Positions 1 through 47,606 of a stretch of 47,606 bases of DNA are shown here, piece after piece. The notes under the pieces are model-generated. The model saw nothing but the letters and a program-made list of their open reading frames with translations. It was not told where the DNA came from and ran no database searches. The translations under genes were made by a program, and so were the position numbers. Position 1 is the stretch's first letter. Each line of letters begins with the position of its first letter. The stretch lies in the IMG/VR virus record IMGVR_UViG_3300033567_000099, positions 1-47,606 of that record, one strand, 5' to 3'. The DNA is from a virus.

Positions 1-819
1 TTAACGGGTTTTGGAATGGGTGGGGAACGGGTTCAACTTTTCGAGTCGGTCAGCTGTTTCGCGACTCACCAGTTCCGATTCATGCGTGTATAGGTCAGCC
101 GTCGTCGACAACCTCGTGTGTCGTAGACGCTCCTGGATGGACTTCATGTCCACTCCATCTTCGCGCAAAAGCATAGCCGTTGTGTGACGTAGGTCGTGCA
201 GCCGGATGACGGGAAGGTCGTGTTTGGCTAGAATCTTGCGCCAACGATGTGATGGCGTGTCCGGATAGAACTTTTCGCCGTGCCCTGAATGAAACAAATA
301 TTGCTTGTCCACTCCGCGCCAGCGGCCGCCCTGCTGGAGTCGCTCCTTGTTCCACGTCTTTTTGTATTGAGCCAACTCTGCCATGTACCAACGTGGCATT
401 GGCACGAATGCCTCCGATTCTTCGGTCTTTACTTCTACTTCTACGGAACGACCTTGTTCATCCAGAGAAATCTGTTTCTCGATGTAGAGACCTCCATGTT
501 CAAAGTCCACCCGTGGCCACTCGACCGCCAACATTTCGCCGCGCCTAAATCCTCCGAGTAATACGCCCAGGAAGTACATCCGCCACAGGTCTGATTCATC
601 GCCGAGTGCAAGGATAAGCTGCTCCGATTCCGACCTTGTGTAACTCCGTTTCGTGGTTCTGAGCGCTCTTTTTTCCTTCTTATCGGCTACAGGGCGGTCG
701 ACGCCATTCATCGGATTTGACGAAATGATACGCCATTTCTCCGCGGCGTCCAGAATCGATTTTAAGGCTTTGTAGATATTAAGTATCGTTATTAGTTGCA
801 AGGGGCTTGTCCCGTCCAT
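1..819 (-). CDS. Tyrosine integrase, catalytic C-terminal part (frameshifted gene)
   Basis: This is the catalytic half of a phage tyrosine recombinase, which would cut and join attP and attB during lysogeny. Family catalytic residues are visible: Arg in GGFRRGEM, HDLRH (the HxxR box), His in LRHTR and the nucleophile Tyr in ADLYTH. It overlaps and continues the 779-1234 reading frame, which carries the arm-binding and core-binding domains. Together they make one integrase of about 390 residues, the usual length, split by a one-base frame change near 780-805 where there is a run of four C's. The nominal ATG start here lacks a good ribosome binding site, so independent translation is doubtful. 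It is the last gene of the leftward repressor-ImmA-integrase operon, and its stop codon is the first base of the window. It may be a pseudogene, a sequencing error or a recoded gene. Confidence 0.85.
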   Translation of the reverse strand: MDGTSPLQLITILNIYKALKSILDAAEKWRIISSNPMNGVDRPVADKKEKRALRTTKRSYTRSESEQLILALGDESDLWRMYFLGVLLGGFRRGEMLAVEWPRVDFEHGGLYIEKQISLDEQGRSVEVEVKTEESEAFVPMPRWYMAELAQYKKTWNKERLQQGGRWRGVDKQYLFHSGHGEKFYPDTPSHRWRKILAKHDLPVIRLHDLRHTTAMLLREDGVDMKSIQERLRHTRLSTTADLYTHESELVSRETADRLEKLNPFPTHSKTR

Positions 820-1234
820 CCTTGCGGCCCTCAGGCGTCCGAAGCTTTGTCATACAGGAGACGATGTGCATCGTTTTGATTTTGTTCAACTCCATGTGGC
901 CAAACGTGGGCATGAGCTGTGAGTTAATAGCAGACAAATAATTCTTGCGCGTGTAAGCTCCCATGTGGTGATCTGCGTAGTTCAGTTTCCATATAGGGAC
1001 AAAGTCAGCAAAAGTCGTTCGTTCCGGTTTAATGTACTGTCCGCTTTCCACATCCTGACGGAATTTCGTGAGTTCCATTTGCAAATAATCTTCGAGACGA
1101 CGTTTTGACTTCAAGAGTGCTTCGTCTTCGATTTTGACTGTTTTTCGGCGCTGAATTCGTTTGCCGTCTGAGTCGTAACCTTCTTCGACGATGAGTCTCC
1201 AAGAGTTGTTTCCGCGTTTCTCGATACTTGGCAT
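779..1234 (-). CDS. Tyrosine integrase, N-terminal DNA-binding part (frameshifted gene)
   Basis: This encodes the N-terminal half of the phage integrase. Residues about 1-40 (MPSIEKRGNNSWR...) look like the AP2-like arm-type DNA-binding domain that opens many Gram-positive phage integrases. Residues about 70-140 (TFADFVPIWK..., with TRKNYLSAI) match the SAM-like core-binding domain. The frame ends at KPLATNNDT, just where the linker to the catalytic domain should begin. The catalytic domain follows in the next frame (1-819). The ATG has an excellent upstream AGGAGG about 8 bases away. The gene follows the ImmA-like gene with about 22 bases between, so integrase transcription is probably coupled to the immunity operon. 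Confidence 0.85.
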   Translation of the reverse strand: MPSIEKRGNNSWRLIVEEGYDSDGKRIQRRKTVKIEDEALLKSKRRLEDYLQMELTKFRQDVESGQYIKPERTTFADFVPIWKLNYADHHMGAYTRKNYLSAINSQLMPTFGHMELNKIKTMHIVSCMTKLRTPEGRKDGRDKPLATNNDT

Positions 1235-1256
1235 GATTCAATCCTCCTTGAGGGTT

Positions 1257-2273
1257 CTAAAAAGGTATGTCGTCAAGCATCTCAGCTCTTAATTGCTCTT
1301 CGAGTTCTTCTTTCGCTTGCCTCCAATCACGTAGCAATTCTTTTTGAAGAAAAGTGGTTGGTGAACCGCATTTTGTGCAATACCGAGCATTGCCGGCTGC
1401 TATAGCTCCACAATCTTCCACAGCCCAAGGGTTGTCGATATTCGTGCAGTGGTTTACAACTTCGATTCCACATATCTTGCAAAAATTATCTTCGACCTCT
1501 TCATTGTCACACCGGGGGCATCGTATAGCTCGTCCGTCAAGATCCAACTCATACCCGTCGTTATAAAGCATTGAATCCCCCCACTTTCTGTGTATCAAAT
1601 GCTCTTGTCCACATACTGGACAAAAAGTTGCGTCTTCACTTGTAAACGCGTAGTCACAATGTAAGCAGTGCCTTCGGTTAAGGACATCTCGGATAAAGCC
1701 TCGAGTCCTGATAATGAGCGGAATCAAGTGTGTTTTGATATCCCAATCAAGAGTTTGTAAACGTACAGTTGCCGCGTCTCTGGATATCCTAAATATCGCT
1801 ATTAGGTCACGAACGGTTTCCAGTTTCAGTGCCCTGACAATTGGGGCGGGTGCCAGGCAATTTCGTGCAAAACAGTTTGCCTCTTTCTCCAAAATATCGT
1901 ACTTCTCATCGACTATGTGATTACGGAAGAGAATCGTTTCAGTGAAGTCGCTAAAGTGCCCCAAATAAATATGCGCAACTTCATGCATTAGGGTAAATCG
2001 AATTCTTTCAGTACTGGTGACGGTGTCGTTATAAGCAATTTTGCACCCGCGATGATTCGATGAAGTGTATCCATCTCCACCAAACTCGTGTACGATTTCC
2101 TCTATGGTTGCGTTCAATCGAGAGGCCAGAGTGGTATACGGGATAAGAGTCCATTTATTGCGTTTAATTACCGCAAATGGATCCATAGGAAATTCGCAAA
2201 TACCCTCTTGGTCCAGGAATCTTTGAACGCATTTCATCGTGCGCAGATATCTGGGCTTTATAGGAAAAATCAT
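1257..2273 (-). CDS. ImmA/IrrE-family metallopeptidase with C-terminal zinc ribbons
   Basis: This is a predicted zinc metallopeptidase of the ImmA/IrrE family. In ICEBs1 and many prophages such proteins cleave the lysogeny repressor on induction. The family motif HEVAH sits at about residues 97-101, and a Glu in EKEANCFA (about 131) is the probable third zinc ligand. The domain fills residues 1-185. Unusually, the remaining 150 residues carry three CxxC-type zinc knuckles or ribbons: Cys at about 203/206 with 218/221, 252/255 with 265/268, and 288 with 299/302. A hydrophilic helix rich in Glu follows. Most ImmA proteins I know of lack this tail. It lies 6 bases downstream of the repressor gene, and a GAGGA in the end of that gene serves as ribosome binding site. 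The repressor as substrate is inferred from the gene pair. The gene looks more AT-rich than the structural region. Confidence 0.88.
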   Translation of the reverse strand: MIFPIKPRYLRTMKCVQRFLDQEGICEFPMDPFAVIKRNKWTLIPYTTLASRLNATIEEIVHEFGGDGYTSSNHRGCKIAYNDTVTSTERIRFTLMHEVAHIYLGHFSDFTETILFRNHIVDEKYDILEKEANCFARNCLAPAPIVRALKLETVRDLIAIFRISRDAATVRLQTLDWDIKTHLIPLIIRTRGFIRDVLNRRHCLHCDYAFTSEDATFCPVCGQEHLIHRKWGDSMLYNDGYELDLDGRAIRCPRCDNEEVEDNFCKICGIEVVNHCTNIDNPWAVEDCGAIAAGNARYCTKCGSPTTFLQKELLRDWRQAKEELEEQLRAEMLDDIPF

Positions 2274-2279
2274 ATCGTC

Positions 2280-2717
2280 TCAGTCCTCGTCGTGTTCCTC
2301 TTGCTGAATTTCGTCCATCGCGTCTATCAGTTTTTTAAGGAATTTCCTATCCGATGAGCCTAATTTGGTGAATTTTCGAGCTATGGCTCTGGTCTCTTGG
2401 CGAAGGTCGTTTTTTCCCTCCAATTCCATCTCGAGTTGCTTCTCCATATCCTGAAAGAACGATTCGTCCGTGTAACCATCGGCATACATGTCGTCAGACA
2501 ATAGATGTAATCCCTCTGGGTGAGGTAAGCCGAGGAGAAAGTCTACAGTGACGTGGTGGAACTTCGCGATGGCTGCCAACATCTCATGGTCCGGATTACT
2601 GATACTGTTCTCCCACGCGTTGTAACGACCTCGTTTTACACCAAGAGCTTCAGCAATTTGGTCTTGCGTCAAGTACTTGCGTTTTCTTAATGCCGTTATT
2701 CGGTGGCCTAAATTCAT
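2280..2717 (-). CDS. XRE-family (CI/ImmR-like) lysogeny repressor
   Basis: This is a 145-residue repressor of the XRE/Cro-CI class. Residues about 5-60 form the helix-turn-helix: GHRITALRKRK, then QDQIAEALGVKRGRYNAWE, then a final helix ending in FLLGLP. The C-terminal half is acidic and helical and has no LexA-type Ser/Lys autoprotease signature, which fits inactivation by the ImmA-like peptidase encoded next. I chose the internal ATG (MNLGH) because it begins the HTH domain, and an AAAGG lies about 12 bases upstream. An upstream in-frame start at 2762 would add a poorly conserved 15-residue extension and would overlap the operator. The gene is divergent from the Cro-like gene across a region containing repeated dyads that are its likely operators. 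Confidence 0.88.
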   Translation of the reverse strand: MNLGHRITALRKRKYLTQDQIAEALGVKRGRYNAWENSISNPDHEMLAAIAKFHHVTVDFLLGLPHPEGLHLLSDDMYADGYTDESFFQDMEKQLEMELEGKNDLRQETRAIARKFTKLGSSDRKFLKKLIDAMDEIQQEEHDED

Positions 2718-2745
2718 TGGTCTGACCAACCTTTCTGAAATCGTT

Positions 2746-2760
2746 GTTAAAAATTTTATC
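2746..2760. promoter_or_regulatory. Operator-like dyad 1 (degenerate)
   Basis: GTTAAAAATTTTATC is a 15-bp dyad with one perfect half (GATAA when read on the minus strand) and one degenerate half. It lies 29 bases from dyad 2 and just upstream of the repressor start, so occupancy could autoregulate the repressor. Repressor or Cro binding is inferred. Confidence 0.55.
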
Positions 2761-2769
2761 AAAAACGTA

Positions 2770-2798
2770 TTGACGATAAGATTTTTATCAAATATAAT
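2770..2798 (+). promoter_or_regulatory. Early rightward sigma-A promoter
   Basis: TTGACG at 2770-2775 and TATAAT at 2793-2798 are separated by exactly 17 bp, an almost perfect vegetative promoter. It points at the Cro-like gene starting at 2829. The 15-bp dyad 2 occupies most of the spacer, so a bound repressor would block RNA polymerase directly. This is the best promoter I can see in the window. Confidence 0.85.
2775..2789. promoter_or_regulatory. Operator-like dyad 2 inside the early promoter
   Basis: GATAAGATTTTTATC has arms GATAA and TTATC and sits between the -35 and -10 boxes of the early promoter. With the next three bases (AAA) it is identical over 18 bp to dyad 5 at 3145. Its position inside the promoter makes it the strongest candidate for the main lysogenic operator. 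Confidence 0.75.
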
Positions 2799-2828
2799 CG
2801 TAATACGTTAGAAAGGAGGGCTTGGACG

Positions 2829-3047
2829 ATGGCAGATAGACGTCGTTGGTTGACTGAGCTTCGACAGGCTAAAGGACCTCTGAGTGATGTCGCTTCGGAT
2901 CTTGGAATCTCGAAGATTTATCTCAGGATGATTGAAAATGGTACTCACAAGCCAGGTCGAGACGTCATGATTCGAATGTCAAGTTATTTTGCACAACCGA
3001 TTGCAAAATTGTTCCCTGATTTGTTTTCCGACGACCACGCAGGTTAA
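2829..3047 (+). CDS. Cro-like XRE transcriptional regulator
   Basis: This 72-residue protein is essentially one XRE helix-turn-helix domain. WLTELRQAKG is the first helix, SDVASDLGISKIYLRMIENG is the HTH proper, and RDVMIRMSSYF followed by LFPDLF closes the fold. It is the first gene of the rightward early transcript, preceded by AAAGGAGGG and the near-consensus promoter at 2770. The divergent position opposite a larger repressor gene is the classic Cro place in a lysis-lysogeny switch. The sequence shows no second domain. It could act as Cro-like antirepressor or as a general early-gene activator. Confidence 0.85.
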   Translation: MADRRRWLTELRQAKGPLSDVASDLGISKIYLRMIENGTHKPGRDVMIRMSSYFAQPIAKLFPDLFSDDHAG

Positions 3048-3060
3048 ATACGCCCTGTTT

Positions 3061-3075
3061 GATAAATATTTTATC
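3061..3075. promoter_or_regulatory. Operator-like dyad 3
   Basis: GATAAATATTTTATC is the exact reverse complement of dyad 4 at 3093-3107. Together they form a wider inverted repeat downstream of the Cro-like gene. Binding by the XRE regulators is inferred from similarity to dyad 2. Confidence 0.7.
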
Positions 3076-3092
3076 ACCGCCACATTATAAGC

Positions 3093-3107
3093 GATAAAAT
3101 ATTTATC
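3093..3107. promoter_or_regulatory. Operator-like dyad 4
   Basis: GATAAAATATTTATC is the reverse complement of dyad 3, with a 17-bp gap between them. The spacing from dyad 3 (32 bases between starts) is close to that between dyads 1 and 2, suggesting cooperative occupation of about three helical turns. Confidence 0.7.
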
Positions 3108-3144
3108 GTCAATATTTCAACACGAAATTTTTTTTGCATCATTT

Positions 3145-3159
3145 GATAAGATTTTTATC
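3145..3159. promoter_or_regulatory. Operator-like dyad 5
   Basis: GATAAGATTTTTATC repeats dyad 2 exactly and lies just upstream of the ribosome binding site of the excisionase-like gene at 3190. A weak promoter-like pair (TTGCAT at 3134, TATCAA at 3156) overlaps it. It may form a second regulated start or pause point for the early operon. Confidence 0.65.
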
Positions 3160-3189
3160 AAAAATGTTTAGGAGGGATGTGCAAAACCC

Positions 3190-3465
3190 ATGTCACTCTT
3201 CGAATTAGCAATGCAAGAGATGCGCACTGATGTTATCAGGGAGCTGGAGGACCGTATCTGGGAACGTCTGATGCCTCGCATCGAACAGGAATTGCACGCA
3301 CGTCACATGTCAATTGCAGAGCTTGCTGTGTACTTGCACGTATCAGAACAGACGGTGCGTAGACTCATCAGTACCAGAGAGATCCCGTCATTTAAAGTTC
3401 GCAACCAGATATTCGTTCGGCAGATGGATGTAGATGCTTGGGTTGAACGTCAGGTGATTCGATGA
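3190..3465 (+). CDS. MerR-type HTH protein, excisionase-like
   Basis: The C-terminal half of this 91-residue protein (about residues 40-88) is a winged-helix HTH_17 domain of the kind found in excisionases and MerR-like DNA-binding proteins. It reads MSIAELAVYLHVSEQTVRRLI, followed by EIPSFKV and the closing QMDVDAWVERQ. The N-terminal 38 residues are a charged amphipathic helix (ELEDRIWERLMPRIEQEL) that could mediate dimerisation. The ribosome binding site is AGGAGGG. It sits right after the operator cluster as the first gene of the main early run. The excisionase role is a guess from fold and place; it could also be a regulator. Confidence 0.75.
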   Translation: MSLFELAMQEMRTDVIRELEDRIWERLMPRIEQELHARHMSIAELAVYLHVSEQTVRRLISTREIPSFKVRNQIFVRQMDVDAWVERQVIR

Positions 3466-3483
3466 GAGGAGGTGAGAAAAGTC

Positions 3484-3648
3484 ATGCGGACGCTCTTATA
3501 TGTAAGCCGATTGATGAAGGGCAAAGACGTCCACGCCGCGTGCGTCGCGTTCCGTGAGCAAGAAGCAAGCATCCGACGTCAACAATTCGTGTGCGTCACA
3601 AACAAAGAAGCATCCGCGAAAGCTGGGGAGCCCGTCGGATGCTTCTAG
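3484..3648 (+). CDS. Small hypothetical protein ending in a hairpin
   Basis: This is a 54-residue basic protein (starts MRTLLYVSRLMKGKD) with a strong AGAGGAGGTG ribosome binding site that begins at the stop of the excisionase-like gene. I do not recognise a family. Its middle (HAACVAFREQEASIRRQQ) is a plausible helix. The last third and stop codon are encoded by an inverted repeat (see 3567-3646), so the DNA may matter as RNA structure more than the peptide does. An alternative is that this is a leader peptide whose translation decides between the two hairpins. Confidence 0.55.
   Translation: MRTLLYVSRLMKGKDVHAACVAFREQEASIRRQQFVCVTNKEASAKAGEPVGCF
3567..3646 (+). promoter_or_regulatory. Mutually exclusive RNA hairpins
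   Basis: The right arm CGTCGGATGCTTCT can pair with either of two left arms. It pairs with AAGCATCCGACG at 3567-3578 (12 bp with 3633-3644) or with AGAAGCATCCG at 3606-3616 (11 bp with 3636-3646). No U-tract follows, so neither is a standard terminator. The arrangement resembles an attenuator or translation-controlled switch within the early transcript. The pairing is seen in the sequence; the function is not known. Confidence 0.55.
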
Positions 3649-3723
3649 GTCAGACCATCGACAAAGATTTCTATCTTTGAAAGTACCACGGCCTGAGACA
3701 ACTGTAAAGAAGCTGGTGATGCA

Positions 3724-3924
3724 GTGAAATGTAAGGTATCAGATTGTGTATTCAACGGTGGCAACTGGTGCAAGTCCGTACCAGATTTCGCGCTCTTGGT
3801 CACACCCGGCGAGCATGGCGGAAAAGTGTTCGAGTGTCTGACTTACACACAGGATAGACGCAAAGCACGCCCGAGGACGGTCACAAATACCGACGACGGA
3901 GGTGATAAACGTGCAGATTCGTAA
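3724..3924 (+). CDS. Small Cys-containing hypothetical protein
   Basis: This 66-residue protein starts with GTG (MKCKVSDCVFNGGNWC). The spaced cysteines (C-x4-C-x7-C, then C at about 39) recall the short DUF1540-like metal-binding motif, but the match is loose. The C-terminal third is basic and low in structure. A GGTG about 5 bases upstream is a weak ribosome binding site. Its end contains the strong GGAGGTGAT used by the next small gene. Function unknown. Confidence 0.6.
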   Translation: MKCKVSDCVFNGGNWCKSVPDFALLVTPGEHGGKVFECLTYTQDRRKARPRTVTNTDDGGDKRADS

Positions 3925-4003
3925 ACCGGAACAAGTAATCGATTCTTCTCTCGCTCAAATACTTAAGGAAGCGAAAGATTCGATTCGCGGTGAACAACGC
4001 TAG
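3911..4003 (+). CDS. Very small hypothetical protein (30 aa)
   Basis: A GTG start is preceded by a near-perfect GGAGGTGAT at 3898-3906 and opens a 30-codon frame (begins MQIRKPEQVIDSS, ends IRGEQR). It overlaps the end of the preceding gene by 14 bases in another frame, as in a translationally coupled pair. The product would be one amphipathic helix (LAQILKEAKDSI). Comparable tiny genes are common in early phage operons. No family is recognised. Confidence 0.5.
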   Translation: MQIRKPEQVIDSSLAQILKEAKDSIRGEQR

Positions 4004-4035
4004 TCGCTCTATCAAATTTATCGGGAGGTATTTCG

Positions 4036-4449
4036 GTGGAATTCACAATCAACGTCAACATCAAGGTGCCTGATGAGATCGTAAGTGTACTTCAAGATCT
4101 GGCATCCGCTCTTTTGGTCAATGGCACAACTCACGCTGCCGCCGCAGTAGCTGCTGTGAGTGGACAAGCTACAGAACAACATACAACACCAGCGCAAGAA
4201 GATAGGCCAAAACGGCAACAGCGCACGCAAAAACGCGATGAGCCAGAGCAACGCGTGGAGTCCGATGAACCACAAAAGGTCGAGGTTCCAACCGTTGTTG
4301 AACTGCGCGCGAAAGCACAGTCGGCCGGCGCCACCGCGGACGCGAAAAAAGCAATTAAAGCGCTTCTCGACAAATTCGGCTCCAAGTCCATCTCTGACAT
4401 TCCGGAAGAGAGACGTGCCGACTTCTTGGCTGAGCTGGACTCGGTATGA
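4036..4449 (+). CDS. Hypothetical early phage protein
   Basis: This 137-residue protein starts at GTG after GGGAGG. Three segments are visible: an N-terminal region (EFTINVNIKVPDEIV...) ending in a helix, a charged low-complexity linker rich in Gln, Arg and Glu (about 50-85), and a C-terminal helical module with ADAKKAIKALLDKFGSKSISDIPEERRADFLAEL. The C-terminal module resembles small modules in other Firmicutes phage early genes placed beside recombination and nuclease genes. It overlaps the next gene by ATGA, so the two are coupled. The function is unknown; a DNA-metabolism accessory role is suggested only by position. Confidence 0.75.
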   Translation: MEFTINVNIKVPDEIVSVLQDLASALLVNGTTHAAAAVAAVSGQATEQHTTPAQEDRPKRQQRTQKRDEPEQRVESDEPQKVEVPTVVELRAKAQSAGATADAKKAIKALLDKFGSKSISDIPEERRADFLAELDSV

Positions 4450-4784
4450 GAAAGCTTGCGACAAAAGCGTTCGAGATTCGGGACGCGTGTACATTCATCC
4501 CTGTCATCGCAACGGCGTTGCTGTCTGACGCGGACGAGGAGACATATCTGCTTGGACGTTGCGGGTATCGAAATGATGACATATCCGTGATGGTTACGCG
4601 CTTGAATGACAGTCGGTCAGCTAACGACCCGCACGATTGGACGAATCGAACAATGGTAGTTGCGCACGAGTACATCCGGGAGCACTTCTTCATGGTTGAA
4701 ACCGGTTCAGTGGTAGACGTCGAGTTTATCCTTGGCGAACGCACCGAATGGAAAGTCAGCGAACGATTGGAGGGAGTCCTATGA
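4446..4784 (+). CDS. Hypothetical early phage protein
   Basis: This 112-residue, probably cytoplasmic protein lies between two ATGA overlaps: its start overlaps the preceding stop and its stop overlaps the start of the DUF2800 nuclease gene. Translation of all three is therefore coupled. It is mixed alpha/beta with the patch TYLLGRCGYRNDDISVMVTRL and an acidic end. No catalytic motif stands out. Similar proteins appear beside DUF2800/DUF2815/polymerase genes in related phages, which points to a replication or recombination accessory role (inference). Confidence 0.75.
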   Translation: MRKLATKAFEIRDACTFIPVIATALLSDADEETYLLGRCGYRNDDISVMVTRLNDSRSANDPHDWTNRTMVVAHEYIREHFFMVETGSVVDVEFILGERTEWKVSERLEGVL

Positions 4785-5974
4785 CACCAGCACATGCTGA
4801 ACGTGCGCATGCACTCCTTGGAGCTTCAAAGGCGTCGCAGTGGATTAACTGCACGCCGAGTGCTCGACTTCAGGAGACGGTTCCAGAGACGCGAAGCGAG
4901 TACGCCGACGAAGGCACACTCGCACATGAGTTAGCAGAAGTCATGCTGCGCCGACGCCTAACCGTGTGTAATACCGCGAAACGCAAGGTGCTAGATGACC
5001 AGAACGTCTCTATCAAGGCTAGTAAATTCTACGGCGCAGAGATGGAAAACGCCATACAGGAGTACGTCCGGACGGTCGAAGAGAGGTACTTGGCCGCCAA
5101 AGCCCGGACAGAAGATGCCGTTATTCTGCTTGAGGAACAACTCGACTTTTCGGAATGGGTACCGGACGGATACGGCACGGGCGACGTGGTACTCATCGCA
5201 GACGGTGTGCTCGAAGTCATCGATCTTAAATACGGCAAGGGCGTGCCTGTCAGCGCGATAGATAACCCGCAAATCCGGCTGTATGGAATCGGCGCATGGT
5301 CGGCCTGGAGTTATCTATACGACATCCGTGAAGTCCACATGACGATTATCCAACCAAGACTCGACAGCGTCAGTACGGACATCATCGATGTCAAAGACCT
5401 CGTTGAATGGGCAGAGTCAGTCGTTAAACCAGCTGCTGTGTTGGCTTTCGCCGGTGAAGGTGAATTCAAGCCAGGAGACCACTGTCGGTGGTGCAAGGTC
5501 AAAGGGACATGTCGCGCACGTGCCGACGAAAACATGAAAACTTTGGCTCACGAGTTCCGCGACCCGGCTCTCATGGACGACGATGAAATCGGATCAATCC
5601 TATTCGTTGCGGAGCAGCTTGCGACGTGGGCCAAGGACGTACAGAACTATGCATTCGAACGAGCAAAGAACGGCCATCGCATCCCGCAATGGAAGCTCGT
5701 TGAAGGGCGTAGCAATCGAGCTATCTCCGACAAGTTGGCCGCGCAAACAGCACTAGAAGCCGCTGGTCTGAAACAGGACAAGTTCCTCAAGCCACAAGAG
5801 CTTCTCGGAATTGGAGACTTGGAGAAGCAAATCGGCAAAAAGGAACTCGCCGCATTGATAGGCGGCCTGATTGTAAAACCGCCTGGCAAGCCTGTGCACG
5901 TGCCAGAAGTGGACAAGCGTCCAGAGCTGAACAGCGTCGAGCAGGATTTTGCAAGCGTGGATTTGGAGGACTAG
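4781..5974 (+). CDS. DUF2800 PD-(D/E)XK nuclease (RecB/Cas4-like)
   Basis: This 397-residue protein belongs to the phage DUF2800 family, a branch of the PD-(D/E)XK nucleases. The start of the family is clear (LGASKASQWINCTPSARL, then EGTLAHELAE). The catalytic core is GTGDVVLI followed by LEVIDLKYGKG, giving the D...E/D-x-K signature at about residues 134-155. Downstream CRWCKVKGTC suggests the iron-sulphur-type Cys cluster seen in Cas4 and AddB relatives. Start 4781 was chosen because GGAGGGAG precedes it and MTPAHAERA leads straight into the domain; a longer frame from 4748 has no site. With the next gene (DUF2815) and the polymerase it forms a common phage recombination/replication cassette. 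Confidence 0.87.
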   Translation: MTPAHAERAHALLGASKASQWINCTPSARLQETVPETRSEYADEGTLAHELAEVMLRRRLTVCNTAKRKVLDDQNVSIKASKFYGAEMENAIQEYVRTVEERYLAAKARTEDAVILLEEQLDFSEWVPDGYGTGDVVLIADGVLEVIDLKYGKGVPVSAIDNPQIRLYGIGAWSAWSYLYDIREVHMTIIQPRLDSVSTDIIDVKDLVEWAESVVKPAAVLAFAGEGEFKPGDHCRWCKVKGTCRARADENMKTLAHEFRDPALMDDDEIGSILFVAEQLATWAKDVQNYAFERAKNGHRIPQWKLVEGRSNRAISDKLAAQTALEAAGLKQDKFLKPQELLGIGDLEKQIGKKELAALIGGLIVKPPGKPVHVPEVDKRPELNSVEQDFASVDLED

Positions 5975-6076
5975 CCGATGGGTGAAATCGCCGACTATCA
6001 CGTTGACCAGATGGCGTCAGGACGATGGTCTTCCGGACCATACAAAAATCATTTAAATCAAAGGAGCAGATCGAAT

Positions 6077-6670
6077 ATGGCAATCGACAACACAGCAACC
6101 AAAGTAATCACTGGCAAGGTACGCCTTTCCTACACTCACGTCTTCGCACCGCAATCCATCGACGGTGGCGACGAGAAGTACAGCACAGCCATCCTGATTC
6201 CGAAGTCAGACAAGGACACACTTCGCAAAATCAAAGCGGCCGTCGATGCTGCCAAAGAGCTCGGCAAGAGCAAATGGGGCGGCAAGATCCCCGCGAACTG
6301 CAAGACACCACTTCGCGATGGTGATGAGGAACGGACAGACGATGAAGCATACGCTGGACATTACTTCCTCAACGCATCGAGCAAGAACAAACCAGGCATC
6401 GCCAAGCCAATCGGAAAGGGCGCAGACGGGAAAACCAAGTTTCAAGAAATCACGGACACGACGGAAGTGTACAGCGGGTGCTATGCCAAGGTAAGCCTGA
6501 ATTTCTACCCGTTTGACGCGAAAGGAAATCGGGGCGTAGCAGCTGGGCTCAATAACGTCGTAAAAATTCAAGACGGGGACTTCCTTGGAGGCCGTTCCAA
6601 CGTCAACGATGACTTCGCCGAAGAAGAATTCGACGACCTGGGCGACGATGACGAGAGCTTCCTAGACTAA
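6077..6670 (+). CDS. DUF2815 ssDNA-binding-like phage protein
   Basis: This 197-residue protein belongs to the DUF2815 family, whose members sit between DUF2800 nucleases and phage polymerases and are thought to act as single-stranded DNA-binding proteins. The family start is TGKVRLSYTHVF, followed by EKYSTAILIPKSD and the late SLNFYPFDAKGNRGVAAGLNN. The C-terminus is an acidic tail (EEEFDDLGDDDESFLD), a hallmark of SSB-like proteins that recruit partners. I took the ATG at 6077 with AAAGGAG. A second in-frame ATG at 5978 also has a good GGAGG and would add 33 residues unlike the family, so a longer form is possible. A terminator-like hairpin follows. Confidence 0.85.
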   Translation: MAIDNTATKVITGKVRLSYTHVFAPQSIDGGDEKYSTAILIPKSDKDTLRKIKAAVDAAKELGKSKWGGKIPANCKTPLRDGDEERTDDEAYAGHYFLNASSKNKPGIAKPIGKGADGKTKFQEITDTTEVYSGCYAKVSLNFYPFDAKGNRGVAAGLNNVVKIQDGDFLGGRSNVNDDFAEEEFDDLGDDDESFLD

Positions 6671-6679
6671 CCAACACAA

Positions 6680-6710
6680 GGGGATTCGGTTACGGGTCCC
6701 CGTTTTCTTT
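6680..6710 (+). terminator. Terminator-like hairpin after the DUF2815 gene
   Basis: GGGGATTC (6680-6687) pairs with GGGTCCCC (6694-6701), eight pairs including two G-T wobbles, with a 6-base loop and then GTTTTCTTT. It lies between the SSB-like and polymerase genes and probably gives partial termination or an mRNA end. Confidence 0.6.
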
Positions 6711-6733
6711 CTTATGAACTGGGGTGATGTGGC

Positions 6734-8689
6734 ATGACGATTCTGCAAATCGACTTAGAGACATTCAGCAGTGTCGACCTGAAAACCTGTGGAGTCTATC
6801 GATACGTCGAAGCACCCGATTTTGAGATTCTACTGTTCGGCTTCGCGTTCGACGATGACCCGGTAACAGTTATCGACCTAACCGCATTCGAGGACGTCCC
6901 TGACGATGTGCGCGGGGCACTGAAGGGGGACGTAACAAAAACAGCGTTCAACGCCAACTTCGAGCGAGTGAGTATCAACAAGGACTTAGGCATCTATTGC
7001 GACCCGCTCAACTGGCGTTGCACAGCAGTCCATGCACTCACACTAGGTTTACCGGGGCATTTGGATGGGGTCGCGAACGTGCTAAAGCTCGACGTGCAGA
7101 AGGACGCCAAGGGAAAGGCGCTCATGAAATACTTCTCGTCCCCTTGTAAACCTACCGAAGCCAATGGAAAGCGTACGCGTAACCATCCGCACCACGCCCC
7201 GGAGAAGTGGGAGGAGTACAAAGCCTACAACAAACAGGACATTGTTGTTGAGCGCGAGGTCAGAAAGAAGCTAAGCCGCTTCCCAGTTCCGGTACACGAG
7301 TGGCGGTTATGGGCACTTGACCAACGCATCAGTGACCGTGGTGTGCAGCTTGACCCAGTACTGTTCCAACAGGCGATAGCCTGCGACAACCAATACGAAA
7401 ACCGACTTGTGCAGACGGCACAAGAACTAACCGGACTGGAAAACCCGAACAGCCTACCACAGCTCAAAGGCTGGCTGGCAGAGCGAGGTTTAGATACTCC
7501 AGATGGCCTAGGTAAAGAATTCATGCCGGTTTTGCTGGACAGCGCACCGAACGACGAGACGCGGCGTGTGCTCGAACTCCGTCAGGAAATGGCAAAGACC
7601 AGTGTAGACAAGTACAACGCTATGGCACGTGGCATGTGTTCTGACGAACGCGCCCGAGGACTACTCCAGTTTTGCGGCGCTAACCGAACGTGGCGATGGG
7701 CTGGACGTCTGATTCAGGTGCAGAATCTGCCACAGAACAAATTAGAAGACCTGATGCTCGCTCGCCACGCGCTGAGAAACGGCGAGTTCGACTGGCTGGA
7801 GGCACTATTCGGTTCACCACCGTTCGTACTCAGCCAGCTCCTTCGCACCGCGTTTATACCTTCCGCGGGATGTCGGTTCATCGTATCAGATTTTTCAGCG
7901 ATTGAAGCGCGGGTTATAGCTTGGCTTGCAGATGAGCAGTGGGTACTGGATGTGTTCAGTGGACACGGAAAAATCTATGAGGCTACCGCATCACAGATGT
8001 TCGGCATACCGCTGGAGACCATCGTGCGTGGGCATGCGAATTATAAGTATCGTGCACCCGGCAAAGTAGCAACGCTCGCCTGTGGTTTCCAAGGCGGCCC
8101 GAATGCGCTCGAACGCATGGACACTAAGAAGGAAATCGACCCGGATGAATATCCCGGACTTGTGAAGCAGTGGAGGAGAGCCAACCCGAACATTGTAAAG
8201 CTCTGGTACGCAGCTGAGGATGCAGCGGTGACGGCGGTAAGGGAAAAGACGACCGTTAGACTGGCGCATGGCGTTCAATACCGATACGCAGCGGGTGTGC
8301 TGTTTGCGGACTTACCGAGCGGCCGAAGTCTTGCGTATGCAAGTCCGCGCATCAAGCCGGATCCCAAGTTCGATAAAGAAGGGCTTGTGTTCGACGGGAT
8401 GGACCAAGTCAAAAAGAAGTGGATGTCCCACCGCACGTATGGCGGGCGCCTGGTCGAGAATCTTGTTCAGGCCATCGCGAGAGATTGCCTCGCTGTTAGT
8501 CTCGACCGACTCGATACGGAGGGATACGAGACCGTGATGCACGTGCATGACGAGGTGGTTTTAGATGTGCCCTTGGGTGCCGGTTCCGTGGAACACGTCA
8601 CAGCCCTTATGGGCCAGCCGATTGATTGGGCCCCTGGGTTGCCACTTAAGGCTGCTGGATTCGAAACAGAATTCTACATGAAGGACTGA
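6734..8689 (+). CDS. Phage family A DNA polymerase with 3'-5' exonuclease
   Basis: This 651-residue replicative polymerase has the short phage-type PolA layout. The N-terminal DnaQ-like proofreading domain shows IDLETF (Exo I, residues 6-11), NANFERV (Exo II) and YNKQD (Exo III). The polymerase domain carries motif A SDFSAIEARVIAWLA at about 383-397, a motif B-like segment RAPGKVATLACGFQGG near 440, and motif C MHVHDEVVLD near 601. No 5'-3' exonuclease domain is present. Start ATG follows GGGGTGATG. A DnaN-type clamp (11892) is encoded in the same operon, which is unusual for this polymerase class. No obvious clamp-binding QxxLF motif was seen. Confidence 0.93.
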   Translation: MTILQIDLETFSSVDLKTCGVYRYVEAPDFEILLFGFAFDDDPVTVIDLTAFEDVPDDVRGALKGDVTKTAFNANFERVSINKDLGIYCDPLNWRCTAVHALTLGLPGHLDGVANVLKLDVQKDAKGKALMKYFSSPCKPTEANGKRTRNHPHHAPEKWEEYKAYNKQDIVVEREVRKKLSRFPVPVHEWRLWALDQRISDRGVQLDPVLFQQAIACDNQYENRLVQTAQELTGLENPNSLPQLKGWLAERGLDTPDGLGKEFMPVLLDSAPNDETRRVLELRQEMAKTSVDKYNAMARGMCSDERARGLLQFCGANRTWRWAGRLIQVQNLPQNKLEDLMLARHALRNGEFDWLEALFGSPPFVLSQLLRTAFIPSAGCRFIVSDFSAIEARVIAWLADEQWVLDVFSGHGKIYEATASQMFGIPLETIVRGHANYKYRAPGKVATLACGFQGGPNALERMDTKKEIDPDEYPGLVKQWRRANPNIVKLWYAAEDAAVTAVREKTTVRLAHGVQYRYAAGVLFADLPSGRSLAYASPRIKPDPKFDKEGLVFDGMDQVKKKWMSHRTYGGRLVENLVQAIARDCLAVSLDRLDTEGYETVMHVHDEVVLDVPLGAGSVEHVTALMGQPIDWAPGLPLKAAGFETEFYMKD

Positions 8690-8702
8690 GGAGGACTGCC
8701 TG

Positions 8703-8825
8703 GTGAGCGAACAAGTTTGTGGTTATTGCGGTGAAGCTTCAACGGAACCTTTGAATCGCTTCGGCACGCATGGTTACTGCCTTTACGAGCCTGAACGGTT
8801 TGAAGCAGAGGAGGATGCGGAATGA
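8703..8825 (+). CDS. Zinc-finger-like microprotein (40 aa)
   Basis: GTG start after TGAGGAGGA opens a 40-codon frame directly behind the polymerase. The product begins MSEQVCGYCGEAST and has CxxC plus a later His/Cys pair (HGYC), so it could bind one zinc ion. It ends in an acidic tail, and its stop overlaps the start of the next tiny gene (ATGA). It is probably a real co-translated microprotein; role unknown. Confidence 0.6.
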   Translation: MSEQVCGYCGEASTEPLNRFGTHGYCLYEPERFEAEEDAE

Positions 8826-8896
8826 GATTCAACATAGCTCCTTTCATGCTGGCGTTAAGCATTGGAATGCTACTTGGGTGGTACCTACATGGTTAG
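8822..8896 (+). CDS. Single-pass membrane micropeptide (24 aa)
   Basis: ATG follows AGAGGAGG with good spacing and overlaps the preceding stop as ATGA. The product starts MRFNIAPFMLALSIG and continues to a Trp-Tyr-Leu-His-Gly end; almost all of it is one hydrophobic helix. Strong translation signals on both sides argue that it is used, although the length makes the call uncertain. It may be a membrane peptide or simply a coupling frame. Confidence 0.45.
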   Translation: MRFNIAPFMLALSIGMLLGWYLHG

Positions 8897-8908
8897 GAGG
8901 CGTGGACT

Positions 8909-9094
8909 TTGGATATTCGTTATTCAACAGCTCAGTATTCGTTCTTGTGCTTCAAGCACGCTGTGGCTGAAGCCAATAGAGGCGTCGATGTGGAAACCAA
9001 AATCGACGAAGACGCTGGTAGTGAATGTGATTTCAGGCAATCTTGGTGCTCACTGTGCGTAAAAGGAGAGAGTAACGATGCAAGCTGCGATTGA
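8909..9094 (+). CDS. Small Cys-rich phage protein
   Basis: This 61-residue protein starts at TTG, with AGGAGG about 8 bases upstream. It reads as a small soluble domain: SFLCFKHAVAEANRG, then DVETKIDEDAGSEC and CSLC. The spaced Cys and His suggest a zinc site. Small Firmicutes phage proteins of this layout are familiar beside PcfK/PcfJ-like genes, but have no known job. It overlaps the PcfK-like gene by 17 bases in another frame. Confidence 0.65.
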   Translation: MDIRYSTAQYSFLCFKHAVAEANRGVDVETKIDEDAGSECDFRQSWCSLCVKGESNDASCD

Positions 9095-9443
9095 CAAAAT
9101 ACGAGCGGAAATGACCGCGAACGCCAACAACCCATACGTTCAGGTAGTCGGTACGTTCCTGCTTCAGCGTCTAGAGGCTAATCCACAAAGTGCTGCGGGA
9201 ATCCTTGACGCGGACAAAACGATTGCAAAGAGTCTCGACGCAATGCGGAAAGAGGCTGAAAAGAAAAAGGTCGGCAACTGTGCAGTGTTGACCGACGCTG
9301 AGGGTTTTGCAGTTGTACTCAAGTACTTCGGCATCGAAGGGGCAGTTACAGCTGTACCTTCGACAAGTCCACTTTCACAAGCTTCTATGACACCAGTTTC
9401 ACACGGATCCGACTTTGACGTCAAGCTAGACGACTTTTTGTAG
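9078..9443 (+). CDS. PcfK-like protein
   Basis: This 121-residue protein resembles PcfK, a small helical protein first named in enterococcal conjugative plasmid pCF10 and common in Firmicutes phages. It has FLLQRLEANPQSAAGIL, then the helix TIAKSLDAMRKEAEKKK and the conserved-looking VLTDAEGFAVVLKYFGIEG. The C-terminal 35 residues are a flexible Ser/Pro linker ending in DVKLDDFL. It lies just before the PcfJ-like gene, and the two families usually travel together, which supports both calls. The biochemical role in phages is not established. Ribosome binding site AAAGGAGAG. Confidence 0.75.
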   Translation: MQAAIDKIRAEMTANANNPYVQVVGTFLLQRLEANPQSAAGILDADKTIAKSLDAMRKEAEKKKVGNCAVLTDAEGFAVVLKYFGIEGAVTAVPSTSPLSQASMTPVSHGSDFDVKLDDFL

Positions 9444-9456
9444 GGGGTGCGCAACT

Positions 9457-11028
9457 GTGCTAGCTATCGATTTCAAAATGCTTGTTGCTCACTTCCCTGC
9501 TTCAATGAGTCAGGACCTCTGCGATTACGCGCGAGACGTGGTGTTCCTCCGGAGCCGGTATCTATTCACTCGGCGCGAGGGTAAACGACAGTACGGCTAC
9601 TGTACACATTGCCAGCAGGAGCACGAGACGGCCGGCCTGCGACACAATGAGTCAACCAAGTGCCAGGCGTGCGGATCCGTTTGCAGGGTTAAGGCAAGTG
9701 GCAAGGGCCGCAAGAGCATGATTGACGAAGCCTACTTCGTCTACTACGAAAAGTCGTTGGTCAACCCGGAGGCCATCACAGCACGAGGATTCTACGCAAT
9801 CCGCGACTACCGTGACGACTATCGGGAGGTCGAAACGATGGTAGAAGTCAAAGCGATGTACCTATTCGAACCGGGTAACAGCGTAATGCTTGAACGGCAG
9901 TGGGTCTGGTACAACCCTTCAACCAGCAGCATGTCGGCTAAAGATGACTGGCAGCAGCGCAAGACCATAGGCACTTTAACGGGTAACGTGATGGCGCACA
10001 AGCCGTGCTTTTGCTCCAACGCCAGCATTCAGACCGCCGTGCAGGGGACACAGTTCCAATACAGTACGTGGGAGCAGTATCACGACCGACAAACCCGCAT
10101 CGACAGGGTTAAATTCTTCGACCTGGCCGCGAAGTACCCGTGTGTAGAGTATCTAACCAAACTCGGGATGCGTGATCTCGTGGAAGCAAAGCTCGATGGT
10201 GCCCTAACTTACGGGGCGATTAACTGGCGCGCCAAGAACCCGCTCAAAGTACTAAAGGTGACAAAGCAGGAAATGAACGAGCTGCGCCGCGACGACGTTC
10301 GCGTTACACCGTGGTTATTACGGTTGCGGCAGTTGTCACAAAGGGACGGCTCAAAGTTTTCTATCGATGAGTTATCCAAAATCAGCGCTGACTTATCAGG
10401 CGCGTATCACAAAGAGTTGGAGGCCGCACTTAAACACACCAAGTTCCGGACGCTGGTCACTTACCTGGGCAAGCAGTTAGGCAAACCGGAGGTTTACAAG
10501 TACTACCACTCCCTTTCACGACTATTGGACACCTGGAACGACTACCTTGGGGACTGCTTAAAACTGGGGCTAAACATCGGAGTTGAATCGGTGAAGTTTC
10601 CGCGCAACCTTTATCGGGCGCATCAAAACACCATCAAACAGATCAAGGTGAAAGAGGACGAAGCGCTTAGGACCAAGATTGTTGCACGGAGTAAAGCGTT
10701 GCAGAAACTGCGGTTTGAGGCAATGGGTTATCTGCTTCGACCGGCATCCGACTCCAAGGAGCTTATCGAGGAAGGTAAAGCGTTGAACCATTGCGTCGGT
10801 ACGTACGCCTCGAAATACGCAAAAGGCGAAACTGATTTGTTTGTGCTTCGGAGAGTTGACCAACCGGACAAGCCTTTTTATACGATGGAGATTCGAAATG
10901 GAAGTATCGCGCAGTGTCGAGGACTGAAGAACTGTGTACCAACCGACGAGGTAAAAGCGTTTATCGAGTTGTTTGTCGGCAAGAAGTTACTGACCAAGAA
11001 ACGGACTAGGGTGGGGATTGCAGTATGA
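9457..11028 (+). CDS. PcfJ-like protein
   Basis: This 523-residue protein starts at GTG after GGGGGTG. Near the N-terminus is a zinc ribbon (YCTHCQQEHE followed by CQACGSVC, about residues 49-72). The C-terminal third holds the PcfJ signature: helical QNTIKQIKVKEDEAL, then EGKALNHCVGTYASKYA, LFVLRRVDQPDKPFYTMEI and the cysteine-bearing AQCRGLKN. PcfJ proteins are found in conjugative plasmids and phages next to PcfK; they have been suggested to act in DNA processing, without proof. The conserved HC and CRG positions could be catalytic or metal-binding. The stop overlaps the next start. Confidence 0.85.
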   Translation: MLAIDFKMLVAHFPASMSQDLCDYARDVVFLRSRYLFTRREGKRQYGYCTHCQQEHETAGLRHNESTKCQACGSVCRVKASGKGRKSMIDEAYFVYYEKSLVNPEAITARGFYAIRDYRDDYREVETMVEVKAMYLFEPGNSVMLERQWVWYNPSTSSMSAKDDWQQRKTIGTLTGNVMAHKPCFCSNASIQTAVQGTQFQYSTWEQYHDRQTRIDRVKFFDLAAKYPCVEYLTKLGMRDLVEAKLDGALTYGAINWRAKNPLKVLKVTKQEMNELRRDDVRVTPWLLRLRQLSQRDGSKFSIDELSKISADLSGAYHKELEAALKHTKFRTLVTYLGKQLGKPEVYKYYHSLSRLLDTWNDYLGDCLKLGLNIGVESVKFPRNLYRAHQNTIKQIKVKEDEALRTKIVARSKALQKLRFEAMGYLLRPASDSKELIEEGKALNHCVGTYASKYAKGETDLFVLRRVDQPDKPFYTMEIRNGSIAQCRGLKNCVPTDEVKAFIELFVGKKLLTKKRTRVGIAV

Positions 11029-11870
11029 ATGAGCTCGTGCAAACACGTACACCGCAGCTTATCGCAACTGAAATTGGAAGCATCAAAGGGCAGACGCGGG
11101 ACTTTGTACTCCACAGCAGTGTGGAGATTGGTCGTCGCTTGATTGAAGCCAAGGAACTGGTCCCCCACGGTCAGTGGGGCGAGTGGCTGAAAGAGAACGT
11201 GGATTACTCGCAATCGACTGCAAACAATCTCATGTCTCTATACCGCGAGTATGGGGACAAATCGCAATCGCTTGGGAATTTGAGTTATACCAAAGCTTTG
11301 GCGCTCCTCGGTGTCCCGGACGCAGAACGGGAACAGTTTGTCGCTGAGAACGACGTGGACAACCTGTCCGCCAAAGAATTGCAACAGGTTATAAAGGATA
11401 AACAGAAACTCGAGGAACGGCTCAAGAAGGCAGAGTTCCAAGCAGAACACGAGCGTGTATCCGCGCAGAATCTATCCCGCGACCTGTCGAGACTGCAGGC
11501 CGAGATAGAGGAGGCAAAGCTGTCCGGCAACGATGACGAAGCGCGTGACCTGCAAGCCGAACTGGACGCTTCGAAAAATCGGATTGCGGAGCTCGAAAAC
11601 GAGTTGAAGCAAAAACCCATTGATGTGGGCGCCGTCGTGGAAAGAGTGCCGGAAGAGGTTGAGGCTGAGTTGGCGGAGCTTCGGAAAAAGGTTGCCCAGC
11701 CGAACAGTCAATCGGCGGTCAAATTTCGTTTTTGCTTCGAAGCGGTGGCAAAGAGATTTCAGGAGCTGCTCGTCACACTAGACGAAGTTAAGTACGAGTC
11801 GCCCGAAGCCCACGAGAAGTACAAAGGCGCCGTAACAGGTCTGATTGGCAAGATGTCGGAGAGGCTTTAA
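11025..11870 (+). CDS. DUF3102 coiled-coil protein
   Basis: This 281-residue protein begins with a DUF3102 domain, identified from IATEIGSIKGQTRDFVLHSSVEIGRRLIEAKELVPHG followed by GQWGEWLKENVDYSQSTANNLM. This ParB/KfrA-like helical domain is common in phage and plasmid replication regions. Residues about 115-220 form a long charged coiled coil (KDKQKLEERLKKAEFQ..., ELDASKNRIAELENEL). The C-terminal 60 residues form a separate small helical part (KFRFCFEAVAKRFQEL). The start overlaps the PcfJ stop (ATGA). A DNA-binding or structural role in replication is likely but unproven. Confidence 0.8.
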   Translation: MNELVQTRTPQLIATEIGSIKGQTRDFVLHSSVEIGRRLIEAKELVPHGQWGEWLKENVDYSQSTANNLMSLYREYGDKSQSLGNLSYTKALALLGVPDAEREQFVAENDVDNLSAKELQQVIKDKQKLEERLKKAEFQAEHERVSAQNLSRDLSRLQAEIEEAKLSGNDDEARDLQAELDASKNRIAELENELKQKPIDVGAVVERVPEEVEAELAELRKKVAQPNSQSAVKFRFCFEAVAKRFQELLVTLDEVKYESPEAHEKYKGAVTGLIGKMSERL

Positions 11871-11891
11871 ACCAAAGTGGAGGCGATTATA

Positions 11892-12995
11892 TTGACAGTT
11901 TCAACGGATAAAGTAGTTTCTCTCGTTGCTAGTAAAAACTTCGTCAGTGCACTTAAAGCAGCCGCCGGCATGACAAGTCCGTACGCGCATAGGGCGGTGT
12001 TACAGCACCTGCACCTGCGATTCTCCGGTGACGATGTTGTCGTCGAGGCGGCAAGCCTTGACCTTTACTTTCGGCATAACATATTTCTCCTTGAACTCGG
12101 AGTGTTAGCACCATTTTCCGTGATGGTACACCGAGATGCGGTGAAGACTTTAAAACCTGGCATGGACGTGACGTTTGGGGAAAAGTCCTACACATTCGGA
12201 GGCATCAAGTATACACCTGCATGCGCTCCAGAAGAATTTCCGTTGTTCCCGGAGCTCGATAATAGCAAGGTTCAAACAACAACGGCTCACGGCTACTTCG
12301 CGGAACTAGCGGCTTGCGCGGTGGCAACTGCCGAATCCGAAGTACGCCCCATACTTACGGGTGTTTGTCATCGAGGCAACACACTTGTCGCGACTGACGG
12401 ACTTCGCTTGTGTAGCGCAGAGACAAGCACTGAGTGGCCCAAGGATGTAGTCGTACCAGGTTGGGCTGCCGCCATGCTCCAGAGAGCGTTTGGGGTGTCA
12501 AGCTCATACATGGCCTACGACGACAGATACGTACAGTACCGTGGTAATGGCTACAGAATCATGATTCGGGCCATTGAGGGCATGTACCCCAATGTGTCGC
12601 GAATCATACCCTCGCTGTTTAAGACTACGGTGACAGTTCGCGGCGTTGAAGAATGGATTGCAGCTTGTGACCGGGCGATCACAGTGCACAAGCAAATCCC
12701 GAAGAAGAACCGCGATGAAAACTACGATATCAGGCTTGAGTTTGACCGACTCGGAATCAAGTTATCTGTTCGCAATCAAGAGCAGAGCGAGTACAGCATA
12801 CTTCTGCCTGGAGACGTGTCAGACAGAGCACTGAACATCGCATGCAACGCGCAATATCTCAAAGACGCGTTGTTGCAAGTAGGGGAAGGCGCGGAGATTC
12901 AACTGAGCGCACCTGACAAACCTTTCGTGTTGAAGTCATCCGCCGATAAACCTTATCAACGGACAGCGTTGGTGTCACCGTTAAAAATGAAATGA
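11892..12995 (+). CDS. dnaN: DNA polymerase III beta subunit-like sliding clamp
   Basis: This is a full-length (367 aa) homologue of DnaN, the ring clamp that gives polymerases processivity. All three repeats can be traced: VSLVASKNFVSALKAA at the start, RPILTGVCHRGNTLVATDGLRL in the second, and the end IACNAQYLKDALLQVGEGA with the final LVSPLKMK, which corresponds to the C-terminal (M/V)P(V/I)R segment forming the partner-binding pocket. The TTG start was chosen because GGAGGCGAT lies about 7 bases upstream; a GTG five codons earlier falls on the binding site itself. A clamp gene in a phage of this size is uncommon. It may load onto phage replication forks or replace the host clamp. Confidence 0.9.
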   Translation: MTVSTDKVVSLVASKNFVSALKAAAGMTSPYAHRAVLQHLHLRFSGDDVVVEAASLDLYFRHNIFLLELGVLAPFSVMVHRDAVKTLKPGMDVTFGEKSYTFGGIKYTPACAPEEFPLFPELDNSKVQTTTAHGYFAELAACAVATAESEVRPILTGVCHRGNTLVATDGLRLCSAETSTEWPKDVVVPGWAAAMLQRAFGVSSSYMAYDDRYVQYRGNGYRIMIRAIEGMYPNVSRIIPSLFKTTVTVRGVEEWIAACDRAITVHKQIPKKNRDENYDIRLEFDRLGIKLSVRNQEQSEYSILLPGDVSDRALNIACNAQYLKDALLQVGEGAEIQLSAPDKPFVLKSSADKPYQRTALVSPLKMK

Positions 12996-13006
12996 GGTGC
13001 TTGTAG

Positions 13007-13390
13007 ATGATGTTAACTAAACCGTTTGACGACAAGCAATTGTCCGCAGCGAAAGCATTGTTGAATCAGGTAGGTGTGCCAACTAACATCGTCGGCTATC
13101 ACTTCCTCGCATACGCCATGGTTGCAGTGTATCTGAATTTGGCAGTAAGTATGGACCCAAAGTGCTATTTCACGAAAGAGATTTACCCTCAAGTGGCAAC
13201 GAGATTCAACTCTACCTACGCGACAGTGGAACGGTGCATCCGCTATGCACTTCGGGAGACTTGGCTGCGTGGCGAACGGGAGACATTAAAAGCGTTTTTT
13301 CCGGGTCATACCGTGTCTAAACCTATACGTGCCTCCCACTTTTTAACTAGGCTCGCAAACGAATTAGAGCTTCAGCTTAAAGGGAGTTAG
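13007..13390 (+). CDS. Stand-alone Spo0A C-terminal (effector) domain protein
   Basis: This 127-residue protein matches the DNA-binding effector domain of Spo0A, the master regulator of sporulation, over nearly its whole length and without a receiver domain. Conserved blocks are GVPTNIVGYHFLAYA (GVPAHIKGYxYLREA in Spo0A), FTKEIYPQVATRFNST (SITKxLYPDIAKKFNTT), VERCIRYALRETWLRG (VERAIRHAIEVAWSRG) and the C-terminal SHFLTRLANEL. In the recognition helix the Ser-Arg that precedes VER in Spo0A is Ala-Thr here, so DNA specificity may differ. Without a receiver it would be phosphorylation-independent: a constitutive mimic or a competitor at 0A boxes (inference). ATG follows GAGGTG. It sits between the clamp and the 3D-domain gene. 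Confidence 0.88.
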   Translation: MMLTKPFDDKQLSAAKALLNQVGVPTNIVGYHFLAYAMVAVYLNLAVSMDPKCYFTKEIYPQVATRFNSTYATVERCIRYALRETWLRGERETLKAFFPGHTVSKPIRASHFLTRLANELELQLKGS

Positions 13391-13394
13391 CAGA

Positions 13395-14057
13395 TTGCGA
13401 AAGTTGTTACAAGTCACTTCAATAGCGGCCTTAATGTGTGTCATTTGGGGGGCTAGTAGTCATGGGGCACAAGTCGTTAGCTCGACAGAAACGAGTAGAG
13501 TCTCACAGTTTGCGAAGGGAAGCCCGCATGAACTCGCGGAGTTCCAACACTGGTCAACTTGTTTCCCTGTACGAGGAGGCGACCAGTGCGAAACAGGAGA
13601 CCGAAGAGGCGAGGGTACAACTCGCGGTAGCACAGGTCCAACTCCAACAGACGATAGCGTACCTAGACTTGGTCAAACGCAAAAGCAAACGCCGATTTCT
13701 GACCGGGATAGTCGTGGGAAGCGGAATAGCCCTCATAACCTGGGCACTTTTACGATAACCGCCTACACCAACAGCCCCAGTGACACGGGAAAGAGTCCCA
13801 GTGAGATTGGCTACGGAATTACCGCATCGGGTGCACCAACAGTCCCCGGAAAGACAGTTGCGGCGGACTGGGGCGTACTGCCAGTAGGAACGGTCATCAC
13901 GATCGAAGGTCTCGCTGGGCAGTATGTTGTCCAGGACTCCGGAAGCGCAGTCAACGGTCGTCATATCGACTTGTATGTCAGCTCGGAAACTGCAGCTGTC
14001 ACATGGGGGATTAAGCAGCGCAAGGTAACGGTTGTTCGGTGGGGTACCGAGAAATGA
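13395..14057 (+). CDS. Secreted 3D-domain protein (MltA-fold, Sps/YocH-like)
   Basis: This 220-residue protein has a signal peptide (RKLLQVTSIAALMCVIWGASSHGA) and a C-terminal 3D domain, named for three Asp residues, from about residue 117: FTITAYTNSP, GITASGAP, KTVAADWGVLPVGT, VVQDSGSAVNG, HIDLY. This double-psi barrel occurs in muralytic or stationary-phase survival proteins such as YocH, YuiC and MltA. It probably acts on peptidoglycan outside the membrane. The TTG start has AAAGGGAG upstream. Residues about 28-115 are compositionally odd and coincide with a gene in another frame (13462-13758), so this linker is probably overprinted. The role in the phage cycle is unknown. Confidence 0.8.
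   Translation: MRKLLQVTSIAALMCVIWGASSHGAQVVSSTETSRVSQFAKGSPHELAEFQHWSTCFPVRGGDQCETGDRRGEGTTRGSTGPTPTDDSVPRLGQTQKQTPISDRDSRGKRNSPHNLGTFTITAYTNSPSDTGKSPSEIGYGITASGAPTVPGKTVAADWGVLPVGTVITIEGLAGQYVVQDSGSAVNGRHIDLYVSSETAAVTWGIKQRKVTVVRWGTEK
13462..13758 (+). CDS. Nested gene: coiled-coil protein with C-terminal membrane anchor
   Basis: A second frame lies wholly inside the 3D-domain gene. Its product (98 aa from 13462) looks far more protein-like than the host frame there: basic N-terminus, an amphipathic coiled coil (EEATSAKQETEEARVQLAVA...), then basic KRKSKRR followed by one transmembrane helix (FLTGIVVGSGIALITWALL) and the end. The ATG at 13462 has a G-rich tract upstream. An internal ATG at 13528 has AAGGGAAG and would give 76 residues, so two starts are possible. 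The topology (cytoplasmic coiled coil, tail anchor) recalls small phage membrane proteins. Function unknown. Confidence 0.6.
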   Translation: MGHKSLARQKRVESHSLRREARMNSRSSNTGQLVSLYEEATSAKQETEEARVQLAVAQVQLQQTIAYLDLVKRKSKRRFLTGIVVGSGIALITWALLR

Positions 14058-14072
14058 AATAAAGAGAGGGCA

Positions 14073-14369
14073 GTGGCCAAAATGATTTTGACCGAGATCG
14101 TGAATCAACTTAAATCGTGTGGGTTTCAATGCGAGGGCGGTCCCTTGGAAAACAACGTCGCTTTCATTGAGCTTGACAAGATGGCCAAGACCGAACAGAA
14201 CCGTGAAATGCACCTATACCAGTGCGACGATTGCGTGTTGGTGTTCGGTGTTGAAACGGCGTACGAGGACCACAGTCAAATTGTCTGTCCGATATGTCTA
14301 TCTGATGACTTTATGCGTGACGCCGGATGTGCAATTGCGACGGTGACGCGGGGTCCGGAGACCGAATAG
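14073..14369 (+). CDS. Small zinc-ribbon hypothetical protein
   Basis: This 98-residue protein starts at GTG after GAGAGGG. The N-terminal half (LTEIVNQLKSCGFQCEGGPLENN) is a small alpha/beta unit. The C-terminal half has a clear zinc ribbon, CDDC...CPIC, separated by about 25 residues. Such proteins may bind nucleic acid or a partner protein; I cannot name a family. The next ATG, three codons in, is an alternative start. Confidence 0.7.
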   Translation: MAKMILTEIVNQLKSCGFQCEGGPLENNVAFIELDKMAKTEQNREMHLYQCDDCVLVFGVETAYEDHSQIVCPICLSDDFMRDAGCAIATVTRGPETE

Positions 14370-14424
14370 AGGCCAGGGCATGATTTGCGGTTGATATATC
14401 CATTGATGAGAGGAGGCGAGTGAG

Positions 14425-14655
14425 ATGAAAAATACACTCGGAGACCTTAACAATCATTTGTTCGCGCAGCTCGAAAGGTTGTCAGATGAGGAACTGGTTG
14501 GAGACAAATTGGCGGAAGAAATCCACCGAGCAAAAGCTGTAACGAGCATAGCGTCTCAAATTATCGCGAATGGATCTCTCCTACTGGATGCGGCGAAACT
14601 TGTCGATGACAGGTTGAATGCAAATACTGTCGTTCCGAAGATGCTGGAGGGATGA
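14425..14655 (+). CDS. Small conserved phage protein
   Basis: This 76-residue all-helical protein (DLNNHLFAQLERLSDEELVG, then HRAKAVTSIASQIIANGSLLLDAAK) has the pattern of a small protein of unknown function found widely in Firmicutes phage early regions, often just before an HNH endonuclease, as here. The ribosome binding site is AGAGGAGG. No catalytic residues are apparent. Confidence 0.75.
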   Translation: MKNTLGDLNNHLFAQLERLSDEELVGDKLAEEIHRAKAVTSIASQIIANGSLLLDAAKLVDDRLNANTVVPKMLEG

Positions 14656-14658
14656 CAT

Positions 14659-15270
14659 GTGTTTCGGTATTCACAAGAGCAACGCGAATTCATAAAGGCA
14701 AACGTGAAAGGTCGCCTTATCCCAGACCTGACCGAGATGTTCAATGATCGCTTTGGAACCCAATTGCAATACTCACAGATGAGGGCGTTCGTCAAAAATA
14801 ATGGCCTGAAAAGCGGTGTAAATACCGCATTCGCGAGTGGCCACGAGCCGTTCAACAAAGGCAAGACGAAAACATGGGCAGGCGGCGAATCGACCCAATT
14901 CAAGAAAGGTAACAAACCGCACAATTATGTGCCTGTCGGGTCTGAAAGAGTAAACGGTGACGACTACGTGGACGTAAAGATTGCCGATCCAAACCATTGG
15001 CGTGGAAAGCACTTGCTCGTTTGGGAAGAGCATCACGGTCGGACAGTTCCGAAAGGATATGTAGTCATTTTCGGTGACCGTAACCGACGCAACTTTGACC
15101 ACGACAACTTGATTTTAGTCTCGCGTGCTCAACTCGCGATTATGAACAAAAACAGCTTGATACAGGATAGTGCGCAGTTAACTCGGTCGGGCGTTATTTT
15201 GGCAGATATCTATCAGAAGATTGGCCAGCGAAGGAAAGGTAACCACAAGCACGGTTTGTCTGCTCGTTGA
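14659..15270 (+). CDS. HNH endonuclease
   Basis: This 203-residue protein starts at GTG after GGAGGGAT. The N-terminal 55 residues form a helix-turn-helix-like part (FIKANVKGRLIPDLTEMFNDRFG). The HNH core is at about residues 115-160: KHLLVWEEHHGRTVPKGYVVIFGDRNRRNFDHDNLILVSR, with the HH and N...H...N pattern of the HNH_3 type. Such proteins are usually homing or DNA-packaging-related nicking enzymes. Its place among early genes, away from the terminase, favours a homing-type or regulatory nuclease. The DNA target is unknown. Confidence 0.85.
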   Translation: MFRYSQEQREFIKANVKGRLIPDLTEMFNDRFGTQLQYSQMRAFVKNNGLKSGVNTAFASGHEPFNKGKTKTWAGGESTQFKKGNKPHNYVPVGSERVNGDDYVDVKIADPNHWRGKHLLVWEEHHGRTVPKGYVVIFGDRNRRNFDHDNLILVSRAQLAIMNKNSLIQDSAQLTRSGVILADIYQKIGQRRKGNHKHGLSAR

Positions 15271-15320
15271 AAGAACGACCACAAACAACCGCTGTTAGTC
15301 GTGTGAGAGGAGGTAAGTCA

Positions 15321-15500
15321 ATGCCTAAGCAATACGGGAGTGCCGATTCCTACGAGAAAAAGTTGGAACGCGTGATAGAACGACTCGGCGCCGATTCGCC
15401 GGATGGGAGAATTCGCGCGGCGCGCGGACGGAGATTGACCTGGCAAAGAAGCTTGGGATGCAAGTGTATGAGTATCCGTTCCTGCGAGAAATCAAGATAG
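15321..15500 (+). CDS. Small phage protein, possibly truncated by frameshift
   Basis: This 59-residue frame has a strong AGAGGAGG site. Its first 25 residues (MPKQYGSADSYEKKLERVIERLG) match the start of a common small phage protein family that is longer. From about residue 27 the sequence becomes Arg/Gly-rich and unnatural. The frame one base earlier is open to 15610 and reads sensibly (EIDLAKKLGMQVYEYPFLREI, then IAIVFNTPHVELGEEYLC), overlapping the next gene. This suggests a one-base change near 15385-15430, or two separate short genes. I favour a frameshifted gene but cannot prove it. Confidence 0.5.
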   Translation: MPKQYGSADSYEKKLERVIERLGADSPDGRIRAARGRRLTWQRSLGCKCMSIRSCEKSR

Positions 15501-15546
15501 CGATCGTATTTAATACGCCACACGTGGAGCTGGGGGAGGAGTACTT

Positions 15547-15915
15547 ATGTTCGAAAACATCAACGTCAGTGGGCGGCTCATCCAACACTTACCCGCGCGA
15601 CGAAAGTTAAACGTGATGGACGCAGTGGCCATTACGTCCGACACTCTAAACCTCGGGTTACCTGTCGGGCATAAGGGTTACGTATTGATTGTGGACCAAA
15701 CTTCCTCGGCTTTCGACTACATGGTCCGTACCCCGGGGACTCAGGAGAACTGGCCGATCCCCGCGTGTGACGTGATGGCTTGGGAGGACTATCTGGACAA
15801 CGAGATTCAAGTAGCCATTCGGGGACACCAGATAAACGCAGCCCTCGACGCGGGGGACGTGGCGCAGTTCAGGGAACTCACAGGCTCGAAGACAAACAGA
15901 GAAGATCAGGGGTGA
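15547..15915 (+). CDS. Hypothetical protein with SH3-like fold
   Basis: This 122-residue protein has a GGGGGAGG site. Its central part (VAITSDTLNLGLPVGHKGYVLIVDQTSSAFDYMVR, then WPIPACDVMAWEDYL) shows the strand pattern and YDY-like ending of small SH3/KOW-type proteins such as SPbeta YorP. The C-terminal helix is charged. The fold assignment is by eye. It lies before the primase-helicase gene in the early operon. No function can be assigned. Confidence 0.65.
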   Translation: MFENINVSGRLIQHLPARRKLNVMDAVAITSDTLNLGLPVGHKGYVLIVDQTSSAFDYMVRTPGTQENWPIPACDVMAWEDYLDNEIQVAIRGHQINAALDAGDVAQFRELTGSKTNREDQG

Positions 15916-15919
15916 CGGC

Positions 15920-15994
15920 ATGACTAACGGCACGGTGCTTACAGTGTCAGCCGCTGGCGCGCGGAAGGTAGGGACAAGACGATGCTGGAACTAG
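15920..15994 (+). CDS. Possible leader or coupling peptide (24 aa)
   Basis: ATG preceded by AGGGGTGA opens a 24-codon frame (MTNGTVLTVSAAGARKVG...) that ends 13 bases inside the next gene. Because the VirE-like gene start at 15982 lies within it, translation could feed ribosomes to that start. The peptide has no recognisable feature, so this may be only a coupling frame. Confidence 0.35.
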   Translation: MTNGTVLTVSAAGARKVGTRRCWN

Positions 15995-18333
15995 ATGTCT
16001 CTTTCGGTAAGCACCGCGCGGACACGAACTGGAAGCCAGAATACTTAATGTGGGACGAGGTTGTGGACAAGCTCCGTAAGGTTCGCCGAACCTCTGAAAC
16101 CATAGCCCAGTACGACAAAATGAACAACACTTCTCGTGGAAAAATCAAGGACGGCCCCGCCTTTGTGGGGGGTCTCGTCCGAGGCGGCCGACGCAAGAAA
16201 GAGAACGTCGACACCCGCAGTCTTATCACGCTCGATGTGGACCATGCGGATGATGGATTTCAGTTCGCCGCGGACCTCGTTTTAGGGGGTACTGCCTATG
16301 TGCTCTATTCCACGCACAGTCATCGACCAGGGAATCCTAAATACCGCTTAATCGTTCTGCCGGACCGGGTCATGAGCCCAGACGCATATGCGGCAGTCAG
16401 TCGCAAACTAGCGGAACAAATCGGGATGGAGTATTTCGATAAGACGACATTTGACGTCCATCGACTGATGTACCTTCCAAGTTGCAGCAAAGACGCAGAA
16501 CCGGTATTCGAGGTAGGCGTGGGGGAGCCATTGTCCATTGATGCCATGCTCGCTGATTACGCGGATTGGCGCGATCCGCTCCAGTGGCCGAGACATTCCG
16601 ATGACAAAACGCAGAGACAAACAGCGAAACGCATGGAAGACCCCCGGACGAAACAAGGCGTTGTCGGTGCATTCTGCCGTTGTTACTCCGTCAGCGAGGC
16701 GATTGCCGAATTTCTTCCTGATGTCTATGAGGCAGTGGACGATAGTTTGACACGGTATACCCATATTGGCTCAACCAGCTATGGGGGGCTCGTGGTGTAC
16801 GACGATGATACATTTGCCTACTCGCACCACGAGAACGATCCTGTCAGCGGTCGTGAGGTGAACGCCTTTGACCTAGTACGCTTGCACAAATTCAGCCGGC
16901 TCGATGATCGTGCGAGTGAACAAACAAACATATCGAAACTGCCGAGTTACACGGCAATGCTTTCATTCGCCTCTCAGGACGGCAAAGTGAAGCGCGAACG
17001 CTTATCAGAACTGTCTCAGGACTTTAACAATGAAGTTGCAGCCACATTGGCGGCTGATGACGATGATGCGGAAGATGACAGTTGGATTGAACAACTTGAA
17101 ACCAATCAAAAAACAGGACTCCCGTTGCCGACTGCGGCAAATATCGAGACCATCCTGACTCACGGAATCTGGGAATATGTCCTCGCTTACGATGCGTTCG
17201 GCAACACGGAGGTCATTAGAAAGCCACTGCCGTGGAGAGGTCAAGAACGACCGTACCGCTCATATGAACCATGGCTAGGCGCCGATGATAAGAGATTACT
17301 GCATTGGTTTGCCAAAACGTACAAAATAACCAGCGGAAAATCCACCATTCAAAACGCGTTTGCAGAAGTGGTTCATCAACACTCGTTCCACCCGCTCAAA
17401 GCGTATTTAGAATCGACGACGTGGGACGGCGTCGAAAGGGCTGAGAGGATATTTTCAGCTTATCTTGGTGCCGCTGACACACATTATACGCGCCAAGTGA
17501 CGCGGAAGATGCTGCTCGCTGCTGTCTCGCGAGTCTATCGGCCAGGTTGTAAGTTTGACCAGATTCTCGTCCTAATTGGTCCCCAAGGTGTCGGGAAAAG
17601 TAGTCTCCTCGCAAAACTTGGACGCGATTGGTTCTCAGATAGTCTCAAGACGTTTGATAACAAGGAAGCGGGGGAGCACCTACAAAACGGATGGATATTC
17701 GAGATTGCCGAACTGTCCGTAATGAAGCGATCAGCCATCGAAGAAGTAAAAGCATTCTTGTCTAAAACGGAAGACAGATACCGAGTCGCATATGACCGTC
17801 AAGTATCAGAGTTCCCCAGGAAATGCGTATTTTTCGGGACATCCAATACAAGAGAATTCTTGCATGACCCATCGGGGAATCGCCGATTTTGGCCTGTGGA
17901 GACCGACCGAGATCGAACGGAAAAAAGTGTATGGGTCGATCTTACGAATGAAGAGGTAAGCCAAATTTGGGCCGAGGTTTTGACGTGGTATAAGGCGGGG
18001 GAAACCTTGGAGCTAGATAACGAAGCAAAGGGTGACGCGAAACGGCACCAAGATGGACACATGGAGATAGACCCACGGGAGGGCATGATTCAGGAGTGGC
18101 TTGAAACACAAGTTGAGGATGAGTGGGGTGACGAGCCATCTGGCCAGCTGCGGAATCGGGTCTGCGCCGCCCAGATATGGGTGGAGTGCCTCCACAACAA
18201 AAAGGGAGTCATGCGTCCTTGGGAGGCAAAAGAGATATGCGACATCATGCGGCGCATGCCTGGATGGACAGAGCATAAAGGGCGTGCACGCCTACCTGAA
18301 TACGGGCTGCAAACGGTTTTTGACAAGCTGTAA
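15982..18333 (+). CDS. VirE/VapE-family primase-helicase
   Basis: This 783-residue replication protein combines an N-terminal primase-like region with a C-terminal VirE (virulence-associated E) P-loop ATPase. Near residues 80-90 ITLDVDHADD gives the acidic DxD expected of an archaeo-eukaryotic-type primase. About 532-541 is the Walker A GPQGVGKSS. Further on, FEIAELSVMKRSAIEEVKAFLS and the arginine-rich PSGNRRFWPVE match the family's Walker B and sensor region. A very acidic linker (DDDDAEDDS) near 355 separates the halves. Such proteins open and prime the phage origin. The iteron cluster just downstream (18339-18485) is a natural target. Confidence 0.9.
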   Translation: MLELDVSFGKHRADTNWKPEYLMWDEVVDKLRKVRRTSETIAQYDKMNNTSRGKIKDGPAFVGGLVRGGRRKKENVDTRSLITLDVDHADDGFQFAADLVLGGTAYVLYSTHSHRPGNPKYRLIVLPDRVMSPDAYAAVSRKLAEQIGMEYFDKTTFDVHRLMYLPSCSKDAEPVFEVGVGEPLSIDAMLADYADWRDPLQWPRHSDDKTQRQTAKRMEDPRTKQGVVGAFCRCYSVSEAIAEFLPDVYEAVDDSLTRYTHIGSTSYGGLVVYDDDTFAYSHHENDPVSGREVNAFDLVRLHKFSRLDDRASEQTNISKLPSYTAMLSFASQDGKVKRERLSELSQDFNNEVAATLAADDDDAEDDSWIEQLETNQKTGLPLPTAANIETILTHGIWEYVLAYDAFGNTEVIRKPLPWRGQERPYRSYEPWLGADDKRLLHWFAKTYKITSGKSTIQNAFAEVVHQHSFHPLKAYLESTTWDGVERAERIFSAYLGAADTHYTRQVTRKMLLAAVSRVYRPGCKFDQILVLIGPQGVGKSSLLAKLGRDWFSDSLKTFDNKEAGEHLQNGWIFEIAELSVMKRSAIEEVKAFLSKTEDRYRVAYDRQVSEFPRKCVFFGTSNTREFLHDPSGNRRFWPVETDRDRTEKSVWVDLTNEEVSQIWAEVLTWYKAGETLELDNEAKGDAKRHQDGHMEIDPREGMIQEWLETQVEDEWGDEPSGQLRNRVCAAQIWVECLHNKKGVMRPWEAKEICDIMRRMPGWTEHKGRARLPEYGLQTVFDKL

Positions 18334-18338
18334 AGGTG

Positions 18339-18485
18339 TATCAGTGACCCGTTCAGTTACTGATACTGCTGATACAAATTTTGAACAGCAGTATCAGTAG
18401 AGTATCAGTAAAATTTCGGCTTACTGATACCTTGTAAATCCAATGGTGACAAGGTTTCACATGCTTGTGTATCAGTAGTATCAGT
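18339..18485. repeat. TATCAGT iteron cluster, candidate replication origin
   Basis: Seven exact copies of TATCAGT and one variant occur in 147 bp between the primase-helicase and VRR-NUC genes. Forward copies start at 18339, 18392, 18403, 18470 and 18479; reverse copies start at 18359 and 18423; the variant (TATCAGC) starts at 18368 on the reverse strand. Two copies continue as the longer direct repeat GTATCAGTAAAATTTC. AT-rich sequence follows. Repeated short sites next to the initiator gene are the usual layout of a phage or plasmid origin. No protein-coding frame is supported here. Confidence 0.7.
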
Positions 18486-18512
18486 AAAATTTCATTTGTG
18501 GTTGTTTTAGTA

Positions 18513-18584
18513 TTTAGCATAGGAAATAAGCAGGAAGTATATGGATGCGCATATGCTAAACGCGTAAAAAACAAGTACGCGTAA
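18513..18584. repeat. Inverted TTTAGCATA/TATGCTAAA site with ACGCGTAA repeats
   Basis: TTTAGCATA (18513-18521) is the inverse of TATGCTAAA (18552-18560), 30 bases apart. Two direct ACGCGTAA copies follow at 18560 and 18577. The stretch ATATGCTAAACG (18551-18562) recurs at 21894-21905 in front of the second recombinase gene. The half-site resembles Xer recombinase arms of the TTATGNTAAA type. It may belong to the origin or be a recombination site. Confidence 0.4.
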
Positions 18585-18627
18585 GTGAGTGTTACAACTG
18601 TTCAGCCGTGAGAGAGGTGAATCGCAG

Positions 18628-18918
18628 ATGCGAGAATCAACATTGGAACGTTGTCTAGTACGCGAGGTCGAACGCATTGGTGGGCGAGCACCTAAGTGGG
18701 TGTCTCCCGGCAATCGAGGAGTGCCTGACCGAATCGTGATTCTACCAAATGGGCGAACCGTGTACGTCGAGATGAAAGCACCCGGGAAGCCACTGGAACC
18801 ATTACAGGTACGATGGGCGTCCATTCTAAAACGGATGGGACATCGGGTTTACAAAATCGATTCGGTAGAGGGCATCGAGAAATTTATATTGGAGGTGACA
18901 TTGGACCATGGAGTATAA
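18628..18918 (+). CDS. VRR-NUC domain nuclease
   Basis: This 96-residue protein is a compact stand-alone VRR-NUC (PD-(D/E)XK) domain. RESTLERCLVREVERIGG is the first helix with its Glu; GVPDRIVILPNG gives the catalytic Asp; VYVEMKAPGKPLEPLQ gives the E-x-K pair. Relatives in phages cut branched or structured DNA. Start 18628 was chosen for the GAGAGGTGA site and the match to the family start; an upstream frame adds 13 unlikely residues. It overlaps the SNF2 helicase gene, and VRR-NUC/SNF2 pairs are a known phage replication-recombination module. Confidence 0.88.
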   Translation: MRESTLERCLVREVERIGGRAPKWVSPGNRGVPDRIVILPNGRTVYVEMKAPGKPLEPLQVRWASILKRMGHRVYKIDSVEGIEKFILEVTLDHGV

Positions 18919-20287
18919 ACCTCACAAGTATCAGGAATACGCGACCGAGAGAATTTTGGACACGCCGTATATAGCCCTTCTGCTGGAAATGGGCTTAGGT
19001 AAAACCGTGAGCACACTGACCGCGATTGACCTTTTGGTGAATGACTATTTTGAGGCGACTCGTGTACTGGTAATAGCGCCACTACGTGTGGCGGACGATA
19101 CTTGGGCACGAGAAATCGAGAAGTGGGACCACCTACGGCATATGCGGATTAGCAAAGTACTGGGGAGTGCAACGCAGAGACGAAAGGCATTAAAAGCTGA
19201 TGCCGATGTCTATGTTATCAACCGGGAAAACGTCGAGTGGCTGGTAAGCGAGCTAGGTACAAAGTGGAACTTCGATACGGTCGTGATTGACGAGCTTTCA
19301 AGCTTTAAGAATCACCAGTCCAAACGATTTCGAGCACTTCGACGAGTGCGACCCATGATGAAGCGAGTCATCGGACTAACCGGAACGCCGGCGCCGAACG
19401 GGTTAATTGACCTTTGGAGCCAGGTCTACCTGCTTGACCAGGGGCAACGACTTGGCGAAACGATTACGGGATATCGTGATCGATACTTTGTGCCAGGAGA
19501 ACGAGATGGGTACACAGTCTACAAATGGCATCAGAAAAAAGAGGCCGAAGCGCGGATTTACGAGGCTATTTCTGATATTGCCGTCAGCATGAAAGCAGAG
19601 GACTGGCTGGAACTACCACCAAGGATAGACAGGACGGTGACAGTTCGACTTTCGGAAAAAGCGAGTGCATTGTACCGGCAGCTGGAAAGAGATTTGCTGT
19701 TGCCTTACCAGGATGCGGATGTGGTTGCGAGTAATGCCGCTGTGTTGAGCAACAAGCTTTTGCAAATGGCGTCGGGTGCGGTTTACGACGAGGACCATGG
19801 CGTGAAGTTGGTCCATGAGGCGAAGTTGGATGTGTTGGAAGACATCATCGAAGCCGCGAACGGCAAACCGGTGATGGTGTTTTATAACTACAAGCACAGC
19901 CTTGAACGGATAACGAAGCGTTTCCCACACGCGCGAGTGTTGCGAAAAGGGAAAGACGGCAACGAGGACATCCGAGCTTGGAACAACGATGAAATTCCTA
20001 TTTTCCTGTTGCATCCGAAGTCGGCCGGCCACGGGTTGAATCTTCAGGAGTCCAGTTGCCAAACAGTCACTTGGTACGACCAGATTTGGAGTCTTGAGGA
20101 GGACCAGCAGGCCAACGCACGCGTTCATCGCCAGGGCCAGACGAGGTCGATTGTGGTATTGAGATTGGTGGCACAAGACACGATGGATGAAGACGCAGTG
20201 GATGCGTTGGAAAAAAAGGCGACGGGGCAGGAAGCACTGATGCAAGCGGTTAAAGCCCGCATAACGAGAGTTGGGAGTGAGTCCTAA
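18908..20287 (+). CDS. SNF2-family DNA helicase/translocase
   Basis: This 459-residue superfamily 2 protein has both RecA-like lobes of an SNF2 enzyme. Motif I is [17 protein letters not shown] (about residues 23-40), motif Ia [11 protein letters not shown], motif [10 protein letters not shown] (DE-x-S rather than DEAH), motif [18 protein letters not shown], and the second lobe ends with [30 protein letters not shown] and an arginine finger. It probably moves along duplex DNA and remodels structures or proteins during phage replication together with the VRR-NUC nuclease, whose gene it overlaps. Its stop shares a base with the next start (TAATG). Confidence 0.92.
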
Positions 20288-20946
20288 TGGCGCGATTGAA
20301 AGATATTACCGGAGAAACCTTTGGTATGTTGAAAGTTCTAGCCCGTTCCGGTTCGACAAAGTACGGGGATGCGAAGTGGCTGTGTGAATGCGAATGTGGA
20401 AAGAGCGTCATTGCGATAGGCTCTAACTTACGTAGCGGGCACACAAAATCATGTGGGTGCATCCGTGCGGAAACTGCAGTCTGGGCAAATGTTAAGCATG
20501 GCCACGCCGGTGAAGAATGTACGGCCGAGTATCGTGTTTGGACAAACATGAAAAGTCGTTGCTTAAACCCGAAAGTAAAAGCCTATCCGGATTATGGTGG
20601 CAGAGGTATTAAGATTTGCGAGCAATGGGAGAACGACTTCGAAGCGTTTTATAGGGACATGGGGCCGAGACCTTCGCCTTCCCATTCGCTTGACCGGATT
20701 GACCCGGACGGCCATTACGAACCAGCTAAATGTCGATGGGCACTTGACGATGTGCAAAATCGAAATAAACGATTTGCCGGGAACAGCGCGGGTGAGCGGG
20801 GCGTTTACCTAAATAACAAGAAGTGGATTGCGAGGATACAAGTCAACGGCGAGAGAATCAATTTAGGCACTTTCGATAGCATCGCGAAAGCGAAACGCGC
20901 AAGGAAAGCGGCCGAACTTAAATACTGGCATGGTGACTGCCGTTAA
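20287..20946 (+). CDS. HNH homing-type endonuclease with AP2 domain
   Basis: This 219-residue protein has three parts. There is an N-terminal zinc ribbon (CECECGK...SCGC, about 34-57). The HNH-like core follows ([54 protein letters not shown]). The C-terminal AP2-type DNA-binding domain reads [31 protein letters not shown]. This order is typical of phage homing endonucleases. Position between the helicase and the late regulator, with neat overlap to the helicase stop, suggests recent insertion as a self-spreading gene. Confidence 0.88.
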
Positions 20947-20959
20947 AGGGGCGTGACGT

Positions 20960-21487
20960 ATGGGACTGAAGTCGCTTACACCAGCGGAGCGTAAGGCGCT
21001 TTACAAGATATTCGCTGATTATCGTTCCTACAAAGAAGCCATTGCAAATCAACGGGTACCGACTTCACGTGGTTTTGCATCAGCTATTCACCCGGATCAG
21101 ATACACGCCTCTCGTGTTTATCCGCCTGGACCGCGAGGAATTTCCGGAATCAGTGTAACGTCTAGCTTCAGCGATATTGCCTATCGTCGCTATGTGTGGC
21201 GTATTGACTGGCATGTCAAAGGGCTTTCACTGTATCGGCGAAGCATCCTTCGGAAACGGTTTTTATGCCGTGGCCCATTGCCAACAGATGCCGAAGTGCA
21301 TGCTGAATTGCGTAAGGAAGGCTGGTATGTGAGTAAGAGGTATTTTGATGCTGAAAAGAGAGAGGGAATTGAAGAGTTGTTTAGGTCTCTTAAAGCCAGT
21401 AATGATGCGGAAAACGACCAAAAAAGTGTGCGAAAAAGTGTGCGAAAAAACAACCCTATTTCTAGCACTTCTCGTACGAAATTATGA
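20960..21487 (+). CDS. Putative late-gene transcription regulator (ArpU-like)
   Basis: This 175-residue basic protein lies last in the early operon, just before a terminator and the recombinase/terminase region, where Firmicutes phages usually encode an ArpU/RinA-type late activator. The central part (YVWRIDWHVKGLSLYRRSILRKRFL, then PTDAEVHAELRKEGWYVSKRYFDAEKREGIEELF) has the helical, sigma-region-4-like look of that group. The C-terminus contains a tandem 12-bp DNA repeat (AAAAAGTGTGCG at 21421 and 21433) encoding KSVRKSVRK. The assignment rests on layout and weak similarity. Confidence 0.55.
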   Translation: MGLKSLTPAERKALYKIFADYRSYKEAIANQRVPTSRGFASAIHPDQIHASRVYPPGPRGISGISVTSSFSDIAYRRYVWRIDWHVKGLSLYRRSILRKRFLCRGPLPTDAEVHAELRKEGWYVSKRYFDAEKREGIEELFRSLKASNDAENDQKSVRKSVRKNNPISSTSRTKL

Positions 21488-21531
21488 TAGTATTGCTGCG
21501 AGGACAAGTATGCCCAGATGTTCAACACGAG

Positions 21532-21558
21532 AGGTGCCCTACCAGGGGCGCCTTTTTC
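21532..21558 (+). terminator. Terminator at the end of the early operon
   Basis: AGGTGCCC pairs with GGGCGCCT (8 pairs, one G-T) across a short loop and is followed by TTTTTCTGT. It lies after the putative late regulator and separates early genes from the recombinase region. Confidence 0.8.
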
Positions 21559-21593
21559 TGTATCTCACCAATCTGTCGAAGCGAGGTGTGCAC

Positions 21594-21800
21594 ATGGCGA
21601 AACCGTGTCAACAAGGCTACGAATGCCCATGGGGTCGTAAGGAGTCCGAAACGAGAGTAGTGTGTAGCATGCCTCGCTGTATGATGACTTTGAACGAGGA
21701 CAGACAGTTTCAGTACTTCGACCAGATGATGAAGTCGGCCAACACTTATGAACGCAGAGGCGGACGTGTGAGGCAGAAGCGACACGTGACGGACGAATAG
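21594..21800 (+). CDS. Small Cys-rich hypothetical protein
   Basis: This 68-residue protein has GAGGTG upstream and begins MAKPCQQGYECPWG. It has four Cys (C5, C11, about C29 and C34, the last two as CSMPRC), a likely zinc or structural cluster, and a basic Arg-rich tail (ERRGGRVRQKRH). A helix rich in aromatic residues (FQYFDQMMK) links them. It stands between the early terminator and the second recombinase gene. Unknown function; nucleic-acid binding is plausible from charge. Confidence 0.65.
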   Translation: MAKPCQQGYECPWGRKESETRVVCSMPRCMMTLNEDRQFQYFDQMMKSANTYERRGGRVRQKRHVTDE

Positions 21801-21876
21801 AAGCACCCTCGAGCGCGGTTGTGGATGGCTTTCGTTGAACCTTCCGAGGGCCGAAACAACTAACAATATAATACCT

Positions 21877-21960
21877 ATTATCTTGTGAGTGTGATATGCT
21901 AAACGTACATATAGGGCATTGTGTATGGTTGGTTATCCCGTCTAAAACTCACAAGATAAT
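21877..21960. repeat. 14-bp inverted repeat before the second recombinase
   Basis: ATTATCTTGTGAGT (21877-21890) and ACTCACAAGATAAT (21947-21960) are perfect inverse copies 56 bases apart. The right arm ends at the GAGGTGG ribosome binding site of the recombinase at 21972. A TATAAT-like box (21867) lies before the left arm, but no proper -35 is spaced for it. The ATATGCTAAACG motif shared with 18551 lies inside the loop. This could be an autoregulatory operator, a recombination site, or a long stem in the mRNA. Confidence 0.65.
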
Positions 21961-21971
21961 GAGGTGGCGTA

Positions 21972-22829
21972 ATGCTGAACGAGTACCTAGCGTCTTTGGA
22001 GGCTACAGGCAAGAGTGCGCAGACAATTAAAACGTATCGCACGCAGCTCTCCAAGTTTCAAGATTGGCTGAAATCAAACAGTGATTCTGATGACCTAACG
22101 GGCATCACATCGATTGACGCCGTGGAGTATCGGGGTTACCTGCAAGACGTCCGTGGTTTGAAGCCCGCGTCCATCAATACAGCGTTGGCCTCCATCGAGG
22201 CCTTCTGCAAGTGGATGGCTGAGAACGGTCATATCGACCACAACCCGGTTGCCCAGGTCAAACGTGTCGAGCAAATTCAAGCATCGCCGAAGTGGCTGAC
22301 CAAAAGCGAGAAGTACCGCGTCATTCGAACAGCCCTCAAGGATGACAAACGAAACACCGTGATTCTGCTAACGTTGCTGATGGCGGGATTGCGGGCGTCT
22401 GAACTGGTGAATCTCAAACCAGACGATATCTTTCTTGGTGACCGTAAAGGCACAATCGTTGTACGCAAAGGCAAAGGTAATAAGCGTCGCATCGTTCCGA
22501 TACCGAACGACCTGAGGCAGTGTCTGGGAAGCTACGTCACCGATGAACGCGCAACCGGAGCATGGCTCTTCGGTAGCCAACGAGGCGACCAACTGACGTA
22601 CGACGGTGTGTACCAGATGTGCGTGACCCTTGGCAAGAAAGCCGGGGTTGATGGACTTACGCCGCACGTACTACGGCACACTTACTGCCATGACCTAGTG
22701 GGTAAAGGTGTAGGGTTGGAGATGGTGGCAAAGCTCGCTGGGCACTCCAAGATTGAAACCACGATGATTTACACCCAGCCTGGCGAGGAAGAATTGCAGA
22801 GTGCGGTCGAGAAGCTAAGCTTCACTTAG
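21972..22829 (+). CDS. Second tyrosine recombinase (XerC/D-like), intact
   Basis: This 285-residue recombinase has the compact Xer layout. A SAM-like core-binding domain occupies residues 1-95 (SAQTIKTYRTQLSKFQDWL, ASINTALASIEAFCKWM). The catalytic domain has all expected residues: AGLRASEL (Arg), VRKGKGNKRR (beta-hairpin Lys), HVLRHTYCHDL (H-x-x-R), LAGHSKIETT (His) and MIYTQP (Tyr nucleophile). It has no arm-binding N-terminal domain. A GAGGTGG site and a 14-bp inverted repeat lie directly upstream. Its role beside a separate integrase at 1-1234 is open: it may resolve multimers of an episomal genome, replace the damaged integrase, or switch a DNA segment. Confidence 0.9.
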   Translation: MLNEYLASLEATGKSAQTIKTYRTQLSKFQDWLKSNSDSDDLTGITSIDAVEYRGYLQDVRGLKPASINTALASIEAFCKWMAENGHIDHNPVAQVKRVEQIQASPKWLTKSEKYRVIRTALKDDKRNTVILLTLLMAGLRASELVNLKPDDIFLGDRKGTIVVRKGKGNKRRIVPIPNDLRQCLGSYVTDERATGAWLFGSQRGDQLTYDGVYQMCVTLGKKAGVDGLTPHVLRHTYCHDLVGKGVGLEMVAKLAGHSKIETTMIYTQPGEEELQSAVEKLSFT

Positions 22830-22973
22830 GCTAGCCAGCCCCGAGCGAGCGCCGGGGCAGTGGATGGGGTCCTGTATATTACCAGGGCCGCCCCGCTCTT
22901 ACACGCATCACACCCCCGCTGAATTTCGGGTCATTTAGGTATACCCTTTTAATTTACATTAAATAACAATCTG
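22830..22973. other. GC-rich then AT-rich non-coding stretch before the terminase
   Basis: After the recombinase stop there is a GC-rich part with small nested stems (for example GCCCCG with CGGGGC near 22837-22854, and GTCCTG with CAGGGC near 22868-22887). Near 22930 it turns AT-rich. No gene is supported. Position just upstream of the terminase small subunit is where packaging sites (cos or pac) often lie, but no diagnostic motif is visible. Confidence 0.4.
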
Positions 22974-23001
22974 ATACTTGCGTAAGCGGGTATTTTTTTT
23001 T
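22974..23001 (+). terminator. Terminator upstream of the terminase genes
   Basis: ATACTTGC pairs with GCGGGTAT across a GTAA loop (8 pairs, two G-T), followed by a run of nine T's. It ends transcripts from the recombinase gene, so the late genes likely depend on readthrough or on a start point downstream of it. Confidence 0.75.
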
Positions 23002-23008
23002 CTCAGAA

Positions 23009-23024
23009 TCCCAAGCGCTTGGGA
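23009..23024. promoter_or_regulatory. 16-bp perfect palindrome upstream of terS
   Basis: TCCCAAGCGCTTGGGA lies between the terminator and the terminase ribosome binding site, 20 bases before the start codon. The same 16 bases recur inside an 18-bp palindrome at 39625. It could be an operator for the late operon or a terminase recognition site. Confidence 0.65.
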
Positions 23025-23044
23025 ATATGAACGGAGGTGACTCG

Positions 23045-23680
23045 ATGTCAGAACAGCTACCAGGTGAATTCGAGGACGACTTTGTTACCGTTGCTGGAGA
23101 TTACGATGCGGCAGTAACCAAGGCCATTGCAGTAGCCGCAGAATCGCAAGTCGCGACAAAGGCAAAACGCACTCGGACGTTCCTGACATCGGAAATCCCG
23201 GTAAGGCCCTGCACCGACACCTGCCCGCTCCGTTCTCGGTGCAAGGACTACCAGATGGGGCGCGTGCAAAATAATGATTTGTGCAAACCGGAACTTCGGC
23301 AAATAAAGAAGTGGCAGGTTGCGTTTCGTAAAGGTGACCTGGAAAGTTTGAAAGATGATGTGGGCACGGTAGCCGGGTCAATGGCTGTGCAGGTAGGACG
23401 TCTGCTGCAGGCCGTTAACGAGGACGGCGTTATCGTGGAGAGCGACAAGTTCACCAACAGTGGCTTTAAGTACCAGGAGAAAGTGGCTCACCCCGCACTC
23501 CAGCAAGCGGCGAACCTCATGAAAACACTTGGGATTGACCTCGGTGAGTTCTTGATGACACCTAAGTCTCAAAAGGACGGACCACCACCTGTGCAGATTA
23601 ACATCGGCATCTCTGCTGAGACGGTACATGCACGGTTCGCAGCCCGCTATGCAGACGCCAAGAGGGCGGATGATAGCTGA
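23045..23680 (+). CDS. terS: Terminase small subunit
   Basis: This 211-residue protein immediately precedes the large terminase gene (TGATG overlap) and should recognise the packaging site. The second half looks like P27-type small terminases: FKYQEKVAHPALQQAANLMKTLGIDLGEFLMTPKSQK. The N-terminal region is acidic and is followed by a Cys cluster (CTDTCPLRSRC, with a further C) that could bind zinc, a feature not usual for the family. Start 23045 follows GGAGGTGA; the frame's first ATG at 23027 lies before that site. Identity rests on position and the C-terminal motif. Confidence 0.75.
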   Translation: MSEQLPGEFEDDFVTVAGDYDAAVTKAIAVAAESQVATKAKRTRTFLTSEIPVRPCTDTCPLRSRCKDYQMGRVQNNDLCKPELRQIKKWQVAFRKGDLESLKDDVGTVAGSMAVQVGRLLQAVNEDGVIVESDKFTNSGFKYQEKVAHPALQQAANLMKTLGIDLGEFLMTPKSQKDGPPPVQINIGISAETVHARFAARYADAKRADDS

Positions 23681-25197
23681 TGGCAGGGCCAACAATCATC
23701 ACGCAAAAGGACATCACTTCTGACGTTCTTGCTGACGCGCTGGCCACCGAGAGCGGTTATATCGAGTTGTTGTCAGACCCGGAGGTAAAGTTCGATGACT
23801 ACCAGCGCGAATTCCTAGAAGACCAGTCACGCTTTCAGATATATCTCAAAGGGCGCCAACTAGGGTTTTCGTTTGTTTCGGCAGCGCGTGCACTCGCTCG
23901 AGCGCAGAACTTGGACGATTACACGTGCATCATTGCATCGTACAAAGTAGATGACTCGAAAGAGAAAATCAGGTACGCCAATCAGCTTTACGACTCCTTG
24001 CCTGATGCGTACAAGAAGAAAAAGCTCGTCGACAATACTAATTCACTCGAGTTCATGGACAAGTCGGGGCGTAATAGCACAGGCACACGAATTATTGCGC
24101 AGGGCAAAGGCCCGATACGCGGTAAGGGTGGACAGTTCTTGGACATAGTTCTTGACGAGTTCGCGTTCTTCGGTTCCTTTGATGCCCCTGTTTACACGTC
24201 GACAGTTCCTGCTCTCACACGTGTAAAGCATGGGTCACTGACGCTCATCAGCACGCCACTCGGGAAAGCGGGCAAGTTTTACGAGATATGGGATGGCGTC
24301 AAAAAGTACAAGAGTTACAAGCGGAAAGTGATTTACTGGTGGGATTTTTCTTTGTTATGCAAGGATGTCCCCCGCGCTCGCCGTGAGGCAGACAACATGC
24401 ATACTCTGCAACGAGTTGAGGAGTTCGGTACCGCACAGTTGCACGAGTTGTTTAATGCTCTGGACCTAGAATCGTTCCAGCAGGAATTCGAGTGCGCGTT
24501 CATCGATGATAGCTCCTCATACTTCCCGCTTGATATGGTGTACAAGTGCGTTATGGATGATGAGTCTCAGGATGCCGGCCCGCCGGAACAGACCCGGCTT
24601 ATGGCTACAGGGTTTGAAGAATTGCGTCACAAGACTACTGGACGTCAGGCCGGTGGATATGACGTCGGACGACGACGCGATGCCTCGGAACTAGTGAGTC
24701 TCGATGCAACGGACAATGGTAAGATCCTTCGGTTCATGGATACGTACAAACAGTCGGACTTTGACTTGCAGGAACGAGAACTTGACCGATATGTGGAAAT
24801 TGCACAACCCATACGACTCTGTATCGATGAGAATGGCATCGGCATGCAACTGGCAGAAGGTCGACGAAAGAAACACGGAAATAGGGTCGAACCTGTTGCG
24901 TTCACGAACGCAAGTAAGGAGTCCATGGCTGTGTCGTTGCACCGTGAGTTTGAGAAGGGTCGCGGCGGCATACTCATCCCGAATGACCGGGACCTCATTT
25001 CACAAGTTGTGTCTATTAAGCGGGAAGTGACTTCCACAGGGGCTTTTCGTTACTCCACAGAACGCAACGAGAAGCACCACGGAGATAAATTTTGGGCATT
25101 GGCGCTTGCAAACTGGGCGCTTGAAGGGCGACGCAAAGTTGTGTTAACTGGCCGCGTCGTCGGTAAGTCTGCGGCGAACCGTATTCCAGGCTGGTAG
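23680..25197 (+). CDS. terL: Terminase large subunit (Mu gp28-like)
   Basis: This 505-residue packaging motor has an N-terminal ATPase and a C-terminal RNase H-fold nuclease. In the ATPase, KGRQLGFSF (about 57-65) is the adenine/Walker A-like segment and DIVLDEFAFFG (about 154) the Walker B with catalytic Glu. In the nuclease, GYDVGRRRDASE (about 326), LCIDENGIG (about 380) and the late HHGDKFWALALA supply the acidic residues. The FluMu gp28-like form fits the following DUF935 portal and Mu F-like genes, so the packaging/head module is of Mu type although no transposase is present. Confidence 0.92.
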   Translation: MAGPTIITQKDITSDVLADALATESGYIELLSDPEVKFDDYQREFLEDQSRFQIYLKGRQLGFSFVSAARALARAQNLDDYTCIIASYKVDDSKEKIRYANQLYDSLPDAYKKKKLVDNTNSLEFMDKSGRNSTGTRIIAQGKGPIRGKGGQFLDIVLDEFAFFGSFDAPVYTSTVPALTRVKHGSLTLISTPLGKAGKFYEIWDGVKKYKSYKRKVIYWWDFSLLCKDVPRARREADNMHTLQRVEEFGTAQLHELFNALDLESFQQEFECAFIDDSSSYFPLDMVYKCVMDDESQDAGPPEQTRLMATGFEELRHKTTGRQAGGYDVGRRRDASELVSLDATDNGKILRFMDTYKQSDFDLQERELDRYVEIAQPIRLCIDENGIGMQLAEGRRKKHGNRVEPVAFTNASKESMAVSLHREFEKGRGGILIPNDRDLISQVVSIKREVTSTGAFRYSTERNEKHHGDKFWALALANWALEGRRKVVLTGRVVGKSAANRIPGW

Positions 25198-25209
25198 GGA
25201 GGTGAGACA

Positions 25210-26631
25210 TTGACAATGCCAGGTAAAGTTGTGGGGCAGATAGGTTCTCAGCTCTATACCACGTTCATCTTGTTCGACAAAGCCATCGCCAATCCGGACA
25301 GTGCCAACGTGGTGGAGTATGAACGGATGCTGGATTCCGACGAGACCATCGCGGCGGGTATTCAGTTCATGATCTTATCGTGTCTGAACAGACTTGACAT
25401 GTATCGCAACGAGTCGAACCCGAAGATCGAGAAGTTCGTGAATGAGTGCTTTGAACAGATGGATGGCACCCTCATTGAGGTTTGTGCTGATATCCTGAGT
25501 GCCATTTGGGCTGGATACAGCGGCACTGAAATTGTTTGGAAGCCGAGTGGCTCTCAAATCGTGATTGACTATCTGGCCACATACCACCCGCGTACGGTGT
25601 TCTTCAACATCAACCGCGAGACGGGTCGACTGGATAAGACAGCGCCGCTCACGCAGTTCCGTTGGTTCTCTGGTTCACCGGTGCAGATCCCCGCGAACAA
25701 ATGCCTGATGTTCTCGCACAATATGCGATTCGGCAATTGGTACGGCACGTCGCAGCTGCGCAGTGTGAGGAAGAACTGGTTGCTGAAAGACCCAGTTCTT
25801 AAGATGTGGGTGAACGCGGTCGACAAGTTTGGAACACCACTGATTGCGGCCATGGTGCCAGATAGCGACATTAAGGACCCGGACAAGCCAAAGAATGATG
25901 ACGGCACCGACAATTCCATCTCGCAGATTGATTACATGGCCCGATTGCTGACAAACCTCCAGTCTGGTACAGGACTTGCCATGGGAAGTGGTACCGGCGA
26001 CGAGAAAGTGGATATTAAGTCTCTTTCCGGTGGTGGCGCCGGAATGGGCGCCGCGTTCGATGGTCTCGTCACCCACTTAGATAAAGCCATGTTTCGCGGG
26101 ATGCTAGTACCTTCTCTCATCTTTGACGAGGGGCAAAAGACAGGCAGCTACGCGCTAGGACAGGCTCATTTCGACATCTACACCATCATGCTTGATAACA
26201 CCTATAAGAAGCTCACTGAATGCCTACTGGAGCAGCTGGTGCGGCCCTTAATCGACATGAATTACGGGCCACAGAAAGACTACGGTGAGTTTCCGGAACG
26301 CGAGATGTCCGAGACTGACCGGAATATCGTCGCGGGTATTTTTCTGCAGATGGTGAATGCCGGATTCTTGGACAATGCTCACCAAGAGGATTTCGACCAC
26401 GTACGCGGGACTCTCGGATTTCCGGAACGCAAACTAGACCCACCAGTGGACCCAAGCAAAGCGGCCGCGCTAATGGGACAGTACAACCACTATCTGCGTG
26501 GACAACCCGGTGACCCGACGCAAACAGTGCAGCCGGGTAACGCGCGGTCAGGCAATCCGAAACCAGTTAGACAGCCCGATAGTAGTTTCTCGCAGCCTGA
26601 ATCTGGTGCCGTTAAGGAACAACCGGTATGA
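25210..26631 (+). CDS. Portal protein (DUF935, Mu gp29-like)
   Basis: This 473-residue protein is the dodecameric portal through which DNA enters the head. Family marks include EYERMLDSDETIAAGIQFMILS, IWAGYSGTEIVWK, YHPRTVFFN, LMFSHNMRFGNWYGTSQLR and LKDPVLKMWVNAVDKFGTPLIAAM, all in DUF935 order. The C-terminus (after about 420) is a Gln/Pro/Ser-rich flexible tail. The TTG start was chosen because GGAGGTG lies 7 bases upstream. The gene overlaps the next by ATGA. Confidence 0.9.
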   Translation: MTMPGKVVGQIGSQLYTTFILFDKAIANPDSANVVEYERMLDSDETIAAGIQFMILSCLNRLDMYRNESNPKIEKFVNECFEQMDGTLIEVCADILSAIWAGYSGTEIVWKPSGSQIVIDYLATYHPRTVFFNINRETGRLDKTAPLTQFRWFSGSPVQIPANKCLMFSHNMRFGNWYGTSQLRSVRKNWLLKDPVLKMWVNAVDKFGTPLIAAMVPDSDIKDPDKPKNDDGTDNSISQIDYMARLLTNLQSGTGLAMGSGTGDEKVDIKSLSGGGAGMGAAFDGLVTHLDKAMFRGMLVPSLIFDEGQKTGSYALGQAHFDIYTIMLDNTYKKLTECLLEQLVRPLIDMNYGPQKDYGEFPEREMSETDRNIVAGIFLQMVNAGFLDNAHQEDFDHVRGTLGFPERKLDPPVDPSKAAALMGQYNHYLRGQPGDPTQTVQPGNARSGNPKPVRQPDSSFSQPESGAVKEQPV

Positions 26632-27425
26632 ACAAGTGGGAAAGAGGCGTCGCTAAATTTCTGACGGACAGCGAGTTTCGCTTTATCACCGATTACGACC
26701 AGTGGTTACGAACCGCATTCGCACACATTCCGATAGGGGGTAACGAACATGTTATTCACGGATACAATCTCACGGCTGTACAGCGTTTGTCGTCAATTCT
26801 GTCGCGCCATACGCTGGATGCTTTCACGCTTGGTGAGGCCCATGCTGATGCAGATTGTAAGCATATTCTCAGCGGCCAAAAGAGAAAGTTGGCGGGACTC
26901 CCAACCGTCAACCTACGGCAGGCACCTCAGGGCGACAACTTTATCCCACTTGATGCGATTAAGGTCTTACAGTCGCGCGCAATTGTCTTGGCGGGGCAGG
27001 TTGAGAATGACGTCACGGCCGCTATTAAGGAGATACTGCTTAAGCATTTAGTGGGTTTGACCAGGCCACTGGCAGAACAAGAAATTGCCGCGTTGCTTGA
27101 ACAGAACATGAATCGTGCGAGCTTAATAGTCACGACCGAGACGACCTACGCTTATAACCGCGGTCGTCTTATTTCGTATGTGGATAACAAGGTCGACTAC
27201 GTCATGTTTCGAGCGATTATGGACGCGCGGACGTGTGCGATCTGTTCAAGTCGGAATGGACTTATCGCACCAATCGGTGACATCGGTGGGAATACCCCAC
27301 CTGTACATGGCAGGTGTCGTTGCGTCCTGTCGCCAGTCTACAGCCAGTTACAACCGCAGCTTCTAACGCCTGCTGCGTTAGATTGGTCGAAAGTGGCCCC
27401 ACTGCCTAAGGGGTGGGTCGCATGA
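26628..27425 (+). CDS. Head morphogenesis protein (Mu gpF-like)
   Basis: This 265-residue protein is a minor head protein of the Mu gpF/SPP1 gp7 class, usually a few copies beside the portal. The family's C-terminal motif is clear: TETTYAYNRGRLISYVDN, then FRAIMDARTCAICSSRNG and the closing PPVHGRCRCVLSPV, with paired Cys and His. The N-terminal part is helical. It overlaps the portal gene and is followed by the protease/scaffold gene, as in Mu-type head clusters. Confidence 0.88.
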   Translation: MNKWERGVAKFLTDSEFRFITDYDQWLRTAFAHIPIGGNEHVIHGYNLTAVQRLSSILSRHTLDAFTLGEAHADADCKHILSGQKRKLAGLPTVNLRQAPQGDNFIPLDAIKVLQSRAIVLAGQVENDVTAAIKEILLKHLVGLTRPLAEQEIAALLEQNMNRASLIVTTETTYAYNRGRLISYVDNKVDYVMFRAIMDARTCAICSSRNGLIAPIGDIGGNTPPVHGRCRCVLSPVYSQLQPQLLTPAALDWSKVAPLPKGWVA

Positions 27426-27441
27426 AAGGAGAAGATTAGAC

Positions 27442-28467
27442 GTGCCACTGAAAATCCCAGTGGGCCGTATTGGGGAGTGGAAGCACCCGAAATACGGCAC
27501 CATCAAAATGTCACAGCAGACGTTTGACGATATGGTACGAAACTTCAAGGCCAAGACGATTGGTCGCGATCCGTTCGTCCGCATCGGTCACGACAAAGCG
27601 GAAGACCTGACATTCGGGACCGCTGCATCTGAAGGTTGGGTGCGAGGATTGGAGCAGGAGGGCGATGTACTTTTCGCACTTGCTGACCCCACAAATCCGC
27701 AAGTTGTCGAACACGTTAAATCACAACGTTTCCGCTATGCCAGCCCTGAGTACCAAGACAACTACCGAAGCAAGGAAGACGGCTCGTTGAAGGGCGCGGT
27801 GCTTGAAGCAATCGCGCTAACCAACGAGCCTTTTCTTACGCGCTTACCTGAGGCGCGTGTGCTGGCAGACCCGCCAGACACATTCTATCTCGACTATGAG
27901 GAGGTTCGACCAGGTATGGAAGACATGAAACAAATGCTCGAGCAACAAAAAGAAACAAACGGGTTCCTTCGGAAACTGTCCGATTTCTTCAACGGCAAGA
28001 AGCCCGAAGAAATCACTCCGCCGGGCGCTCAGCCGCCTGCACCGGGCGCAGTGCAAACGCCAGAAAGCATCAAACTGGCCGAGTATGAAGCACGCATCAA
28101 GCAGCAGGAGACGGAAATGGTGACCATTAAGCTGGCGCAACGGTCGGCAGAGGTCACGGCCGCATTGGCAGGTTACGTTGCCAAGGGGATTCCACCAGCA
28201 GTGCTTGACCAATACAAGCCTATTCTTTTGGCCGACAATGGCGCCAAGAGCATTAAGTTGGCTGACAAAGAAGTATCCGTATCTGAGCAAATTTATGCAT
28301 CGCTCGACGCATTCCCGCAAGAAGGACGTATCAAGTTGTCTCAGATGGGGGAGCAAACCACGCCACCGCCTGCCGACAGCCCAGAGGCCACGAAGAAGCT
28401 GGCCGACGAAACGATGAAAGAGCTCGGCTACACGCTCGATGAGCAAGGCCGATACAAGCTCGTATAA
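27442..28467 (+). CDS. Mu gpI-like head maturation protease/scaffold
   Basis: This 341-residue protein has a Mu I-like protease domain in residues 1-140 (VGRIGEWKHPKYGTIKMSQQTFDDMVRNF, FVRIGHDKAE, RYASPEYQDNYRSKEDG, EAIALTNEPFL). After a Pro-rich linker (PPGAQPPAPG, about 195), the rest is a helical, charged scaffold-like domain (YEARIKQQETEMVTIKLAQRSAEV). Protease fused to scaffold that is cleaved on head maturation is the known arrangement. GTG start after AAAGGAG. The decoration and capsid genes follow. Confidence 0.87.
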   Translation: MPLKIPVGRIGEWKHPKYGTIKMSQQTFDDMVRNFKAKTIGRDPFVRIGHDKAEDLTFGTAASEGWVRGLEQEGDVLFALADPTNPQVVEHVKSQRFRYASPEYQDNYRSKEDGSLKGAVLEAIALTNEPFLTRLPEARVLADPPDTFYLDYEEVRPGMEDMKQMLEQQKETNGFLRKLSDFFNGKKPEEITPPGAQPPAPGAVQTPESIKLAEYEARIKQQETEMVTIKLAQRSAEVTAALAGYVAKGIPPAVLDQYKPILLADNGAKSIKLADKEVSVSEQIYASLDAFPQEGRIKLSQMGEQTTPPPADSPEATKKLADETMKELGYTLDEQGRYKLV

Positions 28468-28481
28468 GGAGGGCATAGACA

Positions 28482-29105
28482 ATGCAGGACAACTTCAATC
28501 CACAGGTACCAGGTGAGATGGACTACTTGTCGTTCAGCGACAAGCAAATCATCCTGAATGCGGACCATCACATTCACGACAGGATCGCAGTCACCATCGC
28601 ACCAAACACAGGTGACCTCGACAAGGGTACCATCCTTGGCGTCACCACGGCAGATTCCTTATTCCGTCCGGTTCGCCGTTACACGCTTACCGTCGCCGCA
28701 GCGGCCGCAGTAACTTCCGTAGAGGTGACTTCCACAGCCAACATCAAAGTGGGTGACACCGTATCTGTCATGCAAGCAGCGGGAACTGGCGTAGAGAGCG
28801 GCGGCGCGGTGACTGCTGTCGTCGTTAACGGAGCCAATGCAACCGTCACATTTACAACGGCCACTGCTGAGGCGCTTGCGGTCGGTGATTATCTTTATGT
28901 CTCTGACGGCTCCCAAAAGGCGTTGGTAGTCTTGGCAGACGTTGTCCTGGACGCCGCCAGTAACAAAATCAGCAACGCATATGTCGCTGGCAAATTCGTA
29001 CAATCGCAGCTCGTCGGCGTCGACAGTTTTGTTCTAAGTGATCTCAAAGCCCGACAAATCCCATACGGCATCAACGGGGTTGCAGACAACATTCTCGTAG
29101 TATAA
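28482..29105 (+). CDS. Head decoration protein
   Basis: This 207-residue protein lies just before the capsid gene. It resembles lambda gpD-like or HNC-type decoration proteins with an inserted beta-rich domain: residues about 66-150 are a Val/Thr/Ala-rich strand repeat (TVAAAAAVTSVEVTSTANIKVGD...). The ends (ILNADHHIHDRIAVTIAPNTG; AYVAGKFVQSQLVGV) fit the small-barrel decoration core. The inserted domain may be an exposed capsid ornament. The call is by position and composition. Confidence 0.7.
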   Translation: MQDNFNPQVPGEMDYLSFSDKQIILNADHHIHDRIAVTIAPNTGDLDKGTILGVTTADSLFRPVRRYTLTVAAAAAVTSVEVTSTANIKVGDTVSVMQAAGTGVESGGAVTAVVVNGANATVTFTTATAEALAVGDYLYVSDGSQKALVVLADVVLDAASNKISNAYVAGKFVQSQLVGVDSFVLSDLKARQIPYGINGVADNILVV

Positions 29106-29117
29106 GGAGGCTAGCAC

Positions 29118-30122
29118 ATGCCAGTAGGACTCAGTTTTCCAACGACACAAGAGATTAATCACATCGTGCGTAATCGCATCGTGGATCCAAGTAAGTTCCG
29201 AGGTATGGAATTTGCTCCGGTGGTCTCCGCTTACGCCGCACGAATCCAGGTGGATGTCATCAATGCCTCCTACGGCATTACACCACCTCATGCGCTGAAT
29301 GCCGAGCCCAAGGTGGCCACGTTGACAGGTCAATCCGTTCGAGACTACGCAACGGGGTACTGGCGCGAAACGTATCGCATCAACGAGGAAGAGTTGCTGT
29401 ATGCGCGCCAAGAGGGCACATACAACGAGCGTGCAGGTCGACTGCGTGTTGTGCGTCGCTCCAACGAGTTGGATGACCGGTTAAACACACGGATCGAACA
29501 ACTCCGGTGGACATCGCTTGTGAACGGCAAAGTCGCAGTCAACGACAACGGTGTGAACTACACCGTGAACATGAACATTCCGGCAAGTAACAAAGTGACG
29601 TACCCATGGATCAGCAACGCAAACGAAGACATTCTTTCTGATATTGCAGCCATGCAGGAACTGTACTTTGGTACAGGGGCAAAGTTGGACACAATTTACA
29701 TGAACTATGACGTGGCCAAAGCCTTCGCCGCCAATGCGACCATTCGCGACCTTTTGAAGCAGAGCGTCTACGCTGTTAACCTGTCTGCCTCGAATATCAG
29801 TAAAGCGATGCAGATTCTGTTCCCTGAAATCAAGTTCGAAGTCTATACGGAAGGGTACAGCTTAGACGGAAAAGCATTCACCCCTTTCATCCCGTTCGGC
29901 AGCTTCGTAGGTGTAGGTAAAGGCTTTGAAATCGGAATGGATTTCTGCACGACGCTGGCACTGCAAAATGGTGGCATGGATAACCCACAACCGGGTAAAT
30001 TCTCGGCCATCGAGGACAAGTCCGCAAACGAGAAAAATGCGCACGTAGACATTACGGTTGGCATCAACGGCCTGCCACGTCTGCATCACCCGAACTGGTA
30101 CATCAGCGGAACGGCGAACTAA
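29118..30122 (+). CDS. Major capsid protein (gpE-like)
   Basis: This 334-residue protein is the major head shell protein of the lambda gpE/phage_cap_E type. Visible features are the N-terminal arm, the E-loop region with GYWRETYRINEEELLYARQEG, the family-like NSRIEQ-type segment (RLNTRIEQLRWTSLVNGKV), SDIAAMQELYF, the axial-domain LDTIYMNYDVAKAF, and the late HHPNWYISG. Strong AGGAGG site. The length and position after the protease and decoration genes are those expected. Confidence 0.88.
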   Translation: MPVGLSFPTTQEINHIVRNRIVDPSKFRGMEFAPVVSAYAARIQVDVINASYGITPPHALNAEPKVATLTGQSVRDYATGYWRETYRINEEELLYARQEGTYNERAGRLRVVRRSNELDDRLNTRIEQLRWTSLVNGKVAVNDNGVNYTVNMNIPASNKVTYPWISNANEDILSDIAAMQELYFGTGAKLDTIYMNYDVAKAFAANATIRDLLKQSVYAVNLSASNISKAMQILFPEIKFEVYTEGYSLDGKAFTPFIPFGSFVGVGKGFEIGMDFCTTLALQNGGMDNPQPGKFSAIEDKSANEKNAHVDITVGINGLPRLHHPNWYISGTAN

Positions 30123-30136
30123 GGGAGGGCTGATGC

Positions 30137-30631
30137 ATGCCCTACTGTCAACCGCAAGACGTGCGTAACCTGCACCAGCTTTTCACTGCGACTGACTTCC
30201 CAGACGCATCGGTGCAGGTCTACATTGCCAAGGCAACTACGCGCATGAACAATCTGATACAGCCGTTTTACGCGGTGCCGCTATCTGACCCTGTGCCGGA
30301 CATTGTCGCGTCCATCGCAGCGGACATGGCGGCATCTTTGCTGTGTCAGACATACTTCTCGGGAATCAACTACCGCGAAGACACTCCACTCGCTGAAGTG
30401 TTTAGAAAGCGCGCTGAGGCTGACCTGGACCACATGCTTGAGCACGCCACAATTGATGGCCTGCCCGGTGTCGTGAAGCACCAGCCAGACGTACCGGAGA
30501 TGCGGAAGAAGGTTGCCTCATCGACCAGTGGACAGCTTAGCCCAGTTCAAAAGCGGATGACGCAGTTTAATTGGGCGACACGCTCGCCTCTCGCAAACGT
30601 CAAAAACTCGGTGTTTGGGGAGCCCGACTGA
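30137..30631 (+). CDS. DUF1320 head-tail connector (Mu gp36-like)
   Basis: This 164-residue protein follows the capsid gene and matches DUF1320, the Mu gp36-type connector that extends the portal: PYCQPQDVRNL, then FPDASVQVYIAKATTRMNNLIQPFYAVPL and PDIVASIAADMAASLLCQTYF. The C-terminal 45 residues are basic and flexible. It overlaps the next gene by TGATG. AGGGAGG site. Confidence 0.85.
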   Translation: MPYCQPQDVRNLHQLFTATDFPDASVQVYIAKATTRMNNLIQPFYAVPLSDPVPDIVASIAADMAASLLCQTYFSGINYREDTPLAEVFRKRAEADLDHMLEHATIDGLPGVVKHQPDVPEMRKKVASSTSGQLSPVQKRMTQFNWATRSPLANVKNSVFGEPD

Positions 30632-31248
30632 TGAAGGTGTATATTGACGCGAAGTTCGAGGGTGGTAACCGCTCTGTCGAGACTGGCGGCGTTAGTGTAC
30701 TTGTAAGCGTCATGGAGAGTATGGCCGCGCGCGGTGTCAGCATGCGACCTATTCTAGGGCAAATTGGCACCGTTCTTATCGGCTCAGTTCACAAGACTTT
30801 TGCCGAACAAGGGCGCCCCGCTCGATGGAAGATTCGGTCGCCGTTGACTGAGGAGATATACGCCGGACAGGCCGAAGTACAGGCGATGAAAACGAAGCGG
30901 TTCCAAAACGCGAAGCGCCAATCAACGCGCGATTCCATTCGCGACCGCGCTGTGCAGAATCGTCTCGGTAATCTCATCCTGATGAATACTGGCGAGCTTC
31001 GTAATTCCATCATGCTCGGTAGAGTGTCAAACTTCGAAGTCGAAATCGGGTCAAGTCTTATTTACGCACGTATTCAACAGCTTGGTGGCACCATCACGCC
31101 GAAGAAAGCCAAAGTATTGCGCGCTGGCGGCTACTTCCCGCTGAAGAAAGCGGTTATACCGGCGCGCCCGTACCTCGGGGTGCAAGCTGAGGATGTGCCT
31201 GTGATTTCACGGATTCTTATCAGCTATTTACGCGGTGAGGGGGTGTAA
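30631..31248 (+). CDS. Virion morphogenesis protein (Mu gpG-like tail completion)
   Basis: This 205-residue protein fits the phage virion morphogenesis family (Mu gpG, P2 gpS). Recognisable parts are RPILGQIGTVLIGSVHKTFAEQGRPARW, LMNTGELRNSIMLG, and the end YARIQQLGGTITPKKAKVL with AVIPARPYLGV. These proteins act at the head-tail junction. Start 30631 gives the TGATG coupling to the preceding gene; an in-frame start 20 codons earlier lies inside that gene. Confidence 0.85.
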   Translation: MKVYIDAKFEGGNRSVETGGVSVLVSVMESMAARGVSMRPILGQIGTVLIGSVHKTFAEQGRPARWKIRSPLTEEIYAGQAEVQAMKTKRFQNAKRQSTRDSIRDRAVQNRLGNLILMNTGELRNSIMLGRVSNFEVEIGSSLIYARIQQLGGTITPKKAKVLRAGGYFPLKKAVIPARPYLGVQAEDVPVISRILISYLRGEGV

Positions 31249-31250
31249 AC

Positions 31251-31727
31251 ATGTTGGATGACATCCTAAACGCAGTAGTGGCTGATATGCAAGCCGATGT
31301 GGCACTCGCAGAGGTGACGTCGTATCACAAAGTGGAGGGTATGGTACCGGGTCTCAAACCCACCATCAGCGTATGGGTACCAAAACAGAAGTTCACTGAG
31401 TACACGAACGACGAGGACGAGTGTAATGCTGAAATCCACATAGGTGTCAGCGTGCACGACATGCAGCCGGAACGCGGAGAGCAACACGTGCGCACACTGG
31501 CCAAAGAAATTCGCCTGCTGCTAACAGCAGATGATCACACACTTGGCGGGTTGATAGACGACAGTTTCCTAAGCGAGTGGGAATTCGAAAGTATCAAACC
31601 TGACCAAACGTTGATGTTGCACCTCGGCGAAGCAGTTTGGCAGGTGAAATATTACGAGCCTCGAAACCGCACGGTCACACCGGGCGAGAGTATGGACGAG
31701 CTCGATTTCACTGAAACCATCGTATAA
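31251..31727 (+). CDS. Tail terminator-like protein
   Basis: This 158-residue acidic protein stands between the gpG-like gene and the tail sheath, where PBSX-like and Mu-like phages encode the tail terminator or neck protein. It has an alpha/beta pattern (DDILNAVVADMQADVALAEV, ISVWVPKQKFTEYTNDEDECNAEIHIGVSVHD, EAVWQVKYYEPRN) consistent with that fold. No diagnostic motif was found, so the call depends on place. Confidence 0.6.
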   Translation: MLDDILNAVVADMQADVALAEVTSYHKVEGMVPGLKPTISVWVPKQKFTEYTNDEDECNAEIHIGVSVHDMQPERGEQHVRTLAKEIRLLLTADDHTLGGLIDDSFLSEWEFESIKPDQTLMLHLGEAVWQVKYYEPRNRTVTPGESMDELDFTETIV

Positions 31728-31750
31728 ACCACACGATTGGAGGTTAGAGA

Positions 31751-33154
31751 ATGCAAGAACCACAGTATGTTGTACCTAGAGTAGACATTCTGGAGCAAGC
31801 AGCAGCCCAGAATCCTCAGACAACGCTTCAATTAAATCGAATCGGTGTCGTAGGGACTGCGTCATGGGGACCAGTAAACATGCCTACGCGTGTCTACACG
31901 GACTCCGCATGGACGACTCAGTTCGGCGGCTACAAAGCTGGTTTGACAGGTTATCCAACCGTTCATGGCGCATTCCAGCAAGGCACTCAGGACATCACCT
32001 TTATACGTATCGCAGGCGCTTCAGCAAAACGGGCAACGTTGACTCTCAATGACGCTACTCCTGCTGCGTCATGGGTGGTTAGTGCGCTGTATCTAGGCAC
32101 TAAGTCTATCCAGGTATCAACCCAAGCTGGGACAACCGCTAACACGACAAAACTTATCGTCATTGCGGACGGTAAATCCGTCACCTATGACAACCTTACC
32201 AATGCAAATGTAGCCGCAACGGTGGTAGACCCAAATGTTTCAGTGGCCGTTTCAGCTGGCGCCGTAAACCAGCCTGCACCAATCGCAGCAACTCCACTCG
32301 CCGGTGGTGACGATGGTTCCAACGCACAAGACAGCGACTACGTTGGCACGGTGAATGCAGACGGGACAGCAACAGGTCTCGCGCTAATGGCTACTGTGCC
32401 AGTCAGCATCGTGTTGGCCGCTCAGCAGACGGATGCAACTGTTCAAGCTGGAGTTCTCGCGCATGCAATGAATCAGACCGTGCGCCAAGGTCTTCGGATG
32501 GCTGTAGCGTCCATGCTTTTAGGTCAGAGCGTTACTACCTCTGCAACTGCCATGGCCAACCTGTCTGGGATGCGGGGAATCATGGCGTTCAATGCAGTCC
32601 AGCCATCGGACTATGCACCCAACACGTGGGTTGTTCCGGATGGTTATTACGCTGGTGTCTTGGCGCAACTAGACGCAAACGAGAGCCCATCGCACAAAGT
32701 TGTGCAGGGGATCAGTTCCGTCCAATACACGATGTCTGATGACGACGTGTACACGGCCACACAAGCACGGATGTCGCCGATTACACTAGACCCGCTCACC
32801 GGCAATTTCATCATCCGGAATGGCGTCGACATGTTCGTGATGCCCTCCAGCGGTGGAGACGATTGGTCACAAATCAATGTTCGTCGAGAATTCGACAAGC
32901 TAGAACAAGAAATTTACGTCGGCACTCAATGGGCGCAGTCGAGCACGGATCCGGCTCTACCTTCTCTTCTCTCGACGTGGATAGACGAACATCTGCGCAA
33001 GGCGAAGATAAACAATCAGGAGATTACCGATTACAAAGCCACGACGGCCTATCGGGATCCCAATAACGCCCGCCGTGTGGTCACACAGATAAGCGTCCAA
33101 CCAGACTTCGCTGCGGACTTCATAGACAACTACATTTCCCAGTGGAACGGGTGA
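31751..33154 (+). CDS. Tail sheath protein (contractile tail)
   Basis: This 467-residue protein is the contractile sheath, proving a myovirus-type tail. The N-terminal strand PQYVVPRVDILEQAAAQNP, then IGVVGTASWGPVN and FGGYKAGLTGYPTVHGAFQQG, match PBSX XkdK-like sheaths. The C-terminal domain that interlocks subunits includes ARMSPITLDPLTGNFIIRNGVDM, SSGGDDWSQINVRREFDKLEQEI and FAADFIDNYISQW. A beta-rich insertion (about 100-190) is likely surface-exposed. It is followed not by the tube directly but by a ferredoxin-like gene. Confidence 0.92.
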   Translation: MQEPQYVVPRVDILEQAAAQNPQTTLQLNRIGVVGTASWGPVNMPTRVYTDSAWTTQFGGYKAGLTGYPTVHGAFQQGTQDITFIRIAGASAKRATLTLNDATPAASWVVSALYLGTKSIQVSTQAGTTANTTKLIVIADGKSVTYDNLTNANVAATVVDPNVSVAVSAGAVNQPAPIAATPLAGGDDGSNAQDSDYVGTVNADGTATGLALMATVPVSIVLAAQQTDATVQAGVLAHAMNQTVRQGLRMAVASMLLGQSVTTSATAMANLSGMRGIMAFNAVQPSDYAPNTWVVPDGYYAGVLAQLDANESPSHKVVQGISSVQYTMSDDDVYTATQARMSPITLDPLTGNFIIRNGVDMFVMPSSGGDDWSQINVRREFDKLEQEIYVGTQWAQSSTDPALPSLLSTWIDEHLRKAKINNQEITDYKATTAYRDPNNARRVVTQISVQPDFAADFIDNYISQWNG

Positions 33155-33160
33155 TAGGTC

Positions 33161-33412
33161 ATGGTTGAAATCCTTGACCACTGTCCTAGTTGCGGTGTGT
33201 GTACGCGCCCTGGCGTGTGTCCTACGAACGCTATCAAAGTTGATTACGGCAAGACGTTTATTGGCGAGGGGTGCATTGACTGTGGTCTGTGCATCCCTGT
33301 TTGTCCGATAGGAGTTATCAAGTGGCAAGACGCTGCAGTCGACGAAACGCCAATACTCGACGTGTTAGAACGAGAGGAGGATAACGATGGGAAGACCAGT
33401 ACAGGGGCATGA
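33161..33412 (+). CDS. Dicluster [4Fe-4S] ferredoxin-like protein in the tail operon
   Basis: This 83-residue protein has two Cys motifs of a bacterial 2[4Fe-4S] ferredoxin: C8-x2-C11-x2-C14-x5-C20-P, and C38-x2-C41-x2-C44-x3-C48-P. Between them NAIKVDYGKTFIGEG supplies the usual strand pair. The acidic C-terminal tail (DVLEREEDND) is encoded across the ribosome binding site and first codons of the tube gene, which it overlaps by 26 bases. It starts 6 bases after the sheath stop, with GGGTGATAGG as site. All eight ligands are present, so cluster binding is likely. Ferredoxins normally carry electrons; why one sits between sheath and tube is unknown. It could be a structural Fe-S protein of the tail or an auxiliary metabolic gene. 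Confidence 0.85.
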   Translation: MVEILDHCPSCGVCTRPGVCPTNAIKVDYGKTFIGEGCIDCGLCIPVCPIGVIKWQDAAVDETPILDVLEREEDNDGKTSTGA

Positions 33413-33827
33413 CGTGTCAGTTAGCGTCATGGGGCCGAATGGACCTGAGCTTGTTGGTGAGTGGCAAGAAGTCGATATCAACATCACCAATGACGACGAG
33501 GAGTACATGGAGACCAACAGCCGCATGCCGATATATCTTGACGGCGATATCAAACTGGATGGCAAGGTGAAGCGCGGATGGTTGGATCTGAACATCGTAG
33601 CGGTGACTGTGGGAACCGGCAATCTGCAGCCGGGACAGCCGATACCTGCGACGCCGAGATTCGTTATCACCTGCAACATCAACGCTCCAACGAAAGGGCT
33701 TAGTGGGCGATATCAATTGACAGGCGTTCGCTTTGACAAGCTGGCCATTGCCATTAAAGCCGGCAAAGCAATTGTCGATGAGGACTTGACGTACAAAGCT
33801 GAGGGGCTCATTGAGTCCGCATCATAA
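33387..33827 (+). CDS. Tail tube protein
   Basis: This 146-residue protein follows the sheath module and has the beta-barrel pattern of XkdM-like contractile tail tubes: QGHDVSVSVMGPNGPELVGEWQEVDINIT, RMPIYLDGDIKLDGKVKRGWLDLNIVAV, and the strand-rich end TPRFVITCNINA, LAIAIKAGKAIVDEDLTYKAEGL. The ribosome binding site (AGAGGAGGAT) lies inside the end of the ferredoxin-like gene, tying expression of the two together. Confidence 0.85.
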   Translation: MGRPVQGHDVSVSVMGPNGPELVGEWQEVDINITNDDEEYMETNSRMPIYLDGDIKLDGKVKRGWLDLNIVAVTVGTGNLQPGQPIPATPRFVITCNINAPTKGLSGRYQLTGVRFDKLAIAIKAGKAIVDEDLTYKAEGLIESAS

Positions 33828-33840
33828 GGAGGGTATTTTA

Positions 33841-34251
33841 ATGCCGCAAATTTACGGGCCGTTAACACTGCCATCAGGCAAGGTCGTTAAGTTCCGTCGA
33901 CCAACGGGGCTAGACCGCATGAACGTCACACAGATGGTGCCTTTAAATCCGGATAACATCATATCCGGAGGGTTGATGATTGACACGTATCTACAAGCGA
34001 AGATGATTACTGAGGTCGATGGTACGTCGGTCGACCCCACGGGGTACAAAAATCTATTCAGCACGTGGGATGACGCCGACGTCCAGTATTACCAAGCGGT
34101 GTATTCCGAGATGTTTGCAATGACGCAAGAGAAGATGGACGACGCAAAGGCGAAGGCAGCTTTTTTGCTCGGCAATACGACCTCTACCGATGGGTCCAGC
34201 TCGGCAAGCGATGCTCTGTTACCGAGTGGATCAGCCTCGACGACGACCTAA
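33841..34251 (+). CDS. Tail assembly chaperone, short form (G)
   Basis: This 136-residue protein lies between tube and tape-measure genes, the standard place of the tail chaperone pair. It begins MPQIYGPLTLPSGKVVKFRRP and continues with GGLMIDTYLQAKMI and ADVQYYQAVYSEMF. The zero-frame end (TDGSSSASDALLPSGS...) is low-complexity. A slippery T_TTT_TTG at 34161 lets a fraction of ribosomes make the longer GT form. Start 33841 follows AAGGAGGG; an upstream in-frame ATG at 33811 lies inside the tube gene. Confidence 0.85.
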   Translation: MPQIYGPLTLPSGKVVKFRRPTGLDRMNVTQMVPLNPDNIISGGLMIDTYLQAKMITEVDGTSVDPTGYKNLFSTWDDADVQYYQAVYSEMFAMTQEKMDDAKAKAAFLLGNTTSTDGSSSASDALLPSGSASTTT

Positions 34252-34313
34252 AGGACGCCGTTTGGGAATCTTTTATATGGCTCGGTGAACAAAATCCAGA
34301 TTCAGACGAATAG
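33841..34313 (+). CDS. Tail assembly chaperone, frameshifted long form (GT)
   Basis: A -1 shift at T_TTT_TTG (34161-34167) fuses the chaperone to a second domain that is not otherwise translated: ARQYDLYRWVQLGKRCSVTEWISLDDDLKDAVWESF, ending LGEQNPDSDE, about 157 residues in total. This part looks like a real conserved domain while the zero frame there is Ser/Thr-rich. G and GT bind the tape measure and guide tube polymerisation in lambda and PBSX-like phages. Frame arithmetic was checked: the stop TAG at 34311 is in the -1 frame. Confidence 0.82.
34161..34167 (+). promoter_or_regulatory. Programmed -1 ribosomal frameshift site
   Basis: T_TTT_TTG fits the X_XXY_YYZ rule with X and Y both T. 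It lies between the G and GT domains of the tail chaperone. Downstream pairing that might stimulate slippage was not resolved by eye. Confidence 0.82.
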
Positions 34314-34336
34314 GCGCATCGAGGTGCGCCTTTCTC
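34312..34336 (+). terminator. Hairpin after the tail chaperone genes
   Basis: AGGCGCA (34312-34318) pairs with TGCGCCT (34325-34331) across a 6-base loop, followed by TTCTC. The T-tract is weak, so partial termination that lowers tape-measure expression is more likely than a full stop. Confidence 0.55.
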
Positions 34337-34358
34337 GTGCCCAGAAGGAGGTGCAGCC

Positions 34359-36638
34359 ATGGCCGGTTCAGATTTTACAGTGTCGATGATACTGCGGGCT
34401 GTCAATCAGATGTCTCCTGCGATTCAGCAAGCAGCGAGTCAATTAAGGACACTCCAAAATCAGATTAACCAAGTAAACTCCGTGTCGAACAAAGGAAACT
34501 GGTTCGATAAAGCAATTTCACGGACACAATTGTGGAGCGACAAGTTGGAGACTGTGCAAAAGAGCATGGACAAAATTGTCCGGTCCGGTGAGAAAGACTT
34601 GATGACCGGCGGAATCATGGCGCTTCCCCTTGTCGGCATGATTAAGTCAGCCGCTAATGTGCAACGGACTCAAATGTCTCTTGAACTGGCGGGATTCACC
34701 AGTGGTCAAGTAAACCAGCTTACCGCACAGGCTCAGCAAACCATGAGGAAGACCATGTTTGGCACGGGTGATGTTCTGGGAATTGACCTTGCCCTATCTC
34801 AAGTCGGTATGAACTATCAAAAAACCCAAAGCGTTGGAAAATCGGCTACATATTTGGCGGAGCTCGAAGCGAACCGGAACGGCGCTGATCCACAGGCAAC
34901 GGCTAAACAGTTCGCGCAAATGGCCGAGCAACTGCAAATCAGCATGGATCCGGCAAAGGTCAAGCAACTGGCCGACCAGGTAAACAGAATATCAACAATC
35001 ACCAGCGCGAGTGTCGCAACATTGTCCGACAGTTCTAGGTATTTCAACCTTGTGGGTACCATCCAGGGACTTAAACCGTCGGATATTATGCTTACTCAGG
35101 GATTGGCAGCACGGTATGGACTCGAGGGTTCAATCGGTGGTACGAATCTTAAGGATTTCTTTGAGCGTCTAAACCCAACGCTACACATGAACACGATGAT
35201 GGGCAAACCCATTGTCAATGCATTTGCTTCGATGGGCTGGTTAAAAGGAGTCAAGCGCGACAAGAAAGGCAATGTTGCGGGCATTACCGGCGACGTTTTC
35301 CATGACGCGAAGGGTAACTTGGTTGGGGCAGCTCAGATTTTCAGCGTCATTGCGCAGTCATATCAGAAGATGGGGAACAAAGAACAATTCAATGGCCTAA
35401 TGACGCGGATTTTTGGACAGCAAGGGCAGGCAATTGCGGCGGCTGTGGCGCAGAACCCACAATACTTTGGGATGTTGCAACAACAAATGGGCAAAGTGCC
35501 GACCGTCAATCAGAGTGTCACTAAGTTCCAGGGCACGACCAATCAACAGTTTCACGCTTTTATATCTACGTTATCTGATTTCGGCAGACAGGTCGGAACC
35601 ATGCTCCTACCGTCATTGACGGGTTACCTAAAACAGTTAAACGCAAACATGCCGAAGATACAGACGTTCATTGACAAACACAAGCAACTTCTCAAAGCGC
35701 TGGCAGAAGTGTGGGCCGGGTTGGCCGCGTTCAAGATAGCATCTGGCGTGGCGAAAATCGCTGTTGCGGCACCGATAAGGGAAATTGCAGGCGCCGCTAG
35801 ATTTGGCTTGGGTGCATTAAGAGGAGGATTGAAGGGAGCTAGAGCGGTCTCCATGGCCGGGCGTACCTATCGAGAGTTCAGACAGATTGGTGCTGGACAC
35901 GGCATGGCTATTGAAGCGGCAATACAGCAGGGTATTGGAATTAAACCGACGGCCACGATTAAAGCGACGGTTAATGCGATGAAGACTCTGGGGTCCGCGA
36001 CAGTCAGCGCGGCCAGTTCGTTTGCCAAAGTTAGCGGGCAGGCGGCGGTGGCAACAGCTCGGTTTATCGCCAATGGCGCAGCAACAATCGCCGTCAAAAC
36101 AGCACAACTGACGGTCGCAGCCGCAAGTAGAACCTGGGCAGCCGTACAATGGCTAGTCAACGCAGCACTTACAGCCAATCCGATAGGACTTATTATTGTC
36201 GGTATAGGAGTCTTAATCGGCGCCATTGTGCTTATGGTCACGCATTGGAAAACGGTAGTCAACTGGTTGAAGCAAGCATGGACTTGGTACTCCAATCTCG
36301 GTGACAAAGTGAAAATATTGATTGCGATATTTGTGCCGTTTATCGGAATGCCCGCACTTATCATCAGCAAGTGGGGGGTAATTTCGAAGTTCTTCCAGCG
36401 GATGTGGAAAGACATATCGCCGATGATACAGGGATTAGAACACTTCTTCGACCTCGGTGGTGGTTCGGGAGGTGGCGGCTCACCGGTCTTAGCTGCGCGC
36501 ATAGGCGGAGGTGGAAACGTCCAGATGACTAACCACTATTACATCCAGTCCACGGATCCGAAGCAGGCAGCGAATGAAGTGGGCAGAACGCAGCAGAAGT
36601 ATATCGATTCTCGCTATCCGATACCCGCGGTGCGATAG
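34359..36638 (+). CDS. Tail tape measure protein
   Basis: This 759-residue protein sets tail length and is injected or released on infection. Features are long amphipathic and coiled-coil helices at the N-terminus (AIQQAASQLRTLQNQINQVN), the phage-related TMP core (QRTQMSLELAGFTSGQVNQL, LALSQVGMNYQKTQSVGKS), an Ala-rich helical middle, and two hydrophobic segments near 606-630 (NPIGLIIVGIGVLIGAIVLMV) and 650-670 (ILIAIFVPFIGMPALIIS). The Gly-rich GGGSGGGGS linker near 705 precedes a short C-terminal domain. By the usual rise per residue it predicts a tail of roughly 110 nm. AAGGAGG site. Confidence 0.9.
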   Translation: MAGSDFTVSMILRAVNQMSPAIQQAASQLRTLQNQINQVNSVSNKGNWFDKAISRTQLWSDKLETVQKSMDKIVRSGEKDLMTGGIMALPLVGMIKSAANVQRTQMSLELAGFTSGQVNQLTAQAQQTMRKTMFGTGDVLGIDLALSQVGMNYQKTQSVGKSATYLAELEANRNGADPQATAKQFAQMAEQLQISMDPAKVKQLADQVNRISTITSASVATLSDSSRYFNLVGTIQGLKPSDIMLTQGLAARYGLEGSIGGTNLKDFFERLNPTLHMNTMMGKPIVNAFASMGWLKGVKRDKKGNVAGITGDVFHDAKGNLVGAAQIFSVIAQSYQKMGNKEQFNGLMTRIFGQQGQAIAAAVAQNPQYFGMLQQQMGKVPTVNQSVTKFQGTTNQQFHAFISTLSDFGRQVGTMLLPSLTGYLKQLNANMPKIQTFIDKHKQLLKALAEVWAGLAAFKIASGVAKIAVAAPIREIAGAARFGLGALRGGLKGARAVSMAGRTYREFRQIGAGHGMAIEAAIQQGIGIKPTATIKATVNAMKTLGSATVSAASSFAKVSGQAAVATARFIANGAATIAVKTAQLTVAAASRTWAAVQWLVNAALTANPIGLIIVGIGVLIGAIVLMVTHWKTVVNWLKQAWTWYSNLGDKVKILIAIFVPFIGMPALIISKWGVISKFFQRMWKDISPMIQGLEHFFDLGGGSGGGGSPVLAARIGGGGNVQMTNHYYIQSTDPKQAANEVGRTQQKYIDSRYPIPAVR

Positions 36639-36650
36639 GAGGTGTGACGA

Positions 36651-37406
36651 TTGACGAGCATACGAATGCAGATTGGTGCGTACACGTTCGGACTAGCACC
36701 TAAGGACTCACTTAACTTTGACCTCTCCCGTGAGGTATTCAAGCTCGATACCGTCGGCGTTCCAACCTATCAAGATATGGGCATAGCCGAAAAGACGCTT
36801 CAATTTTCCGGGAGCATCATAGGCGTCGATGCTTGGGTGCAACTCGAAACCTTGGAATCGATCATGGACGCGGGATTGCCTCAAACGTTGTTGTATGGTC
36901 CTATACAACGGACCGTGCGTATCGCCTCCATCACTCCAAAATTGAAGCGTTTCGACCGCGTTGATTATGACCTGTCATTGACCGTTATCCCGCCTAAATC
37001 AGGATATAACGCACCGCAACAGCAGGCACAATCAGCATCAACGCCTTTGCCGACAAAGACACCGCCTGCGACAACGAGCACAGAATCTATCGCACAGTAC
37101 ATGGATAAGACGTACACAGTTCGGCAAGGCGATACGTTGTGGGGGATTGCGCAGCGAACACTTGGTACTGGCGCAACGGCAGTGGAGATACAGGCCTTGA
37201 TTAACAGCATCGCCAAGGCGAATCAAATAACCAACATCAACGCGATTTCCTCCGGACAAAAACTCAAGATACCATCGACGGCGGCCAACGTAAACAACGC
37301 GAACACGGCGTACACGGCTCGGCAGACAGCGGTCGTTACCACAGTTGGTGTTAGCTACTTGCAAACGCAGGAAGCTGCCGGCCGGTTTAAGGCGGTGGCT
37401 GGTTAA
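36651..37406 (+). CDS. LysM-containing baseplate protein (XkdP-like)
   Basis: This 251-residue protein follows the tape measure as XkdP does in PBSX. The N-terminal 125 residues (SIRMQIGAYTFGLAPKDSLNFD..., QFSGSIIGVDAWVQLETLESI) are a tail-module domain. After a Pro/Thr/Gln-rich linker, residues about 150-205 are a LysM domain: TYTVRQGDTLWGIAQRTLG, then INSIAKANQI and SGQKLKIPS, which binds peptidoglycan. It probably helps the baseplate centre reach the wall. TTG start with AGGAGGTG 6 bases upstream. Confidence 0.88.
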   Translation: MTSIRMQIGAYTFGLAPKDSLNFDLSREVFKLDTVGVPTYQDMGIAEKTLQFSGSIIGVDAWVQLETLESIMDAGLPQTLLYGPIQRTVRIASITPKLKRFDRVDYDLSLTVIPPKSGYNAPQQQAQSASTPLPTKTPPATTSTESIAQYMDKTYTVRQGDTLWGIAQRTLGTGATAVEIQALINSIAKANQITNINAISSGQKLKIPSTAANVNNANTAYTARQTAVVTTVGVSYLQTQEAAGRFKAVAG

Positions 37407-38506
37407 TGGGTGAACCACGGTGCGTAGTTGAAGTCGCTGGGCAAGTCGTGCTGCCAGAGGACATTTACGAGTGCGACGTAATTAACACGCTTTACTTGGC
37501 GGCAGATAGTTTCGACCTCCAAATTGCCAACACGGACCTAAAGTCCGACTGGTTTCGCAAGAAGCAGCAGGTCAAGGTGTATCACGGGTATGTCGCTAAC
37601 CCTGCAAAGTGGTATTTGTCCGATTTGGACCACGTGTTCACGGGCTTGATTGACGGTGTACAGCCAAAGTGGGGCAAACAGACAGGTGCTATCGTGGAGC
37701 TCATCGGACGTGATTACTCGGGCCCGTTGATTGACACCCAGAACTCTTATGCGTTCGCGAATTGGACTTCTAGCCAAATTGCTAACTTCTTCGCGCGGAA
37801 GTACGGACTGAAACCACTTATTACGCCGACTACGGAAATCATTACGAGCGACGTGTACCAAGCGAAGAAGGAATGGGACGTGCTACAGACGTGTGCAGCA
37901 CGCGAGGGTTTCGTTTGTTACGTCACCAAAGACCTTGAATTGTACTTCGGTCCTCGGCAAGAGAGCGATAAAACAGTGGTCGATACAATCTCTGTGACAG
38001 GTGCGGGGACGGCGGGTATCGACATGTCGTTCGACGACTCATCGGTTGGCGTGTACAACAAGGTAACGGTTTATCACTACTACAAGAAGCAGCTCATTCA
38101 GGGAAGCGCACAAAACGACCAGCTCATCACTCAGATGAACGGCCAGGTCGTCGAGAAGGTGCTAACCGATGCCAAGGCCAAGACGAATGCGCAGGCGACC
38201 GCGTTAGCGGCAAATTACCTTCACGAGTACTCGAGGCAAGCCATTACTGGTTCACTACAGAGTCTACCCGGCAACACTCTATACGTCGCTGAAAAGAAGG
38301 TGCAAGTCGTCGATGCCGGGCGTTTCACCGGACTTTATTACATCGAGGAAGCGAGCCATAAGTACGGCAAACAAAATGGCTTCACGGCGAGCCTTAGTGT
38401 GACGAATATCCGCCCAGATGACGCGGCCCAGTATAAACAGGACCTTTACAACAAGAACAAATACGACATCACACAAGGCGGTTTCGTGCCGAAAGGGGTC
38501 GTTTAG
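37406..38506 (+). CDS. Baseplate hub protein (gpD/XkdQ-like)
   Basis: This 366-residue protein is the tail hub of the late-control-D type. Its layout is a strand-rich first part (VVEVAGQVVLPEDIYECDV, SFDLQIANTD), VFTGLIDGVQPKWGKQTGAIVELIGRDYSGPLIDT, then WDVLQTCAAREGFVCYVTKDLELYFGP and the final LYYIEEASHKYGKQNGFTASLSVTNI. These repeats are the hub's OB-like folds. It overlaps the LysM gene by one base and is followed by the spike gene. Confidence 0.87.
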   Translation: MGEPRCVVEVAGQVVLPEDIYECDVINTLYLAADSFDLQIANTDLKSDWFRKKQQVKVYHGYVANPAKWYLSDLDHVFTGLIDGVQPKWGKQTGAIVELIGRDYSGPLIDTQNSYAFANWTSSQIANFFARKYGLKPLITPTTEIITSDVYQAKKEWDVLQTCAAREGFVCYVTKDLELYFGPRQESDKTVVDTISVTGAGTAGIDMSFDDSSVGVYNKVTVYHYYKKQLIQGSAQNDQLITQMNGQVVEKVLTDAKAKTNAQATALAANYLHEYSRQAITGSLQSLPGNTLYVAEKKVQVVDAGRFTGLYYIEEASHKYGKQNGFTASLSVTNIRPDDAAQYKQDLYNKNKYDITQGGFVPKGVV

Positions 38507-38507
38507 C

Positions 38508-38858
38508 GTGGGAAACTTCTTCCCGTACTACCCGCAGCGCGGCATCGTAATCACTTTGCAGGGTAACTACCAGGCAAAGGTGCACTTGCCCGAAGCTCAA
38601 TTTGATACAGACTGGGCGGACTCGTGCGTCTGGCTCCAAACTGCAGGCGTAGAAGTGCTTGTCGTGTTCATCAACGGTGACCTAAACCGGCCGATAATCA
38701 CTGCACGTTTACCGTCTGATACTGAAGAGGGCGGCCCCGGTCTGGAGCTCGCAGGCGGCGGGGCGGGTGTAGCGCGTGTGGGTGACACTGTGCAAGTAGA
38801 TGTAACCACCGGTAAAGGCACAATTACGTCAGGGTCCGCGAAAGTCGCCGCAGGATAG
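38508..38858 (+). CDS. Baseplate spike/assembly protein V-like
   Basis: This 116-residue protein starts at GTG after AAAGGGG. An OB-like fold (RGIVITLQGNYQAKVHLPEAQFDTDWADSCVWLQ; VEVLVVFINGDLNRPIITARL) is followed by a Gly-rich end ARVGDTVQVDVTTGKGTITSGSAKV, which resembles the tip of gpV/gp45-type spikes. It is short, as in Mu and PBSX relatives. The spike punctures the cell surface at tail contraction. The longer open frame upstream is inside the hub gene and is not used. Confidence 0.8.
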   Translation: MGNFFPYYPQRGIVITLQGNYQAKVHLPEAQFDTDWADSCVWLQTAGVEVLVVFINGDLNRPIITARLPSDTEEGGPGLELAGGGAGVARVGDTVQVDVTTGKGTITSGSAKVAAG

Positions 38859-38870
38859 GAGGGATGATCT

Positions 38871-39260
38871 TTGTCTGATGTATACGGAACCGACATTGTG
38901 CAAACGGCTGGCCAAGACTGGCAGGCGAGCCCGCAGGGCGACTTAGCCGTAGCAAGCGGTCGATCGAATCTACAACAAGCATTAGTTCGACGATGGGGCA
39001 CTCGAGTAGGTGCTCTTTTTTATGCGCCGGACTACGGAAATCCAGTCCTAGATATGCTGTCTGGCCCCGTGAATCAAACGTGGCTAGATACAGCAACGAC
39101 GGCCGCGCGGACCTGTCTACTTGGCGATGCACGGGTCGCGGATGTCCAAGTCACGACATCGACTAACGCAGCGCAGCGTTCCGTCCTGTTTACGTGTCTC
39201 TGGACCGACATCAGCGGTAACACAGGTCAGATGCAGCAAGGGGTGAGTGTCGGTGTATAA
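38871..39260 (+). CDS. Baseplate wedge protein (gp25/W-like)
   Basis: This 129-residue protein has the gp25/W family order: DWQASPQGDLAVASGRSNLQQALVRRWGTRVGALFYAPDYGNPVLDMLSG, and C-terminal strands VQVTTSTNAAQRSVLFTCLW. It joins wedge units of the contractile baseplate. TTG start with AGGAGGGATGATC just upstream. Its end overlaps the baseplate J gene. Confidence 0.87.
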   Translation: MSDVYGTDIVQTAGQDWQASPQGDLAVASGRSNLQQALVRRWGTRVGALFYAPDYGNPVLDMLSGPVNQTWLDTATTAARTCLLGDARVADVQVTTSTNAAQRSVLFTCLWTDISGNTGQMQQGVSVGV

Positions 39261-40323
39261 GACTTACGACCAGATTGTTTCGGAGCTGCAGTCGGACCTT
39301 GTGGCATCCGGTTCGTTGGCTACAGACTTCACGGACGGGTCGCAGATTCAAACCATTGTCGCGGTTACGGCTCGCGCTTACGCGTCTCACTGGTACATGC
39401 TCGAGTTGCTTGTTGAATTGTTTTTCGTCGTGTCATCCGAAGGACCGTTCCTAGACTTGCGCGTCAATGAGCGGGGCGTTATACGGAAGCCTGGTGTTGC
39501 GTCCACGGGTTCCATCTCATTTGCGAGGACCACACCAAGCCCAATTGCCACGGATATTCAGCCAGGCACGGTGTTCTCAACGCTCGACGGCAGTGTCTCC
39601 GTGACGACCAACGCAGATGCACAATTCCCAAGCGCTTGGGAAAATGGGACCGTCGCAGTCACATGTTCGACTGTGGGGGTGGCCGGCAATCTCGCGGCGG
39701 GCACTCAGTTGCAGATTGTAGGACCTGCACCGTCAGGGTTGCAAACGATAACTGTTGCAACCGGAGGACTCACAGGGGGTGTCGACGTAGAAAGCGACGA
39801 CCTACTACGGGCGTGGTACCTGACAACAGTACAAAACCCTGTAGATGGCGGGACACCAGCGGATTACCAGGTGTGGGCAGACGAAGTAGTTGGCGTGACT
39901 GGTGTGTCTGTGTTCCCGTTGGCACGTGGCAATGGAACAGTGGACGTTGTTGTTTCAGCCAATGGGATTCCGGCAGCCAGTTTGGTCTCGCAAGTTCAAA
40001 CCGTCTTGAGTGCGAACCGTCCAGTAGGCGCAGATGCTCAGGCCAAAGCACCGACCGCTCACAACATCGACGTGACCATGACAGTCACGCCGAACGCAGG
40101 ATTCACTTTTGCCACGCTGCAGCCTCTGGCCAACCAGGCAATCGTGAATTACCTTGACGCGGTAGCGATTGGTGGTGTGGTTCGTGTGTCGGCAATACTA
40201 GATGCCGTTTACAAAGTTACCGGCGTACTTGATTGCTCAATCTCCGCACCGGCCGCGAACGTCGCATTGGCCCAAGAGGAATTGGCAGTGCCAGGCACGA
40301 TAACCATTACGCAGGGAAGTTAG
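39247..40323 (+). CDS. Baseplate J-like protein
   Basis: This 358-residue protein is the main wedge component of Mu/P2/PBSX-type baseplates. Recognised parts are TDGSQIQTIVAVTARAYASHWYMLELL, FFVVSSEGPFLDLRVNERGVIRKPGVASTG, the middle TVGVAGNLAAGTQLQIVG and DLLRAWYLTTVQNPVDGGTPADYQVWADEVVGVTGVSVFPLARGNGTVDVVV, and the end VNYLDAVAIGGVVRVSAILDAVY. The GTG start overlaps the previous gene. An 18-bp DNA palindrome lies inside it at 39625. Confidence 0.9.
   Translation: MSVYKTYDQIVSELQSDLVASGSLATDFTDGSQIQTIVAVTARAYASHWYMLELLVELFFVVSSEGPFLDLRVNERGVIRKPGVASTGSISFARTTPSPIATDIQPGTVFSTLDGSVSVTTNADAQFPSAWENGTVAVTCSTVGVAGNLAAGTQLQIVGPAPSGLQTITVATGGLTGGVDVESDDLLRAWYLTTVQNPVDGGTPADYQVWADEVVGVTGVSVFPLARGNGTVDVVVSANGIPAASLVSQVQTVLSANRPVGADAQAKAPTAHNIDVTMTVTPNAGFTFATLQPLANQAIVNYLDAVAIGGVVRVSAILDAVYKVTGVLDCSISAPAANVALAQEELAVPGTITITQGS
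39625..39642. promoter_or_regulatory. 18-bp perfect palindrome inside the baseplate J gene
   Basis: TTCCCAAGCGCTTGGGAA contains the same 16-bp palindrome found upstream of terS at 23009. It is in frame as Phe-Pro-Ser-Ala-Trp-Glu, so coding constraint alone does not explain a perfect repeat of this length. Possibly a binding site for a host or phage protein. Confidence 0.55.
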
Positions 40324-40333
40324 GAGGGTGACG

Positions 40334-40891
40334 ATGACTTGGTTTGATACCTTTGTCTCTTGGCTACCTCCGTCGTTCCTCGGGGCAGATGCGGCGACAC
40401 AACGAGCGATGCTTAAAGCCGTCGGCCGCCAATCCGACGACCTTGAAGCCGCTATCCAAGATAATCAAAATCAGATATTCGCACAGCTCGCGACATGGGC
40501 ATTAAGCAACTACGAAGAAGAGTACGGCATTAAACTCGTCGACGGTGGCACAAATGCCGAGCGACAGAACAACATCATGGCAAAGATGCGCGCTGGACAA
40601 GGTGCCACGCCAGCAGCCCTGCAAAACATTCTTTCTGCATACGGATACGCCACGCAGATTGTCGAAGACTTTCCAAACTATCAGTTCACCATCAAGTTCA
40701 CCGATTTCAAGGGCGTACCGTCAAACATGGGAGACCTACAGGCACTCCTCACGTCCATGACACCGGCGCATCTAAAGACCCTGTATCAGTATTTGTACAA
40801 CACTTATGCAAGCTTCAACGGCAAGTACACCTACGCACAAATCGAGGCAAGCGGTCTGACGTATCAGCAGTTACAAACGCAACTGCCATAG
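40334..40891 (+). CDS. Baseplate protein, DUF2313 (XkdU/Mu gp48-like)
   Basis: This 185-residue protein closes the baseplate cluster. DUF2313 features: WLPPSFLGADAATQRAMLKAVGRQSDDLEAAIQDNQNQIF, SNYEEEYGI, NIMAKMRAGQGATPAALQNILSAYGY. The C-terminal end is specialised for the tail fibre contact. Start ATG at 40334 was chosen because GGAGGGTG lies 7 bases upstream; a GTG two codons earlier is closer to the site. After it come the fibre genes and a probable moron. Confidence 0.85.
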   Translation: MTWFDTFVSWLPPSFLGADAATQRAMLKAVGRQSDDLEAAIQDNQNQIFAQLATWALSNYEEEYGIKLVDGGTNAERQNNIMAKMRAGQGATPAALQNILSAYGYATQIVEDFPNYQFTIKFTDFKGVPSNMGDLQALLTSMTPAHLKTLYQYLYNTYASFNGKYTYAQIEASGLTYQQLQTQLP

Positions 40892-40935
40892 GCGGTTAGC
40901 GTAGTCTGGTATGCTTGGCATCAGGGGTGATTGTT

Positions 40936-41379
40936 TTGGACGCGGCCATTGTTACGGGTTTAGCTGCCATTGTCGGCGCATCAGTGGGTGTATTCGGGAA
41001 TCTAGTTGTCGCACGCAGTCAACGGAAGTTGGCTCGACAGGAAAGAGATCAGCAGCAAATTGAGGAGAAATTTGCGACGTACAATGATGTTCTTAACATC
41101 AACGGAAGAGAACGGATCCTCAAACCCGGAGAGGATAGAGGCTGGGATGCGGAGCTTTATCAAACGTTGATTAGACCTGTTTTGTTTAAAAAGTTGCACG
41201 TTCTCGATTACGGTGTTAGAGAGCGAATAAAAGAAATTGACACTGCCGTTTTACACAGGCGTTGGGGAATTCTAAGGGATAATGAGGACTTAGATGCATT
41301 AGAGTACATGTTGTATGTTCACCTCATCGAGGGAATTGAAAGTTGTTACCCCGTATTTACGAGCCGTAAACGAAGATAA
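40936..41379 (+). CDS. Membrane-anchored hypothetical protein, probable moron
   Basis: This 147-residue protein starts at TTG after AGGGGTGA. Residues about 1-23 form one hydrophobic helix (AAIVTGLAAIVGASVGVFGNLVV) followed by basic SQRKLARQERD, so the rest faces the cytoplasm. The soluble part is helical and charged. It lies between baseplate and fibre genes, is followed by its own strong terminator, and looks more AT-rich than its neighbours, all typical of a moron expressed from the prophage. No family is recognised; superinfection exclusion or defence is only a guess. Confidence 0.65.
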   Translation: MDAAIVTGLAAIVGASVGVFGNLVVARSQRKLARQERDQQQIEEKFATYNDVLNINGRERILKPGEDRGWDAELYQTLIRPVLFKKLHVLDYGVRERIKEIDTAVLHRRWGILRDNEDLDALEYMLYVHLIEGIESCYPVFTSRKRR

Positions 41380-41405
41380 GTCGTCCTTCTTGGACGGCTT
41401 TTTTA
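41379..41405 (+). terminator. Strong terminator after the moron
   Basis: AGTCGTCC pairs with GGACGGCT (8 pairs, one G-T) around a TTCTT loop, followed by TTTTTTATTT. It overlaps the stop codon of the preceding gene and lies just before the tail fibre gene. Confidence 0.8.
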
Positions 41406-41420
41406 TTTGGAGGTGATAAC

Positions 41421-42665
41421 GTGCAAACAACAACCAATTACGGACTGCAAAAGCCTGAACCGAATGACACGTACAACAAAGCAACAGACGACAGCAATAT
41501 GGACTCCGTTGACCTTGTGCTGTTCTCGCTCGGTCAGGCGGTTCAGCAGATGTTCGGCACGACGACGTTACTCTTGTCAGGCGGAAAGGCAACGAAGGAT
41601 GCAACGACTGCAAATCAAGTGGACGTCACTGCAGCTGACGTTTACTTCGCGAGCGGTCAGCACAAAGACTTCCCTGCATCGACAGCCGCACAATACACCA
41701 CGTCAGCGGTGTCGTCCACATACTATCTAGACTACAATCCCGACGGCACGACCACATGGGGGACAGCACACAGCGTACAGAGTGGTTACGCCACGATTTG
41801 CACTGTTGCGTCGGATGCGAGCGGTAACATTGCAACCATCACGGATACACGCCCGCTCATCACGGTTCTCCTCGGAGGAAAAGGCGTTCTAACGCAGTCA
41901 CAGATAGGCGCGGCCAACGGTGTTGCGGGACTTGACGCCAATAAACAAGTTCCAGCGAACGCACTTGGTAACGTGCCGCCCGTAAACGCTGCGACCACTA
42001 CAGCCCTTGGCACCGTTGAAGTTGCGGATGCGCCTGCGGCAGGTAGTAATCCCGTCACCATTACAACGGACAATGCAGCTTATAAAGCGGTTCACGGCGG
42101 AACGTTTGTCACTGCCGGGGCAGGGATCGCGGTAACAGCGGCGGCGAATGCTGAAACCGTTGCGGTCACGCCTGCCACGGCAGCCGCACTCGGAGGCGTG
42201 AAAGTCGGCTCAGGAGTCAATGTTGCGGGGGACGGGACAATCAGTGTGCCAGTTACAAGTGCAGCAAGTGGTACGTCGCTTGGCACCGTCGAACTTCCTC
42301 CGTCCGCAGGTACACCCGCCACACCTGTCGCGTTATACCGAGCTGCGTCGGTACAGGAAGACAAACTAACCACGACAGCCGCAACAAATGTCGTCACATT
42401 CACACCTGCAGCCAACGGCAACTTCATCGTAACAGCCTCCGTACGCATCATCACGGCCGCGACAACGGTGACACTCACCATTAACTGGACCGACGCCGCA
42501 GGAGTACAGCAGGATGTGCGGATGAACGCGCAATCACTAGCAGTAGGCACGCATGACGTCCCGATAAAATTTTTGAACTCGGTGAGCGGCCAGGCAATCA
42601 CGGTGACAGCGACGGCAGGAACAGCAAATCAAGCGCTCGTGTCGGCTGCAATTTTGGGGGTGTAA
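41421..42665 (+). CDS. Tail fibre/appendage protein
   Basis: This 414-residue protein opens with the phage structural motif TNYGLQKPEPNDTYNKATDDSNMDSVDLVL common to Firmicutes tail fibres. Residues 50-150 are beta-rich. From about 165 to 300 it has repeats such as GQ-free Ala/Thr/Val strands (TTTALGTVEVADAPAAG; TSAASGTSLGTVELPPSAG). The C-terminal domain (ASVRIITAATTVTLTINWTDAAG, ends VSAAILGV) is a likely receptor- or collar-type beta sandwich. GTG start with GGAGGTGATAAC. It is the first of three adjacent fibre-type genes. Confidence 0.78.
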   Translation: MQTTTNYGLQKPEPNDTYNKATDDSNMDSVDLVLFSLGQAVQQMFGTTTLLLSGGKATKDATTANQVDVTAADVYFASGQHKDFPASTAAQYTTSAVSSTYYLDYNPDGTTTWGTAHSVQSGYATICTVASDASGNIATITDTRPLITVLLGGKGVLTQSQIGAANGVAGLDANKQVPANALGNVPPVNAATTTALGTVEVADAPAAGSNPVTITTDNAAYKAVHGGTFVTAGAGIAVTAAANAETVAVTPATAAALGGVKVGSGVNVAGDGTISVPVTSAASGTSLGTVELPPSAGTPATPVALYRAASVQEDKLTTTAATNVVTFTPAANGNFIVTASVRIITAATTVTLTINWTDAAGVQQDVRMNAQSLAVGTHDVPIKFLNSVSGQAITVTATAGTANQALVSAAILGV

Positions 42666-42668
42666 TCG

Positions 42669-43484
42669 ATGGCAGATACGATTTATCCAGGCACCGCGAC
42701 ACCAGCGCATGTGCTGTCTACGGATACTTTCAGCGCAGGGACGAACTATGGCGCTAACGGCACGATGCCGAATCAAGGGAGTCCAACACTTCAGCCCGGC
42801 GCGAGCATCACGGCGGGGTACTATGCGGGCGGGAGTGTGGCAAGTGAACCGCATGGATCACAGGATTATACGACAGCAGGAAGTTACACTTTTACGGTAC
42901 CGTCGAATGTAACAAAAATATGGGTTGAATGTACTGGTGGCGGCGGTGGCGGGGCCACATCTTGGACTGGTGCTGGTGGTGGCGGCGGCGCTGGCGGAAC
43001 TGCATACGCAGAACTCTCTGTTTCCCCAAACCAAAACCATTCAATTACTGTTGGCTCTGGCGCAGCTAATATTACGACTACTAATAATTCGGCAAACTCC
43101 ACATCAGGAGGTGCATCTTCCTTTACGGGCAATGGAGTTACACTTACTGGTAATGGAGGAGGAAGCGGAGCCGATAACCTTGGGAGTGGTTCATACAACG
43201 CCGGGGGTAGTGGCGGTAGTGCATCAGGAGGTGCATTCAATGTATCTGGACAGCCTGGTGGAAATGGCGGTGGCGGTGGTACGGGTACTATTCCTGGCGG
43301 AACGGGGGGGAGTTCATTTTTCGCGACAGGGCCAGTATCTTCGACAAGTACTAGCGTATCTCCATCAGCAGGAACTTATGGTGCTGGTGGTGCTGGGGGG
43401 TCGATCATCAGTGGTTCTGGTGGTCAAACGGGTGGCGGTCAAGGTTCTCCTGGTGGTGCTGGACGTGTCAGAATATCATGGTGA
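42669..43484 (+). CDS. Glycine-rich tail adhesin
   Basis: This 271-residue protein has an N-terminal attachment part (IYPGTATPAHVLSTDTFSAG, NYGANGTMPNQG), then EYTTAG-like strand YTFTVPSNVTKIWVECTGGGGGG. From about 90 to the end it is very rich in Gly, Ser and Thr with runs such as GAGGGGGAGG and GGNGGGGGTGTIPGG, ending GGAGRVRISW. Glycine-rich tracts of this kind form polyglycine II sandwiches in adhesins such as gp38 of T-even-like phages, where loop tips bind the receptor. The architecture suggests the main receptor-binding protein or a fibre tip (inference). GGGGGTG site. Confidence 0.8.
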   Translation: MADTIYPGTATPAHVLSTDTFSAGTNYGANGTMPNQGSPTLQPGASITAGYYAGGSVASEPHGSQDYTTAGSYTFTVPSNVTKIWVECTGGGGGGATSWTGAGGGGGAGGTAYAELSVSPNQNHSITVGSGAANITTTNNSANSTSGGASSFTGNGVTLTGNGGGSGADNLGSGSYNAGGSGGSASGGAFNVSGQPGGNGGGGGTGTIPGGTGGSSFFATGPVSSTSTSVSPSAGTYGAGGAGGSIISGSGGQTGGGQGSPGGAGRVRISW

Positions 43485-43505
43485 AAATATGGAGGCGAAT
43501 CAAAG

Positions 43506-44411
43506 ATGAACTATTGGTTTTTATATGACACTTCAACGGGGAAAATTTATCCATCACAAAGCGACAATGCTCCTTCACAACAAAACATGGGTGTTCTTGG
43601 CCCGTATGACCAATCAACAGCATCACCAACAGTGGTTATGGCATACACGTACCCAGAACGCTATCTCGCGCAAGGTTCGCCAGTGGCCCTCGTTGAACAG
43701 CCATACTTTACCGTAGCCGCGGTAGAGTCGGCGACCGTCCCGAACCAGTGGGCTATCACAGTGACGCTGAACAATCCACCCGCCCAGCCACCCGCAAATG
43801 TAACGATAGCGATCAACGGGGCAGACGAAACGGTCGCGCTGACAACGGTCGCGCCGTTCACAGCGACGCTAACGGTCAACGTCCACGCGAGTCTTGTAAA
43901 CGCACCGATCACGGCGGCGGCCAGCGCGGCATCATGTGCGACCAGTCGACCGATGAATATCGGAGGGAGCACGCAATCACCAGTGGCTACGCAGGTCTAC
44001 ACGCCAACAGGCGGCGTGCCGACTGTTGCACCAACGGGCGCGGGTAGTAAGGGTTATTTGCAAGCCTATTACACAGGACTCATGGCCCCCGCACAGGAAG
44101 TGGCGGATCTCGCTACACTGGTCGGCATGCTCACGCAAACGTTGTACGGCGTAGTATTGCCTGCTTTGACTTCTGGCGCAACGCCGATTGTCACTTTGGA
44201 CGCCGATGCAAAGAACGCTTTGACGGACATAACGAACACGGTACTACCATCGGTTAAGACCACGCTTGAGAACGCAGCGCCACAACCGGCAGCAGGCGCA
44301 GCACAAACCTTCGACATACACTACGGGGCGGTGCGTGCGGACTACCCAACGGTGGCACAGGCACTTGGTGGATTCGCAACCGACATGGCGACTATTCCTA
44401 ATCTGGCGTAG
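43506..44411 (+). CDS. Hypothetical virion/fibre-associated protein
   Basis: This 301-residue protein begins MNYWFLYDTSTGKIYPSQ. A Pro/Ala/Thr-rich middle (NNPPAQPPANVTIAINGADETVALTTVAPFTATLTVNV) looks like a beta-sandwich domain of about 90 residues. The end is helical (QTLYGVVLPALTSG, NALTDITNTVLPSVKTTLENA). It follows the adhesin gene and probably belongs to the fibre tip or assembly set. No enzymatic motif. ATG with a weak GGAGGCG site. Confidence 0.65.
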   Translation: MNYWFLYDTSTGKIYPSQSDNAPSQQNMGVLGPYDQSTASPTVVMAYTYPERYLAQGSPVALVEQPYFTVAAVESATVPNQWAITVTLNNPPAQPPANVTIAINGADETVALTTVAPFTATLTVNVHASLVNAPITAAASAASCATSRPMNIGGSTQSPVATQVYTPTGGVPTVAPTGAGSKGYLQAYYTGLMAPAQEVADLATLVGMLTQTLYGVVLPALTSGATPIVTLDADAKNALTDITNTVLPSVKTTLENAAPQPAAGAAQTFDIHYGAVRADYPTVAQALGGFATDMATIPNLA

Positions 44412-44466
44412 CGAAAGTGACGCATTAGATTGGTCGTTTTGAAATAAATATGATGCAAGGAGGTTG

Positions 44467-44580
44467 ATGAGTATAGAAAATCACAATTCAGACGATGAAG
44501 CCGTTGAAGAATTCTGTAGGTGCGGAGGCAGCGACCCGGAAGATATTTCTCGATGCAGCAGTTGCGATGGATTATTGTAG
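44467..44580 (+). CDS. Zinc-ribbon microprotein (37 aa)
   Basis: ATG with AAGGAGG upstream opens a 37-codon frame (MSIENHNSDDEAVEE...). Two Cys pairs, CRC and CSSC, are 12 residues apart and could bind one zinc ion. A terminator follows directly. It lies alone between fibre and lysis genes. The strong site and paired Cys argue for a real gene; function unknown. Confidence 0.55.
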   Translation: MSIENHNSDDEAVEEFCRCGGSDPEDISRCSSCDGLL

Positions 44581-44598
44581 ATGGTCAAGAAGCTATAA

Positions 44599-44630
44599 AA
44601 GACATCCTTTTTAGGGTGTCTTTTTGTTTA
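44599..44630 (+). terminator. Terminator between fibre and lysis genes
   Basis: AAGACATCC (44599-44607) pairs with GGGTGTCTT (44614-44622), 9 pairs with one G-T, followed by TTTGTTT. It separates the tail transcript from the lysis cassette. Confidence 0.8.
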
Positions 44631-44662
44631 ATAGCAAGACTAGGCCGAGCCCATCGCGGGCC

Positions 44663-44680
44663 ATTTTTAGGCCTAAAAAT
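44663..44680. promoter_or_regulatory. 18-bp palindrome before the lysis cassette
   Basis: ATTTTTAGGCCTAAAAAT is a perfect palindrome just after a terminator and immediately before the GGAGGTG site of the cell-wall hydrolase-like gene. Candidate operator or RNA element controlling lysis. I see no matching consensus promoter. Confidence 0.5.
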
Positions 44681-44694
44681 TGGAGGTGAAGGAC

Positions 44695-45177
44695 TTGACC
44701 GAACTTGAAATTCGCCCAGCTGACATTATCCTCGTGCGCGGTACTGGGTTCACAGATCATCTGATTGAGCGTGTTACACACAGTGCTTACAGCCATGCAA
44801 CGGGTCTGGTGAAGACCAACGAACTGCTGGAGGCACAAGCGCTTCGTCGTACGGGATACCAGGGGATTGATGCGTATCAGGGTTGTTCGGACGTGTTTAC
44901 GTGCGACCAATTAAGCGATGCACAACGACAGCGCATTATCAATCACGTGTCCGCCCACATCGGTGAGCAGTATGGATACGCGCTTATCCCGTGGGAAGGT
45001 GTCCACTACCTCTTGCACGTTGACATTCCGATTGATGAACACGTGAACAACGACTGCTCAACACTATGGGCGAGTGCTTATCGCGCAGAGGGTTTCGACC
45101 CGTGCCCCGATATTGAGTATCCGACGCCGGGTGACCTAGGCAATTCAGCCCTGTTCCGCAAGGTTGGCAGTTTCTAA
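44695..45177 (+). CDS. Permuted NlpC/P60 (YiiX-like) papain-fold protein
   Basis: This 160-residue protein matches the permuted NlpC/P60 group in which the His precedes the Cys. The family start is IRPADIILVRGTGFTDHLIERVTHSAYSHATGLV, with His in YSHAT near residues 31-36, and NNDCSTLWASAY near 119-125 gives the nucleophile Cys. Classical NlpC enzymes cut peptidoglycan peptides; permuted relatives may instead act on acyl or amide bonds of other substrates. It lies first in the lysis cassette. TTG at 44695 follows GGAGGTG; an upstream in-frame TTG at 44680 lies before that site. Confidence 0.78.
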   Translation: MTELEIRPADIILVRGTGFTDHLIERVTHSAYSHATGLVKTNELLEAQALRRTGYQGIDAYQGCSDVFTCDQLSDAQRQRIINHVSAHIGEQYGYALIPWEGVHYLLHVDIPIDEHVNNDCSTLWASAYRAEGFDPCPDIEYPTPGDLGNSALFRKVGSF

Positions 45178-45191
45178 AAGGAGTTGGTTTG

Positions 45192-45611
45192 GTGATTGAA
45201 TTTCCGGGTGTGAACACGAAAGTAGGTGCTGCTGTGTCCCTCTTGTTCGCCGTCGTCGCGACAACTTTATCAAATATGTACGGGGGGTGGAACGCCTCGC
45301 TGTCAGTCCTGTTGTGGCTTGTTATCGGGGACTATGTGACAGGACTGATTGCCAGCGCGATAGACGGCAGCGGACTGAGTTCCAAAGTCGGGTACAAGGG
45401 AATTGCAAAGAAGGTCATGATCTTCTTCCTGGTGCTTTTGGCACACAAGCTCGATGTCGCGATCGGTGTGCGAGTCATGATGAGCACGGTCATCTACTTC
45501 TACGTCACCAACGAGCTCATTTCGCTCATCGAGAACATGGGGCGCATGGGTATGCCTGTACCTCAGCAGTTGGTCAACATTATCTACGTTCTGAAAGGCA
45601 AAACGAAGTAG
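45192..45611 (+). CDS. Holin (TcdE/phage_holin_4 family)
   Basis: This 139-residue membrane protein is a toxin-secretion/phage-lysis holin. It has several hydrophobic helices: AAVSLLFAVVATTLSNMYG, SVLLWLVIGDYVTGLIASAI (with the family's typical Asp-Tyr-x-Thr-Gly), VMIFFLVLLAHKLDVAI and VIYFYVTNELISLIENMG. Holins open the membrane so that endolysin reaches the wall. GTG at 45192 has AAAGGAG 8 bases upstream; TTG one codon earlier is also possible. The endolysin gene follows. Confidence 0.88.
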   Translation: MIEFPGVNTKVGAAVSLLFAVVATTLSNMYGGWNASLSVLLWLVIGDYVTGLIASAIDGSGLSSKVGYKGIAKKVMIFFLVLLAHKLDVAIGVRVMMSTVIYFYVTNELISLIENMGRMGMPVPQQLVNIIYVLKGKTK

Positions 45612-45622
45612 GAGGTGGTATC

Positions 45623-46621
45623 GTGCAACAACGTAGCACGGCAAACGCCCGTGTGATTGACGTGTCCGAGAACAACGGCGTCATTAACTGGGGCGACGTT
45701 AAACGAACAGGCATAGTTGGTGCATGGGCAAAAGCGACAGAGGGTGCAACGGGCCGAGACTCAATGTTCTATCGTAACTACATTGGAATGAAAGCTGCGG
45801 GCCTTCTACGAGGTCCGTATTGTTTTGCCCGCCCCGCAACCAGTACAGCACGCTCTGAAGCAGATGCGTTTATAGACCGTGTCATGGCGGCGGGCGGCTT
45901 CGACAGCCTGGACCCGATGCTAGACCTTGAAGATGCAGGCGGTTTATCCCCTTGGCAGCTCGCTGCGTTTATCCTCGCCTGGGAAGCTCGCGTGAAGGCG
46001 AGGACGGGACGCGAAATCATTCTGTATTCGTATACGGCTTTCATCCGTGAACATCTCGCGCCGGTTGTCGGGAAAATCAATCACCTGCGGTTGTTTTTAG
46101 CAGACTACGGTCACTCAGTGCCAGACGTTCCCGGTTGGCCACAGTGGACGCTCTTGCAGTATTCGGAGACCGGACTTGTGCCCGGTATCAGCGGACACGT
46201 GGACTTGGACGAGTTTGCAGGGAGTGCTGACGAATTGCGTCGAGTATGTGGCGCAGGAAGGGGACAGAACAACATGCAAATAGGCGATAGTGGGGCAGCG
46301 GCCATGCAGTTACAAAAGGACCTTAATCAGGTGCTTGGCATCCACCTAGTGGAGGACGGCCAGTACGGTGCCAAGACGGCGACAGCGGTACGCACTTTCC
46401 AGCAGATCCATCACATGGGCACGACTGGGGTGGCAGACCCTGCAACGCTGAACGCGGTAAACGCAGAGGTCGCAAAATTGGATGCACCGAAACCGGCGCC
46501 GGTAGCAGCAACGCCCACACAACCAAAGACTGAGTCTGTTCCTGCTAATGACAAAGTCGCAGAGATAGCTCAACTGAAGATACTCATCCAACAGGCGAGC
46601 GAAGTTGCCGCCAAACTATAA
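45623..46621 (+). CDS. GH25 endolysin with peptidoglycan-binding domain
   Basis: This 332-residue muramidase has a glycoside hydrolase 25 domain in residues 1-205: VIDVSENNGVINWGDVKR, WAKATEGATGRDSMF, the catalytic LDLEDAG near residue 98, YSYTAFIREHL, and LLQYSETGLVPGISGHVDLDEF. A PG_binding_1 domain follows at about 215-285 (IGDSGAAAMQLQKDLNQVLG, ATAVRTFQQIHHMGTTGVADPATL), then a Pro-rich tail and a helical end. GTG start with GGAGGTGG. It cuts host peptidoglycan once the holin opens the membrane. Confidence 0.93.
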   Translation: MQQRSTANARVIDVSENNGVINWGDVKRTGIVGAWAKATEGATGRDSMFYRNYIGMKAAGLLRGPYCFARPATSTARSEADAFIDRVMAAGGFDSLDPMLDLEDAGGLSPWQLAAFILAWEARVKARTGREIILYSYTAFIREHLAPVVGKINHLRLFLADYGHSVPDVPGWPQWTLLQYSETGLVPGISGHVDLDEFAGSADELRRVCGAGRGQNNMQIGDSGAAAMQLQKDLNQVLGIHLVEDGQYGAKTATAVRTFQQIHHMGTTGVADPATLNAVNAEVAKLDAPKPAPVAATPTQPKTESVPANDKVAEIAQLKILIQQASEVAAKL

Positions 46622-46643
46622 ACCAGAAGGACGTGTGAAATTT

Positions 46644-47093
46644 ATGAACAAGCAAATAGAGCTACAAGTGGTACAAGCTATCCTCGGACTTTTGGCTGCC
46701 GGCGCAACATGGGCGGTATCGTATTTAACGCCGCGCGCGAAGGCTTGGCTCGACGCGCATATCGGTGAGAGAAATGCGACCGTCGCGAACCTCGTGGTGG
46801 ATGGCCTCGGAAAAATCGCAAGTCACGTGGTGCAAGACTTCAACCAACGTATCGTGAGTGATGCGAAGTCGAACGGCGCATGGACACCGCAGCTGGCCGC
46901 GAGCGTTAAAGCCGACGCTGTACGTTCGGTTTTGGACCAGGGCTCGAGTCTAATCGAGGTTGGGCAAAGCGCAGTCGGGAACATGCAAGGACTTGTCGGG
47001 GCGCTGGTAGAGCAGGCCGTGATGACGCATCACGTATCGGCGCCGACAGGTACAACTACAGTTCAACCGATTACAACAACGACATCAGTATAA
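46644..47093 (+). CDS. LLH-type phage holin
   Basis: This 149-residue protein resembles the phage LL-H holin family. A single N-terminal membrane helix (VVQAILGLLAAGATWAVSYL) is followed by basic PRAKAWLDA and a long helical cytoplasmic part with conserved-looking segments NLVVDGLGKIASHVVQDFN, AASVKADAVRSVL and NMQGLVGALVEQAV. The tail is Thr-rich. It stands after the endolysin as a second holin-like or spanin-like gene. The start at ATG 46644 has only a distant AGAAGGA; GTG at 46635 is an alternative. Confidence 0.75.
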   Translation: MNKQIELQVVQAILGLLAAGATWAVSYLTPRAKAWLDAHIGERNATVANLVVDGLGKIASHVVQDFNQRIVSDAKSNGAWTPQLAASVKADAVRSVLDQGSSLIEVGQSAVGNMQGLVGALVEQAVMTHHVSAPTGTTTVQPITTTTSV

Positions 47094-47130
47094 TAAAAGC
47101 CCTCACCCGTCGCTGGGTGAGGGCTTTTAT
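47093..47130. terminator. Strong bidirectional terminator
   Basis: ATAAAAGCCCTCACCC (47093-47108) pairs perfectly over 16 bp with GGGTGAGGGCTTTTAT (47115-47130) around a 6-base loop; both sides carry A/T tails. It ends the lysis operon and also the convergent gene at 47127. Confidence 0.92.
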
Positions 47131-47606
47131 TTGGTTTTGGCCAGGTACTCGGTGGGAACGTAACCTTCCTTTTCTTGATAGGTTCCGTCACTTATCCGAA
47201 TTTTTGCTACGCCTTCAAATGAGACCTCTTCAACATAAACCTTAGTGCCTTTCGACAACTGCAGGACCATTCCGTTGTTTACCATGTTCTGAACGTCTTG
47301 AGTGTTATTCGCGTTCACATCGTTCTGAAGTTCAGTGAAACTAACTTTGCTAGTTGCGACTAAATCTTCAGCGGTATTGATAACCGCGTTGTCTCCGGCC
47401 TGCACGTGTGCGCTTGTCGTTTGGGTGGGTGAAGTGGCCGCAGGCTTAGACGTTTGGGCCGGAGCACTACCGTGTGGGACAGTGAACCATCCAATCAGTC
47501 CAATTACCACTCCGAAAACAATCGCATTTACCCCGAATTTTTGCTTCGTTTTGTTACTTCTCACCCCGTTCGCAATTCCAGCTATAATCGCAATCATCGC
47601 AATCAT
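47127..47606 (-). CDS. Membrane-anchored protein with SH3-like C-terminus (possibly partial)
   Basis: This 159-residue leftward frame reaches the window edge, so the true start may be outside. Two hydrophobic helices occur at the N-terminus (IAMIAIIAGIANG; VNAIVFGVVIGLIGWFTV) around a basic RSNKTKQK. Next comes a Thr/Ser/Pro linker, a helical part (DVNANNTQDVQNMVNNG), and a C-terminal SH3b-like barrel (LSKGTKVYVEEVSFEGVAKIRISDGTYQEKEGYVP). The extracellular SH3-type domain would sit at the wall. Convergent with the lysis genes and opposite to all late genes, it is a candidate lysogenic-conversion gene or a flanking host gene. Confidence 0.65.
   Translation of the reverse strand: MIAMIAIIAGIANGVRSNKTKQKFGVNAIVFGVVIGLIGWFTVPHGSAPAQTSKPAATSPTQTTSAHVQAGDNAVINTAEDLVATSKVSFTELQNDVNANNTQDVQNMVNNGMVLQLSKGTKVYVEEVSFEGVAKIRISDGTYQEKEGYVPTEYLAKTK

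Follow-up and report, generated by a model that had tools for sequence, protein, structure and literature searches.

A predicted 2[4Fe-4S] ferredoxin encoded between the sheath and tube genes of contractile-tailed phages

Results

A ferredoxin-like gene overlaps the tail tube gene

A small gene encoding a 2[4Fe-4S] ferredoxin-like protein, hereafter Fd, runs through a family of viruses with contractile tails that infect bacteria of soil and sediment, in a slot between the tail sheath and tail tube genes, and comparison of these loci indicates that Fd is probably part of the tail machine. The stretch of DNA analysed here (the window) covers all 47,606 bases of its IMG/VR record and encodes a phage with a terminase, a Mu-type portal, an E-type capsid and a contractile tail. 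The gene lies on the plus strand at 33161-33412, starts with ATG and encodes 83 aa (MVEILDHCPSCGVCTRPGVCPTNAIKVDYGKTFIGEGCIDCGLCIPVCPIGVIKWQDAAVDETPILDVLEREEDNDGKTSTGA). It is separated from the end of the sheath gene (33154) by a 6-base gap, and it shares its last 26 bases with the tube gene, which starts at 33387. The sequence-only reading had described this arrangement of an eight-cysteine ferredoxin-like gene of 83 codons, with the same gap and overlap, and it is borne out by the open reading frame, by Pfam and by the predicted fold.

Fd matches three Pfam families, all above the curated cut-offs: Fer4_7 (1.3e-8), Fer4 (3.7e-8) and Fer4_9 (3.7e-7). An AlphaFold2 model, with pLDDT >90 across residues 1 to ~54, is predicted to adopt a ferredoxin fold, with a TM-score by target length of 0.83 and an rmsd of 1.5 when compared with 1FCA, the 2[4Fe-4S] ferredoxin of Clostridium acidurici. 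The C-terminal ~27 residues are acidic and predicted to be disordered. The eight cysteines (Cys 8, 11, 14, 20, 38, 41, 44 and 48) form two motifs that would provide the complete ligand set of a bacterial 2[4Fe-4S] ferredoxin. Motif I is spaced CX2CX2CX5CP throughout the clade of the window, and CX2CX2CX3CP in the other members of the slot. The host's own ferredoxins are remote from the phage protein, with profile scores of 37 versus 136 bits. The window Fd had no match in PHROG, and a structure search of viral models found nothing.

As for the neighboring genes, all on the plus strand, the sheath (31751-33154) was identified by its match to PHROG 279, tail sheath (1.5e-22); its match to the Pfam sheath C-terminal domain falls below the cut-off. 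Upstream lies a tail terminator (31251-31727; PHROG 37, 9.5e-6). The tube (33387-33827), first placed by position, is supported by a predicted fold matching the diffocin tube CD1364 and other phage tail tubes, the model itself being mediocre (pLDDT 64). It is followed by a probable tail assembly chaperone (33841-34251), XkdN-like by position, which is conserved in relatives, with a start codon inferred from the sequence, and by a tape measure protein (34359-36638) identified by profile matches. Outside the tail genes, window positions 13007-13390 encode a 127-aa phage protein that is little more than a DNA-binding domain (Pfam PF08769, 2.2e-18), that of Spo0A, the master regulator of sporulation.

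The Fd start codon overlaps the sheath stop codon (ATGA) in four loci, all in the clade of the window; in one of them, L003, the overlapping ATG is the first of two possible start codons. At the other end, Fd overlaps the start of the tube gene in most loci, L029 and L070 having no such overlap. A strong Shine-Dalgarno sequence for the tube, AGGAGG, sits within the Fd gene. The Shine-Dalgarno sequence of Fd itself is weaker than that of the tube in the clade of the window, and strong in other clades. Consequently, Fd may be made in fewer copies than the tube in the clade of the window and be a minor product there. Read-through from sheath into Fd is not proposed, the frames being in register over two stop codons in the window but out of register in L003.

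The ferredoxin slot is conserved across Bacillota

We gathered relatives from viral contigs and bacterial genomes, using the sheath as query first and the tube next. An eight-cysteine ferredoxin was found between sheath and tube in 18 distinct loci (the window, L003, L004, L007, L026, L028, L029, L032, L033, L034, L042, L044, L050, L060, L070, L072, L088 and L091), a count that takes in two near-identical copies (L034 and L044) and one locus cut by the end of its contig (L050). Named hosts are Desulfosporosinus acididurans M1 (L004) and Alicyclobacillus fastidiosus (L007). The loci come from four or more groups at the level of class or order within a single phylum, Bacillota, the groups searched being the order of G002 and the classes of G003, G463 and G318. 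All of the 12 bacterial genomes recovered with tube-only searches carry Fd. A scan of IMG/VR with the motif CP[GAS]CGxCx3CP, which is blind to neighboring genes, returned five genuine eight-cysteine ferredoxins in the slot out of five.

All eight cysteines are kept in 18 of 18 loci, and because these homologues retain them at the same position next to the same genes, the presence of a ferredoxin in this slot is not due to chance. This conserved synteny with sheath and tube marks Fd as a likely component of the tail module. The sequence-only reading had proposed looking for homologues in the same slot and would have been contradicted by homologues confined to host metabolic operons; on this point, the 18 loci speak in its favor. 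Beyond the cysteines and the usual ferredoxin residues there is almost no invariant position among the slot proteins, and no conserved interface is visible. Three loci (L088, L072 and L091) have Ser or Thr in place of the proline that follows the first cysteine in most slot ferredoxins, with the eight cysteines intact.

With the window Fd alone as query, no homologue was found in viral contigs, and named phages gave only one weak, unrelated match. Matches to a slot ferredoxin in phage collections were discarded, since they were mostly unannotated, bacterial-looking faecal fragments. Eight of ten slot members weakly matched PHROG 16249 and 8732.

Fd has diversified together with sheath and tube

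Trees of Fd, sheath and tube contain the same three main clades. Distance matrices are correlated between Fd and tube (Mantel r 0.76) and between Fd and sheath (r 0.55), with p = 0.0001 for each, mostly via the main groups. The Fd core shows a dN/dS of about 0.07-0.2 in close pairs, pointing to purifying selection. When slot proteins and host ferredoxins are placed in one tree, based on only ~50 columns, a single origin of the slot proteins is neither rejected (p-AU 0.36) nor demonstrated.

Some relatives lack the gene. Sheath and tube are directly adjacent, with no Fd, in the close relative L002 (a 4-kb fragment whose tube is 84% and sheath 61% identical to those of the window), in the clade L011-L014 and in the distant phage MMB025. 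No ferredoxin match was found anywhere in L011 and L014, the longer records. Since the tails of L002 and L011-L014 are otherwise similar, their lack of the gene argues against an obligatory structural role; as judged from gene content, Fd is dispensable in some tails of this kind, or replaced there. Two of these relatives contain related open reading frames between the tube and chaperone genes (L011:10434-10838 and L012:6719-6901), which are absent in L013.

A headless element retains Fd

One bacterial genome, G066, contains an element (L074/L082) that keeps an intact Fd between sheath and tube. A repressor of the S24/HTH type, encoded on the opposite strand, an amidase, a Mor-type activator and a small protein resembling a holin come first, and tail genes follow in the order terminator, sheath, Fd, tube, chaperone, tape measure, LysM, hub, spike, W, J and Gp48. 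Gene order and Pfam revealed no terminase, portal or capsid in the element, which is flanked by host genes (by inspection yicC/gmk/rpoZ/coaBC/metK beyond the radical SAM genes described below); the other loci with enough flanking sequence do have head genes. With a contractile tail, regulator and lysis genes and neither head nor packaging genes, the element has the gene content of a putative R-type tailocin. It is the only headless element that we found, and it could be young. Its Fd has an omega of 0.20 relative to the phage relative G132, similar to that of the terminator (0.16), which is likewise kept.

It is hard to see what a ferredoxin that serves metabolism at infection time would do here, and the element is therefore the strongest clue to function, favoring the tail particle or its assembly as the site of action. 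Taken with the 18 loci in the same slot and the co-diversification with sheath and tube, this retention gives good support to the earlier view that the gene is not random cargo. The narrower suggestions of that reading, that Fd may be a structural Fe-S cap, a redox sensor or an electron carrier of the virion, stay hypotheses.

The baseplate genes of the G066 element are followed, where a tail fiber would be expected, by two radical SAM proteins flanking a 326-aa protein rich in Cys-X-Cys repeats (CNCVSRTGTGG-like) on the minus strand (L082:14198-17557), resembling a modified-peptide cassette tied to the tailocin. An identification of the G066 sheath with DSY3957, a solved sheath from Desulfitobacterium hafniense, was dropped, as DSY3957 is absent from the PDB matches listed.

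Discussion

We consider it reasonably probable that Fd is a dedicated iron-sulfur protein of the contractile-tail module, because the predicted fold, the ligand set, the conserved slot, the overlap or near-overlap with both neighboring genes, purifying selection, the clades in common with sheath and tube, and survival of the gene in a headless element all point that way. How it would serve the tail is less certain. It may, as we tentatively propose, be incorporated into the tail as a minor component, at the sheath and tube or close to them; less probably, it is needed for tail assembly alone. Fd would be expressed late in infection from the sheath-tube operon, have its clusters assembled in the protein and contact sheath or tube, perhaps via its variable, disordered C-terminal tail. 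The clusters would mainly stabilize a small rigid domain; redox sensing is possible but unsupported. In the boldest version, which we regard as a long shot, contractile tails of one lineage, present in Bacillota phages and in at least one tailocin, would use many 2[4Fe-4S] copies as a working part, making an iron-loaded, possibly redox-gated injection machine.

The same protein could instead be a late-expressed electron carrier, an auxiliary metabolic gene or moron that supplies host or phage enzymes with electrons and is simply carried along by the tail operon. Its fold is nearest to electron-carrier ferredoxins, it retains all cysteines and the usual ferredoxin motif residues as a working carrier would, and many of the hosts belong to groups that include anaerobes. 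We nevertheless find this improbable: unlike mobile morons, the gene has a slot fixed across deep divergence, it is kept in a headless tail element that neither replicates nor infects, and no redox partner enzyme was recognized among the window proteins scanned. The core charge of the slot proteins, -2 to +3 and thus near neutral or positive, also differs from the -6 to -8 of clostridial carriers, an approximate yardstick of three sequences. As a test of carrier function the acidic surface is only suggestive, because one host ferredoxin is likewise positive. An action on the cell unrelated to the tail, through competition with host ferredoxin or exclusion of other phages, would suit a small, soluble protein with a variable tail that is missing from some relatives as accessory genes are, but is very unlikely given the fixed position, the main clades in common with sheath and tube, and the headless retention.

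Less probable than a carrier, although still ahead of a host-directed function, is a redox- or oxygen-gated switch whose clusters sense conditions and control tail assembly or contraction, for example on leaving the reducing cytoplasm. An oxygen-sensitive [4Fe-4S] cluster does occur in another tail protein, lambda gpL (PMC10721106). The strict conservation of the eight cluster ligands fits such a switch, but the existence of relatives without the gene does not. Alicyclobacillus, moreover, is aerobic, which also speaks against it. Least credible, and already largely refuted, is the idea that Fd is a bystander, kept only because translation of sheath and tube is coupled through its reading frame. 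Overlap with both neighbors in several loci is what one would expect of such a frame, but coupling needs neither eight conserved cysteines nor a dN/dS near 0.1-0.2, some relatives have the tube gene immediately next to the sheath gene, and L029 and L070 have no overlap between Fd and tube.

The preferred reading, a dedicated iron-sulfur protein of the tail module, matters since few protein machines are as well studied as sheath and tube, and a two-cluster ferredoxin partner is undescribed in the searchable literature. Were Fd in the particle, it would bear on why tails have iron-sulfur clusters, a question posed since lambda gpL, and on the amount of iron carried by phages. With the headless element, this could be tested in a system free of infection. 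In the literature searched, which was open-access and left most subscription papers outside, no ferredoxin was described alongside sheath and tube, in a tailocin or among virion proteins. Cautiously put, Fd has a known fold whose setting, conserved and linked to the tail, is new, and it is a real, apparently undescribed component of the tail module.

Several known systems resemble Fd in part. Lambda gpL and the tail-tip protein of RcGTA contain a single iron-sulfur cluster of unknown function (PMC10721106), that of gpL-type proteins being a [4Fe-4S] cluster (Tam et al. 2013, as cited in PMC10721106). Like gpL, Fd would be an iron-sulfur protein from a phage tail operon, but gpL belongs to the tip of a non-contractile tail and has a four-cysteine C-terminal domain. 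Fd has no such domain on a tail-tip protein: it is free-standing, with eight cysteines in 83 aa and two predicted clusters, and is encoded beside a contractile sheath and tube. Auxiliary metabolic ferredoxins (PHROG 16249) are, like Fd, phage-encoded. They are carried by cyanophages, for example. A ferredoxin of this kind would act in host metabolism during infection, from a gene outside structural modules. The position of Fd within the tail operon is fixed, and a headless element retains it. The clostridial-type 2[4Fe-4S] ferredoxins (Pfam Fer4/Fer4_9; PDB 1FCA and 1CLF) have the same fold and eight-cysteine ligand set, from which Fd is set apart by its sheath-tube location, the X5 spacing in motif I (in the clade of the window), its near-neutral core and its extra, variable C-terminal tail. 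Finally, R-type tailocins such as the diffocin of Clostridium difficile have the same plan as the G066 element, with regulators, a lysis gene and a contractile tail but no head; unlike them, the G066 element has Fd between sheath and tube, as well as two radical SAM genes and a Cys-rich protein after the baseplate genes.
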